Positions 1 to 41,238 of a stretch of 41,238 nucleotides of DNA are shown in pieces (within the stretch, counting starts at the first letter, position 1; each line of letters starts with the position of its first letter). Made by a program: the position numbers and the translations under genes. Source of the DNA: Ignavibacteriota bacterium (GTDB lineage: Bacteria > Bacteroidota > Ignavibacteria > UBA10030 > UBA6906). The DNA lies in assembly GCA_003158475.1 (NCBI GenBank), contig PMJR01000093.1, forward strand, positions 1 to 41,238. Reading direction: 5' to 3'. Under the pieces are notes generated by a model. It did not search any database. It had not been told where the DNA came from and saw only the letters and a list, made by a program, of their open reading frames with translations.

Positions 1-127
1 TGGCCTTGTCACGCGAACTCCGGATTCGCTTGTTTTCCGTCCGCATGCGTGATTTCAACTCCGCGTTTCGAGCCCCTCTCCGTTTCGTTGTCCGGGCGCG
101 TTTCTCTGCCGACTTGTGTTGTGCCAT
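1..127 (-). CDS. rpsT: 30S ribosomal protein S20 (N-terminal part, cut by window edge)
   Basis: Reading the minus strand from the ATG at 127 gives 42 codons without a stop, beginning MAQHKSAEKRARTTKRRG and continuing with a basic stretch that includes SRMRTENKRI. This is the typical N-terminus of S20, a small 16S rRNA-binding protein of the 30S subunit; the family is about 85-90 residues, so roughly half lies outside the window. An AGGAAGG Shine-Dalgarno sits four bases before the ATG. A well-formed promoter lies upstream at 175-205. The gene is divergent from etfB. The call rests on the N-terminal pattern only, but the Lys-Ser-Ala-x-Lys-Arg start is characteristic. Confidence 0.85.
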   Translation of the reverse strand, partial: MAQHKSAEKRARTTKRRGARNAELKSRMRTENKRIRSSRDKA

Positions 128-174
128 GAAGCCTTCCTGCAATGCGAAAAAAGTTCAGTCAGAAATCTGAGACC

Positions 175-205
175 TAAAGGTATTGAAAAGCGGGTAGAAA
201 GTCAA
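175..205 (-). promoter_or_regulatory. Predicted promoter of rpsT (TTG-N20-TACCTTTA)
   Basis: On the minus strand TTGAC (from 205) is followed, 20 bp after the TTG, by TACCTTTA (182-175). This matches the Bacteroidota -33 TTG / -7 TAnnTTTG pattern with one mismatch at the last base. The start codon of rpsT is 48 bp further downstream, leaving room for a short leader. The site was recognised by eye and not tested. Confidence 0.6.
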
Positions 206-211
206 TGAAGC

Positions 212-242
212 TTGCCTTTTTTTCGGCCCGGCCGTATATTTC
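212..242 (+). promoter_or_regulatory. Predicted promoter of etfB (TTG-N20-TATATTTC)
   Basis: TTG at 212-214 and TATATTTC at 235-242 are separated by 20 bp, matching the Bacteroidota TTG/TAnnTTTG arrangement except for the last base. It sits 7 bp from the divergent rpsT promoter, so the two may compete or share regulation. The etfB start codon is at 318, giving a leader of roughly 70 nt. Confidence 0.55.
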
Positions 243-317
243 ATTTTCTATCGATTTACTGCGTCGCTCGCCCCGAAGCGCCGGGGGAGTGACCCAACCC
301 GGTATCCAGGAGGACCA

Positions 318-1067
318 ATGAAAGTTGTCGTCTGCATAAATCACGTGCCGGATACTGAAACGAAGATACGTGTGGCGTCCGATGGTACGGCGATCGACCG
401 GGCCGGCGTAAATTTCATGATGAGTCCCTACGATGAAATTGCAGTCGAGGAAGGACTTCGCATACGGGACAAGTTCAAAGGAGACGTGACAGTCGTCAGC
501 CTGGGAACCGACGCCAACAAGGAAACTCTTCGAAAAGCGTTGGCGATGGGCGCAGACCGGGCGGTGCTTCTCAGGGACGACGGGGTACGCGACTCATACG
601 CGACGGCAAGCGGACTGGCGGCTGAGATCAAAGGGCTCACGCCGGATGTCGTTCTTTTCGGCAGGCAATCCATTGATTATGATGACGCGCAGGTGGGGAC
701 GCTTGTCGCCGAACTGCTTTCCCTTCCCTCCGTCGCAGTTGTCGTCAAGCTGGACATAAAGGAGGACGGGAGCGTTGTGTGTGAACGGGAGATCGAAGGT
801 GGTCACGAAGTCGTGCACACGAAACTCCCTGCGGCCTTTCTGGCCCAGAAAGGACTGAACGATCCCCGGTATCCGTCTCTCAAGGGGATTATGGCCGCCA
901 AGAGCAAACCCATAGAAGAAAGACCGGCCGCCCCCGCCGAGGTGCGCGTGCAGACACTTGCTCTTCGTAAACCGCCCGCGAAGAACCCCGGGCGGATCAT
1001 CGGAACCGATGCCTCCGCGGTGAAGGAACTCGTCCGTCTGCTCCACGAGGAGGCGAAAATCATATGA
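318..1067 (+). CDS. etfB: Electron transfer flavoprotein beta subunit
   Basis: The 249-residue product begins KVVVCINHVPDTETKI, the usual EtfB N-terminus, and has the nucleotide-binding segment LFGRQSIDYDDAQVG near residues 113-127, followed by the conserved region around LPSVAVVVKLD. EtfB forms a heterodimer with EtfA, binds AMP, and shuttles electrons from acyl-CoA and related dehydrogenases to the quinone pool via ETF-quinone oxidoreductase. Length is normal for the family. A strong AGGAGG lies 6 bases before the ATG. etfA follows after 25 bp. No dehydrogenase or bifurcating partner gene is next to it, so it is most likely a general (non-bifurcating) ETF. Confidence 0.95.
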   Translation: MKVVVCINHVPDTETKIRVASDGTAIDRAGVNFMMSPYDEIAVEEGLRIRDKFKGDVTVVSLGTDANKETLRKALAMGADRAVLLRDDGVRDSYATASGLAAEIKGLTPDVVLFGRQSIDYDDAQVGTLVAELLSLPSVAVVVKLDIKEDGSVVCEREIEGGHEVVHTKLPAAFLAQKGLNDPRYPSLKGIMAAKSKPIEERPAAPAEVRVQTLALRKPPAKNPGRIIGTDASAVKELVRLLHEEAKII

Positions 1068-1092
1068 TTGCGAACAACGACAACCGGCTGCC

Positions 1093-2061
1093 ATGAACGT
1101 ACTTGCATTCGCGGAGGAACGTGGAGGGAAGTTCAAGAAGTCATCCCTGGAGACCATCAGGGCCGGGAGACGGCTCGCGGATGCGCTCGGCGGGGAATTC
1201 GCCGCACTTGTCGCCGGTTCCGGGGTCGCTGCCGCCGCTCCTGGACTCGGGCGGTACGGCGCCGGGCGTGTCATTGTTGTTGACGATCCGAAACTGGCAC
1301 AGCATTCAAATACCGCGATAGCCAGGATCATTGCAGAAGTGGCGCGCACCGAGGGGGCCACCATGGTGTTCCTTCCCGCAAGCCAGATGGGGAAAGACGT
1401 TGCCCCCCGTGTTGCAATCAAGCTGGGTGCAGGACTCGCAGCTGATTGCATTGCGCTGCGGATTGACGGGAACGACGTCATAGCGACACGCCCCGTGTTC
1501 GCAGGAAAAGGCCTTCTTGATGTGCGCATCACGACTCCCGTCAAAGTCTTTACTCTCCGTCCGAATATTTTTGATGCCGCAGAGGAAGGCGCAGACGCAC
1601 GCGTGGAGGCAAGGACGGTCCCGCTGGATCCGGCCGATACGGTGACGATAGTGAAGGAAGTGAAGGTGGCCGCGGGGCGTCCCGATGTGACGGAAGCCGA
1701 CATCATCGTCTCGGGAGGCCGGGGGATGAAAGGGCCGGAACACTTTGCCCTCATCGAAAGACTTGCCGACGCACTCGGCGCAGGAGTCGGAGCCTCTCGC
1801 GCCGTGGTTGATGCCGGTTGGAGACCGCATGACGAGCAGGTCGGTCAGACGGGAAAGACAGTGTCGCCGTCGCTGTACATTGCCTGCGGTATTTCCGGAG
1901 CGGTCCAGCATCTCGCAGGCATGTCATCATCCAAATTCATCGTCGCCATCAACAGGGACAAGGATGCGCCGATCTTCCAGATCGCCGACTACGGTATTGT
2001 GGGTGATGTCTTTGAAGTGCTCCCGGCGCTCACCGAGGAACTGAAGAAGACGGGAAAATGA
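1093..2061 (+). CDS. etfA: Electron transfer flavoprotein alpha subunit
   Basis: The 322-residue product has the two EtfA parts. The N-terminal Rossmann-like half includes [17 protein letters not shown] (about residues 91-107). The FAD-binding half has [11 protein letters not shown] (about 207-217), the signature [14 protein letters not shown] and [16 protein letters not shown], and the C-terminal [20 protein letters not shown]. These residues hold FAD in characterised ETFs. The complex accepts electrons from flavin dehydrogenases in the cytoplasm. It directly follows etfB without a clear Shine-Dalgarno, which is common in Bacteroidota, so translation may be coupled. Confidence 0.96.
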
Positions 2062-2127
2062 GAGTTGCATCTTAGCACTGATTTCCCGTACGTTATTCAT
2101 GGTGATCGTCAGAGAGCGGAGCTGAGC

Positions 2128-2718
2128 GTGGATAAGGTGCTGGTGGACATACTGGGGTTGTCGACAAACCCGGCGAGCGGAGGCGCGTACGCATTGATAC
2201 TTCGCGAAGTGAACGGCACCCGGCGCTTGCCGATCATCATCGGCGCTTCGGAAGCTCAATCGATCGCCCTGGAGATGGAAGGAATCAAACCACCGCGGCC
2301 CCTCACACACGATCTGATGAAGAACATCATCACGGCATTTGGCGCCGAGCTCTCAGATATCATCATTGACGACCTGAGGGACGGGACGTTTTACGCAAAG
2401 CTGAACATTGATAGCCAGATGATCGATTCCCGCCCCAGCGATGCCATCGCCCTGGCGGTGCGCTACGGCGTCCAGATCTATGTCGCAGCCTCGGTCATGG
2501 ACGAAGCGGCGTTCATCCCGGAAGACGAAGACGAGGATCAACATCAGACATCTCCCCCCTCCCAGCAGAATCCCAAGCAGCAGCATCACCAGCCGCCAGG
2601 CAAGATCACCCAGCTTGAACAGCTCAACCAGCAGCTGAAAGAGGCGATCGACAAAGAGAACTACGAAAAAGCAGCAGCGCTACGCGACGAAATCCGCAAG
2701 CTCGAACTTCGCGACTGA
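2128..2718 (+). CDS. Bifunctional nuclease family (DUF151) protein with UVR tail
   Basis: From a GTG at 2128 the product is 196 residues. An in-frame TTG at 2065 would add 21 residues, but the family normally begins at the equivalent of MDKVLVDILGLS and GCGGAGC precedes this GTG, so I prefer 2128. The DUF151 domain fills about residues 3-135, with LPIIIGASEAQSIAL and SRPSDAIALAVR as conserved blocks. A Gln/His/Pro-rich linker follows, then a UVR motif (about 163-193, KENYEKAAALRDEIRKLE) like that in UvrB/UvrC and McsA. DUF151 proteins have been reported as nucleases or regulators in plants and actinobacteria; the UVR motif suggests protein contact. It follows etfA closely and probably shares its transcript. 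The cellular role is not known. Confidence 0.85.
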   Translation: MDKVLVDILGLSTNPASGGAYALILREVNGTRRLPIIIGASEAQSIALEMEGIKPPRPLTHDLMKNIITAFGAELSDIIIDDLRDGTFYAKLNIDSQMIDSRPSDAIALAVRYGVQIYVAASVMDEAAFIPEDEDEDQHQTSPPSQQNPKQQHHQPPGKITQLEQLNQQLKEAIDKENYEKAAALRDEIRKLELRD

Positions 2719-2736
2719 TCCCCTCCCATCCCGCGC

Positions 2737-3447
2737 TCAACACACGAGCGCCAGCATTTCTCTGACCGCCCGGTCAATTCCGACAAACACGGCACGGGCG
2801 ATCACCGCATGCCCGATGCTCACTTCTTCGACGTCGCCGATCGCCCGGAACCGGATCATGTTGAGATAGTTCAGCCCGTGTCCCGCGTTCACGCCGAGGC
2901 CGAGCTCCCGTGCCAGCCGTGCACCGGCCCTCACGACCTCAAGGAGCTCCCGTTGCTGATCCTCGGTCCGGGCGTTGGCGTACGCGCCCGTGTGGATTTC
3001 GATCTTGTCGGCCCCGATTTCCCTGGCTGCCTCAATCTGGTCCGCCAGGGGATCGACGAAGAGGCTGACCTGAATCTCACTCTCCTGCAGCCGCCGGACA
3101 ACGTCCCGCAGATGATGCCTGTTCCCCTTTACATCCAGCCCTCCTTCGGTCGTCAGTTCCTGGCGCCGTTCCGGAACGAGAGTCGCCAACTCCGGGAGAG
3201 TATCGATTGCGACGGTGACGATCTCGTCGGTCGCCGCCATCTCGAGATCGAGCCTTGTTTTCACGGTTTCCCGCAGGAGTCGAAGATCCCGGTCGTTGAT
3301 ATGCCGTCGGTCCTCGCGCAGGTGGCAGACGATGCCGTGCACCCCCGCGAGTTCGCACAGGTGAGCCGCGGTCACCGGATCGGGTTCAAGCCCGCCGCGT
3401 GCTTCACGCAGCGTAGCCACATGGTCGATGTTGATGGAAAGTTTCAT
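2737..3447 (-). CDS. pdxJ: Pyridoxine 5'-phosphate synthase
   Basis: The 236-residue product begins MKLSINIDHVATLREARGG, the hallmark PdxJ start, and contains VCHLREDRRHI, the catalytic-loop segment LEMAATDEI, IEIHTGAYA and the C-terminal VNAGHGLNYLN phosphate-binding region. PdxJ condenses 1-deoxyxylulose 5-phosphate with 3-amino-2-oxopropyl phosphate to give pyridoxine 5'-phosphate in the DXP-dependent vitamin B6 route. A longer reading from 3516 would add 23 non-conserved residues, so ATG 3447 is chosen. It overlaps the stop of the YbbR-like gene (ATGA), indicating translational coupling. It ends 18 bp from the convergent DUF151 gene. Confidence 0.95.
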   Translation of the reverse strand: MKLSINIDHVATLREARGGLEPDPVTAAHLCELAGVHGIVCHLREDRRHINDRDLRLLRETVKTRLDLEMAATDEIVTVAIDTLPELATLVPERRQELTTEGGLDVKGNRHHLRDVVRRLQESEIQVSLFVDPLADQIEAAREIGADKIEIHTGAYANARTEDQQRELLEVVRAGARLARELGLGVNAGHGLNYLNMIRFRAIGDVEEVSIGHAVIARAVFVGIDRAVREMLALVC

Positions 3448-4367
3448 AGGCGCTTTCTGACGATGTACTGAAGATGCTCCGGCCGTCTCGTCACCAGCTG
3501 AACGCCGGCGGGACACGACACGTCGGTATCGACGGTGCCCGTGGAATCTGCGGCGATGCTCGCGTACTCTGTAACGACGCGGAAATCTCCTGCGGACAAT
3601 GCTGAAAGCTGCCGAATTCCCGCACGGACGACGATTTCAATCCTGGGGGGGATGAGAATCACCTCGCGACTGGCCGGCACCGCTGTAACCTGTACAGGAA
3701 GACCCGTAATGATTTTCTCGGCGAAGGGTTCCACGGAGATCGCAATGCGGACGGCCGCGACCGAGAACGCGATCTCATACGGCGCAGCGGACGCGAGCGG
3801 GACTTCGGCGTCAAGGGATCCCCTGATGTTCTCAAACACCCGTTTTTCGGTCTTCCATGTTTCAACTGCGCGCAGGATGGATTCGGCACCCGTCAGCGTA
3901 ACGCTGTCCGGTGCCACGGATGTGGGCCCCACCTGACCGTAGCCTTCCCGGAAGCTCGCAAGACAGTCCAGAACGATAGGGACACGCTTGCGCATGGCGG
4001 GGCCAAGCTCGATCCGGAGAGAATCGGGCTTGACGCCAAGCAGTCTCACCCCGGGGGCCAGAGAGATACGATCGGCGAAGTCGTTGAATGTGAGCGGTCT
4101 GTGTCCGGCAGGCAGCGTGTTCGCGGAAAAGACGAGGCGGGGAGCATGCGCAAGCAGTACACCCGCCAGCCGCCATCCTTCCCCACTGAAGCGAAGTTGA
4201 ATGGTCCGCGGGAGAGGGGTTTGGACCGCCATTCCGGCGGGTATCTCCTGGAGGACAAACGGCGACAGCACCGTTGTTTCGTAGTCCTCCCGCATGGTGA
4301 CGGAAACCCAGGCAAGGACGCCAAAGAGGGTGGAGAAAATCACGATATAGATAGAGCGTCGCTGCAT
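3444..4367 (-). CDS. YbbR/CdaR-like membrane-anchored protein
   Basis: The 307-residue product starts MQRRSIYIVIFSTL with a single N-terminal membrane helix (about residues 5-22) and continues as a repetitive beta-rich extracytoplasmic region with several YbbR-like units, for example around KRVPIVLDCLASFREGYGQV and VAPDSVTLTGAESIL. In Firmicutes the YbbR protein CdaR binds and regulates the diadenylate cyclase CdaA; in Bacteroidota YbbR-like proteins are also often near cdaA, but no cyclase is seen here. The start is uncertain: no good Shine-Dalgarno precedes ATG 4367, and in-frame TTG codons exist upstream (to 4406). A hairpin and T-run lie just before it. pdxJ overlaps its end. Confidence 0.7.
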   Translation of the reverse strand: MQRRSIYIVIFSTLFGVLAWVSVTMREDYETTVLSPFVLQEIPAGMAVQTPLPRTIQLRFSGEGWRLAGVLLAHAPRLVFSANTLPAGHRPLTFNDFADRISLAPGVRLLGVKPDSLRIELGPAMRKRVPIVLDCLASFREGYGQVGPTSVAPDSVTLTGAESILRAVETWKTEKRVFENIRGSLDAEVPLASAAPYEIAFSVAAVRIAISVEPFAEKIITGLPVQVTAVPASREVILIPPRIEIVVRAGIRQLSALSAGDFRVVTEYASIAADSTGTVDTDVSCPAGVQLVTRRPEHLQYIVRKRL

Positions 4368-4386
4368 CGGCCCGGGAAACAAAAAA

Positions 4387-4412
4387 ACTCCACCAGCAAA
4401 AACCAATGGAGT
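4387..4412 (-). terminator. Possible intrinsic terminator or attenuator after the BMC genes
   Basis: On the minus strand ACTCCA (4412-4407) and TGGAGT (4392-4387) form a six-base stem with a 14-nt loop, followed directly by a run of T (4387-4381). It lies 20 bp after the stop of the second BMC gene and just before the YbbR-like start. The stem is short and only half GC, so read-through is likely and it may act as an attenuator within the operon. Confidence 0.35.
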
Positions 4413-4431
4413 CGATCGGCAGAAGATGGGT

Positions 4432-4962
4432 TCAGTTGCCGGCCCGCTTCTTCATCAGTTCGTGGATAAGAACATCCTTGTTTGCCATCGAGATCTCCCG
4501 CCCCTGGATAGCGATGCCTTCGGTATTTCGTGCGAGAGTCCTGAGCTGGTGCACGGTCATCGCGTCGAGCTGGGCACCGTACTCCACATCATCGTCGCTT
4601 GCGACAAAATCAAATTCCTCTTCCTCTCCCTCCGGAGTGCCAGGCTGAGCCTCGGTCGGGAAAGACTCGGAGAGCGGAGGGGCCGGCGTGCGCTGCTTCA
4701 GTATACTTTCAATCTCATCTGAAGGGCGGGGGATGACATGCGTTGATACAAGCTGTCCGACACGCCGGGCGGCGGCCGCGCCGGCCTCCACCGCGGCGTT
4801 CACAGCCGCAACTTCACCGATAACCTCGACGGTAACGAGGCCGTTGCGGATGTATTCGGTCCCCAGGAGAGCCACATTCGCGGTCTTCACCATGACGTCA
4901 GCGGCCTCAATCGATCCGACGAGGCCGCGCGTTTCAACCATCCCCAGGGCGTAGTCCAGCAT
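4432..4962 (-). CDS. BMC-domain shell protein with C-terminal SAP/Rho-N-like extension
   Basis: The 176-residue product has one BMC domain (about residues 5-88; [20 protein letters not shown], then [21 protein letters not shown] and VSTHVIPRP), the fold of hexameric shell tiles of carboxysomes and metabolosomes. An acidic, disordered linker (about 90-130, with EGEEEEFDF) leads to a C-terminal unit (about 135-172: [11 protein letters not shown], then [16 protein letters not shown]) that resembles SAP or Rho N-terminal helix-extension-helix domains, often nucleic-acid or protein binding. Some known shell proteins (PduK, EutK) also carry extra C-terminal domains. Its ATG lies 3 bp after the stop of the preceding shell gene, so the two are co-translated. 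The BMC call is firm; the tail assignment is inference. Confidence 0.9.
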
Positions 4963-4965
4963 GAG

Positions 4966-5262
4966 CTATTTTGCGACGGGACGTTTGGGGAGAATCATCT
5001 CCACATCGGCATGAGGCCGGGGGATGACGTGGACGGACACAAGTTCGCCGACCCGTTGAGCGGCAGCCGCGCCCGCGTCCGTGGCCGCTTTCACAGCACC
5101 GACGTCGCCGCGCACCATTACCGTCACATACCCACCGCCGATTACTTCCTTGCCGATCAACTGCACCCGCGCCGCCTTGACCATTGCATCGGCGGCTTCA
5201 ATCGACCCCACGAGACCTTTGGTTTCCACCATTCCGAGTGCATCTAACGAGATGTCCGCCAT
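4966..5262 (-). CDS. BMC-H hexameric microcompartment shell protein
   Basis: The 98-residue product is a single BMC domain of normal PduA/EutM/CsoS1 length: [20 protein letters not shown] near residues 9-28, the pore-side region [18 protein letters not shown] near 40-57, and [10 protein letters not shown] near 76-84. Such proteins assemble into hexamers that tile the polyhedral shell, with a central pore for small substrates. The start at 5262 has AAGGAG ten bases upstream; an ATG at 5271 is too close to that site. It leads the operon from a predicted promoter at 5311-5341. No cargo enzyme, pentameric vertex protein or trimeric shell protein is found in the window. Confidence 0.95.
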
Positions 5263-5310
5263 TGGTGTCATTCTCCTTGTGAAGTGGCGTGAGGCCGGTG
5301 TCCGGGCAGG

Positions 5311-5341
5311 CAAATATACCCAAGCGCCGGCACATTGTCAA
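5311..5341 (-). promoter_or_regulatory. Predicted promoter of the BMC operon (TTG-N20-TATATTTG)
   Basis: On the minus strand TTGAC starts at 5341 and TATATTTG (5318-5311) follows 20 bp after the TTG. The -7 element is a perfect match to TAnnTTTG, the best in the window. It is about 50 bp before the ATG of the first shell gene, consistent with a constitutive, vegetative-type promoter rather than one requiring an activator. Confidence 0.7.
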
Positions 5342-5423
5342 CCGCGGGGATTCGTCGGCCGAGGCTCGAAAAGGCGGCCCGGAGGGTGTGCGACCATCGC
5401 GGGCACTCCCCTGGCATTCGATA

Positions 5424-5666
5424 CTATCGTACATAGAGAAGCTTCTCTGTCTTTACGGATTCCGCCGCTCTGAGGACGCAGAAATACATGCCTGATGCGA
5501 GAGCTGACCCGTCGAACCGGACCTCATGATATCCAGCCTCCTGCAGATGATCCATCAGTACCGCAACTTCCTGGCCGAGCGTGTTGTAGACGATGAGCGA
5601 GACTTCCCCCCTCCTGGGCAAACCGTACCGGATCGTCGTTGACGGATTGAAGGGATTCGGGTAATT
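5424..5666 (-). pseudogene. Stranded T9SS type-A C-terminal sorting domain
   Basis: Directly after the TAG at 5669-5667, in the same frame, the sequence continues NYPNPFNPSTTIRYGLP and then VSLIVYNTLGQEVAVL, GYHEVRFDGS, LASGMYFCVL and finally KLLYVR before a TAG stop. This is a complete 80-residue type-A sorting domain, which directs proteins through the type IX secretion system and anchors them at the cell surface. It belongs to the gene upstream: in related proteins the residue before NYPNPFNP is usually Gln, so the TAG most simply arose from CAG. As it stands the domain is translated only if the stop is read through or re-initiation occurs at an internal codon. Confidence 0.85.
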
Positions 5667-7370
5667 CTACTTCAAGACCAGCCCGGCAGGAATCTGGTCA
5701 TTTCCTTTTCCGCCGGTGGCCGTCACGCCGAGGGGGTCCTGTATGCTGTCGGGCATAGAGAGATAGACCTGCATGCTCTTTGTTTGTGCGGCGACAATGA
5801 ACACATACCAGGGAACCGGACTGGAGTATGTGTACGGGATTGGCACCACCGACGCGTACTCGTCGAGTCCTATGGCGGGGACCGTCGCGATGAAATCCCA
5901 CACTACTCCCGACGCCGCCAGCGGGATCGGAGCGACGCTATTTGGCCGGGCCGTTTGTCCCGGCGCGCCAGACCCGTTGACCCGTCGCCAGATGCTGTAC
6001 TGTGTCGCTCGATCAGGGGCACCCGCCGAATCGTCGGTGCTTCTCAGCCAGAGGATACGGGCCTGGGTGTAGTCATAGGGGATGAGACTGATCCTGACTA
6101 TGGCGGGCGCATGCGTCAGCCCGTACCCCTGGCCCGATACCGGCATGGAGAAGACCGGCGTGCGCGGGTCGTTTGTGGAAATACGGACCGTTCCGGTGTC
6201 AGGACCGGCCGCTACCGGCATGTAGATGACCCTGGCCGTCCGGTAACCGTAGCGCGGGACGACCGGGGCGTCCATCCTGAAGACGAAATTCCCGTTCGTC
6301 AGGGCGATGGGACCAAGACGCAACGAATCATGCGAACCCATATTCACGATCTGCACGGAAAGCGTGTCAGATGCGCCCACTTTCACTTTGCCGAAATCAA
6401 GAGATCCGGGCTGGACGAAAAAGATCGGCGTCGCGGAGGAATCTGTCGGGTACCTCGTCCTGAATACACCGGACCCGGCCGTCCCGACGAACAGATAGCC
6501 CTTCGGGTGGCAGAGCAGCGGAAGGACAGACGTTGTGGTGAGACCCCCGTTCATGACGATCCACGTTTTTCCCGTATCGCCCGACACAAGAATGCCGGCC
6601 CCCGATCGTGCGTAGAAGATATCCCCGCGGGGATTGAATGTGACTGACCAGGCATCCCCGTTCCACGAGACTCCGGTGTGCAGATCCGTCCAGGTCGCGC
6701 CGAAATCGGTTGAACGGAAGATCTGTGACGTCGTGGAGCTTGCGATATACGACCCGTCGGGATGAACGCCGTCAAACCCCAGGTTCGTGATGGGATGTGA
6801 ACTCCACGATGTCCCCTGGTCCGTGGATCTGTACAGCATCACGCCATCGTCCATTGCGATCGCCATGCTGCTGTCGAGGTAGACATTGTAAAAATAGCCC
6901 GGCTTGATAAGCGACCATGAATCACCGTTGTTCGAAGAACGAAACAGTCCCGATTCTGTTGCCACCCAGACGGCATTGCTCTTGTCGACGAAGCTCGTGC
7001 GCACGGTCAACGCTGTCAGGCCCGAATCCTCTTTTGCCCACGTCGTGCCGTTGTCGGTCGACCGGTACATGCCTTTCCCGTAGACGCTGGCAAACAGATG
7101 ATCGCGGGAGTTGCGCGAAATGGAAAGGACGGGGTTCGGGTCGGGGATCGCGCCGCATTGTGTCCACGTCCCCCCATCGTTCGTGGTCTTCCAGATTGTG
7201 CCGTCGTTCCATGTGCCTGCAAAGACAACGCCCGACGAATTTACTGCAAGGGACCGGACGTCAGAGGATACACCGGGACCATTGGTCGGCATCCAGAACG
7301 CATTCTGCGACCCGGCGTTCTGAACGATGATGCTGCAGAACAGCATGGCGATTATCGGTCTGAGTTTCAT
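5667..7370 (-). CDS. Secreted Asp-box beta-propeller protein, truncated before its T9SS tail
   Basis: The 567-residue product starts MKLRPIIAMLFCSIIV, a Sec signal peptide (cleavage near residue 20), after a GGGAGGAAAG ribosome site; longer starts lack a signal peptide. Residues about 30-305 form a propeller with six Asp-box/BNR motifs of S-x-D-x-G-x-T-W type (near 62, 103, 144, 181, 219 and 263), as in sialidase-like and sorting-receptor propellers. Residues about 318-416 resemble a choice-of-anchor D (ASPM/Hydin-like) immunoglobulin-type domain (SLDFGKVKVG, STNDPRTPVFSMPVSGQG). A further domain runs to the TAG at 5669-5667. The sorting domain then continues in frame (5666-5424), so the intact gene would give about 648 residues. 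Without that tail the protein would probably remain periplasmic. Substrate is unknown. Confidence 0.85.
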   Translation of the reverse strand: MKLRPIIAMLFCSIIVQNAGSQNAFWMPTNGPGVSSDVRSLAVNSSGVVFAGTWNDGTIWKTTNDGGTWTQCGAIPDPNPVLSISRNSRDHLFASVYGKGMYRSTDNGTTWAKEDSGLTALTVRTSFVDKSNAVWVATESGLFRSSNNGDSWSLIKPGYFYNVYLDSSMAIAMDDGVMLYRSTDQGTSWSSHPITNLGFDGVHPDGSYIASSTTSQIFRSTDFGATWTDLHTGVSWNGDAWSVTFNPRGDIFYARSGAGILVSGDTGKTWIVMNGGLTTTSVLPLLCHPKGYLFVGTAGSGVFRTRYPTDSSATPIFFVQPGSLDFGKVKVGASDTLSVQIVNMGSHDSLRLGPIALTNGNFVFRMDAPVVPRYGYRTARVIYMPVAAGPDTGTVRISTNDPRTPVFSMPVSGQGYGLTHAPAIVRISLIPYDYTQARILWLRSTDDSAGAPDRATQYSIWRRVNGSGAPGQTARPNSVAPIPLAASGVVWDFIATVPAIGLDEYASVVPIPYTYSSPVPWYVFIVAAQTKSMQVYLSMPDSIQDPLGVTATGGKGNDQIPAGLVLK

Positions 7371-7389
7371 TTTCTTTCCTCCCATGAGA

Positions 7390-7416
7390 TTCTTCGGGAC
7401 GCTGCGTCCCGAAGAA
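7390..7416 (-). promoter_or_regulatory. Perfect 12-bp hairpin in the leader of the Asp-box protein gene
   Basis: TTCTTCGGGACG (7390-7401) is followed by a three-base loop and its exact complement (7405-7416). On the minus strand it would fold in the mRNA leader only about 5 nt upstream of the GGGAGGAAAG ribosome site. No T-run follows in the direction of transcription, so it is not a standard terminator; it may stabilise the mRNA or affect initiation. Function is unknown. Confidence 0.5.
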
Positions 7417-7558
7417 GAGTTTTGCGCAGAACAGGAGTTTGCCCGGGGGGGGGAAGGGGGAGTCGCGGGTGATGCAGAGTGGAGTCTGACGGATCTCAGA
7501 CCCGCAGGCACTGAACCAGGGGCAGAATCGAGTTCCTATACGTCAGAACATGCATTCG

Positions 7559-7588
7559 CAAATTAAAGAGAACGGCCGCGAATGTCAA
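7559..7588 (-). promoter_or_regulatory. Predicted promoter of the Asp-box protein gene (TTG-N19-TTAATTTG)
   Basis: On the minus strand TTGACATTC starts at 7588 and TTAATTTG (7566-7559) follows 19 bp after the TTG; the -7 element has one mismatch to TAnnTTTG. The same TTGACATTC is seen at the rsmA and rplU promoters. It predicts an unusually long leader of about 180 nt, containing a nine-C run (7445-7453) and the hairpin at 7390-7416. I see no other feature between 7371 and 7662. Confidence 0.5.
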
Positions 7589-7662
7589 CCTGGCCTGCGG
7601 TTCAGAGGCCGGGATGTGTTCCGACTCACAGATTCGGGGACTGGGAACGGACACGCGGGCTG

Positions 7663-10194
7663 TCACCCTACCGGATTCCCCTTTGCCCCGGACGCGGTCA
7701 TTCGTCGTTTCACAAGCTGGACACGCCATAATCCGGCAGCGACACAGATCAGGACCAGACCCCAAGCGGCATTGGTCAGAACCCAGCCGGTACGGTAGAG
7801 CGGCGGGTCGAACGTGAAGACGACCTCATGTGTTCCCCCCGGAATAAGGACAGAGCGGAGGATATAGTCCGTCCGGTAAATTTCAGTCTCCGCACCGTCG
7901 ACGAACGCCTTCCATCCGGCAGGATAGTACACTTCACTCAGCACCAGGAGAGCCGGCGCGGGAGCATCGGTGGACACGCGAACCTCACGGGATTTGTACG
8001 AGGTGATGCGGGGCACGTGCGTACTGTCCACAGGGGATATCTGCTGCGGCAGTTGCTTGTACAGAACCGCCGTGCGGGCGGGATTAAACCCCCCTGAATT
8101 CAGCACGCGGAACACATCGCCGTCGTTTGCCGCCGTGAACGATTCCCCGGCGTAGAACGCCCGCGGCAGTGCGCCCGGATTCCTGTAGGTGAGCGTCCGC
8201 TGCGCCTGATCCGACTTGACAAGCTGAAACTGCGGCTCCGGCAGCCTCCCGTGGACGACCAGGAATTCCACGTTCAGCATGTTGAGGACATTCATGTTGA
8301 TGGGAAGCGAGGGATCGGTCCCCCTGTAGATGCAGGAGTCCAGGAGCGTCTGATAGATCTTCAGCTTCGCGGGGCTGTATCCCGTGATCGACTGGAGGCC
8401 GTGATAGGCAAACGAATTGTCCATGTAAAGCGGATCGCGCGGGTCGATTCCTGCGAAGAGTCGGAACAGGCCGGGCTGGCTCTTGAGAAACGTTATCGTG
8501 GCGTCAGGACGAAACGCCTGGGCCAGGTCCTGCGATGGTTTCGGATCGATGTACTTGGAGGCTACGAGCGACAGATCGATTGTCACAAGCACGATGATCG
8601 CAGCCGAAAAGGTCCATTCGCGGAGCGATCCCTTCACCCATGCGGCGCACAGCGCGCAAAGAGCGGCCGCGAGCAGCGAAAATTTCACGTAGTCCTTCCA
8701 GAAGATCTCAAACCGGGCCTGCCGGAGCTGTGCAACCATGCGCGGCGCCCGTGCGCCGTACTGCTGCTGAATCTGCTCTGCCTGTCCCTGCTTCAGGAAC
8801 ATCGAACCGGGAAGACTTTCGAGCAGACTGTTCTGTACCAGGAGTGCAAGTACGAGGAGCCCCGCGATGACACCCCCTGCGACGAGGAGCGCCCGGTAGA
8901 GTTTGTGCGTATCGATCCCCGAATCCCGCCCGCGCGCGCCCACGAGGGCTGAGAAACCGGCAGCGGCAAGTATGCCCGTGATAAACGGCAGCAGGTGCAG
9001 GATCTGCTCAGGAGCACGGAACTTGTTGAAGTAGGGGAGATAGGAGAAGAGCAGCTGATAGAGAAGCGAAAAATTGTTGCCGAAGGAGACCAGGACGATG
9101 ATGAGAGCCACAAGCCCGAAGAAGACCACGAACCGCGTCCGGCGATACACGAGGGCGAGTATGCTGAAAAGAATCGGCACAAGTCCCACATACACGCTGG
9201 AATTTGTCCAGGGAATCATCGGTCCCCAGTAATAGTCCGACTTCATTCCGTAAAAGCCCGGGATCAGCAGGGTGACAAGCTCCCCCGGATGCCATGACCA
9301 GTTAGTCGCATAGTCATACGCAAGGCCGCCGGGGGCTCCTGTGGTGCCGCCGCCGCGCATGGAGTACTGGGCATACTCAGAAACCGAGAGATAAATATAT
9401 GACGAGATGCAGAACCCGAGCAGCAGCGCACCGGCAAATAATGCGGCTTTTGCCGCTGCCCCCGGGAGCTTACCCCTGTAGTCCAGCGTGATATGATAGA
9501 TCAGGTACAACCCGAGGAACATGAAAACGTAGTACACGATCTGCATATGGTTTGTCAGCATCAGCGTCCCGATCGCGGCCGCCAGAAGTCCGACGCTGAG
9601 CACGTCGCGTCGCTCAAACAGAGAGTGCGAGAGAAGGACAACCAGGGGAAGGTAGCTGAGCGCCATGAGCTTCGAGCCGTGTCCCTCGCCGGCGAGGCCG
9701 ATCATATACGGACTGAGCATGAACGTCAGTGCAGCGATCAGCGCTGCGGGACGTGAGAAGCTCCACGCCCTCATCAGGAAAAACATGAAGAGTCCGCCGA
9801 GGAAGTAGTAGACCACAAGCCAAGTCCACGTACCGTTCAGATAGAGAAAATTGAGCACCCATTGTACAGCAGTCTGCGCATAGCTCACGTTATGCGGAAC
9901 AAAGGCGACATTCCCGAACGTCGGCATGCCGCTGAAGAAATACGGCATCCAGAGCGCATCCACCCCTTCCGTCCTTTCAATTTCCCCTCCGACATGGGTG
10001 TAGCTGAGCGCTGTGGCGGTGTCCCCCTCTGACGCAAAGGCCGCATTATCGAAAACGATCCCCCGGAAGACGATCAGCGTCACGGCGTACAACAGGACGA
10101 CGCAGAGTATATCCTGCACGAGCGGGGAAAGAGATGAAAACGGAGAAGCGGCATGGTCTGCGGCGGGACGGTGGTCCTTCTTTGCATGTGCCAT
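7663..10194 (-). CDS. YfhO-family polytopic membrane protein (GT-C type glycosyltransferase)
   Basis: The 843-residue product has a short cytoplasmic N-terminus, about twelve membrane helices up to residue 550, and a large C-terminal extracytoplasmic part with a closing helix near 815-832. The first outside loop has acidic residues (ASEGDTATALSYTHVGGE) followed by DALWMPYFFSGMPTFGN, as expected for the GT-C fold. The C-terminal block LVLSEVYYPAGWKAFVDG is a YfhO hallmark. YfhO in Bacillus and Listeria transfers sugar from a polyprenyl-phosphate donor onto lipoteichoic acid outside the membrane. Here it is the last gene of the polysaccharide locus, 3 bp after the GT4-like gene, and a paralogue is at 25128-27434. 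Acceptor unknown. Confidence 0.85.
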   Translation of the reverse strand: MAHAKKDHRPAADHAASPFSSLSPLVQDILCVVLLYAVTLIVFRGIVFDNAAFASEGDTATALSYTHVGGEIERTEGVDALWMPYFFSGMPTFGNVAFVPHNVSYAQTAVQWVLNFLYLNGTWTWLVVYYFLGGLFMFFLMRAWSFSRPAALIAALTFMLSPYMIGLAGEGHGSKLMALSYLPLVVLLSHSLFERRDVLSVGLLAAAIGTLMLTNHMQIVYYVFMFLGLYLIYHITLDYRGKLPGAAAKAALFAGALLLGFCISSYIYLSVSEYAQYSMRGGGTTGAPGGLAYDYATNWSWHPGELVTLLIPGFYGMKSDYYWGPMIPWTNSSVYVGLVPILFSILALVYRRTRFVVFFGLVALIIVLVSFGNNFSLLYQLLFSYLPYFNKFRAPEQILHLLPFITGILAAAGFSALVGARGRDSGIDTHKLYRALLVAGGVIAGLLVLALLVQNSLLESLPGSMFLKQGQAEQIQQQYGARAPRMVAQLRQARFEIFWKDYVKFSLLAAALCALCAAWVKGSLREWTFSAAIIVLVTIDLSLVASKYIDPKPSQDLAQAFRPDATITFLKSQPGLFRLFAGIDPRDPLYMDNSFAYHGLQSITGYSPAKLKIYQTLLDSCIYRGTDPSLPINMNVLNMLNVEFLVVHGRLPEPQFQLVKSDQAQRTLTYRNPGALPRAFYAGESFTAANDGDVFRVLNSGGFNPARTAVLYKQLPQQISPVDSTHVPRITSYKSREVRVSTDAPAPALLVLSEVYYPAGWKAFVDGAETEIYRTDYILRSVLIPGGTHEVVFTFDPPLYRTGWVLTNAAWGLVLICVAAGLWRVQLVKRRMTASGAKGNPVG

Positions 10195-10197
10195 ACT

Positions 10198-11403
10198 CTA
10201 CGGCCCTTCTAGTTGTAGGAGTTCAGAAAACTCACGTGCCCGACAATCCCAGTCATTCTCTGCGGCAAATGAAACCAGCTTCCGGGTGAACGCGGGATCC
10301 TTGCGCCGGAGGAGCGCGGTGCGGATATGAGTCGCGAATGCGTGTTCGGTCCGGGCAATAAGGACGATCTCGGCGAATTCCTTTGTGTCCTCTGAAAAAT
10401 CCGTGGCGACCGTCGGCACACCGACTGCACTGTACTCATAGAGCTTGACCGGGTTCACCCCCTCTGTAAGCAACGTCCGCCTGAACGGAATGATCGCGGC
10501 GTCGAGGTTCCTCATGTAGGCCGGCACATCGGCATACGCTTTGAGGCCCAGAAAGCTGAAATTCCGGTGACGGACCAGACGATCGATCTCTCGCGCCACG
10601 GCGGGATGGAGCGGCCCCACCATGACAAAGCTGAGATCCGTCATGGTGCCGACAATCCTGTCGAGAAGCGCAAAATCCAGCCACGGGTAAATTGAGCCCA
10701 CGTACCCCACAATCGTCGATCCGGGAGCCGGAAGGTCCGCGGGTCGCGCTGTGTCGGCGGGAGAGGCGAAACGATCAAACTCTACTCCGTTCCGGACAAT
10801 TCGAACATCCCGGGAATGGACGTCCAGTATTCGCTTTCGGAGAGTCGGCGATGTGACAGTGACGGCGTCAGCACGCTCGATCGCCGAGAGCCATTCGGAC
10901 CGCACGAACGGGGGGAGTGTCGTGAATCCGAATACGTCGTCGATATAGTCAAAGACCACCCGTCGGGGTTTGACGGTGTTCGAGACGCGCATGAGCAGGA
11001 AGTTCTCGACGAGGCTCACGATTTCGTCCCCCGCCGACCCGATCGTACGCAGCCCCCGGCGCAGAAGCACGCGCTGCAGTGCAGCCACGGCGCTCCTGAG
11101 CACGCGCAGCCGGCTGGCGAGGACCGCAATGCGCCGGACCCATCGGTTGCGCGCGTTGAGCGGGAATACCGGGAGCATCATGCGGGAGAGCCCGGGGGCC
11201 AGTTCCACGGGCGAGAGCATGGGCCGCCGTCCGAGGGTGACCGGCTCGACCCACAGAACGCGCACGGTGCGTGACATCCTTGTCGCGATGTGTTGCGGCC
11301 GCTGGTAGAGGCTGTCCCACGCGATATCCGAGAAGAAGAGCAACGTCACATCCTTTTTCGCCAGCAGGGGTGCACCGGTCGTACCAGGGGCGGAAGGGAG
11401 CAT
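10198..11403 (-). CDS. GT4-like (TuaH-type) glycosyltransferase
   Basis: The 401-residue product has a GT-B architecture. The N-terminal half includes LLFFSDIAWDSLYQRPQHIA (about residues 20-39), a pattern found in TuaH-like transferases, and VFDYIDDVFGF near 149. The C-terminal half has IVRNGVEFDRF, GYVGSIYPWLDF and EGVNPVKLYEYSAVGVPTVA, the nucleotide-sugar binding E-x7-E type region of retaining GT4 enzymes. It is cytoplasmic and likely adds a hexose to a lipid-linked glycan during surface polysaccharide assembly. It starts 5 bp after the preceding GT2 gene. Donor and acceptor cannot be read from sequence. Confidence 0.85.
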   Translation of the reverse strand: MLPSAPGTTGAPLLAKKDVTLLFFSDIAWDSLYQRPQHIATRMSRTVRVLWVEPVTLGRRPMLSPVELAPGLSRMMLPVFPLNARNRWVRRIAVLASRLRVLRSAVAALQRVLLRRGLRTIGSAGDEIVSLVENFLLMRVSNTVKPRRVVFDYIDDVFGFTTLPPFVRSEWLSAIERADAVTVTSPTLRKRILDVHSRDVRIVRNGVEFDRFASPADTARPADLPAPGSTIVGYVGSIYPWLDFALLDRIVGTMTDLSFVMVGPLHPAVAREIDRLVRHRNFSFLGLKAYADVPAYMRNLDAAIIPFRRTLLTEGVNPVKLYEYSAVGVPTVATDFSEDTKEFAEIVLIARTEHAFATHIRTALLRRKDPAFTRKLVSFAAENDWDCRAREFSELLQLEGP

Positions 11404-11408
11404 TGTCT

Positions 11409-12368
11409 CTAGCCCCTTCGGAGGTTGTCGAGGACGAAATGCCCGGCATCACTCACACGCTCCGTCCAGAATTGTCTCTTCGCACCGGAAGCCACCGTCC
11501 ACATCGCAATCCTGAACATGAGCTTGACGGCATAATGCCATGCAAACAGCGCCCGGACGATGGTTGAATAGATTTCCCCATGATACTTCCGCAGGAAGGT
11601 GTTGGTGCTGCGGCACTGCATGCTGATGCGTCGGGGACCCATCTTGCGATAGGAGACCCCCCCCATATGGACAATCCGGGCATCAGGGACAAAGTGGACG
11701 TCCATGTTTCCGCTGCGACGAACCCGGCGGCAGAGATCGACCTCCTCACAGTATGCCTCAAACGCCGTATCGAACAATCCGAACCGCTCTACAAAATCCC
11801 TCCTGACCATCAGGTCGGCTCCGGAGACATACTCCACGGGGAGAGGCGATTTCAATTCCCGGCCGGGCACAATTCCCCTGGCGGGGAACCGGAAACCGGG
11901 GAACAGATCGTTCAGAAACAGTGCATCGACGAGCGCCTGGCATAGGGACGGTGCATAGCCGTACGATATCTGCGACGAGCCATCCGAACCCAGCAGCCAT
12001 CCTCCGCAGGCACCCACCCTTTCGTGGCCGTCAAGATACTCTGCCAGGATCATCACCGCATTGTTTACAAGGACCGTGTCGGAGTTCAGAAGGAAGAGGT
12101 AACGCCCTCTCGCGATCTCCGCGCCGGCATTGTTCGAACGCACAAACCCAGCGTTGTCGGAGTTCATCAAAAGCCGGATGCCGGGAAATTCTCTGCGGAC
12201 CATCTCCGTGCTCCCGTCTGTGGATGCGTCATCCACCACGATGGTCTCATGCCGCACGCCATGCGTCTCGCGGGCGAGGGAACGGAGGCACTCCCGCAGC
12301 ACTTCACAACCGTTCCAGTTGGTGACAAGAACAGAAACATCAACGGCGGTTGCGGGGCCGTCAGCCAT
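11409..12368 (-). CDS. GT2 family glycosyltransferase
   Basis: From ATG 12368 (MADGPATAVDVSVLVTNWNG) the product is 319 residues; a longer reading from 12428 lacks similarity and overlaps the preceding gene more. GT-A motifs are clear: TNWNG near residue 15, VVDDASTDGS near 41-50, NNAGAEIARG, LLNSDT (metal-binding D-x-D equivalent), VSGADLMVRR and the acidic EEVDLCRRVRR acceptor-site motif. This inverting type is common among rhamnosyl- and other sugar transferases of O-antigen and capsule pathways. A hydrophobic C-terminal stretch may contact the membrane. It overlaps the GT9 gene by 8 bp. Confidence 0.9.
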   Translation of the reverse strand: MADGPATAVDVSVLVTNWNGCEVLRECLRSLARETHGVRHETIVVDDASTDGSTEMVRREFPGIRLLMNSDNAGFVRSNNAGAEIARGRYLFLLNSDTVLVNNAVMILAEYLDGHERVGACGGWLLGSDGSSQISYGYAPSLCQALVDALFLNDLFPGFRFPARGIVPGRELKSPLPVEYVSGADLMVRRDFVERFGLFDTAFEAYCEEVDLCRRVRRSGNMDVHFVPDARIVHMGGVSYRKMGPRRISMQCRSTNTFLRKYHGEIYSTIVRALFAWHYAVKLMFRIAMWTVASGAKRQFWTERVSDAGHFVLDNLRRG

Positions 12369-13479
12369 TACTTGCTCCGGGGACCGACGGCACGCGATGA
12401 ACACGTCCGTGAAGCAGGTCGACGGCAAAGCGGACGAAGGGGGAAAACCCGTATCTCTGGATGACGCATCGCACGGAGCCGAAGAACGCGATAAAATGCC
12501 GGTTCTTGATGAGACTGCGCAGGAACACGGTCACGTAAAAATCGAGTCTCAGCTCGAGAGTCTCGTGGAACCGCGCGCGCGCGACGGGGAATCCGGACCG
12601 GAACACCGTCAGGACGCATTCCACGGTATGAGCGACCGCCGTGTCCGTCATTTCGAGTATGTTCTCGGTCGGAAGACCGAAATGGTCGGCGTCATGCGCA
12701 ACGGAGGCGAACACCGAGGTCTCGCGCCGCAGCAGCTGGATCATCGGGAGCGGTCTCGCCCAGTCAGAAGTAGCGAGCCAGGTTATCCCGCTGGAGCATC
12801 CGATGAGAAGAGTGCAGTACCGTGTGAGTTCTGCATTGTGCCGGAAGCGCAGCACGCTCCCGTCAATGATGCGCGGATCGTCCGATGTGACAGGGATATT
12901 GGAGGAAAGGACAAAAGCACAATCGGGTTCTGCACTCAGGCAGCGTCGTGCGACCTCAGTTGCGAACGATGGCGTGACGAACGACTGCCCGCTCGTGGAT
13001 GCACATTCGAACAGGACGCGGTGTCTTTTCTCCGCCAGTCCGGACGCCGCGACGAAACGCCGCACCTCCCCGACTTCATCATCGCGCAGGCACATTACCG
13101 GGGTGACCGGGACGGTAATGGGACGATTGTATCCGCGGAATATGGAAGCCCGGATCGTCCCGTCAAAGCGGCTGTAATTCGCCGGCGGGATCTGCGTGAG
13201 GAAGATCTCGTCAAACTCGCCGCGCCGCCGGCGAGCGCGTGCCTCCCGGGCAAATACAGGCCACGCATCGTGGATGTCCCTGACAGATCGAAGGGGGATC
13301 TCCCAGACGTCATCCACGTAGGGATTCTCCTCAATGACCTGCCGGCACCAGGAGGACACCGCCCAGGTAAGGTGGCAACCCGGGAAGTCGGTCTTGATCT
13401 GCCGGGCGATGGCGGTGGCGTACAGGCAGTCGCCCATGGCGGCCAGCTGTCCGAGAAGTATGCGTACGCGCTCCGTCAT
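12361..13479 (-). CDS. GT9 (heptosyltransferase-like) glycosyltransferase
   Basis: The 372-residue product begins VRILLGQLAAMGDCLYATAI, the Gly-Asp-x-x-x-x-T start of GT9/ADP-heptose:LPS heptosyltransferases, followed by FPGCHLTWAVSSWCRQVIE and, in the C-terminal half, LLIGCSSGITWLATSDWARP, which matches the conserved S-G-x-x-H/W-L-A nucleotide-sugar pocket. GT9 enzymes add heptose or related sugars to LPS core; many unassigned members occur in polysaccharide loci. The start overlaps the stop of the methyltransferase upstream (ATGA). The usual H in the S-G-x-x-H motif is replaced by T/W here, so the donor may not be heptose. Confidence 0.75.
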   Translation of the reverse strand: MTERVRILLGQLAAMGDCLYATAIARQIKTDFPGCHLTWAVSSWCRQVIEENPYVDDVWEIPLRSVRDIHDAWPVFAREARARRRRGEFDEIFLTQIPPANYSRFDGTIRASIFRGYNRPITVPVTPVMCLRDDEVGEVRRFVAASGLAEKRHRVLFECASTSGQSFVTPSFATEVARRCLSAEPDCAFVLSSNIPVTSDDPRIIDGSVLRFRHNAELTRYCTLLIGCSSGITWLATSDWARPLPMIQLLRRETSVFASVAHDADHFGLPTENILEMTDTAVAHTVECVLTVFRSGFPVARARFHETLELRLDFYVTVFLRSLIKNRHFIAFFGSVRCVIQRYGFSPFVRFAVDLLHGRVHRVPSVPGASNG

Positions 13480-14735
13480 GCGCCGACGACTTCGATGGTC
13501 GGCAGGGGGAAGATCATCTTGACCCCCCGTCGGATCGTCTCCTTCTCGCGCTGGAGAAATTCGTCCCGAAAATGCCAGGGGAGCACCAGATAGTAATCCG
13601 GGTTCAGCGATCGTGACTCTTCTTCACTGATAATGGGAATCTCGGTCCCCAGCGTGAACGCCCCCCGTTTGTCGGGATTCCGATCGGCAGCAGCATCTAT
13701 CAACCGGCTGTCGATGCCGCACCATTGCAGAATGGTGTTCCCTTTCGTCGATGCGCCATACACGTGGATCTTTTTCCCGTCCTTTTTCAGTTTTCGGAGG
13801 AGGTTGAGGAGCTCCTCCCGGTGCACGTTGATATGGTCCTGGAAATTCCGGTACGGCTTGTCCGTATCCAGCTCCATGTCAAATTCCTCCTGGTGGAGAA
13901 CCTTCAGATTCTGCAGGTGGTCTTCGCGCTTGGAGGAAAAATTGTTCGAATGCGTCGCAAAGCAACGAATGCTGCCGCCGTTGATATTGTTCAACTCGGC
14001 ATTCACCATCTTCAGGTCGGCCAGACGGAGAATCTTTTCGATCACGGCAAGGCTGTAGTACTCGAGATGCTCATGGCAGATCGTGTCGTAGGAGTTCATG
14101 CGCAGCATGAGGGGCATATAGGACATTTCGAACACCCAGAGCCCCTGCGGAGCAAGGAGATCCTTGATGCCGCGCACGAACATTACGGGGTCTTCAAGGT
14201 CATAGAACATCGCAATAGAAGTGATGATATCGAATGTCGCGCCGGGCATCCTGCTGCGCAATTCCTCGGAGGGGAAAATATCCTGTATGACGGTGATATC
14301 CCCGCCGATCTCCTGGGCGACATCCGAGGGATCGATACCGACTTTCGTAAATGATTCCGGGTAGCACGTGAGGAGCGTGCCGTCGTTGCATCCGATATCG
14401 AGAACCTGCGCCGCGGGATTGTCCCGCAGGGATGCGGTCTGTTCGGCAATCCCCCGGAGGTGGGAGCGCATCGTCTGGTTTGTGCCCGAGCGGTACCAGT
14501 ACGAGGAATACAGGACCTCGGGCGGGACGGTGCACTCCATTTGAAGGAGTCCACACGCCCTCTCATCGCGGGACGGATCACACCGGACGAGAACCGTGGG
14601 TATGCGCCGCCGGGGAGGTTCTTCCTTCCCGGGCTTGACAAACGATCCCTGCAGATACTGATCGCCGAGATCGATGACCTTCGTGAGAGCAGACGAGCCG
14701 CATACGCGGCAGCTTTTTCGATGAACGAGATGCAT
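13476..14735 (-). CDS. C-methyltransferase of the NDP-hexose C3-methyltransferase type
   Basis: The 419-residue product has three parts. An N-terminal zinc-binding region has CRVCGSSAL (about residues 9-17) and further Cys in VRCDPSRDERACGLLQ, with SSYWYRSGTNQTM near 77-89. A SAM-binding Rossmann domain has VLDIGCNDGTLL near 110. A C-terminal domain has IHVYGASTKGNTILQWCGI. This order is that of TylC3/NovU-like enzymes that methylate C3 or C5 of nucleotide-linked deoxysugars. In a polysaccharide locus it would make a branched sugar, possibly starting from a GDP-4-keto-6-deoxymannose made by the Gmd encoded at 17604-18647. The latter link is inference. Confidence 0.85.
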   Translation of the reverse strand: MHLVHRKSCRVCGSSALTKVIDLGDQYLQGSFVKPGKEEPPRRRIPTVLVRCDPSRDERACGLLQMECTVPPEVLYSSYWYRSGTNQTMRSHLRGIAEQTASLRDNPAAQVLDIGCNDGTLLTCYPESFTKVGIDPSDVAQEIGGDITVIQDIFPSEELRSRMPGATFDIITSIAMFYDLEDPVMFVRGIKDLLAPQGLWVFEMSYMPLMLRMNSYDTICHEHLEYYSLAVIEKILRLADLKMVNAELNNINGGSIRCFATHSNNFSSKREDHLQNLKVLHQEEFDMELDTDKPYRNFQDHINVHREELLNLLRKLKKDGKKIHVYGASTKGNTILQWCGIDSRLIDAAADRNPDKRGAFTLGTEIPIISEEESRSLNPDYYLVLPWHFRDEFLQREKETIRRGVKMIFPLPTIEVVGA

Positions 14736-14786
14736 GTGATCCTCACACCAAATATCAGCTAACAGTCCCGCCGTCTTCAGGCGGGG

Positions 14787-15245
14787 CTAGGACGCCCCGT
14801 GTTCCGTGCGTGCATTCTGAAGAAGCGAGCGGAAGGCCGTATCGAGCTGGTCGATGCAGCGGGTCCGTTCGAGGTTGAGCGATGCCAGGTTTTTTATCAC
14901 CTGGTCCTTTTCCCCGTGCGGCACATCCTCGAATGCATACACCCTTTCCTGTTCGTGCCACAACCTGCAATTCACATCGGCGAGGCGGGCGAAGACCTCG
15001 CCGATCGAGCCGGACACCTCGGGAACGTCATTGCCTTCTTTTCTGTACACCTTGTTCGCGGCGAAGGTCAGCCGTTCGGCGGGGATCGTACCGGCGACGG
15101 CCCCCGCGAGAAAACTCCCGATCTCCTCCTGAAGCTGTTTCTCCTGAACGGCAAGGCTCTTTTGCATGGCCGGATCGTCAGCGTGCCATTGTTTGAGCTT
15201 GACAACGGTGAGCTTGTCGCAAAGCGAACCGAGCGTCTCTGCCAT
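14787..15245 (-). CDS. Small helical protein of unknown function in the glycan locus
   Basis: The 152-residue product is predicted largely alpha-helical, soluble and without signal peptide. Its N-terminus LCDKLTVVKLKQWHAD (about residues 8-23) recalls the D-x-L-S/T-I-x-x-L-K-x-W/Y-H pattern I associate with DUF4254-type proteins in carbohydrate loci, but I cannot confirm membership. Another recognisable block is LADVNCRLWHEQERVYAFED near 88-107. It sits between the FkbM-like gene (20 bp upstream) and the C-methyltransferase, on the same strand and within the operon, so a role in polysaccharide assembly or sugar modification is likely. Function not assigned. Confidence 0.7.
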   Translation of the reverse strand: MAETLGSLCDKLTVVKLKQWHADDPAMQKSLAVQEKQLQEEIGSFLAGAVAGTIPAERLTFAANKVYRKEGNDVPEVSGSIGEVFARLADVNCRLWHEQERVYAFEDVPHGEKDQVIKNLASLNLERTRCIDQLDTAFRSLLQNARTEHGAS

Positions 15246-15264
15246 AACAATGTCCCGGCTGCTG

Positions 15265-16194
15265 TCAGGGTTGTGGAGCGCGGTAAGAGATATCGCGCAC
15301 GCGAATCATCGTTCCGGTCTCGAGGTTGAGGAGAGGCATGTCTCCGATAATCGCGAGGCTCTCCTCGTACCCCAGGAACGTGAGGGCACCGTCTGTGTCA
15401 CGCGAGTTGCGAAACTGGGCACGTACGAACGTCTCCTCCGGAGAAACAGGACGAATCGTCCCGAGGAGATCATCACGGACAAAGAAAGCATTGTTGCCGG
15501 CGCTGTTGGAACCTATCAGCGAGTACCCCTTGCCCCGCGCCAGGCGGGTGAGGGCCGAAAGCGACGCGCCTCCGTACAGATATGAGTAATGAGCCCTGGT
15601 CTTCTCAAAAAGCCTGTCATACGGGGAGACCACGGCAAGAGCGGGACCGAGGAGGTTGTCATACTCGCAAATGACGATCCGGGGGGTAATACAGTCGATC
15701 GCTTCCCATATCCAGTAGTCGTTCCCGTCGATATCAATCGAAAGCAGCCCGATGTCGCCGGACACGCCATTCTCGGTAATCAGCCGGTTGATATTGTCAC
15801 GGTCTATGAATGCGCAGACGGCCCGGAGATTGTGCCGGTAGTACAGCATGTCGTCACGGATAGTCTCGATGTCGGCGGCACAGGAGTCCATGACGAGCCC
15901 GGACCAATTGTCATTTTGCAGGAGGAACCGGGTATTCGATTCCTTGTAGTCCTGTACCCCGAATTCCACGAAATCGGTATTGGCGACGGGTACTCGGCGG
16001 ATCAGGTGCTGGATGATGCCGTCTTCCCCCCACTGCGAGAAAACCCTGAACTCGTACTCCCTCAGGGGTTTCTCCCTGTCGCCCGGTACCTCTCCCAGAC
16101 GTGCTTCCAGACGGCCCACTGCTTTCTGCAGGTCATCGACCTTTCGCAGGAGTTCGCTTAACTGGGCAAGTCGACGCTGGATTCTCTTAATCAT
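15265..16194 (-). CDS. FkbM-like methyltransferase-fold protein
   Basis: The 309-residue product starts with a short coiled coil (about residues 5-35, RIQRRLAQLSELLRKVDDL) and then a Rossmann-like domain: FSQWGEDGIIQHLIRR, DFVEFGVQDYKESNTRFLL near 94-112, and LLSIDIDGNDYWIWEAI near 169-185. The E-F/G-x-G and D-I-D-G-N-D motifs resemble FkbM-type SAM-dependent methyltransferases that O-methylate sugars, but the SAM glycine motif is atypical (EFGVQDY), so activity is uncertain. It has no membrane segment. Context among glycosyltransferases supports glycan modification. Confidence 0.65.
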   Translation of the reverse strand: MIKRIQRRLAQLSELLRKVDDLQKAVGRLEARLGEVPGDREKPLREYEFRVFSQWGEDGIIQHLIRRVPVANTDFVEFGVQDYKESNTRFLLQNDNWSGLVMDSCAADIETIRDDMLYYRHNLRAVCAFIDRDNINRLITENGVSGDIGLLSIDIDGNDYWIWEAIDCITPRIVICEYDNLLGPALAVVSPYDRLFEKTRAHYSYLYGGASLSALTRLARGKGYSLIGSNSAGNNAFFVRDDLLGTIRPVSPEETFVRAQFRNSRDTDGALTFLGYEESLAIIGDMPLLNLETGTMIRVRDISYRAPQP

Positions 16195-16236
16195 TGCACT
16201 ACGGAAGATGAACTCCGATGGACGATACGTCTTCTG

Positions 16237-17604
16237 TCACCGTGACCAGATCCCCGTCGCACGTCCTGAGAGTATTTTCCTCATCTGGATGGGCCACAGG
16301 ACACAACCGGGAGAGAGGGAGACGCAGATCGCGATCATCACTCCCGCAGGTCCCAGGTGCATGGACGTAGAAAACAGGATCCCGAGCGAAACAACCGCCA
16401 GTGCCGTCAATACGGCGACCCACAATTGCAGGCGGATCTTGCCTGTTCCGTTGATAAAGTACGCAAATATGCTGCTCCACGCAACGACCAACACGTATGC
16501 GGCCATCGACAGTGAAAGCAACGTCGGAATCCTGATATCCGGCCCCACCCAGAAAAGATACAGCCGGGGGGCTGCGAACGTCATAGCGATCAGCACACAG
16601 ACAAGCCCTCCGAATGAAACCATGAGTTTTCGGGTCGTCATAGTTATCCAGCGGAAGTCCGCCCGGGTGTATGCTTCCGTATAGGCAGACCAGAAAGGCG
16701 TGAGCAGAACCGTAAATCCCATCAGCGCGACGCCGTAATACTTGAATGCTATGTTGTACCGGGTCACTTCAGCGGAGCCGAAGAGCTGGATGATAATCAG
16801 GTTCGCACTCGTAAAGATCACAACCCCGGAAATCTGGAGGATGAAGAACTGTATCCCGAGGCTCACAAGCTTCCGGGCACGGTCCCGTCGCACAAAATGA
16901 ATCGATGGCGCCAGATCCCTGTACCGGGTGCGAAACAGGAAGAGATTTGCGGCGAGGGGGACGGCAGCCGCAATCATGCTCACGAGAAAACCGAGGAGAA
17001 AGAGGGATCCATGGGAGACGCGTGTCAGGACAAACACGACGCCAAGAGCTATGCCGCTGTTCAGGACCTCAAGAAGCGCGCTGAAGCCGGATTTCTGATC
17101 CGCCAGCAGGACCGTCCCGACCAGTCCAAAAAGGAGACGGAGGCAGAAAAACACAAACACCGACGCCGCAAGCCGCGTCAGCTCTCCCTCCATCTCGGGA
17201 GGAGCATTCAGAATCGATGTCCACGGCAAAAAGGGGTTTGCGACAAAGAACAGCACCAGGAGGGCCAGGACAATTCCTCCCACGCACGCATAGGTTGTGC
17301 TGATCGATATCCGGGCGGATTCCCTGTCTCCCAGTGCGAGTGCGCGGGCGAATTCATTCCGCAGTCCGTTCCCGAGACCGATGTCCATCATTCCCACCCA
17401 GCTGATTGTGGAACTCAGGGTAATCCAGATCCCGTACCCGGCCGGATTCAGGTAGCTGAGAGTCAGAGGGACCAGGAGAAGACTGATCAGGATGCTGGTG
17501 CCGCGGAGGAAGAACAGCGCAACGATATTCCGCTTCGTTCTCCTGCTCCGTTCACCTCCCGCAAACAATCGTTCCGCAATATATCGCGGGATATTGAGCG
17601 ACAT
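16237..17604 (-). CDS. Wzx-type oligosaccharide flippase (first of two)
   Basis: The 455-residue product is a 12-14 helix integral membrane protein of the MOP/PST superfamily. After a basic cytoplasmic N-terminus the first helix is in VALFFLRGTSILISLLLVPL (about residues 28-47), then the conserved YLNPAGYGIWITLSS and MDIGLGNGLRNEFARAL, typical of Wzx. Such proteins move undecaprenyl-diphosphate-linked repeat units from the cytoplasmic to the periplasmic leaflet. The ATG overlaps the stop of gmd. A second flippase gene lies at 18668-19984; the two sequences differ clearly in their N-terminal halves, so they are not a recent duplication. Confidence 0.85.
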   Translation of the reverse strand: MSLNIPRYIAERLFAGGERSRRTKRNIVALFFLRGTSILISLLLVPLTLSYLNPAGYGIWITLSSTISWVGMMDIGLGNGLRNEFARALALGDRESARISISTTYACVGGIVLALLVLFFVANPFLPWTSILNAPPEMEGELTRLAASVFVFFCLRLLFGLVGTVLLADQKSGFSALLEVLNSGIALGVVFVLTRVSHGSLFLLGFLVSMIAAAVPLAANLFLFRTRYRDLAPSIHFVRRDRARKLVSLGIQFFILQISGVVIFTSANLIIIQLFGSAEVTRYNIAFKYYGVALMGFTVLLTPFWSAYTEAYTRADFRWITMTTRKLMVSFGGLVCVLIAMTFAAPRLYLFWVGPDIRIPTLLSLSMAAYVLVVAWSSIFAYFINGTGKIRLQLWVAVLTALAVVSLGILFSTSMHLGPAGVMIAICVSLSPGCVLWPIQMRKILSGRATGIWSR

Positions 17605-18647
17605 CAGTATCCCCGTTTAGTCACTCGTTCGAAATCAGCCTTCACCATCATGGCGACGAGATCCTCAAACACCGTCGTGGGCGCCCACCCGAGCTTTTCC
17701 CTGGCCTTTGTGGCATCCCCCATGAGGACTTCCACCTCTGTCGGACGGTAGTAACGGGGATCTATCTCCACCAGGATATTGCCCGTCTTCCTGTCGATGC
17801 CCCGTTCGGCCGGACCCACCCCGCTCCACTCCAGCGGCATATCGAGGAGCTTGAACGTGAGGTCGGCGAACTCCCGCACCGTATGTGTCTTTCCCGTTGC
17901 GAGGACGAAATCCCCCGGCGTTTCCTGCTGGAGCATGCGCCACATACCTTCGCAGTACTCAGGCGCGTATCCCCAGTCCCGTTTCGCGTTGAGGTTTCCA
18001 AGCGCAACGGATTTCTGCAACCCGAGCTTGATACGCGCCGCGGCGAGCGTCATCTTCCGTGTCACGAATCCCTCGCCCCGTCGCGGCGATTCGTGGTTGA
18101 AAAGGATCCCGTTGCATGCATAGAGATTGTACGCTTCCCGGTAGTTGATCACGATCCAGTAGCCGTACAGCTTTGCAACGCCGTACGGACTTCGCGGGTA
18201 GAACGGTGTCACCTCGCTCTGCGGCACCTCCCTCGCCTTGCCGAACAGTTCGCTTGTCGAAGCCTGATAGAAGCGCGTCTTGACGCCCGTTTCGCGGATC
18301 GCATCCAGAAAACGAAGCGTCCCCACGGCATCAACCTGCGCCGTATACTCGGGGACATCGAATGACACCTTCACATGGCTCTGTGCCGCCAGGTTGTAGA
18401 TTTCATCGGGGGTGATCTTTTCGAGCAGGCGGTTGAGGTTGGACGTGTCGGTCACATCGCCATAGTGAAGGAACAGCCTCTTGTCCATCAGCTTCTCGTT
18501 CTGAATGTACAGGTGGTCGATCCTTCCACGGTTGAAGGAACTGCTCCGGCGGATTATGCCGTGCACTTCGTACCCCTTGTCCAGAAGGAGTTCCGCAAGG
18601 TATGAACCGTCCTGGCCCGTGATTCCCGAGAGCAGCGCTTTTTTCAT
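17604..18647 (-). CDS. gmd: GDP-mannose 4,6-dehydratase
   Basis: The 347-residue product starts [20 protein letters not shown]; a longer reading to 18848 would add 67 residues that run into the preceding gene. It is a short-chain dehydrogenase of the extended family: the G-x-x-G-x-x-G dinucleotide motif at residues 8-14, [27 protein letters not shown], the catalytic STSELFG and Y-x3-K ([10 protein letters not shown]), and [15 protein letters not shown] for GDP-sugar binding. It converts GDP-D-mannose to GDP-4-keto-6-deoxy-D-mannose in the cytoplasm, the precursor of GDP-fucose, GDP-rhamnose and GDP-perosamine. No fcl, rmd or per gene is in the window. Stop and next start overlap (TGATG). Confidence 0.96.
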
Positions 18648-18667
18648 CGTAGGTTCCCGGCCTCCCT

Positions 18668-19984
18668 TTAGTTGAAATCTCGAAGTCTGCTGCGGATAAA
18701 TGTACGAATGTCTTTCGTTCTGCTCACGACCGCTTGGGCCGTCAGGGGGACGTGGCGGACCAGGAAGCGGACCGTCAGGACCGAGGTGATGATACTTGCC
18801 ACAAGATAACCTGTCCCCGCTCCCACGGCTCCCCACGGGGGGATGCACACCAGAAAAGCAGCGAGGGAGGCAAGGAGAACCTGTATACCCAGAATAAACG
18901 AGAGCCGTGCCTCGCCGAGTCCCATCAGGACATTGGAGCCGATGGCGGCAAGGGGCACGACAAATGTAAGGAACGAAAAAATTCGCAGAATGGGTGCGGC
19001 CTCGGCATATTTTCCGGCATACAGGACGCGCACAAGAATCTCCGGAAATGCCAGGAACAACACCGTCACCGGAAGGAGCCCCAGCGTCAGGAAAAGAACG
19101 GACTTCTCCGTCATCGCCTTCAGCGAGGCGAAGCTTCCCTGGGACGAAAGCCTCGAAGCGGCGGGAAGGACGAACATCTGAACGACCTGCGCCGCCATCT
19201 CGTACACACGGACGAACACCTTGGCCGAGTTATACACTGCAACCTGAACCGGTCCGGTAAAGGCAGACAGGATGAACGAATCCGCCTTTGTCGAGAAGAG
19301 AGAGCTGACCACCCCGCCGAGAGAGTATTTGCCGTAGTCCCACACCTGTTGTACCGCGCTCATCGGGGGACGGACGCTGACGTGCAGAAGCTTTCTGGCA
19401 AACCAGAGGCCCGCCAGCGAAGAAGCAGACAGGGAAACCAGGTTGATCGTCACGAGGTCCAGTGCGGAATCGAACATGTGCAACCGGGACATCACCCAGA
19501 CAAGGAACGGCGCGCCGACAAAATGCACCGCGTCCATCCAGAACACCTCCTGAACCCTGAACTGGGCCTGCAGGAGGGTGAGCGTGAAGTTGCGGAAGAA
19601 CGATGCCGCCAGCATCGCAGGAACATACAGCATCAGCGGTGTCAGCGAGGGCGAATTGAGTATCCTCCCGGCCGGTATGCTGCATCCCAGGACCACGAGG
19701 GAAGCGACGGCGATAAAAAGCGCATTGAGAACCAGGGATGCCGACACGATCCCTTCGAGGCGTGCATTCTCCTCCGACGAAAACTTGAGCAACGGCTGGA
19801 GCGCGAACGCCGTCGCGAGGCCCGAGATGACGAGGAAGACTTCCTGCACGAGCACAAAGTTGCCGAACTCCTCTTCCGGAAGAACACGTATGACCAGCCA
19901 GACGTATCCAATGCCGTACACCACGGGGAGCGCCTTGTCGGCTAAGCCCCATATCCCTTTGGCCAGGTGTTTTCCGAACTCCAT
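18668..19984 (-). CDS. Wzx-type oligosaccharide flippase (second of two)
   Basis: The 438-residue product is a polytopic membrane protein of the PST/MOP class, with about 12-14 helices. The start [20 protein letters not shown] leads into the first helix, then [19 protein letters not shown], the F/Y-G-x-F/Y region of Wzx proteins; the conserved central YGKYSLGG and [20 protein letters not shown] are also present, and a basic C-terminal tail follows. It would flip a lipid-linked glycan across the inner membrane. It lies 20 bp before gmd and 6 bp after a GT2 gene. Two flippases in one locus suggest two glycans or two repeat units. Confidence 0.85.
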
Positions 19985-19990
19985 GGCGGT

Positions 19991-20824
19991 TCAGCGTCCC
20001 GCCAGCAGATACCGTCCCGCGGCATATCCGTTGACAACGAAATTCATCCACGGGAAAAAGAGCCAGTGGTACCAGGAAGCATACCGTGCGAAGAAGCGGA
20101 GGTTGCTCACGAACTTGTTCCTCAATTTGAAGGATGAAAGGTGGCCCCCGGCGCTGACTGACACCTTGTGCCAGACTCTTGCACGGGGTTCATACATGAT
20201 GCGGAATCCCGCCCGTCGCGCACGCATGCACCAATCGGCGTCTTCCGAGTACATGAAATACGACTCGTCCAGCAGCCCGATTCTCTCCACGGCGCTCCGT
20301 TTTGCGAGGAGGCAGCATCCCGAGGCGTAACCGGTCTCGCACGGGATATCGAACCTTCCGTCATCCGGTTCACGTATCCCGCGGTGGCGCATCGTCCCGG
20401 TCCAGAAGGAGATTTCGCCCCCCGCGTACCACAGGCGCCCGGGATCCGCAGAGTACAGGATTTTCGGTGCCACGATCCCGGCGTCGGCAGACGATTGGAG
20501 TGTGCCGCTCATCGCCCGGAGAAATGCCGGGTCGACCGTTGTGTCGTTATTGAGCAGCATGATCTGCTCCGCCCCCTTTTCGAGGGCATACCGTATGCCG
20601 GCATTGTTCCCCCCGGCGAAGCGGAGATTTGAACCCATCTCCAGGAGCGTGACCCCGGGGTGTTCGCGGCGAATAGCCTCCTGCGAGCCGTCGTCCGATC
20701 CGTTGTCCACCACAAGAATGCACACCGAAGGGTGCACAGCGTGACTGAGTGATGCGAGACATTCCAGTGTCTCCTGTCTCCCGTTCCAGTTCAGGACGAT
20801 GATATAGGTGAGGGGTATGTGCAT
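19991..20824 (-). CDS. GT2 family (rhamnosyltransferase-like) glycosyltransferase
   Basis: The 277-residue product starts MHIPLTYIIVLNWNGRQETL and shows the GT-A series: VVDNGSDDGSQEAI near residues 39-52, GSNLRFAGGNNAGIRYAL, LLNNDTTVDPAFL (metal-binding), TGYASGCCLLAKRSAVERIG and MYSEDADWCMRARRAGF with the catalytic acidic residues. This pattern is typical for WbbL-like rhamnosyl- and related inverting transferases. A hydrophobic C-terminal segment (WYHWLFFPWMNFVVNGY) may rest on the membrane. Its ATG shares the last base of the preceding stop region (overlap at 20824), so expression is coupled to the upstream methyltransferase. Confidence 0.9.
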   Translation of the reverse strand: MHIPLTYIIVLNWNGRQETLECLASLSHAVHPSVCILVVDNGSDDGSQEAIRREHPGVTLLEMGSNLRFAGGNNAGIRYALEKGAEQIMLLNNDTTVDPAFLRAMSGTLQSSADAGIVAPKILYSADPGRLWYAGGEISFWTGTMRHRGIREPDDGRFDIPCETGYASGCCLLAKRSAVERIGLLDESYFMYSEDADWCMRARRAGFRIMYEPRARVWHKVSVSAGGHLSSFKLRNKFVSNLRFFARYASWYHWLFFPWMNFVVNGYAAGRYLLAGR

Positions 20825-21591
20825 CAGCCTTCCGAAAGCAAATAGATGACTCCGGTGCAGGCGAGTTCACCGATCAGGGGGATCCATGCGAGCGGCCCGG
20901 CCGGGACGGGCCTCAGGCCGAACCGGATGTGGTTCGGGCTGATGATGTACGCCCGGCGTTGTTCGACACGCATGCCGCCTTCCGCCGCGATCCGTTCAAA
21001 CGCCTTCATCCCCATTTTCAGCCTCCCGAGTTTCTGAACCTCTGCAACGATATGAGGAGCCTCGCCAGCCAGGCGGGGGATGATGAGTGACCCTGAGAAT
21101 GGGACCAGGTGAAAGTACGGAAGCCGGGCGAACCACGTTCGCAGGTGCTGCTGATGTCCGCCGTAGGCGGAATAGTACGGGGGGAATCTGATAAGCAGCT
21201 TCCCGCCCGGCTTCAGATACTTTTTCAGTCTGGCGATCACGGCGGGCTTGTGATCGAGATGCTCGAACACATCATGGAGTGTCACGAGATCGAACTGCGA
21301 GGCACCGAACGGAGGCTCCGCGGCGTACATATCCCCGCAGGCAAACTCGATCGAACGCCTGCCTCGCAGCGTCAGCGCCGTTTGAACACGCGATTCCTCA
21401 AGATCAAAGCCCACGCAGGATCCCCCCCCGTCGTGCATGGCGCACAGGCCTCCCCCCTCGCCGCAGCCGACATCGAGGACGGCAGCCCCCGCCGGTCGTA
21501 CCCCCCATGATTCAAGAAGAGGAATGATGAAGCGGGCGCAGACGTCGTACTCGTACTGCCAGTACTTCCTGTCATGATCGCTCGCGCTCAT
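20824..21591 (-). CDS. Class I SAM-dependent methyltransferase
   Basis: From ATG 21591 (MSASDHDRKYWQYEYDVCA) the product is 255 residues; that ATG overlaps the stop of the gene upstream (ATGA), which decides the start. The SAM motif AVLDVGCGEGGGL lies near residues 36-48, followed by CVGFDLEESRV, LVTLHDVFEHLDHKPAVI and LKPGGKLLIRFPPYYSAYGG. The C-terminus ends with a hydrophobic stretch (PAGPLAWIPLIGELACTGVIYL), suggesting membrane association. Likely O-methylation of a glycan or lipid-linked sugar, judged from the neighbouring transferases. The acceptor is unknown. Confidence 0.8.
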   Translation of the reverse strand: MSASDHDRKYWQYEYDVCARFIIPLLESWGVRPAGAAVLDVGCGEGGGLCAMHDGGGSCVGFDLEESRVQTALTLRGRRSIEFACGDMYAAEPPFGASQFDLVTLHDVFEHLDHKPAVIARLKKYLKPGGKLLIRFPPYYSAYGGHQQHLRTWFARLPYFHLVPFSGSLIIPRLAGEAPHIVAEVQKLGRLKMGMKAFERIAAEGGMRVEQRRAYIISPNHIRFGLRPVPAGPLAWIPLIGELACTGVIYLLSEG

Positions 21592-22376
21592 CGCTCCCCT
21601 CCCTTGCGGCAATGCAGGAGTATTGCTGTCGCCATCAATGGGCACTTTGTCGAATCCCGGGAGAAAGGTCCGGCGCGGAGAATATCACGCAGCCAGGATT
21701 TTCCGAGTACATCCATGGGTGCCGTCACGTACAGGACCGCATGTACCGAAAAGCCGTGACTCGTGACAAGACGCACGATATCCTCCTTTCGGTAAATGCG
21801 CGCATACGCGAAGCGGCGGTGAAGAGGGTCTGGAAGCCAGGAAAAGAAGGGGACGCGGTTCCAGGGGAGCAGCGGAAGCGCCGCGCCGTGCGTCTCGAAG
21901 ATCCACCATTTATTCGGGACAGTCAGAACAAAATCGCCCCCCGGCTTCAGCACGCGCCGGATTTCCGCTAGAGCGACCGCTTCGTCCGGAACATGTTCCA
22001 GCACCTCATAGCAGACCACGCCATCGACAGACCCGTCGGGAAGCGGCAGATCCGAGCCGTCGTACAGCACGGGGAATATCGCGTCCGCCGGTCCCGTCGC
22101 CGTCCGCAGGATTGTAAGATCCGTCAGATCGATATCCACCGCGATAAGCATGCGTTGCGCCCCGGCCAGTGCCACCGTCTGCGCTCCGTTGCCGCATCCG
22201 AAGTCGAGGAGAGTCCTTCCCTCAAACGGAATAAGCGAGGCGGTCAGCCGTCGCCTGCGCGCGAGAATTTCCTGACCGTAGCCGGCGGGTTTTCCCCGCG
22301 CCACCGCTTGTTCCTTCAAAGCCACCTCTGTCTGTTCCGGGCCGGGGTCATTGTGCGAGTCTCTCGATCGCGGCAA
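21588..22376 (-). CDS. Class I SAM-dependent methyltransferase (Methyltransf_11 type)
   Basis: The 262-residue product has TLLDFGCGNGAQTVAL (about residues 55-70) for SAM binding, LIAVDIDLTDL, VDGVVCYEVLEHVPDE (about 117-132) and RVLKPGGDFVLTVPNKWWIF. The start is uncertain: the longest reading begins with TTG at 22376 and overlaps the preceding gene by 29 bp; a GTG at 22325 would shorten it by 17 residues. The C-terminal half, with ARIYRKEDIVRLVTSHGF, is typical of polyprenol- or glycan-associated methyltransferases. Context suggests modification of a sugar in the polysaccharide. Confidence 0.8.
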   Translation of the reverse strand: MPRSRDSHNDPGPEQTEVALKEQAVARGKPAGYGQEILARRRRLTASLIPFEGRTLLDFGCGNGAQTVALAGAQRMLIAVDIDLTDLTILRTATGPADAIFPVLYDGSDLPLPDGSVDGVVCYEVLEHVPDEAVALAEIRRVLKPGGDFVLTVPNKWWIFETHGAALPLLPWNRVPFFSWLPDPLHRRFAYARIYRKEDIVRLVTSHGFSVHAVLYVTAPMDVLGKSWLRDILRAGPFSRDSTKCPLMATAILLHCRKGGER

Positions 22377-23469
22377 CCAGGTTCTCCCAGGAATACCGCT
22401 TCTTCTCTTCGCGAACCGTCAGGCGGAGCCGGGCCCGGTCCACCGACGTAAAGTACTCAAAAATCCTATCGGCGAGTGCCCGGGGATCATTCGGCGGGAC
22501 AAGCAGGCCGGTTTCTCCGTCGCGTACCACCTCTGCGAGGCCACCGACATTCGTCGCGATGACCGGCAAATCGAAGTTGTATGCGATCTGCGCTATCCCG
22601 CTCTGCGTGGCGGATGTGTATGGAAGAACCGCGGCATCCGCCGCCGAAAAGTAATATTTCACCTCTTCATTGGGGATGTAATCAGACCGTACCGTCACGA
22701 TGGTTTCCAGCTCCAGACGCCGGATCCGGTCCCGGTATGTTTGTTCATCGTCGTAGAACTCCCCCACCACCAGGAGCGCGAGATCAAGTCGTCCCCGGAG
22801 GAGCGCGAGAGCATCGAGAAGCACATCGAGCCCTTTGTATTTCCGAACATAGCCGAAAAACAGGAGCACGTGAGGCGCAGTGATCCCCAGCCGGAGCCGG
22901 GCTTCCCCGGGAGCAACGGGAGAACCGAAGCGGTTGTAGACCGGGTGGGGAACGTGTTCGTAACGGGCTCCCGGAAACAGCGCAAGCAGATCACGCTCCA
23001 CGGAACGTGACTGAACGACGAACCCGTCCGCTGCACGAAAAGCGTAACGGGTGAAGATGGTGTCGCCGGGACGCGCTTCATGCGGGATCACGTTGTGGCA
23101 GATATAGACGACCTTTGTCCCTCTCCCCTTCCGGACGATGCGTGCAATGGTTCCGAAGCAGGGGCCGAAGAACGGGAGCGAATATTGGAACAGCAGGAGA
23201 TCGGGCCGGCGGTTCCTGATGATGCGCCCCACTCGTCTCCAGTTGAGGGGGTTGATCGAATCGACGATGGCCGTGCTCGGCATCGTATACTCGTCGCCGG
23301 TCCCTTCCTCCACCTGCGTCTTTCCGGGAAAGAGAAACCGGGGATACTGTCGCGAGAATGTGACGATATCCACCGTATGGCGGGTGCTCAGCTCCCGGTA
23401 CAGCTGGCTATTGTGGTGCGCAATCCCCCCCCGGAAGGGATACGCCGGTCCCACGATCGTGATGTTCAC
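22348..23469 (-). CDS. GT4 family glycosyltransferase
   Basis: A GTG at 23469 overlapping the preceding stop (GTGA) gives a 373-residue product starting with VNITIVGPAYPFRGGIAHHN, a characteristic GT4 donor-domain beginning; upstream in-frame sequence is not conserved-looking. In the second half come GYVRKYKGLDVLLDAL (about residues 180-200 region), ADAAVLPYTSATQSGIAQIA, and VIATNVGGLAEVVRDGETGL, the retaining GT-B nucleotide-sugar site; here the usual E-x7-E has S-A-T-Q-S-G-I-A-Q, a variant seen in several GT4 clades. It acts in the cytoplasm on a lipid-linked acceptor. Confidence 0.9.
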   Translation of the reverse strand: MNITIVGPAYPFRGGIAHHNSQLYRELSTRHTVDIVTFSRQYPRFLFPGKTQVEEGTGDEYTMPSTAIVDSINPLNWRRVGRIIRNRRPDLLLFQYSLPFFGPCFGTIARIVRKGRGTKVVYICHNVIPHEARPGDTIFTRYAFRAADGFVVQSRSVERDLLALFPGARYEHVPHPVYNRFGSPVAPGEARLRLGITAPHVLLFFGYVRKYKGLDVLLDALALLRGRLDLALLVVGEFYDDEQTYRDRIRRLELETIVTVRSDYIPNEEVKYYFSAADAAVLPYTSATQSGIAQIAYNFDLPVIATNVGGLAEVVRDGETGLLVPPNDPRALADRIFEYFTSVDRARLRLTVREEKKRYSWENLVAAIERLAQ

Positions 23470-24200
23470 GCTCTTCCGCCTTTTCGCGCGAGGCACAGGA
23501 GCGAGAGCCCGATCGGCAGAGAGGCGTGCGGGAGGATTCGGCGCTCGATGCGGAAGACCTCGCGCAATGTCGTGTTGAGGGGGCGGGTAGGAATCTCGAG
23601 GTCGTTCGCTTCGCCCGTTCCCGTCGCTGAGGCGGCAACCCGTTTCATCCATGCGACCGGAAAGAGAAAGCAATTAAGAAACGTCAGATGTTCCACCGTG
23701 AACCCGGCATGTTCAACGAGACGGCGGAGACTGCGTCGTGTATATCTCCTTTTGTGGTGGAGGATTTCGTCATGTCTGCTCCAGAGCGAAGGGAATGCCG
23801 GGACCGCGATCAGGATATGCCCCCCTTCGCTGAGAAGCCGGCGTCCGGTACGGAGAAGTCCGTCGTCGTCCTCCACGTGCTCGAGCATATCGAGCATGGT
23901 GATGAGGTCGAAAGGCTCCGAAAGGGGATACGTATCAAGCGTCCCACAATGCAGTCTCCGCAGCCCCCGTTCCCTGCAAAAAGCGATCGCCTGCGGCGCC
24001 GTGTCGGTGCCGAATGCCTGATACCGGCGGGAGAATGACTCCAGGATCGCGCCCGTGCCGCATCCGACGTCAAGCAGCCGGGCCGTCGGGGGGAGGGGGA
24101 GCCGGGCATCGAGGTAGCGGAGGAGGATCTCCTTCCGGGCCGTAAACCACCAGTGCTCGTTCTCCACCTCGTACAACAGCCGGTAGACCTGGTCCTCCAT
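23466..24200 (-). CDS. Class I SAM-dependent methyltransferase
   Basis: The 244-residue product begins MEDQVYRLLYEVENEHWWFTARKE-like (Tyr/Trp-rich H-W-W-F/Y motif near residues 16-19), has LLDVGCGTGAILESF near 41-55, FDLITMLDMLEHVEDDDGLL and the diagnostic PAFPSLWSRHDEILHHKRRY near 144-163. This W-x-x-H-D-x3-H-H-x-R-R-Y pattern occurs in methyltransferases next to dolichyl-/undecaprenyl-phosphate glycosyltransferases. It follows the CsbB-like GT2 by 4 bp, which fits this association. Substrate unknown, probably a polyprenyl-linked sugar. Confidence 0.85.
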   Translation of the reverse strand: MEDQVYRLLYEVENEHWWFTARKEILLRYLDARLPLPPTARLLDVGCGTGAILESFSRRYQAFGTDTAPQAIAFCRERGLRRLHCGTLDTYPLSEPFDLITMLDMLEHVEDDDGLLRTGRRLLSEGGHILIAVPAFPSLWSRHDEILHHKRRYTRRSLRRLVEHAGFTVEHLTFLNCFLFPVAWMKRVAASATGTGEANDLEIPTRPLNTTLREVFRIERRILPHASLPIGLSLLCLARKGGRA

Positions 24201-24204
24201 CCCG

Positions 24205-25122
24205 TCAGAATCCTATTTTGTCCCGTATGACGTAGAGGGGACGCTTCTTCACTTCCTCATAAATCCTGCTGATGTACTCGCCGATCACGCCGAGTGTCAC
24301 CAGAATCATTCCGCCCACGAAAAGAATCGAGAGTATGGTGGAGGCCCAGCCGAGGATCGCCTGGTTCGTAAAGAGCTTTGCATAGATGACATAGAAGCCC
24401 CCGGCGAACGATGCGGCCGCAGCGATCAGACCGAAATACACGGCAAGGCGGAGAGGGACATTGGAGAATGAAAAAATCCCGTCGAGGGCAAGCTGGATCA
24501 GGCGCCGGAGGCTCATCTGCGGCTTCCCTGCGAACCGGGGATCACGGTCATAATGAATCGCAGTCTGCTGGAAACCGGCCCATGCCCGGAGGCCGCTGAT
24601 ATACCTGTTCCGTTCCGGCATGGCGCGGAGGACATCGACAACCCGCCTGTCCATCAGCGAAAAATTCCCGGCATCCATCGGGATCTGAATCGTCGAAAGC
24701 GCATGGAGAATCCGGTAAAACGACCTGAACGCAAGACGTTTCAGTGGATTTTCCCTGCGGCTCCTCTTCACCGTGTAGACCACATGGAAACCCTCTTTCC
24801 ACAACCTGATCATCTCCGGGAGGACCTCGGGAGGATCCTGGAGGTCTCCGTCCATCAGCACCACCGCGTCCCCCTTGGCTTCATCGAGTCCCGCGGAAAT
24901 TGCAATCTGATGGCCGAAGTTGCGGGAGAGCCGGATGATTTTGATCCTCGGATCCTCCATGTGCATGGCGGTCATGAGAGCGTACGAGGCGTCGCGGCTT
25001 CCGTCGTCGATCAGTATGATTTCAAAGGGCTCTTCCACCCCGGTTATCGCCGCCATCAGGCGCGTACGAAGCTCGGGAAGAATCTGTTCTTCGTTGTAGA
25101 TCGGGATAATGACCGTGTACAT
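24205..25122 (-). CDS. Polyprenyl-phosphate glycosyltransferase (GtrB/CsbB-like GT2)
   Basis: From ATG 25122 the 305-residue product has a DPM1-like catalytic domain: MYTVIIPIYNEEQILPEL, IILIDDGSRDASYALM near residues 35-50, SRNFGHQIAISAGLDEAKGD, VLMDGDLQDPPEVLPEMI (metal-binding D-x-D) and YTVKRSRRENPLKRLAFRSF. Two C-terminal membrane helices (about 225-250 and 260-283) match GtrB/CsbB/ArnC. Such enzymes make undecaprenyl-phosphate-sugar in the cytoplasmic leaflet, for later transfer outside. It lies 5 bp after a YfhO-family gene, the same partnership as CsbB-YfhO in Firmicutes. No small GtrA-type flippase is present, so flipping might be done by another protein. Confidence 0.9.
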   Translation of the reverse strand: MYTVIIPIYNEEQILPELRTRLMAAITGVEEPFEIILIDDGSRDASYALMTAMHMEDPRIKIIRLSRNFGHQIAISAGLDEAKGDAVVLMDGDLQDPPEVLPEMIRLWKEGFHVVYTVKRSRRENPLKRLAFRSFYRILHALSTIQIPMDAGNFSLMDRRVVDVLRAMPERNRYISGLRAWAGFQQTAIHYDRDPRFAGKPQMSLRRLIQLALDGIFSFSNVPLRLAVYFGLIAAAASFAGGFYVIYAKLFTNQAILGWASTILSILFVGGMILVTLGVIGEYISRIYEEVKKRPLYVIRDKIGF

Positions 25123-25127
25123 CAGCG

Positions 25128-27434
25128 TCAGTCCTCCTGTAGTCGTTTTCTCCGCAGGGAGGGCACTGCCAGCCCCGCAAGGCACACGACGAGGGCCGCC
25201 CCGGTGATCCACGCACCCCTGACAAAAGGCGGGGGAGTGAACCGGAACTCGACATGATGGCTTCCCCCGGGAAAGGCAATCCCCCGGAGATTATAGTCCG
25301 TCCGCAGGATCTCTGTTTCGGCACCGTCCACGTATGCCTTCCAGCCCGGGTAGAAAACCTCGCTGAGAACCAGGATCCCTTCCGTCGCGGAGGCGGCCTC
25401 GAGCTCAAGACGGTTGTCCTCGTAGGCCGTGACGCGCGCGCTCCCGTGGTTCCCGCCGGCCGGCGGGGGAGCGTGCAGCGGGGAATCCTGTTCCAGAATT
25501 GCCGTGGTGGCGTGGTTCCATGTCGGGTCCCTGAACGCTGCGGCCAGTTCCTCTTCCGTGCGCGCCACGCGGACATCAAAGAGGAAATACGCACGTCCCA
25601 TATACGTCGGGTTGTGTGCGAGTGAGAGGGATCCGGTCTGCCTGTCGAATGATGTCCTGTACTTGACGTTCAGGAGATCGAATTTCTGGGTGTCGTTATA
25701 TGGGGGAATCGCGCGTTGAAGCACGAGAGGAGTGTAGCCCTCCAGCGTAAAAATCCTGTTCACCATCCCCTGGTTCCGGTCCATGATCATGCCGTATTGG
25801 TTCCGCGTATTTACGCGGAAGAGGTCGTTCTTCATGTCGTTGCGGATAAATCGCACAAGCGGATCGGCCCGGCGGAAATACTCAGACGGGTTTGTCGAAG
25901 AGGTGTTTTGATCGGCCCCGAAAACAAACATATCCGTAAAGAACAAAACCGGGAGAACAAACGTCGCGCGGGCCAGCCAGTCTTTGTTTGCACGGAGCGC
26001 CAGGAGCGCGCCGGCGGAAAGGAGGACGAACAGGAGGGTCCAGTGAGCTTCCTTCCTCATTGCCTGCACCATCACGGGATTGTTCGGGACGCCCAGCACC
26101 GGGTCCAGCATTCCCGTTACCACCGCTCCCCAGAGGGCGATCCCGGCTCCTGCGACTGAAAGCAGAACAGTGCGGACGCGCCGGGATTCCGGCGAATTCT
26201 TCTCACCGTTCATCATTGCCTGCAGCGCAAAGGCGGACAGGAGAGACCCCGCAAAGGAAAAGAACACTCCCGCGCGCGCGGGGTTGCGGAATTTGGAGAA
26301 ACCGGGAACATACTCCAGGACCAGTTTATGAAGAAAGAAACTGTTCCCGAGAGCGAACAGGAGCGTCAACAACGCCACACCCCAGAAGAACGCGGCGTGG
26401 GGGTTTTTGCGGACACAGAGAGCGGAGATCACCATCAGCATCAACGGCAGGATCCCGGGATAGATGCAGGTCTCCCAGAAATACCAGTATGTCCCGGGCC
26501 CCCAGTAATTGCTCCCCGCAGCGCCGGCGGCCCCGAATAGTTTCGGGATGAACAGCGTCAGAAGCTGGGACCATGCAAGGGACCCTTCCGTCGACTTCTC
26601 GTACGTGATCTGGGCACGTTGCGAGAGCGCGGCGAGCTCCGCCGTAGGAAGAAGCTGGATTGCCGCCACGGCCAGGCCCAGGCCCACGATCATCCCGGCC
26701 TTTGCAGCAAAGATGAAAGCCGGCCGTGAAAGGAGAGCTCTTCCCCGGTGGGCGTCCAGGAGGAGAAACAGGAAATAGGCGAAGAGGAACGAGTGAAAAA
26801 AGAGTGACAGCTGCGGGTACCCCGCGAATGTCGAATGGCCGAGCAACAAAGCGCAGAGAAACGCCGGACGCCAGCCTGCCTGGGTGAGGGAGATTCGGAA
26901 AAGCATCGTGATAAGCGGAAACCAGGCCACCATGGTGATAATCTGCTGGTGGATTGCGTGCGTGATCATGAAACCGGAGAGCATGTATGCCGCGCCGGCG
27001 AAAAGGGCGGGGGCGCGTTTCAGATCCAGGGAGGACGCCAGCAGGTACATTGCCCATCCTGCAAGAACGTAGTGGGCGATGACCATGATCTCGAGCCAGT
27101 AGAAATTCAACCCTCCGTCTCTGACGAACAGGGCGAGAGCGACACACGGGAGATAGAGAACCGTCGTCTGAATATCGGCCAGGAACGGCATGCCCGAAAA
27201 TGTGTAGGGGTTCCACAACGGGAGGTGCCCCATGGCCATCGAGGTGGCTGCAAAAACCCGGACCGGGTAGCTGAAATACAGCATATCCTCCCACAGCCAG
27301 GCCTCTCCGAGGAGGATCCTGTGGAAGAACAGAACGGTCATCCCGGTAAACAGGGCGACCGCCCTCCAATCACGGAGAGCCGCGGCCACGCCGTCTCTCC
27401 GGGCGGTCTTCTCTATGGGGCGATGTCGTGCCAT
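25128..27434 (-). CDS. YfhO-family polytopic membrane protein (GT-C type glycosyltransferase)
   Basis: The 768-residue product has about twelve membrane helices. A first outside loop near residues 45-90 has EAWLWEDMLYFSYPVR and LPLWNPYTFSGMPFLAD, the acidic and Pro-rich GT-C-like loop. A C-terminal extracytoplasmic domain (about 520-730) ends with the YfhO block LVLSEVFYPGWKAYVDG and a last helix near 740-755. It resembles the product of 7663-10194 in the SGMP and C-terminal blocks, so the two are paralogues. The likely role is transfer of a polyprenyl-phosphate-bound sugar made by the neighbouring GtrB/CsbB-like enzyme to a surface glycan in the periplasm. Confidence 0.85.
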   Translation of the reverse strand: MARHRPIEKTARRDGVAAALRDWRAVALFTGMTVLFFHRILLGEAWLWEDMLYFSYPVRVFAATSMAMGHLPLWNPYTFSGMPFLADIQTTVLYLPCVALALFVRDGGLNFYWLEIMVIAHYVLAGWAMYLLASSLDLKRAPALFAGAAYMLSGFMITHAIHQQIITMVAWFPLITMLFRISLTQAGWRPAFLCALLLGHSTFAGYPQLSLFFHSFLFAYFLFLLLDAHRGRALLSRPAFIFAAKAGMIVGLGLAVAAIQLLPTAELAALSQRAQITYEKSTEGSLAWSQLLTLFIPKLFGAAGAAGSNYWGPGTYWYFWETCIYPGILPLMLMVISALCVRKNPHAAFFWGVALLTLLFALGNSFFLHKLVLEYVPGFSKFRNPARAGVFFSFAGSLLSAFALQAMMNGEKNSPESRRVRTVLLSVAGAGIALWGAVVTGMLDPVLGVPNNPVMVQAMRKEAHWTLLFVLLSAGALLALRANKDWLARATFVLPVLFFTDMFVFGADQNTSSTNPSEYFRRADPLVRFIRNDMKNDLFRVNTRNQYGMIMDRNQGMVNRIFTLEGYTPLVLQRAIPPYNDTQKFDLLNVKYRTSFDRQTGSLSLAHNPTYMGRAYFLFDVRVARTEEELAAAFRDPTWNHATTAILEQDSPLHAPPPAGGNHGSARVTAYEDNRLELEAASATEGILVLSEVFYPGWKAYVDGAETEILRTDYNLRGIAFPGGSHHVEFRFTPPPFVRGAWITGAALVVCLAGLAVPSLRRKRLQED

Positions 27435-27495
27435 GGTAGTGGAGTTACGACCGGAGGAGGCGGGTACAGGACTCGAAAACGCTCCCCATCACGTC

Positions 27496-28560
27496 CTACT
27501 TGATGAAATCGCGGATCTGGTATTCAGTTTCAGCGGCTCGCGTCTTGGTGATCATTTCCCCCAGCAGCCCGATGGAAATGAACTGGATCCCCACGATGAT
27601 ACAGAGAATACCCCCGAGAAAGAGAGGACGGTTGCCGAGGGACGTGCGTCCGAGGTACCATTCGATCGCAAGCCAGCCGTCGATCATCACGCCGGCACCC
27701 ACCGCGACCAGCCCCCAGAACCCGAACAGGTGGAGCGGGCTGCGGAGGTACCGGGTTGTGAACAATGCAGTCAGCAGATCGAGGAATCCCCGCCAGAATC
27801 TCCCCACGCCGAACTTGCTCTTGCCGAACTTCCGTGGCCGGTGCTGTACCACGACCTCTCCGACCTTGAACCCTTCCCAGTGAGCGAGGACCGGAACGTA
27901 CCGGTGAAGCTCGCCGTACACCTTCACCGTTTTGATGACCTCACGGCGGTACGCTTTCATGCCGCAGTTAAAATCATGGATCCGGATACCCGTCAAACGC
28001 GCCGTCACAAAATTGAAGAACCGGGAGGGAATCGTCTTTGAAATCGGGTCCTTTCGTTTCTTCTTCCAGCCCGAGACGAGATCGAGTCCGTCGTCGATCC
28101 TCTTCTTCAGTGAAGGTATTTCCGCCGGATCATCCTGGAGATCTGCATCGAGCGTCACGACGATATTTCCCTGCGCTTTCTCGAATCCAACGGAAAGGGC
28201 GGCGGACTTCCCGTAATTCCTGCGAAAACGGATGACCTTGATGTGTTTGTCGGTCCGTTTCAGGTCACGAAGGACCTGGAAGGACCGGTCCGTGCTCCCG
28301 TCGTCGATGAAAAGGATTTCGTACCGGAGGTTCATCCGGCTGAGAGTCGAGCGGAGCTGCTGATGGAGTTCCTTGAGCGACCCCTCCTCATTGTAGAGGG
28401 GGATGACGACGCTCAGGTCGGGCCACTGGGGCTGGATGTTCCGCGGCTGCGGGGGACGTTGCTGATGCGGGCGCGGTTGCTGGTTCTGTTGCTGCGCGGG
28501 TGCCGGGGGAACCTCGGGTCGTTGCTGGGGCTCCGGAGATTCGGGTGTCTGGTCGGTCAT
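27496..28560 (-). CDS. DPM1/GtrB-like GT2 with Pro/Gln-rich N-terminal tail
   Basis: From ATG 28560 the product is 354 residues. The first 45 residues are almost only Pro, Gln, Glu, Arg and Asn (for example QQQNQQPRPHQQRPPQP) and predicted disordered. The catalytic domain starts at LSVVIPLYNEEGSLKELHQQ, with ILFIDDGSTDRSFQVL, FRRNYGKSAALSVGFEKAQG, LDADLQDDPAEIPSL and DFNCGMKAYRREVIK. Two C-terminal helices (about 270-335) match polyprenyl-phosphate sugar synthases. It is the first gene of the large polysaccharide operon, 61 bp before the YfhO gene. The two helices imply inner-membrane location with a cytoplasmic catalytic domain. The tail may bind a partner protein. Confidence 0.9.
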   Translation of the reverse strand: MTDQTPESPEPQQRPEVPPAPAQQQNQQPRPHQQRPPQPRNIQPQWPDLSVVIPLYNEEGSLKELHQQLRSTLSRMNLRYEILFIDDGSTDRSFQVLRDLKRTDKHIKVIRFRRNYGKSAALSVGFEKAQGNIVVTLDADLQDDPAEIPSLKKRIDDGLDLVSGWKKKRKDPISKTIPSRFFNFVTARLTGIRIHDFNCGMKAYRREVIKTVKVYGELHRYVPVLAHWEGFKVGEVVVQHRPRKFGKSKFGVGRFWRGFLDLLTALFTTRYLRSPLHLFGFWGLVAVGAGVMIDGWLAIEWYLGRTSLGNRPLFLGGILCIIVGIQFISIGLLGEMITKTRAAETEYQIRDFIK

Positions 28561-28610
28561 CGGTGTGAGGTCCAGGTAGAACTGGCGTGTGGCTGAAACT
28601 CGATAATACA

Positions 28611-28641
28611 GAATACTAACCATTTCCGTATAGAAAATCAA
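28611..28641 (-). promoter_or_regulatory. Possible promoter of the polysaccharide operon (TTG-N20-TAGTATTC)
   Basis: On the minus strand TTG (28641-28639) and TAGTATTC (28618-28611) are separated by 20 bp. Spacing matches the other sites, but the -7 element has two mismatches to TAnnTTTG, so the site would be weak or need an activator. It lies 50 bp before the first gene of the 21 kb operon and 12 bp from the divergent rsmA promoter. Confidence 0.35.
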
Positions 28642-28653
28642 CGAAGCCGTTCG

Positions 28654-28684
28654 TTGACATTCGGCCCCACGTTCTCTATATTTT
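28654..28684 (+). promoter_or_regulatory. Predicted promoter of rsmA (TTG-N20-TATATTTT)
   Basis: TTGACATTC starts at 28654 and TATATTTT is at 28677-28684, with 20 bp between TTG and TA. One mismatch at the last base to TAnnTTTG. The rsmA start is at 28796, or at 28742 if the longer form is used. Confidence 0.6.
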
Positions 28685-28795
28685 TTGTTTCTCCGATACG
28701 ACTGAGTTTCTTATGCAACCCGGCGGTCCATTCCCACCCATGTGCCCCATGAGAGCGGCGTCGGAACACGTCCGGCAGGAAGAGGGCTTCCCGCA

Positions 28796-29659
28796 ATGGC
28801 CGGGTCGGGGACGCCCCTTCGCGTGAGGAGAGTCCCCCCCGTGCGTCTTGGTCCGCGAAAGTCACTCGGACAGAACTTCCTGCGCGATGACAACATCGCG
28901 AGGAAAATTGTCGCGGCGATCGACCCGCAGGAGGAAGATTGTGTGCTGGAAATCGGTCCCGGCGAGGGAGCGCTCACGCGTCACCTTGCCGGGCGGTGCC
29001 GCACGCTGACAGTGGTGGATGTGGACGAACGGGTGGTGGCGGCGATGAAATCCATGTTCTCCGACGGCAGCGTCGAGGTCGTCCACGGAGATTTTCTTGC
29101 GACCGACCTCCAGGCGTTCGCCGCCACCCATCCCGGCCGTTTCCGGGTCGTCGGCAACATCCCGTATTACATCACCACCCCGATCCTCTTTCACGTTCTC
29201 GACAACCGGCGCCCGGTGTGTGACCTGACGATCACGGTGCAAAAAGAGGTTGGGCGGAGGATGCTGGCGGGGCCGGGGACGGGCGACTACGGAATACTCT
29301 CGGTCTTCTGCAGTTATTATGCGGATGTCCAGGCTCTGTTCGAGATCTCGCCGAGCGCTTTCTTCCCGAAACCGGGTGTGACGTCGATTGTCATGCAGCT
29401 GAAGATGCGCGGACGGCCCGTCCACCCTGCACGCGATGAAGAGTTTTTCCGGGAGATGGTCCGCTCGGTGTTCGGCAAGCGCCGAAAAACGCTTCGTAAC
29501 TCCCTCCGGTACTTCACGGTCCCCAGAGGAATTGCTCTTCCGGAGCTTCCGTTGCTGCAGCGGCGTCCCGAGGAACTCTCTCCCCGTGAACTGGTAGAGC
29601 TGAGCAACACCCTCTTTCAATACGCGCCGGCACAAAACGCGGAGCCTGACCTCGTATGA
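28796..29659 (+). CDS. rsmA: 16S rRNA (adenine1518/1519-N6) dimethyltransferase
   Basis: ATG 28796 has AGGAAGAGG ten bases upstream and gives 287 residues; a GTG at 28742 would add 18 residues without family similarity. The KsgA/RsmA pattern is clear: RKSLGQNFLRDDNIARKIV near residues 20-38, VLEIGPGEGALTRHL (SAM), VVDVDERVVAAM, VVGNIPYYITTPILFHVL with the catalytic N-I-P-Y, and KRRKTLRNSLRYF in the C-terminal domain. It dimethylates two adenines in the 3' end of 16S rRNA, a late 30S maturation step. Its last bases overlap the start of the PAP2-like gene (ATGA), so the two are translated together. Confidence 0.95.
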   Translation: MAGSGTPLRVRRVPPVRLGPRKSLGQNFLRDDNIARKIVAAIDPQEEDCVLEIGPGEGALTRHLAGRCRTLTVVDVDERVVAAMKSMFSDGSVEVVHGDFLATDLQAFAATHPGRFRVVGNIPYYITTPILFHVLDNRRPVCDLTITVQKEVGRRMLAGPGTGDYGILSVFCSYYADVQALFEISPSAFFPKPGVTSIVMQLKMRGRPVHPARDEEFFREMVRSVFGKRRKTLRNSLRYFTVPRGIALPELPLLQRRPEELSPRELVELSNTLFQYAPAQNAEPDLV

Positions 29660-30612
29660 ACCTCCGCAGGTTCACCGTTCACCTCAACTCTGCCGATGTG
29701 CTCATCATCGGCTTTTTTGCTTTCCTCTCCGTCGTCAATATCATCTTCTCCTTCCGGATCCCTTACTGGTGGCTGATGATCCTCATCAACGCGGCCGTCG
29801 TGGCCGCGATCTGCCTCCTCGGATGGGCGCGGCACACAACCGGATCGAGGGCGCTCGCGGTCATTCACGATTGGCACGTTGCGCCGACGGTCTTCTTCAC
29901 ATTCAAAGAGCTCTACTTCATGATCAAGCCGATCCACCTCGGGAGGGACTATGACGACGTCCTGATCGCGGCGGACCGGTGGCTGTTCGGTGTTGATCCG
30001 ACGCACTGGCTCATGCAGTTCAGCACGCCGTGGCTCACCGAGATCCTGCAGATTGCCTACACGCTTTTCTACGCCCTGTTCCTTCTGATCGGAATCGAAC
30101 TGTACCGTCGGAACGACAAAGACCCGTTCCACTTCTTCATGTTCACCTGCGTCTACGGTTTCTACCTTTCGTACATCGGGTACTTCTTCCTTCCCGCGGT
30201 CGGCCCGCGGTTCACGCTCCACGATTTCTCCGCCCTGAACGGGGACCTTCCGGGGATCTTTCTGACACCGTACCTGCGCGAATTTGTCAACTTCGGCGGT
30301 TCCGTCCCCATGGGAGTGGCCAACGGGGTGGCAATTGCCGGGACGCAGCGGGATGTGTTCCCGAGCGGTCACACGATGATGACTCTGGTTCTGATGTACC
30401 TGAGCCTGCGTTTCCGGATCCGCCTCCGTGGGTTCATCATCGTCACGGGCACGCTCCTCATCATGGCCACGGTCTATGAGCGGTACCACTATGTGGTGGA
30501 TCTGCTCGGCGGTGCCGTGTTCATGCTCCTGTGCGTCCTCACCGCCCCCCTGTTGTACCGCTCCAGCAACAACCGTCTCTCGACGATGGAATCGCGTTTT
30601 CCCGTAGAGTAG
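29656..30612 (+). CDS. PAP2-superfamily membrane protein, Aur1/IPC-synthase-like
   Basis: The 318-residue product has about six membrane helices. The PAP2 active site is split over two blocks: DVFPSGHTMMTLVLMY near residues 234-249 (P-S-G-H-T, the catalytic His) and ERYHYVVDLLGGAVFML near 275-291 (R-x-H-x3-D, nucleophile His with Asp). The same two motifs define the Aur1-like group, which includes inositol phosphorylceramide synthases and various bacterial lipid phosphatases or phosphotransferases. A preserved K-x6-R-P first motif was not found, as usual in the Aur1-like branch. The active site would face the periplasm. It overlaps rsmA by 4 bp. Reaction could be phospholipid or polyprenyl-diphosphate dephosphorylation or head-group transfer. 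Confidence 0.8.
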   Translation: MNLRRFTVHLNSADVLIIGFFAFLSVVNIIFSFRIPYWWLMILINAAVVAAICLLGWARHTTGSRALAVIHDWHVAPTVFFTFKELYFMIKPIHLGRDYDDVLIAADRWLFGVDPTHWLMQFSTPWLTEILQIAYTLFYALFLLIGIELYRRNDKDPFHFFMFTCVYGFYLSYIGYFFLPAVGPRFTLHDFSALNGDLPGIFLTPYLREFVNFGGSVPMGVANGVAIAGTQRDVFPSGHTMMTLVLMYLSLRFRIRLRGFIIVTGTLLIMATVYERYHYVVDLLGGAVFMLLCVLTAPLLYRSSNNRLSTMESRFPVE

Positions 30613-30638
30613 CCCGCCTGACGGCATCCCGGGTCGCG

Positions 30639-30669
30639 TTGACATTCTTCGGGAAAATCGGTACATTTA
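30639..30669 (+). promoter_or_regulatory. Predicted promoter of rplU-rpmA (TTG-N20-TACATTTA)
   Basis: TTGACATTC starts at 30639 and TACATTTA is at 30662-30669, 20 bp after the TTG; one mismatch to TAnnTTTG. A short leader of about 45 nt precedes rplU. Since rplU-rpmA are highly expressed ribosomal genes, this site supports the reading of the motif as a housekeeping promoter. Confidence 0.65.
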
Positions 30670-30721
30670 AAACCCTTGAGGTTTCGAGCAGGCTCAGCCC
30701 CTTCTAGAGAGGACCACGCGG

Positions 30722-31033
30722 ATGTATGCAGTCGTTCAGATCGCCGGCAGGCAGTATAAAGTGCAACAGAATGACACGATCCAGGTCCCCACGCTGGACG
30801 AGAAGGCGGGCACGAACGTTAAGTTCGACCGGGTATTGCTGATCGGAAGCGAGAAACAGGTCACGGTAGGTCATCCCCTCGTGAGCGGCGCGAACGTCGA
30901 GGCAACGGTTCTCGGAGGCGGGAAATCCGACAAAGTCATAGTATTTAAGAAAAAGAAACGAAAAGGCTACCGCCTTAAACGCGGGCACCGCCAGGCGTAC
31001 ACCGAAGTGAAGATAACAAACATCGCGATATAG
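30722..31033 (+). CDS. rplU: 50S ribosomal protein L21
   Basis: The 103-residue product starts [20 protein letters not shown], the standard L21 beginning, and ends with the basic signature [17 protein letters not shown] and [10 protein letters not shown]21 binds 23S rRNA in the large subunit, next to L20. Length matches the family. The order rplU-rpmA is nearly universal, and rpmA starts 11 bp after its stop. The start is the only reasonable one, preceded by GAGAGGA. Confidence 0.98.
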
Positions 31034-31044
31034 GGGCATCTGTT

Positions 31045-31302
31045 ATGGCGCACAAAAAAGGCGTTGGAAGTTCCAGGAACGGACGCGACAGCAACGCACA
31101 GCGTCTGGGTGTGAAACGTTTTGGCGGCGAAGCCGTGCCTTCGGGAAGCATCCTGGTTCGCCAGAGGGGCACCCGCTTCACGCCCGGAGCAAACGTCGGT
31201 ATCGGCGGCGACGACACCCTGTTTGCAAAGATCGACGGCATCGTGCAATTCAAGAAATACAGCAAGGCCAAGAAGGTCGTCAGCGTTCACCCGAAGCCGT
31301 AG
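31045..31302 (+). CDS. rpmA: 50S ribosomal protein L27
   Basis: The 85-residue product begins [20 protein letters not shown] and has [20 protein letters not shown] and [20 protein letters not shown], all highly conserved in L27. Its flexible N-terminus reaches the peptidyl transferase centre. It has no cleavable N-terminal extension of the Firmicutes type. It follows rplU and precedes mdh; the 142 bp to mdh contain a GC-rich inverted repeat (31347-31372) but no T-run. Confidence 0.98.
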
Positions 31303-31375
31303 CCGCGCATCTCCCCGCTCTCTTCCATTGATTCAGTTGATCCATCGCGCGGCTACCGGACGCCGGCCGCGCTGA

Positions 31376-32368
<993 letters not shown>

Positions 32369-32371
32369 ACA

Positions 32372-33112
32372 ATGTCGTCCGGTGGCCGGAGAGCCTTGCG
32401 TTTGCTCCCTCACGCGGGGGTTTGCGCCAGCGCTCTCCTTTTTGTATTCCTCGCTCAGGTGGAAGGGTGCCGCGACAACGGGACGGGACCCTCCTCGGGA
32501 TCTCCGCAAACGGTCTCCGGACTCGTGTTCGCGGTGGGAGACTCGCTCGTCTTCGAATCATGGGGCCTTGATCCATCCGGGTACACCATCACCTCCTCCC
32601 ATACAAGTCCCGTCTGGAGGGTGTATGCGGTGAGCGACACATTCGCCGGAGCCTCGAACGTTTCATCGATCGCAGAATATCCGGATCCGGGAACATCTCC
32701 CGCGAAATCAGACACACTCCACTTTCAGTTCCTCCCTTCCGGCGACATCTACCAGTACGGATTCATCGCAAGTGTCGTCGGCCGCAGGGAGGGGGTGCAT
32801 CTTGCCCCGGCCTGGGACCGGATTGCCGCGTTATCGCTTCCCACGAACGGAACGTGGGCGGTCGGAACGGTCGATTCGGGTGGGACTGATGTGCTCCGGG
32901 GGACGGTGACGGGGGACCAGGGGTACTTTACTGCGGCTCTGAACGGCGTGCGGACCGTCTTTCATGGGTACGGAGTTTCGCTCTCGTCATCCGATGTCGA
33001 GTATTCGATTGTCATCTCGGATGTCCCCCCTGCTGTTCTCCTCGTCCGCGAAGAATCAACGCCGATTGCGAACGGCTTCCTCAGATATCTCGCCTCCCTG
33101 GCAAAGCACTGA
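32372..33112 (+). CDS. Putative lipoprotein of unknown function
   Basis: The 246-residue product has a basic N-terminus (SSGGRRALRLLPH) followed by a hydrophobic core (ALLFVFLAQ) and the lipobox-like V-E-G-C with Cys at about residue 33, so it is probably a lipid-anchored exported protein. The remainder is rich in Ser, Thr, Gly and beta-strand patterns with no motif I recognise; WRVYAVSDTF and GTDVLRGTVTGDQGYFTAAL are representative. It starts three bases after mdh and so may be co-transcribed, although no functional link is obvious. It converges with the HATPase gene 14 bp downstream. Confidence 0.65.
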   Translation: MSSGGRRALRLLPHAGVCASALLFVFLAQVEGCRDNGTGPSSGSPQTVSGLVFAVGDSLVFESWGLDPSGYTITSSHTSPVWRVYAVSDTFAGASNVSSIAEYPDPGTSPAKSDTLHFQFLPSGDIYQYGFIASVVGRREGVHLAPAWDRIAALSLPTNGTWAVGTVDSGGTDVLRGTVTGDQGYFTAALNGVRTVFHGYGVSLSSSDVEYSIVISDVPPAVLLVREESTPIANGFLRYLASLAKH

Positions 33113-33126
33113 AAGCGAAGGCAGGA

Positions 33127-33549
33127 TCACTTATTGGTGTCCAGCCAGAGACGCACCAGCGTACCCGATTTTTCCACCTCAAATTCCACTTTGTCCATCA
33201 GCGTACGCATGAGGAATATACCCCGGCCGCTTTCGCGAAGGAGGTTTTCCTTGGCAAGCGGGTTTCCCACCTTTTCGGGCTTGAACCCCCTCCCTTCGTC
33301 ATGGATCATGATCAGTATCCAGCCGGGGAGAAGTTCGCACATCACCTGGACTTTCTTGCCCGGGAGCGACCGGTTCCCGTGCACGATGGCATTGTTGACG
33401 GCTTCCGTCAGGGAGACCATCAGCTTGTGAAACTGGATTTCATCAAGGCGCACGGTTTTCCCGATGGTCTTGAGGAATCCCTCGATTTTCCCGATGTTCT
33501 TTGGGTTGCTGGAAAGCGTCAACCTGAATACCATGTGCTTTGATACCAC
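33127..33549 (-). CDS. Single-domain HATPase (anti-sigma factor kinase/RsbW-like)
   Basis: The 140-residue product is a lone GHKL ATP-binding domain: the N-box LMVSLTEAVNNAIVHGNRSL (near residues 43-62), the G1 box IHDEGRGFKP, and the G2 box ESGRGIFLMRTLMDKVEF. There is no dimerisation/phosphoacceptor domain, so it resembles RsbW/SpoIIAB-type serine kinases that act on STAS-domain antagonists or as partner-switch sensors. No STAS protein, PP2C phosphatase or sigma factor is encoded nearby. It lies 12 bp after the outer-membrane barrel gene on the same strand. A second ATG five codons in would also fit. Confidence 0.85.
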   Translation of the reverse strand: MVSKHMVFRLTLSSNPKNIGKIEGFLKTIGKTVRLDEIQFHKLMVSLTEAVNNAIVHGNRSLPGKKVQVMCELLPGWILIMIHDEGRGFKPEKVGNPLAKENLLRESGRGIFLMRTLMDKVEFEVEKSGTLVRLWLDTNK

Positions 33550-33561
33550 CGGCCTCCCCCC

Positions 33562-35496
33562 TCAAAGATTGACGTAGATATTCATCGTCATGCTGGCAAG
33601 CGTTCGTGGCACTCCGTCGGGTTGCCGCTGTCGCTCATACCATCCCTGAAACTGGATTCTGGAATGTGGCCCCGGTTCCCAGGAAATGCTGCATGTCGGG
33701 CCGACGCTATTCAAAAACGAATCCACCTGTCTTACCCCTTCAGCATATGTGTACCGCGTTTGCCCGAAATAACGGACCCCGACCGCAAAGAGCGTCCGTG
33801 CCGTGGGACGTACCCTGCACTGGACAGCGTAGGTAAGTTCCGTTGCCGCGCTTTCCAACCTTTCCTTGAACTGGCTCCATTCCAACTGTCCCCGCTCATA
33901 GACTTTCCAATATGCGAAAAAATCAAATCCAATGCGGTGCGTCAGGTCAACCGATGTTGAATCCAGCCACCCGAGCTGGCGATACGAAAAACTCTTGACC
34001 GAGGGAAGTTGTTGTTCGAAATCGTACACCGTATAGTTGGCCAGGACCTCAAACGCGTTCAGGCTGTTGATCCAGGGTGCCGGCCTGTACATCGTCCGGG
34101 GAGAGAGCCGGAGCACGCGATTATAATTGTTGTTGGCGCTCCGCTCCCTCAGAAGATACACGAGGTGATCGATGGTACCATCAAGCACCACGCCCAGTTC
34201 CAGGGAGCGGCTGACCCTGTGCGACGTCGACAGGGTAAGCGCCACGAGAAGTTCGTCCCTGTCTTCGAGGTTTTGATCGCTCGGCGTGTCGTACCGGAGA
34301 ATCCCGATCGAGCCCGAAAATGTGATCCTGTCGGACGTTGAAACCGGCACATCGACCATACCGCTGAGCTGCGTCCGCCGGGCGGTATTGTCGCTGATGT
34401 GCTCCTGCGTATTGCTCTGTGAAAACAGGCTGTCGATGGACGGCGATGTCGTCCCCGGGCGCTGTGCCGAGTGGGTCTCCGAGCGTTCACTGTAATTGAG
34501 TCTCAGCCAGGCAGCAGTTCGTCCCTCCGGAGTCCGGTACGAGGTCTGCATGTAGGTGTCCAGGCGGAATTCGTTGATCTGTGTGTTGAACTGGATATTC
34601 TGGGGGGCGACGGCGTTCCAGTTTTTCACGTCCTTTTCCAGGCCCCGCCCGTTGATGGAGACGAAGAACGTCGACGCCAGTGCAGGGTCGATATCATAGT
34701 CCAGCTTGTCGGCGAACGTCAGCACCTGTTCTGTTCTGCTCTCGATTGTACTGTCCGCCGGAGAGTATAGGTCGTGACGGTTCCGGTTCACGCCGACATT
34801 CAGGCTGTCACGTGCGTAGGGGGAAAAGACTTTCTCCACGCTGAATCGGGCGAAATCCGCCTCGAGCCTTCGGGGAGCGAGGAAGTCTTCCCGGTACTGC
34901 GCATTTCCGCTCACAAGGTATCCATCGGCCTCGAACCCGGGGATCCGGGCTCCGAGCAGGTACGTCATCCCCCGGTCCCTGATTCCCGCCTGTGCATCCC
35001 ACCGGTATCCCGCCATGGGAGTTACGGAGATCGAGGAGAACGGGATGTATTCCGCCCCCCCCAGAACGCTCTCGCTGGAGGCATTGTTCAGACCCGTCCC
35101 CTTGTTGTCGAAGTAGACGAAGGAGGACGACTGGATCTGAGGCGAGAAACCGCCTGCCGGCGGGGCGCGAACCAGGACGGAAAGATTCTCCTGGCCGCTC
35201 TGTAATTTCGGCGTCGCGGGACCGGATCCCGGCTGAAACACGATCACGTTGGACGCATATTGCTGAAGGATACCGATGCGAATCCCCTGCGCCACCGTAT
35301 CGATCGCCGCACGTCCTATCCAGTTATACGTATTCAGGTTGCGGTCGAACAGGATGCTTGCGGTGTTGGCCCGTTGCGTGCTGTCGGCGGGAATGGACGG
35401 GAAATCCCCACCCCGGTAGGTCTCCTGGCCGTGCACGGTACGCACCGTAAAGGCTCCGAGGATCAGAACCAATGAGATCTGGGGGATCCGTTCCAT
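33562..35496 (-). CDS. Putative outer-membrane beta-barrel protein
   Basis: From ATG 35496 the 644-residue product has a signal peptide (ERIPQISLVLILGAF, cleavage after VHGQ near residue 23). The rest alternates short hydrophobic and polar stretches typical of long transmembrane beta-strands, for example SSFVYFDNKGTG, FRLDTYMQTSYRTPEG and AWLRLNYSERSETH. The C-terminus ends TMNIYVNL, an alternating final strand as recognised by the BAM machinery. No plug, TonB box or CTD sorting tail was seen. Upstream readings (to 35673) overlap the next gene and have no signal peptide. Family unknown; a porin-like or assembly role is possible. Confidence 0.65.
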   Translation of the reverse strand: MERIPQISLVLILGAFTVRTVHGQETYRGGDFPSIPADSTQRANTASILFDRNLNTYNWIGRAAIDTVAQGIRIGILQQYASNVIVFQPGSGPATPKLQSGQENLSVLVRAPPAGGFSPQIQSSSFVYFDNKGTGLNNASSESVLGGAEYIPFSSISVTPMAGYRWDAQAGIRDRGMTYLLGARIPGFEADGYLVSGNAQYREDFLAPRRLEADFARFSVEKVFSPYARDSLNVGVNRNRHDLYSPADSTIESRTEQVLTFADKLDYDIDPALASTFFVSINGRGLEKDVKNWNAVAPQNIQFNTQINEFRLDTYMQTSYRTPEGRTAAWLRLNYSERSETHSAQRPGTTSPSIDSLFSQSNTQEHISDNTARRTQLSGMVDVPVSTSDRITFSGSIGILRYDTPSDQNLEDRDELLVALTLSTSHRVSRSLELGVVLDGTIDHLVYLLRERSANNNYNRVLRLSPRTMYRPAPWINSLNAFEVLANYTVYDFEQQLPSVKSFSYRQLGWLDSTSVDLTHRIGFDFFAYWKVYERGQLEWSQFKERLESAATELTYAVQCRVRPTARTLFAVGVRYFGQTRYTYAEGVRQVDSFLNSVGPTCSISWEPGPHSRIQFQGWYERQRQPDGVPRTLASMTMNIYVNL

Positions 35497-35642
35497 CGGG
35501 TCCTTCACACAAGCGATGCTTCGTCGCCGGGGGTGGGGATGCCGACGGTAAGCACATGCATGGAACCGGTGACAGTGCGCGCGGCTCCCTGGAATTGAAG
35601 TTGCATGGGGACGTTGCAGGAGGCGGAATGGGATTGACTGAA

Positions 35643-35669
35643 ACAGTGTACCGAATTGAGAAATGAAAA

Positions 35670-35673
<4 letters not shown>
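35643..35673 (-). promoter_or_regulatory. Possible promoter of the barrel-HATPase unit (TTG-N20-TACACTGT)
   Basis: On the minus strand TTG (35673-35671) and TACACTGT (35650-35643) are spaced by 20 bp. The -7 element has several mismatches to TAnnTTTG. The TTG lies next to the stop of the upstream gene, so it would separate the barrel gene from that gene. The 146 bp to ATG 35496 would be a leader. Confidence 0.35.
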
Positions 35674-37773
<2,100 letters not shown>

Positions 37774-38412
37774 TTACGAATGTGCGATCTGCAAACGATG
37801 CAGTACGGCGGGGGTGACGATGCCGCCGGACAGAACGAGCTTGAGTCCCTCCTCGACGCTGAGCGCCAGGGGGATTGCCTCCGCCCTGGGGATAAGCGCG
37901 AGGAACCCGGAAGTGGGGTTCGGCGGGTTGGGGATATAGACGTGGTAGAATTCGGTTGCGGGCGGATCCGGGCCCGCGAAAACGGACTCATTGGTCACGA
38001 AACCGATGCAGAAGACCCCTTTCCGGGGCCACTCGAGCATCACGACGAGGCGGAACGTCCTGCTGTTCCCCCCGATGTTGAACGCGTTGACGAGGTCCTT
38101 GATGCCGCTGTAGACCGAACGCACGAAAGGGATCGACCGGAGAAGATTCTCGAACCATGCGAACATCAGGCGTCCCACCAGGTTGCGCGTGAGCAGACCC
38201 ACGGTGAGAATAAGGACGAGCATGGTCAGGAAACCGAGCCCGGGGATCTCCCGGCCGAGCCAGTTCGTGAGGAGTGGAGAGAATATGCCGTCGACTGCGT
38301 TCAGAAGGGCCTGGAAAAACCAGTAGGTCAGGCCGAGCGGGACGATGACGGCGATGCCCCTCAGGAACGTGGTTCTGATATGGCCGAAGGATGTCTTGCG
38401 TACGTCATTCAT
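37774..38412 (-). CDS. DUF502 family membrane protein
   Basis: ATG 38412 (MNDVRKTSFGHIRTTFLRGI) is chosen because the upstream reading lacks similarity and enters kdsB. The 212-residue product has two N-terminal membrane helices: IAVIVPLGLTYWFFQALLN (about residues 20-38) and LGFLTMLVLILTVGLLTRNL (about 60-79). A conserved soluble part follows, with LLRSIPFVRSVYSGIKDLV, VVMLEWPRKGVFCIGFVTN and FYHVYIPNPPNPTSGFLALI, the DUF502 signature, of unknown function. It lies in an envelope operon between kdsB and pyrG. It may act at the inner membrane. Confidence 0.9.
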   Translation of the reverse strand: MNDVRKTSFGHIRTTFLRGIAVIVPLGLTYWFFQALLNAVDGIFSPLLTNWLGREIPGLGFLTMLVLILTVGLLTRNLVGRLMFAWFENLLRSIPFVRSVYSGIKDLVNAFNIGGNSRTFRLVVMLEWPRKGVFCIGFVTNESVFAGPDPPATEFYHVYIPNPPNPTSGFLALIPRAEAIPLALSVEEGLKLVLSGGIVTPAVLHRLQIAHS

Positions 38413-38434
38413 ACGGCTGGATCCTGGTCTCCTT

Positions 38435-39232
38435 TCATTTGTTCGGTTTTCCCTCCTGCGCGCGCAGGACCTCTGCTGCGAAGGCGGCCCGGACCCTCTC
38501 GAGATCCCCGGGGGTGTCCACGGCAATGCTCACGTGCTCGGTGACGACAGCATGAAGAGCGTGGCCGTGTTCGAGGATCCTCAGTTGTTCCAGTTGTTCC
38601 GCCATCTCGAGAGGCGTCTGCGTCATTGCCGCAAAGGCCAGGAGAAACTCCCGCCGGAAAACGTACAGGCCGACATGCCCGTACACCGGGAACGTCGCGA
38701 TGAGCTCCTCCGGCGTCATCCCCCGGCCGAACGGGACCGCCGCACGCGAAAAATACAGGCATCTGCCCGACCGGTCGAGCAGAACCTTCGGAAGATTGGG
38801 ATTGCGCAGTTCCGCCGCAGAGCGGATCCGCCGGACGAGCGTTCCGGCTTCGATCGAGGGATCCTCGAGGAGAGGCCTGATCGCTTCGTCAATCATTGGC
38901 GGAGGGATCAGCGGTTCATCCCCCTGCACATTCACGATTATCTCCGTCCCGGCCAGCGGGCGTGCCGCCAGTGCGATCCTGTCCGACCCGCTCCTGACGT
39001 CCGTCGGGGTCATGACGGCTTCTCCGCCATGCGACCGCACTGCCTCAGCGATCCGCTCATCGTCGGTTGCCACGATCACTCTGTCGACGAGACGTGCCCC
39101 GGCGGCGCGTTCCATCACGTGCACGATCATCGGCTTCCCCGCGATAAGCGCAAGCGGCTTGCCGGGGAAGCGCTGCGAGCCGTACCGTGCGGGGATGATC
39201 GCAACAGTCCGTGTCCCGGCCGGGCGGCTCAT
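38435..39232 (-). CDS. kdsB: 3-deoxy-manno-octulosonate cytidylyltransferase
   Basis: The 265-residue product has VAIIPARYGSQRFPGKPLAL (residues 9-28), the CTP-binding start of KdsB, then VIVATDDERIAEAVRSHGGE, VMTPTDVRSGSDRIAL and IIVNVQGDEPLIPPPMIDEA (metal-binding D). It transfers CMP from CTP to Kdo, giving CMP-Kdo, the donor for inner-core LPS. This marks the host as an LPS-bearing Gram-negative. The ATG overlaps the gatC stop (ATGA). Length is slightly above the usual 245-250 residues, with extra residues at both ends. Confidence 0.96.
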   Translation of the reverse strand: MSRPAGTRTVAIIPARYGSQRFPGKPLALIAGKPMIVHVMERAAGARLVDRVIVATDDERIAEAVRSHGGEAVMTPTDVRSGSDRIALAARPLAGTEIIVNVQGDEPLIPPPMIDEAIRPLLEDPSIEAGTLVRRIRSAAELRNPNLPKVLLDRSGRCLYFSRAAVPFGRGMTPEELIATFPVYGHVGLYVFRREFLLAFAAMTQTPLEMAEQLEQLRILEHGHALHAVVTEHVSIAVDTPGDLERVRAAFAAEVLRAQEGKPNK

Positions 39233-39522
39233 CTGTCGCCGATCACCTTGGGGACCCGGAAGAATTTCTCTGTTTTCGCAGGAGCGTTCTTCAGAGCGTC
39301 CTCACGATCGAGTCCGGCCCGGAGGTTGTCTCCCCGGAACACGTTCCCCAGTTCGATCACGTGTGAAAGCGGTTCAACGCTCTCCGTGTCGAGCGAATTG
39401 AGCTGCTCCATGTACGTCAGGATCTCGTTGAGCTCCGACGCGAGTTTTTGTTTCTCCTCCTCCGTGAAAGAAAGCTTCGCAAGAGAGGCAACATGCTCAA
39501 CGTCCTGTATCGAAATTGCCAT
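39229..39522 (-). CDS. gatC: Aspartyl/glutamyl-tRNA amidotransferase subunit C
   Basis: The 97-residue product begins MAISIQDVEHVASLAKLSFT, the GatC start, with LNEILTYMEQLNSLDTESVE near residues 31-50 and the C-terminal LREDxx-like segment FRGDNLRAGLDREDALKNAP and FFRVPKVIG. GatC stabilises GatA-GatB in the transamidation of Glu-tRNA(Gln)/Asp-tRNA(Asn). gatA and gatB are not in the window. It lies 3 bp after plsC and overlaps kdsB. Confidence 0.95.
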   Translation of the reverse strand: MAISIQDVEHVASLAKLSFTEEEKQKLASELNEILTYMEQLNSLDTESVEPLSHVIELGNVFRGDNLRAGLDREDALKNAPAKTEKFFRVPKVIGDR

Positions 39523-39525
39523 ACG

Positions 39526-40233
39526 TCATCCCTGATCGATATAGTGCCGGGCGATCACTGCGTGGACATCCTGCATAAGCTGCAACTCGGCGTCCTTGCC
39601 CGCCCCCCCGGGCACGGGAATGGGGGCGTCAAGCACCAGCTCAACCGTCCCGGGCCGGACACTCACAGAATGCTTGGGGAGAATGGAGAAACTCCCGTTC
39701 ACCGTGAGCGGGACGACCGGTATCCCCGCCTTCAGTGCCAGGTTGAACGCCCCCCGCTTGAACGGCTGGAGTTTCCCGTCAATCGTCCGGGTTCCCTCCG
39801 CATACATGAGAACCGACGCTCCGCCGCGGATTTTCTCCACCGCCTCCTCCAGGCTCCTAACGGCCTTGCCCCCGCGTCCCCTGTCGATCCCGATGTACGA
39901 ACCGTACCTGAGTCCCCAGCCGAAGAAGGGAATGATGTCAAGCTCCTTCTTGTACATGATACGTATCTGGTCCGGGATGCCCGCGAGTATGACCGGGATG
40001 TCGAACATGCTGGCGTGGTTCGACACGTACACATAATTCCGCGAGAGGTCCACCTTGTCGAGTCCGCGCACGGTCACGCGTACGCTGCAGACAGCAAGCA
40101 CCGTCCGCGCCCATCCCCGGGCGATCGCATGAAACACCCGTCCCTGCTTCCGGTCCACCCAGATGAGAAGGAGCTCCGCGATCGCGCTTGCGATCGAGAT
40201 GAGAGCGGCGGAAAAGAACCGGATCGCGCCCAC
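39526..40233 (-). CDS. plsC: 1-acyl-sn-glycerol-3-phosphate acyltransferase
   Basis: The upstream reading to 40557 is inside the preceding gene, so a GTG at 40233 with GAAAGGCGG just before is chosen, giving 235 residues. An N-terminal membrane segment (AALISIASAIAELLLIWV) leads to the acyltransferase motifs: VSNHASMFDIPVILAG (H-x4-D), GSYIGIDRGRGGKAV, LMYAEGTRTIDGKLQPFKRG (E-G-T-R) and VPLTVNGSF. PlsC acylates lysophosphatidic acid to phosphatidic acid at the inner membrane. It follows the M48 protease gene by 11 bp. Confidence 0.93.
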   Translation of the reverse strand: MGAIRFFSAALISIASAIAELLLIWVDRKQGRVFHAIARGWARTVLAVCSVRVTVRGLDKVDLSRNYVYVSNHASMFDIPVILAGIPDQIRIMYKKELDIIPFFGWGLRYGSYIGIDRGRGGKAVRSLEEAVEKIRGGASVLMYAEGTRTIDGKLQPFKRGAFNLALKAGIPVVPLTVNGSFSILPKHSVSVRPGTVELVLDAPIPVPGGAGKDAELQLMQDVHAVIARHYIDQG

Positions 40234-40244
40234 GTCGCCGCCTT

Positions 40245-41238
40245 TCAGGACTGGCCATGCTCGAGGGCCCGTATGCGCTTTGCGATCGGGGGATGACTGT
40301 AAAACATAAACTCCACGAGCGGATGGGGCTCCGGGTCTGCCAGATTCATATCCGACAGTTTCCGCAGCGCCGCGACGAACGCATCGTGCTTCCCCGTTGT
40401 GCGCACGGCATAGGAATCGGCCTGCCGCTCGTGATATCGCGAGATCATGTTGCCGAGGGGGGACGTCAGAAGCCCGAACAGCGACAGCCAGATCGCCAGC
40501 AGGGGCAACGCGGCGAGATCGGTCATGGCGGAGTAATGAAACGCCGCCACCGACCATTCGTACAGCCGGGCAGCGAGGTACAGACCGGCGAACGTCGACA
40601 CCGTCCCGATGATGATCCCCGTGCGGATGTGGGAGAACCGGTAGTGTCCGAGTTCGTGGGCAAACACCGTTTCGATCTCTTCCTCCGAGAAGTTGCTCAC
40701 AAGCGTATCACCCAGGATGATTCGGCGCGATCGGCCGATCCCCGTGAACGCGGCATTTGCCTTCCGGGTGTTCTTGCTCAGATTGAAAGAAAAGATCCCT
40801 TCGACATGAACGCCGGCCGTCTTGCAGAGGTGCGCGATCCGTTCCTTCAGTGTGCCGTCGGCGATGGGTGTGAAACGATAGAAAAGCGGCATAATGAGGA
40901 CAGGCGCGATGCGCACAAGGACGACCGAGATCAGTGTCAGTGCGACCCCCACGGGGAGCCACCAGAGGGCACCGAACCTCCCGAGACAAAAATACAGGAA
41001 ACAGAATACACCACCCGCCAGCGGCGCTCCCAGTGAGAATCCCTTGATCCTCTCCCACGCCCACTCTCCCGCCGTTTGATTCGACAGGGCGAACCGGTGT
41101 TCAAGGTGGAAACCGGAATACCACGCAAGAGGAAGCGTCATGCCCGATCGGAGAACGCCGAGGGAACAGGCGAACAGGAGGAGAGCCCCGTACGGATTCG
41201 GAAAGACCGACGAACACCATCCGGCGATGGACCGCCCG
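40245..41238 (-). CDS. Ste24-like M48 family metalloprotease (N-terminus outside the window)
   Basis: The reading frame stays open to the window edge, so about 330 residues are seen and the true start lies beyond 41238. After the visible N-terminal part come YSGFHLEHRFALSNQTAGEW, several membrane helices, and the zinc site VFAHELGHYRFSHI (H-E-x-x-H), with the third ligand in SRYHERQADSYAVRTTG. SNFSEEEIETVFAHELGH is typical of CAAX prenyl protease 1/Ste24 homologues. In bacteria these are membrane proteases often involved in quality control or in cleaving outer-membrane assembly proteins. It starts the minus-strand envelope operon seen here. Confidence 0.9.
   Translation of the reverse strand, partial: GRSIAGWCSSVFPNPYGALLLFACSLGVLRSGMTLPLAWYSGFHLEHRFALSNQTAGEWAWERIKGFSLGAPLAGGVFCFLYFCLGRFGALWWLPVGVALTLISVVLVRIAPVLIMPLFYRFTPIADGTLKERIAHLCKTAGVHVEGIFSFNLSKNTRKANAAFTGIGRSRRIILGDTLVSNFSEEEIETVFAHELGHYRFSHIRTGIIIGTVSTFAGLYLAARLYEWSVAAFHYSAMTDLAALPLLAIWLSLFGLLTSPLGNMISRYHERQADSYAVRTTGKHDAFVAALRKLSDMNLADPEPHPLVEFMFYSHPPIAKRIRALEHGQS

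Follow-up and report, generated by a model that had tools for sequence, protein, structure and literature searches.

In the window, by which we mean the whole stretch of 41,238 nucleotides that was analyzed, a minus-strand gene for a probably Sec-exported β-propeller protein carries an in-frame TAG directly before a complete type-A T9SS C-terminal sorting domain. We consider it very probable that this is a recent nonsense allele, in which a Gln codon has been changed to TAG and the propeller protein has been left without its outer-membrane signal. The case would be an ordinary one, i.e. one more secreted-protein gene deprived of its sorting signal by a point mutation, and its value, as an example of CTD loss in nature from an uncultured lineage of Ignavibacteriae-like bacteria, is modest.

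Reading frame and parts of the protein

The minus strand around the stop codon reads ...CTG GTC TTG AAG TAG AAT TAC CCG AAT CCC TTC AAT CCG TCA..., so that ...GLVLK is followed by TAG and then by NYPNPFNPST. Translation of the minus strand from 7511 to 5424 contained a single internal stop, located between ...IPAGLVLK and NYPNPFNPSTTIRYGLP. Between ATG 7370 and this stop the frame is uninterrupted, and 80 further codons are open behind it, up to ...KLLYVR and a second TAG. The initial annotation, which had noticed the TAG before the motif and a complete sorting domain, thus had its coordinates right. The listed open reading frame of the propeller gene begins at GTG 7511; the true start is likely ATG 7370, which has a GGAGG ahead of it and gives an N-terminus like those of both orthologs described below. 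The features are collected in Table 1.

Table 1. Features of the propeller gene and its sorting tail (window coordinates).
Feature	Position	Strand	Basis
GGAGG, likely ribosome binding site	7378..7382	-	read from sequence
Protein body, 567 aa from ATG 7370: likely signal peptide, β-propeller, Ig-like domain and family-less C-terminal region	5670..7370	-	
Likely Sec signal peptide MKLRPIIAMLFCSIIVQNAGS	7308..7370	-	alignment, by eye
β-propeller (BNR/YCF48/sortilin-like repeats), residues ~37-306	6453..7262	-	PF15902, 49.8 bits
Ig-like "choice-of-anchor D"/ASH domain, residues ~315-403	6162..6428	-	below cut-off in window protein
In-frame TAG stop	5667..5669	-	both orthologs have CAG (Gln) here
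80-aa type-A T9SS C-terminal sorting domain, continuing the frame after the stop	5427..5666	-	TIGR04183, PF18962
Second TAG, at which the original reading frame ends	5424..5426	-	sequence and count of tail-gene stops

The signal peptide is probably cleaved after A-x-S and before Q, an arrangement that follows the hydrophobic N-terminus in the window protein and in both orthologs (AESQ, ARSQ; alignment judged by eye). In addition to the match given in Table 1, the propeller gave weak matches to the PSII_BNR and BNR profiles. It also shows similarity to the xyloglucan hydrolase 2cn3. The propeller region is all beta in a predicted structure; the prediction was made from three sequences and has a mean pLDDT of 50, being fair for the propeller only. 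The Ig-like domain of the window protein reached 28.7 bits with NF012200 (cut-off 45) and 24.8 bits with PF15780 (cut-off 27), the latter cut-off being exceeded by one of the orthologs (that of genome G003). The sorting domain scored over the curated cut-offs of both TIGR04183 (38.4 bits, cut-off 23) and PF18962 (37.7 bits, cut-off 27), and owing to these scores the tail is not regarded as a chance open frame. Translated T9SS type-A cargo ends with this domain, as both orthologs do; here, a TAG stands in front of it.

Orthologs and the age of the stop

A search of 60 genomes (the window's own, G000, and 59 relatives) identified full-length orthologs in two genomes of the same genus, namely G003 (77% body identity) and G002 (55-56%), and the scan of the named genomes gave no ortholog beyond these two. 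Both are open through the tail and have CAG (Gln) at exactly the codon of the stop, so that the comparison with close relatives proposed in the initial annotation returned intact copies rather than stopped and tail-less ones. In G002 the ortholog has the YfhO gene on one side and the BMC-BMC-YbbR-PdxJ run on the other, as in the window apart from one extra gene, and on the short G003 contig the start of a BMC gene is found directly behind the propeller gene. The extra gene of G002 is methyltransferase-like (L173 5952-6977), lies between the propeller and BMC genes, and is missing in the window and in G003. The two BMC shell genes (window 4432-4962 and 4966-5313) are located between the propeller gene and YbbR/PdxJ, likewise in G002, and no microcompartment enzyme was found among the genes examined beside them. 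Within the window's own genome there is no second copy of the propeller gene, only distant body paralogs (~32% identity).

In the same genome, Gln precedes the motif in 85 of the 92 other parsed tails (74 CAG and 11 CAA), and the window tail is the only one preceded by a stop. Since Gln occupies the site both in the orthologs and in these tails, a single C-to-T change of a Gln codon would be the simplest history, as inferred from the relatives; the same change had been proposed in the initial annotation, on the premise that many proteins of this family have Gln before the motif, and the premise is borne out.

The tail itself has the appearance of a functional one. It ranked 61 of 95 (0 being the worst) by a leave-one-out family score, and departed from the family at three of 26 strongly conserved positions, whereas the other tails have 0-8 such departures. 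Its score of 192.2 lies below the family median but above the lower quartile (range 149-231), the family profile having been built with the other members themselves included, which slightly inflates their scores. In a simulation, ~3 bits were lost per neutral substitution and ~25 bits at eight substitutions; it is thus unlikely that the tail has accumulated many more than ~8 such changes (3% of sites) after the stop arose. An old pseudogene with a decaying tail was rejected on the basis of the tail rank, the few departures and the simulated score loss. Because the tail still scores like functional tails, the stop appears to be young, in agreement with the initial suggestion of a recent change behind which the tail is intact.

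The body sequences of the window and G003 have diverged with a dS of about 0.65 and a dN/dS of about 0.21, and to judge by the tail, the stop is young compared with the divergence of these two. From about codon 520 on, the third-position identity of G003 is ~0.57-0.69 to G002 versus 0.23-0.47 to the window, the reverse of what is seen in the body. Over the C-terminal ~130 codons (window 5424-5810 compared with L030 and L031), G003 groups with G002, and elsewhere with the window. This pattern points to recombination in the tail region in one of the lineages. Owing to the C-terminal mosaicism among the three species, directly comparing the window gene with its nearest ortholog does not give the age of the stop, and dating by the tail dN/dS between the window and G003 was discarded as unusable because of saturation and mosaicism.

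Decoding of TAG and stops before other sorting tails

TAG is a common true stop in this genome. It terminates 24 of the 93 tail genes, the window gene among them, and six of the 28 gene-like minus-strand ORFs of the window, which were chosen from a program-made list, so that a few of them may be spurious. Release factor RF1 was found with a score over its cut-off. Anticodon CUA was absent among 32 tRNA genes, a set without several expected tRNAs, so that this absence is no proof; one tRNA missed by ARAGORN reads CAA (Leu). No stable RNA structure beyond chance was detected around or behind the stop, the region folding less well than its shuffles (z = +1.88). None of the signs of recoding, i.e. 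a CUA tRNA, avoidance of TAG as a terminator or loss of RF1, was therefore observed. Genome-wide reassignment of TAG was rejected, as the same frame and the other TAG-ending tail genes terminate at this codon; a suppressor tRNA and a readthrough element were likewise set aside, given that none of the 32 tRNAs of the incomplete set has anticodon CUA and that no stable structure lies behind the stop.

A stop codon (TAR) directly before the exact motif was found in nine cases in 391 genomes of the class. In the 96 of those genomes that belong to the same order, the ratio of stop to Gln (CAR) before the motif is 5:7181, which also provides a rate for such events in the order. Three of the nine are isolated lesions in genes with a long uninterrupted body and the whole tail, namely the window gene, L174 (G333) and L176 (G108). 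The latter two resemble the window gene in having a TAG at the Gln codon, but are different genes in other genera and represent independent events. Five of the nine are in visibly broken copies, with very short upstream open frames together with further stops or shortened tails, and the remaining one is cut by a contig end. Such a spectrum is expected of genes at different stages of decay, rather than of a programmed signal; the idea that a stop returns to this codon by design was rejected, since the stops are rare, scattered over different genes and mostly in broken copies.

Four other sorting tails of the window's own genome also look broken or orphaned (L092, C88:16293; L093, C56:5511; L094, C145:27430; L091, C9:4295), the defects being a frameshift inside the tail and tails without an open body ahead. 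Additionally, L013 (minus strand, C94:2690) is a 134-aa open frame with a signal-peptide-like start and nearly nothing else but a sorting tail.

Interpretation and comparison with known T9SS cargo

Among the four options offered by the initial annotation, a recent nonsense mutation is the best supported. We propose that a recent substitution turned the Gln codon with which a type-A tail begins into TAG, within a single strain or population of a bacterium related to the Ignavibacteriae. Because the ribosome binding site, the likely signal peptide and the whole body are kept, a 567-residue protein would be expected to be made and exported by Sec to the periplasm. As it would have no outer-membrane signal, it should remain there or be degraded, by analogy with the gingipain RgpB. 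The gene would then be a loss-of-secretion allele, with a member of a large cargo family starting to become a pseudogene.

The only serious rival of the nonsense allele, and a less likely one, is that the TAG stems from an error of sequencing or assembly, or from the consensus of a strain mixture, and that the gene is intact in the organism. A single base accounts for everything and the tail is otherwise normal; moreover, the source assembly is fragmented (153 contigs), and an error or a minority allele would look identical in this one assembly of the species. Substitution errors are, however, rare in well-covered short-read assemblies. Similar stops are also encountered, if rarely, in other genomes, and five of the nine lie in genes that carry additional damage; real ones therefore exist. 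On balance, we regard an error as rather unlikely.

Far less probable are the two readings in which the stop is put to use. Readthrough or suppression of the TAG that is frequent enough to be useful, with a fraction of the molecules retaining the tail and arriving at the surface, might be suspected from a tail that is intact and in frame behind a single stop, and basal readthrough is never zero. The stop would then be kept with low-level readthrough, giving a mostly periplasmic propeller protein with little of a surface form, and the codon would be an evolvable localisation switch. Against such dual localisation, for which we see only a very slight chance, stand the orthologs without a stop, the presence of RF1, the lack of a CUA tRNA in the incomplete set and the absence of structure after the stop; the AATTAC that follows it departs from the known CARYYA context of readthrough, and strong suppression would extend many proteins, given the number of tail genes that end in TAG. 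Both TAG suppression and a switch between surface and periplasm, raised in the initial annotation, are disfavored on these grounds, and its proposed search for a suppressor tRNA(CUA) gene gave none among the 32 tRNA genes; programmed readthrough or a localisation switch finds no support. Equally improbable is an adaptive truncation, in which the population retains the protein in the periplasm and the tail no longer matters to selection. The start, likely signal peptide and body are intact, and the low body dN/dS to the nearest ortholog would agree with it, but this value mostly reflects the time before the stop, which is too young for body constraint to inform. Furthermore, nothing points to selection for the short form, and both relatives keep the tail.

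The secretion machinery that the tail addresses is present. The window's genome (3.7 Mb) has 106 sorting-tail matches, SprA was found over its cut-off, as adjoining pieces on one contig, and the PorU sortase scored 892 bits (cut-off 420); SprA and PorU thus indicate that the secretion system is there. The window gene has the same order of parts (likely signal peptide, β-propeller, Ig-like domain, tail) and the same neighbours as its G003 and G002 orthologs, which are T9SS type-A cargo with TIGR04183/PF18962 tails, but differs from this intact cargo in the TAG at the Gln codon, which places the tail outside the predicted product. Our literature searches returned no paper describing naturally occurring nonsense alleles ahead of a T9SS tail. 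Among the closest known counterparts is RgpB of Porphyromonas gingivalis with its CTD truncated by engineering, likewise a T9SS cargo deprived of its C-terminal domain. The protein without its CTD is reported to accumulate in the periplasm (PMC5445135), as it does after the loss of as few as two C-terminal residues (PMC11285876). Whereas those truncations were deliberate and tested, and found periplasmic, the one in the window is natural, belongs to another lineage and is known from its sequence.

Follow-up and report, generated by a model that had tools for sequence, protein, structure and literature searches.

The window analysed here is a stretch of 41,238 nucleotides from an Ignavibacteriota genome, whose host is a Gram-negative bacterium from soil with an assembly that is 97.85% complete. 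The following features, all on the minus strand, make up the part of the window discussed here.

7663-10194, minus strand: YfhO2, a second YfhO-like GT-C protein of 843 aa (PF09586, 36.5 bits)
16237-17604, minus strand: second candidate flippase, MOP-type, a weak match (PF01943, 24.5 bits, below the cut-off of 28.2)
17604-18848, minus strand: Gmd, GDP-mannose 4,6-dehydratase (TIGR01472, 558 bits, above the cut-off of 415)
18668-19984, minus strand: candidate Wzx/MOP-type flippase (PF01943, 41.9 bits)
22348-23673, minus strand: GT4_223, a GT4 glycosyltransferase that bounds the cassette slot on the right and is conserved there (PF13692, 92 bits; synteny)
23466-24200, minus strand: SAM-dependent methyltransferase, 4 bp downstream of GT2down (PF13489, 75 bits)
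24205-25122, minus strand: GT2down, a GtrB/CsbB-type GT2 with two C-terminal TM helices (PF00535, 113 bits)
25128-27434, minus strand: YfhO1, a YfhO-like GT-C membrane glycosyltransferase of 768 aa (PF09586, 46.9 bits)
27496-28641, minus strand: GT2up, a second two-helix GT2 (ArnC/GtrB superfamily) directly upstream of YfhO1 (ArnC, E 1e-51)
38435-39232, minus strand: kdsB, CMP-Kdo synthase (TIGR00466, 212 bits against a cut-off of 155)

The original prediction, that a two-helix GT2 lies 5 bp from a YfhO-family gene in a locus with kdsB, is borne out by the coordinates, the PF00535 match, the hydrophobic segments and the TIGR00466 match. The locus is framed by another GT2/YfhO pair, GT2up and YfhO2, which had been overlooked. 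The GT4_223 reading frame overlaps the methyltransferase gene, and its true start is probably internal to that frame. GT2down starts at the ATG at 25122, as the GTG given by the ORF lister at 25212 falls within the upstream gene. Its hydrophobic C-terminal segments span residues 222-240 and 263-281, and a D-x-D motif occupies residues 91-93. Comparison with the solved Synechocystis GtrB (sll0501) gave an E value of 9e-87 over residues 3-304. GT2down thus carries what characterises GtrB/CsbB enzymes, namely a GT2 domain, the D-x-D motif, two C-terminal TM helices and full-length similarity to a solved member; judged by sequence, it is likely an Und-P-sugar synthase.

YfhO1 contains 13 hydrophobic segments and a C-terminal beta domain. 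Its sole Pfam match, PF09586, passes the cut-off (46.9 against 28.5 bits) and covers only profile positions 755-835 of 835, that is, 81 positions in the C-terminal part, whereas a Listeria YfhO matched positions 2-833 with 403.5 bits. The AlphaFold model of YfhO1 (pLDDT 84.9, pTM 0.87) retrieved GT-C proteins in all 12 Foldseek matches at E <= 0.001. Fold comparison gave Z 16.8 for STT3, 15.7 over 565 residues for AftD and 15.5 for PglB, and Z 11.2 for ArnT, which is under the tool's safe level for helical proteins; beyond about residue 624, the model was little covered except by AftD. As modelled, YfhO1 has a GT-C fold. Position 50 is Asp in 93 of 97 aligned rows, Listeria YfhO included, in an alignment that omits two very distant L128 rows, rows longer than 980 or shorter than 600 aa and those rich in X. 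The residue predicted to be catalytic is Asp50, which lies in the first outer loop. A GT-C fold together with an acidic residue in that loop is what marks members of PF09586, and the modelled YfhO1 shows both.

In a FastTree phylogeny of 77 rows, the more distant of which were chosen by hand, YfhO1 fell in a separate 27-row clade (SH 99), apart from the single Listeria YfhO, itself on a long branch that pairs with a second long branch. The YfhO1 rows (set A1) take in 27 of the 30 YfhO1 loci, omitting one partial locus (L012), one with a mis-called start (L018) and one split by frame (L033). The Listeria sequence came from a whole-record family search and may not be the characterised wall-teichoic-acid enzyme; YfhO was not found in two 50-kb Listeria stretches at the expected gene position. 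A plasmid search returned eight relatives of YfhO1, all distant. A plain Firmicutes-type CsbB-YfhO system was rejected on profile coverage and tree. The filing of the pair as CsbB-YfhO is not supported: the GT2 half is close to GtrB/CsbB, but YfhO1 belongs to PF09586 without a full-length match and appears not to be close to Firmicutes YfhO. The original refuting condition, YfhO-like proteins that fall outside the characterised clade, thus applies in part, given the lack of a full-length profile match and the separation in the tree from one long-branch Listeria sequence, and the acceptor chemistry of the Firmicutes is only an analogy for YfhO1. The transfer step in Firmicutes had also been called established, which is too strong; biochemical evidence is lacking according to the available part of PMC5836110.

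We then compared the gene pair across genomes. GT2down directly follows YfhO1 in 20 of the 31 readable genomes of the host's order, with a spacing of -4 to +27 bp in 17 measured loci, which goes beyond chance, so that a donor synthase and a GT-C gene are paired there as in multi-component transmembrane glycosylation systems. L018 and L033 were left out of the spacing as their gap values are artefacts of the mis-called start and the frame split; G046 (30% identity) was not counted as YfhO1, and G008, in which YfhO1 runs off the contig, was not counted as readable. Orthologous GT2down, defined as at least 60% identical or adjacent, was present in 24 of 32 order genomes with YfhO1 and in none of the 28 without it. 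Within families f1-f4, the counts were 24/32 and 0/7 (Fisher p 4e-4, uncorrected for relatedness). The adjacent GT2down of G009 is only 54% identical, which makes the 60% threshold somewhat arbitrary. A GT2down relative (54%) occurs without YfhO1 in G034, where it adjoins a PMT_2 enzyme. In three genomes (G021 and G031 of one genus, and G056), the slot bounded by the GT9 and GT4 genes is intact except that YfhO1 and GT2down are both missing. In G027, this slot holds a different multi-TM glycosyltransferase-like protein, and G030 has a PMT_2-like protein between GT2up and the GT4 gene.

The predicted conservation of the pair in relatives thus stands within the host's order and not outside it: none of 20 class-level regions with YfhO1 relatives, and none of 49 more distant loci, had an adjacent GT2down (the genome contig scan retained the best 80 of 96). 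Even within the order, YfhO1 lacks an adjoining GT2down in 11 of the 31 readable genomes, and a search for GT2down relatives at E <= 1e-60 found none in G010, G016, G018 and G050; YfhO1 can therefore probably work without GT2down.

These exceptions are consistent with a different arrangement, in which YfhO1 takes its donor from GT2up, or from a different Und-P-sugar synthase, with GT2down serving optionally to alter or boost the sugar. GT2up was found in 57 of 60 order genomes, among them each of the 32 that carry YfhO1; where the upstream side of YfhO1 is readable, it holds GT2up with few exceptions. However, GT2up also occurs in 25 of the 28 genomes that lack YfhO1 and goes with YfhO2 across the phylum, and YfhO1 and GT2down are jointly absent from three genomes. 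We regard this arrangement as unlikely. GT2up as the sole real partner of YfhO1 was rejected, being equally common without YfhO1 and going with YfhO2.

GT2up is instead likely the donor synthase for YfhO2. Both are near-universal, being found in 393 (GT2up) and 384 (YfhO2) of 395 genomes of the phylum sample, and of the 96 genomes compared, those among the matches listed for both proteins, 35 carry the two no more than 20 kb apart. YfhO2 grouped with Bacteroides and Bernardetia YfhO in the tree, and its structure model (pLDDT 80.6) matched GT-C proteins. GT4, GT9 and Wzx-type genes recur beside GT2up/YfhO2 in several lineages. As a long shot, GT2up and YfhO2 with these recurring genes may form an unrecognised, nearly phylum-universal glycan-transfer machine of Bacteroidota, to which the YfhO1-GT2down cassette, built alike, would be a swappable accessory. 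If so, it could supply the donor synthase, flippase and transferase for the general O-glycosylation core or for a different envelope glycan common to the phylum. A functional study of the YfhO2/GT2up pair was not found in the literature searched, nor, in openly licensed literature, one on YfhO from Bacteroides or Ignavibacteria or in connection with LPS. The near-universal pair stands out in a phylum whose O-glycosylation transferases are still missing according to the accessible text of PMC12871550, and it merits more attention than the YfhO1-GT2down finding.

The same gap bears on the acceptor of YfhO1, which could be a protein in general O-glycosylation rather than LPS, the chemistry being unchanged. 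Besides the transferases given as unknown in that part of PMC12871550, oligosaccharyltransferases and Pmt4 are among the closest solved folds to YfhO1. Among NCBIfam equivalogs, GT2down comes closest to PgfS (259 bits, below the cut-off of 500), a streptococcal gene of protein glycosylation. Against this, the fold is common to many GT-C enzymes with other acceptors, such as AftD and ArnT, and a patchy cassette adjoining a heptosyltransferase-like gene is as expected of variable LPS decoration. A protein acceptor therefore appears decidedly unlikely. Of the 28 closest named loci, 24 have the heptosyltransferase-like GT9 gene upstream of YfhO1; the window itself lacks this gene, and the LPS context is weaker there than in the relatives. 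Its relocation elsewhere in the host genome was rejected, the best match having only 32% identity. Finally, that the adjacency reflects only shared regulation, with the two enzymes acting in different steps, is highly improbable: the other genes of the locus are packed as tightly and the pairing was not seen beyond the host's order (20 class-level regions, 49 distant loci), but four families keep the adjacency while YfhO1 diverges to about 37% identity, three genomes lack both genes, and other GT2down relatives adjoin a multi-TM protein in three of six loci read, one being a PMT_2 enzyme.

We therefore favour, with moderate confidence, the reading that YfhO1-GT2down is a swappable cassette for periplasmic decoration, sited at a constant position in a conserved LPS-type glycan locus; its sugar, flippase and acceptor are what we infer. 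GT2down would transfer one sugar from a nucleotide sugar to undecaprenyl phosphate at the inner membrane face. No GtrA family gene (PF04138) was found in the whole host assembly, as the original prediction had noted for a separate flippase, although 7 of 14 control genomes were positive in the same search; the SMR family (PF00893) was likewise not found in the host genome, and a host-encoded flippase of either type was rejected. Because neither family was found, flipping of the lipid-linked sugar is proposed to occur perhaps through a MOP/Wzx-type protein of the locus, which holds two such candidates, only one of them passing the Pfam cut-off, or by another route. A Gram-negative O-antigen precedent for a MATE flippase with a GT-C enzyme is described in PMC11127046. 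YfhO1, with Asp50 in the first periplasmic loop, would then transfer the sugar onto the glycan made by the locus, most likely LPS core or O-antigen. As the host makes LPS, lipoteichoic acid is not expected as the acceptor, in agreement with the original prediction. The adjacent methyltransferase, which follows GT2down in 8 of 30 loci (1.5-kb flanks) and thus sometimes accompanies the cassette, might modify the sugar. Through the cassette, extracytoplasmic glycosylation of the GT2/YfhO type, a system of teichoic-acid bacteria, would also be found in an LPS-type locus. The YfhO1 GT-C clade was not tied to any function in the literature searched, and Asp50 offers a testable catalytic candidate in a family whose catalytic residue is hard to predict, as the available text of PMC5836110 states.

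The proposed combination of a two-helix GT2 with a GT-C enzyme working on LPS is also that of ArnC-ArnT in lipid A modification, where ArnE/F are members of the SMR family. YfhO1 may resemble ArnT in fold (Z 11.2) but is larger, has a C-terminal beta domain and matches only PF09586 in Pfam, and its host genome differs in that the SMR search was empty. Many gtr clusters are of phage origin, whereas the window pair lies in a chromosomal-type glycan locus. In the GtrA-GtrB-Gtr* glucosylation of O-antigen in Shigella and Salmonella, an Und-P-sugar synthase similarly serves a variable GT-C that decorates periplasmic O-antigen (PMC11127046, in part); GT2down is a full-length homologue of the solved Synechocystis GtrB, but the GT-C half is YfhO-like and GtrA was not found. 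The three-component pentofuranose system with GT136, covered in the same portion of PMC11127046, is likewise Gram-negative, with an extra beta domain on the GT-C; its MATE-type flippase in place of GtrA would parallel the route proposed here. It differs in that its donor comes from a polyprenyl phosphoribose synthase, not a GT2. The YfhO-like 'component 27' GT-C family, likened here by its description in the accessible part of PMC10584680, comprises YfhO-like membrane proteins of bacteria that differ from reference YfhO and have been linked to STT3/PglB. YfhO-family proteins in Gram-negatives are not new: Bacteroidetes members of PF09586 are already mentioned in the available text of PMC5836110, and Bacteroides ihuae was positive in our control set. 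Compared with CsbB-YfhO(-GtcA) of Bacillus subtilis, Staphylococcus aureus and Listeria, as described in the parts available of PMC5836110 and PMC8035078, the window pair differs in the partial PF09586 coverage and separate clade of YfhO1, in the lack of a detected GtrA-family gene and in a host with kdsB, for which teichoic acid is not expected. Nevertheless, in both systems a membrane GT2 donor synthase, here a predicted one, is teamed with a large PF09586-superfamily GT-C protein, and Listeria YfhO and YfhO1 both have a conserved Asp in the first outer loop.

The closest named relatives of the window were 'Ignavibacteriae bacterium' fen MAGs (among the best 80 of 96), and the contig is from an Ignavibacteria-type MAG. 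The genes considered here were located as follows.

7663-10194, YfhO2, the second PF09586 protein of the locus
24205-25122, minus strand, GT2down, a 305-aa GT2 with two hydrophobic C-terminal helices
25128-27434, minus strand, YfhO1, a 768-aa membrane protein
27496-28641, GT2up, a two-helix GT2 directly upstream of YfhO1
38435-39232, kdsB

The coordinates and the hydrophobic helices confirmed the original prediction of a GT2 with two C-terminal helices lying 5 bp from a YfhO-family gene. The predicted absence of a separate GtrA also held, with none found in the host genome compared to 7 of 14 control genomes; similarly, no SMR-family gene was found in the host genome, and 8 of the 14 controls had one. 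Methyltransferases, GT4 and GT2 enzymes, Gmd and two MOP-type proteins, one of them under the Pfam cut-off, were located between YfhO2 and GT2up. A bacterial-microcompartment shell-domain protein was also observed at 4432-4962 (PF00936, 92 bits).

We then analyzed the pairing within the host's order. YfhO1 carriers, defined by a best E of 1e-95 or better and not counting G046 (30% identity), accounted for 32 of 60 relatives. GT2down directly followed YfhO1 in 19 of 30 loci and, by coordinates, in G009, for a total of 20 among the 31 readable genomes, a set without G008, which breaks off at a contig end. The gaps ranged from −4 to +27 bp in the 17 loci measured. The 11 genomes without GT2down after YfhO1 fell into three clades of a tree, as judged by eye. 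Among them, G012, G017 and G019 had a GT2down copy elsewhere (68-70%), G014, G020, G032 and G037 had only 48-50% relatives elsewhere, and no relative at E 1e-60 or better was found in G010, G016, G018 and G050. When orthologues were defined by at least 60% identity or adjacency to YfhO1, GT2down was present in 24 of 32 YfhO1 genomes versus 0 of 28 others. Families f5 and f6 had no YfhO1 save the G046 relative, and therefore the fairer test was within f1-f4, where the counts were 24/32 with YfhO1 and 0/7 without (Fisher p 4e-4, kinship ignored), two of the seven being incomplete (62% and 70%). The 60% line affects this count: G034, without YfhO1, had a 54% GT2down relative adjoining a PMT_2 enzyme, and the adjacent GT2down of G009 was likewise 54% identical. 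The other flank of this G034 gene held a methyltransferase resembling that of the window, and GT-C, GT2 and methyltransferase (L059:69-3157) possibly form a recurring trio. Two GT2down copies were observed in the locus of G036 (L116:12254-17009). YfhO1 of G005 (L033) was broken over two frames (pieces 64% and 58% identical), reflecting a pseudogene or an assembly error.

Beyond the order, YfhO1-like proteins were detected in 25 further genomes of a 395-genome sample, whose phylum we take to be Bacteroidota from its GTDB placement, with 28-36% identity in the regions read. The 20 regions fetched from these 25 genomes (about 4 kb each side) contained no GT2down; the methyltransferase was beside YfhO1 in seven and a weak GT2 match occurred in two. 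GT2down was also adjacent in 0 of 49 more distant named loci with variable flanks, two of which had a match more than 8 kb off (43% and 24%). Judged from the loci read, the pairing is therefore a feature at the level of the order; the co-occurrence raised by the original prediction was found within it, and no adjacent pair was seen in the loci beyond.

The surroundings of the pair were compared across L098-L125, the 28 nearest named loci, whose titles read Ignavibacteria(e), Bacteroidetes or Chlorobi. In 24 of them, among the matches listed, YfhO1 had upstream of it a GT9 gene resembling heptosyltransferases (PF01075, 36 bits; under the NCBIfam heptosyltransferase cut-offs); of the remaining four, L103 has less than 0.6 kb upstream. 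This gene lay between GT2up and YfhO1 wherever both were readable, in one case 2 kb from YfhO1. It is missing from the window (at 27435-27495), even though same-genus relatives have it, and no close copy was found elsewhere in the host genome (best relative 32% identical); the window has lost the GT9 gene. Eight regions from genomes without YfhO1 were also compared, of which G043 has 2.9 kb unread and G013 ends with the contig. In G021 and G031 (one genus) and G056, GT9 was directly joined to the GT4 gene that borders the slot, and therefore the whole YfhO1/GT2down block is missing; no GT2down was found elsewhere in these three genomes. The G027 slot (L207:7621-9681) was occupied by another multi-TM protein, which has TPRs at its C-terminus and weak glycosyltransferase-family matches, all below cut-off. 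In G030 (L210:3831-5624), a PMT_2-like protein (25.7 bits, cut-off 26.1) was between GT2up and the GT4 gene, and in G024 these two genes were joined without GT9. The YfhO1/GT2down site thus appears to be a slot in an LPS-type glycan locus whose decoration genes can be exchanged.

Next, the proteins were analyzed. The solved Synechocystis GtrB aligned with GT2down over its full length (E 9e-87), and ArnC was a weaker match (about 1e-43); the D-x-D motif of GT2down is at residues 91-93. YfhO1 scored 46.9 bits for PF09586 (cut-off 28.5), with the match confined to the final 81 of the 835 positions in the profile, and no PDB relative was found by sequence. Its AlphaFold model (27 rows, pLDDT 84.9, pTM 0.87) gave 12 Foldseek matches at E 0.001 or better, all of them GT-C proteins. 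VIA-align matched the model to yeast STT3 (Z 16.8, rmsd 5.0, 434 aligned), AftD (Z 15.7, rmsd 5.3, 565 aligned, model residues 13-759), PglB (Z 15.5) and Pmt4 (Z 15.4); the match to ArnT (Z 11.2) was less secure. In the model, Asp50 starts the helix after TM1, the position at which GT-C enzymes carry their catalytic acid. Of the 97 YfhO-like proteins aligned, 93 have Asp in this column (three gaps, one Asn), among them a Listeria YfhO, Bacteroides YfhO and YfhO2. According to PMC5836110, B. subtilis YfhO has two D-x-D motifs that are not conserved, so that catalytic residues are hard to predict, which makes Asp50 a concrete candidate.

A Listeria YfhO matched PF09586 with 403.5 bits over positions 2-833. 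In a 77-row FastTree, YfhO1 formed a separate clade of 27 (SH 99), neighbored by the 30% relative from G046 and then by Chloroflexota proteins. YfhO2 grouped (SH 99) with Bacteroides and Bernardetia YfhO and two Eisenbacteria proteins. The one Listeria YfhO fell outside on a long branch. YfhO1 thus probably works like a YfhO-type GT-C enzyme, but these results do not make it a Firmicutes-type YfhO. PMC10584680 describes YfhO-like proteins that differ from reference YfhO and form a family called 'component 27'. Some genomes of the order contained a third YfhO-like clade of 727-765 aa (L198-L201, L203), and one Gottesmanbacteria contig (L136) encoded four YfhO-like proteins within about 13 kb.

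The GT2up-YfhO2 pair, which is nearly universal in the sample, is the strongest lead. At E 1e-60, the YfhO2 profile matched 384 of the 395 genomes, including 364 of the 371 good ones, and a single family accounted for 10 of the 11 misses; the GT2up profile matched 393 at E 1e-80. Among 96 genomes listed for both genes, the two were within 20 kb in 35, 25 of these outside the host's order, and distant or on different contigs in the other 61; for example, linkage was 0/10 in family f9 and 0/9 in f40. Linked genes shared a strand in 34 of 35 cases, and in each of these 34 GT2up was the upstream gene. A gene-by-gene reading of ten linked loci showed YfhO2 followed by a MOP-type or similar multi-TM protein in six (four confirmed as PF01943; L254 with two small ORFs in between), and GT4_223-type or GT9 genes beside GT2up in several. 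YfhO2 sat among non-glycan genes in plasmid-collection records of Bacteroides finegoldii and Bernardetia, and therefore locus-based guesses on YfhO2 are weakened. Its model was likewise GT-C (pLDDT 80.6; STT3 Z 18.4, AftD Z 18.1). The literature searched contained no functional study of YfhO2 or GT2up. According to PMC12871550, the core flippase, OTase and ligase for O-glycosylation in Bacteroidota have yet to be discovered, and it is conceivable, with low probability, that GT2up-YfhO2 are among these missing components.

For the pair itself, the most likely scheme is that GT2down would make an Und-P-sugar, which would be flipped by a MOP-type protein or by some other route, and YfhO1 would then attach the sugar to a product of the window's locus, the LPS core or O-antigen; here we infer the sugar, flippase and acceptor. 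The two-gene observation was confirmed, and the predicted mechanism was supported only in part. A Gram-negative precedent is described in PMC11127046, in which a MATE-type flippase works with a GT-C enzyme carrying a carbohydrate-binding domain.
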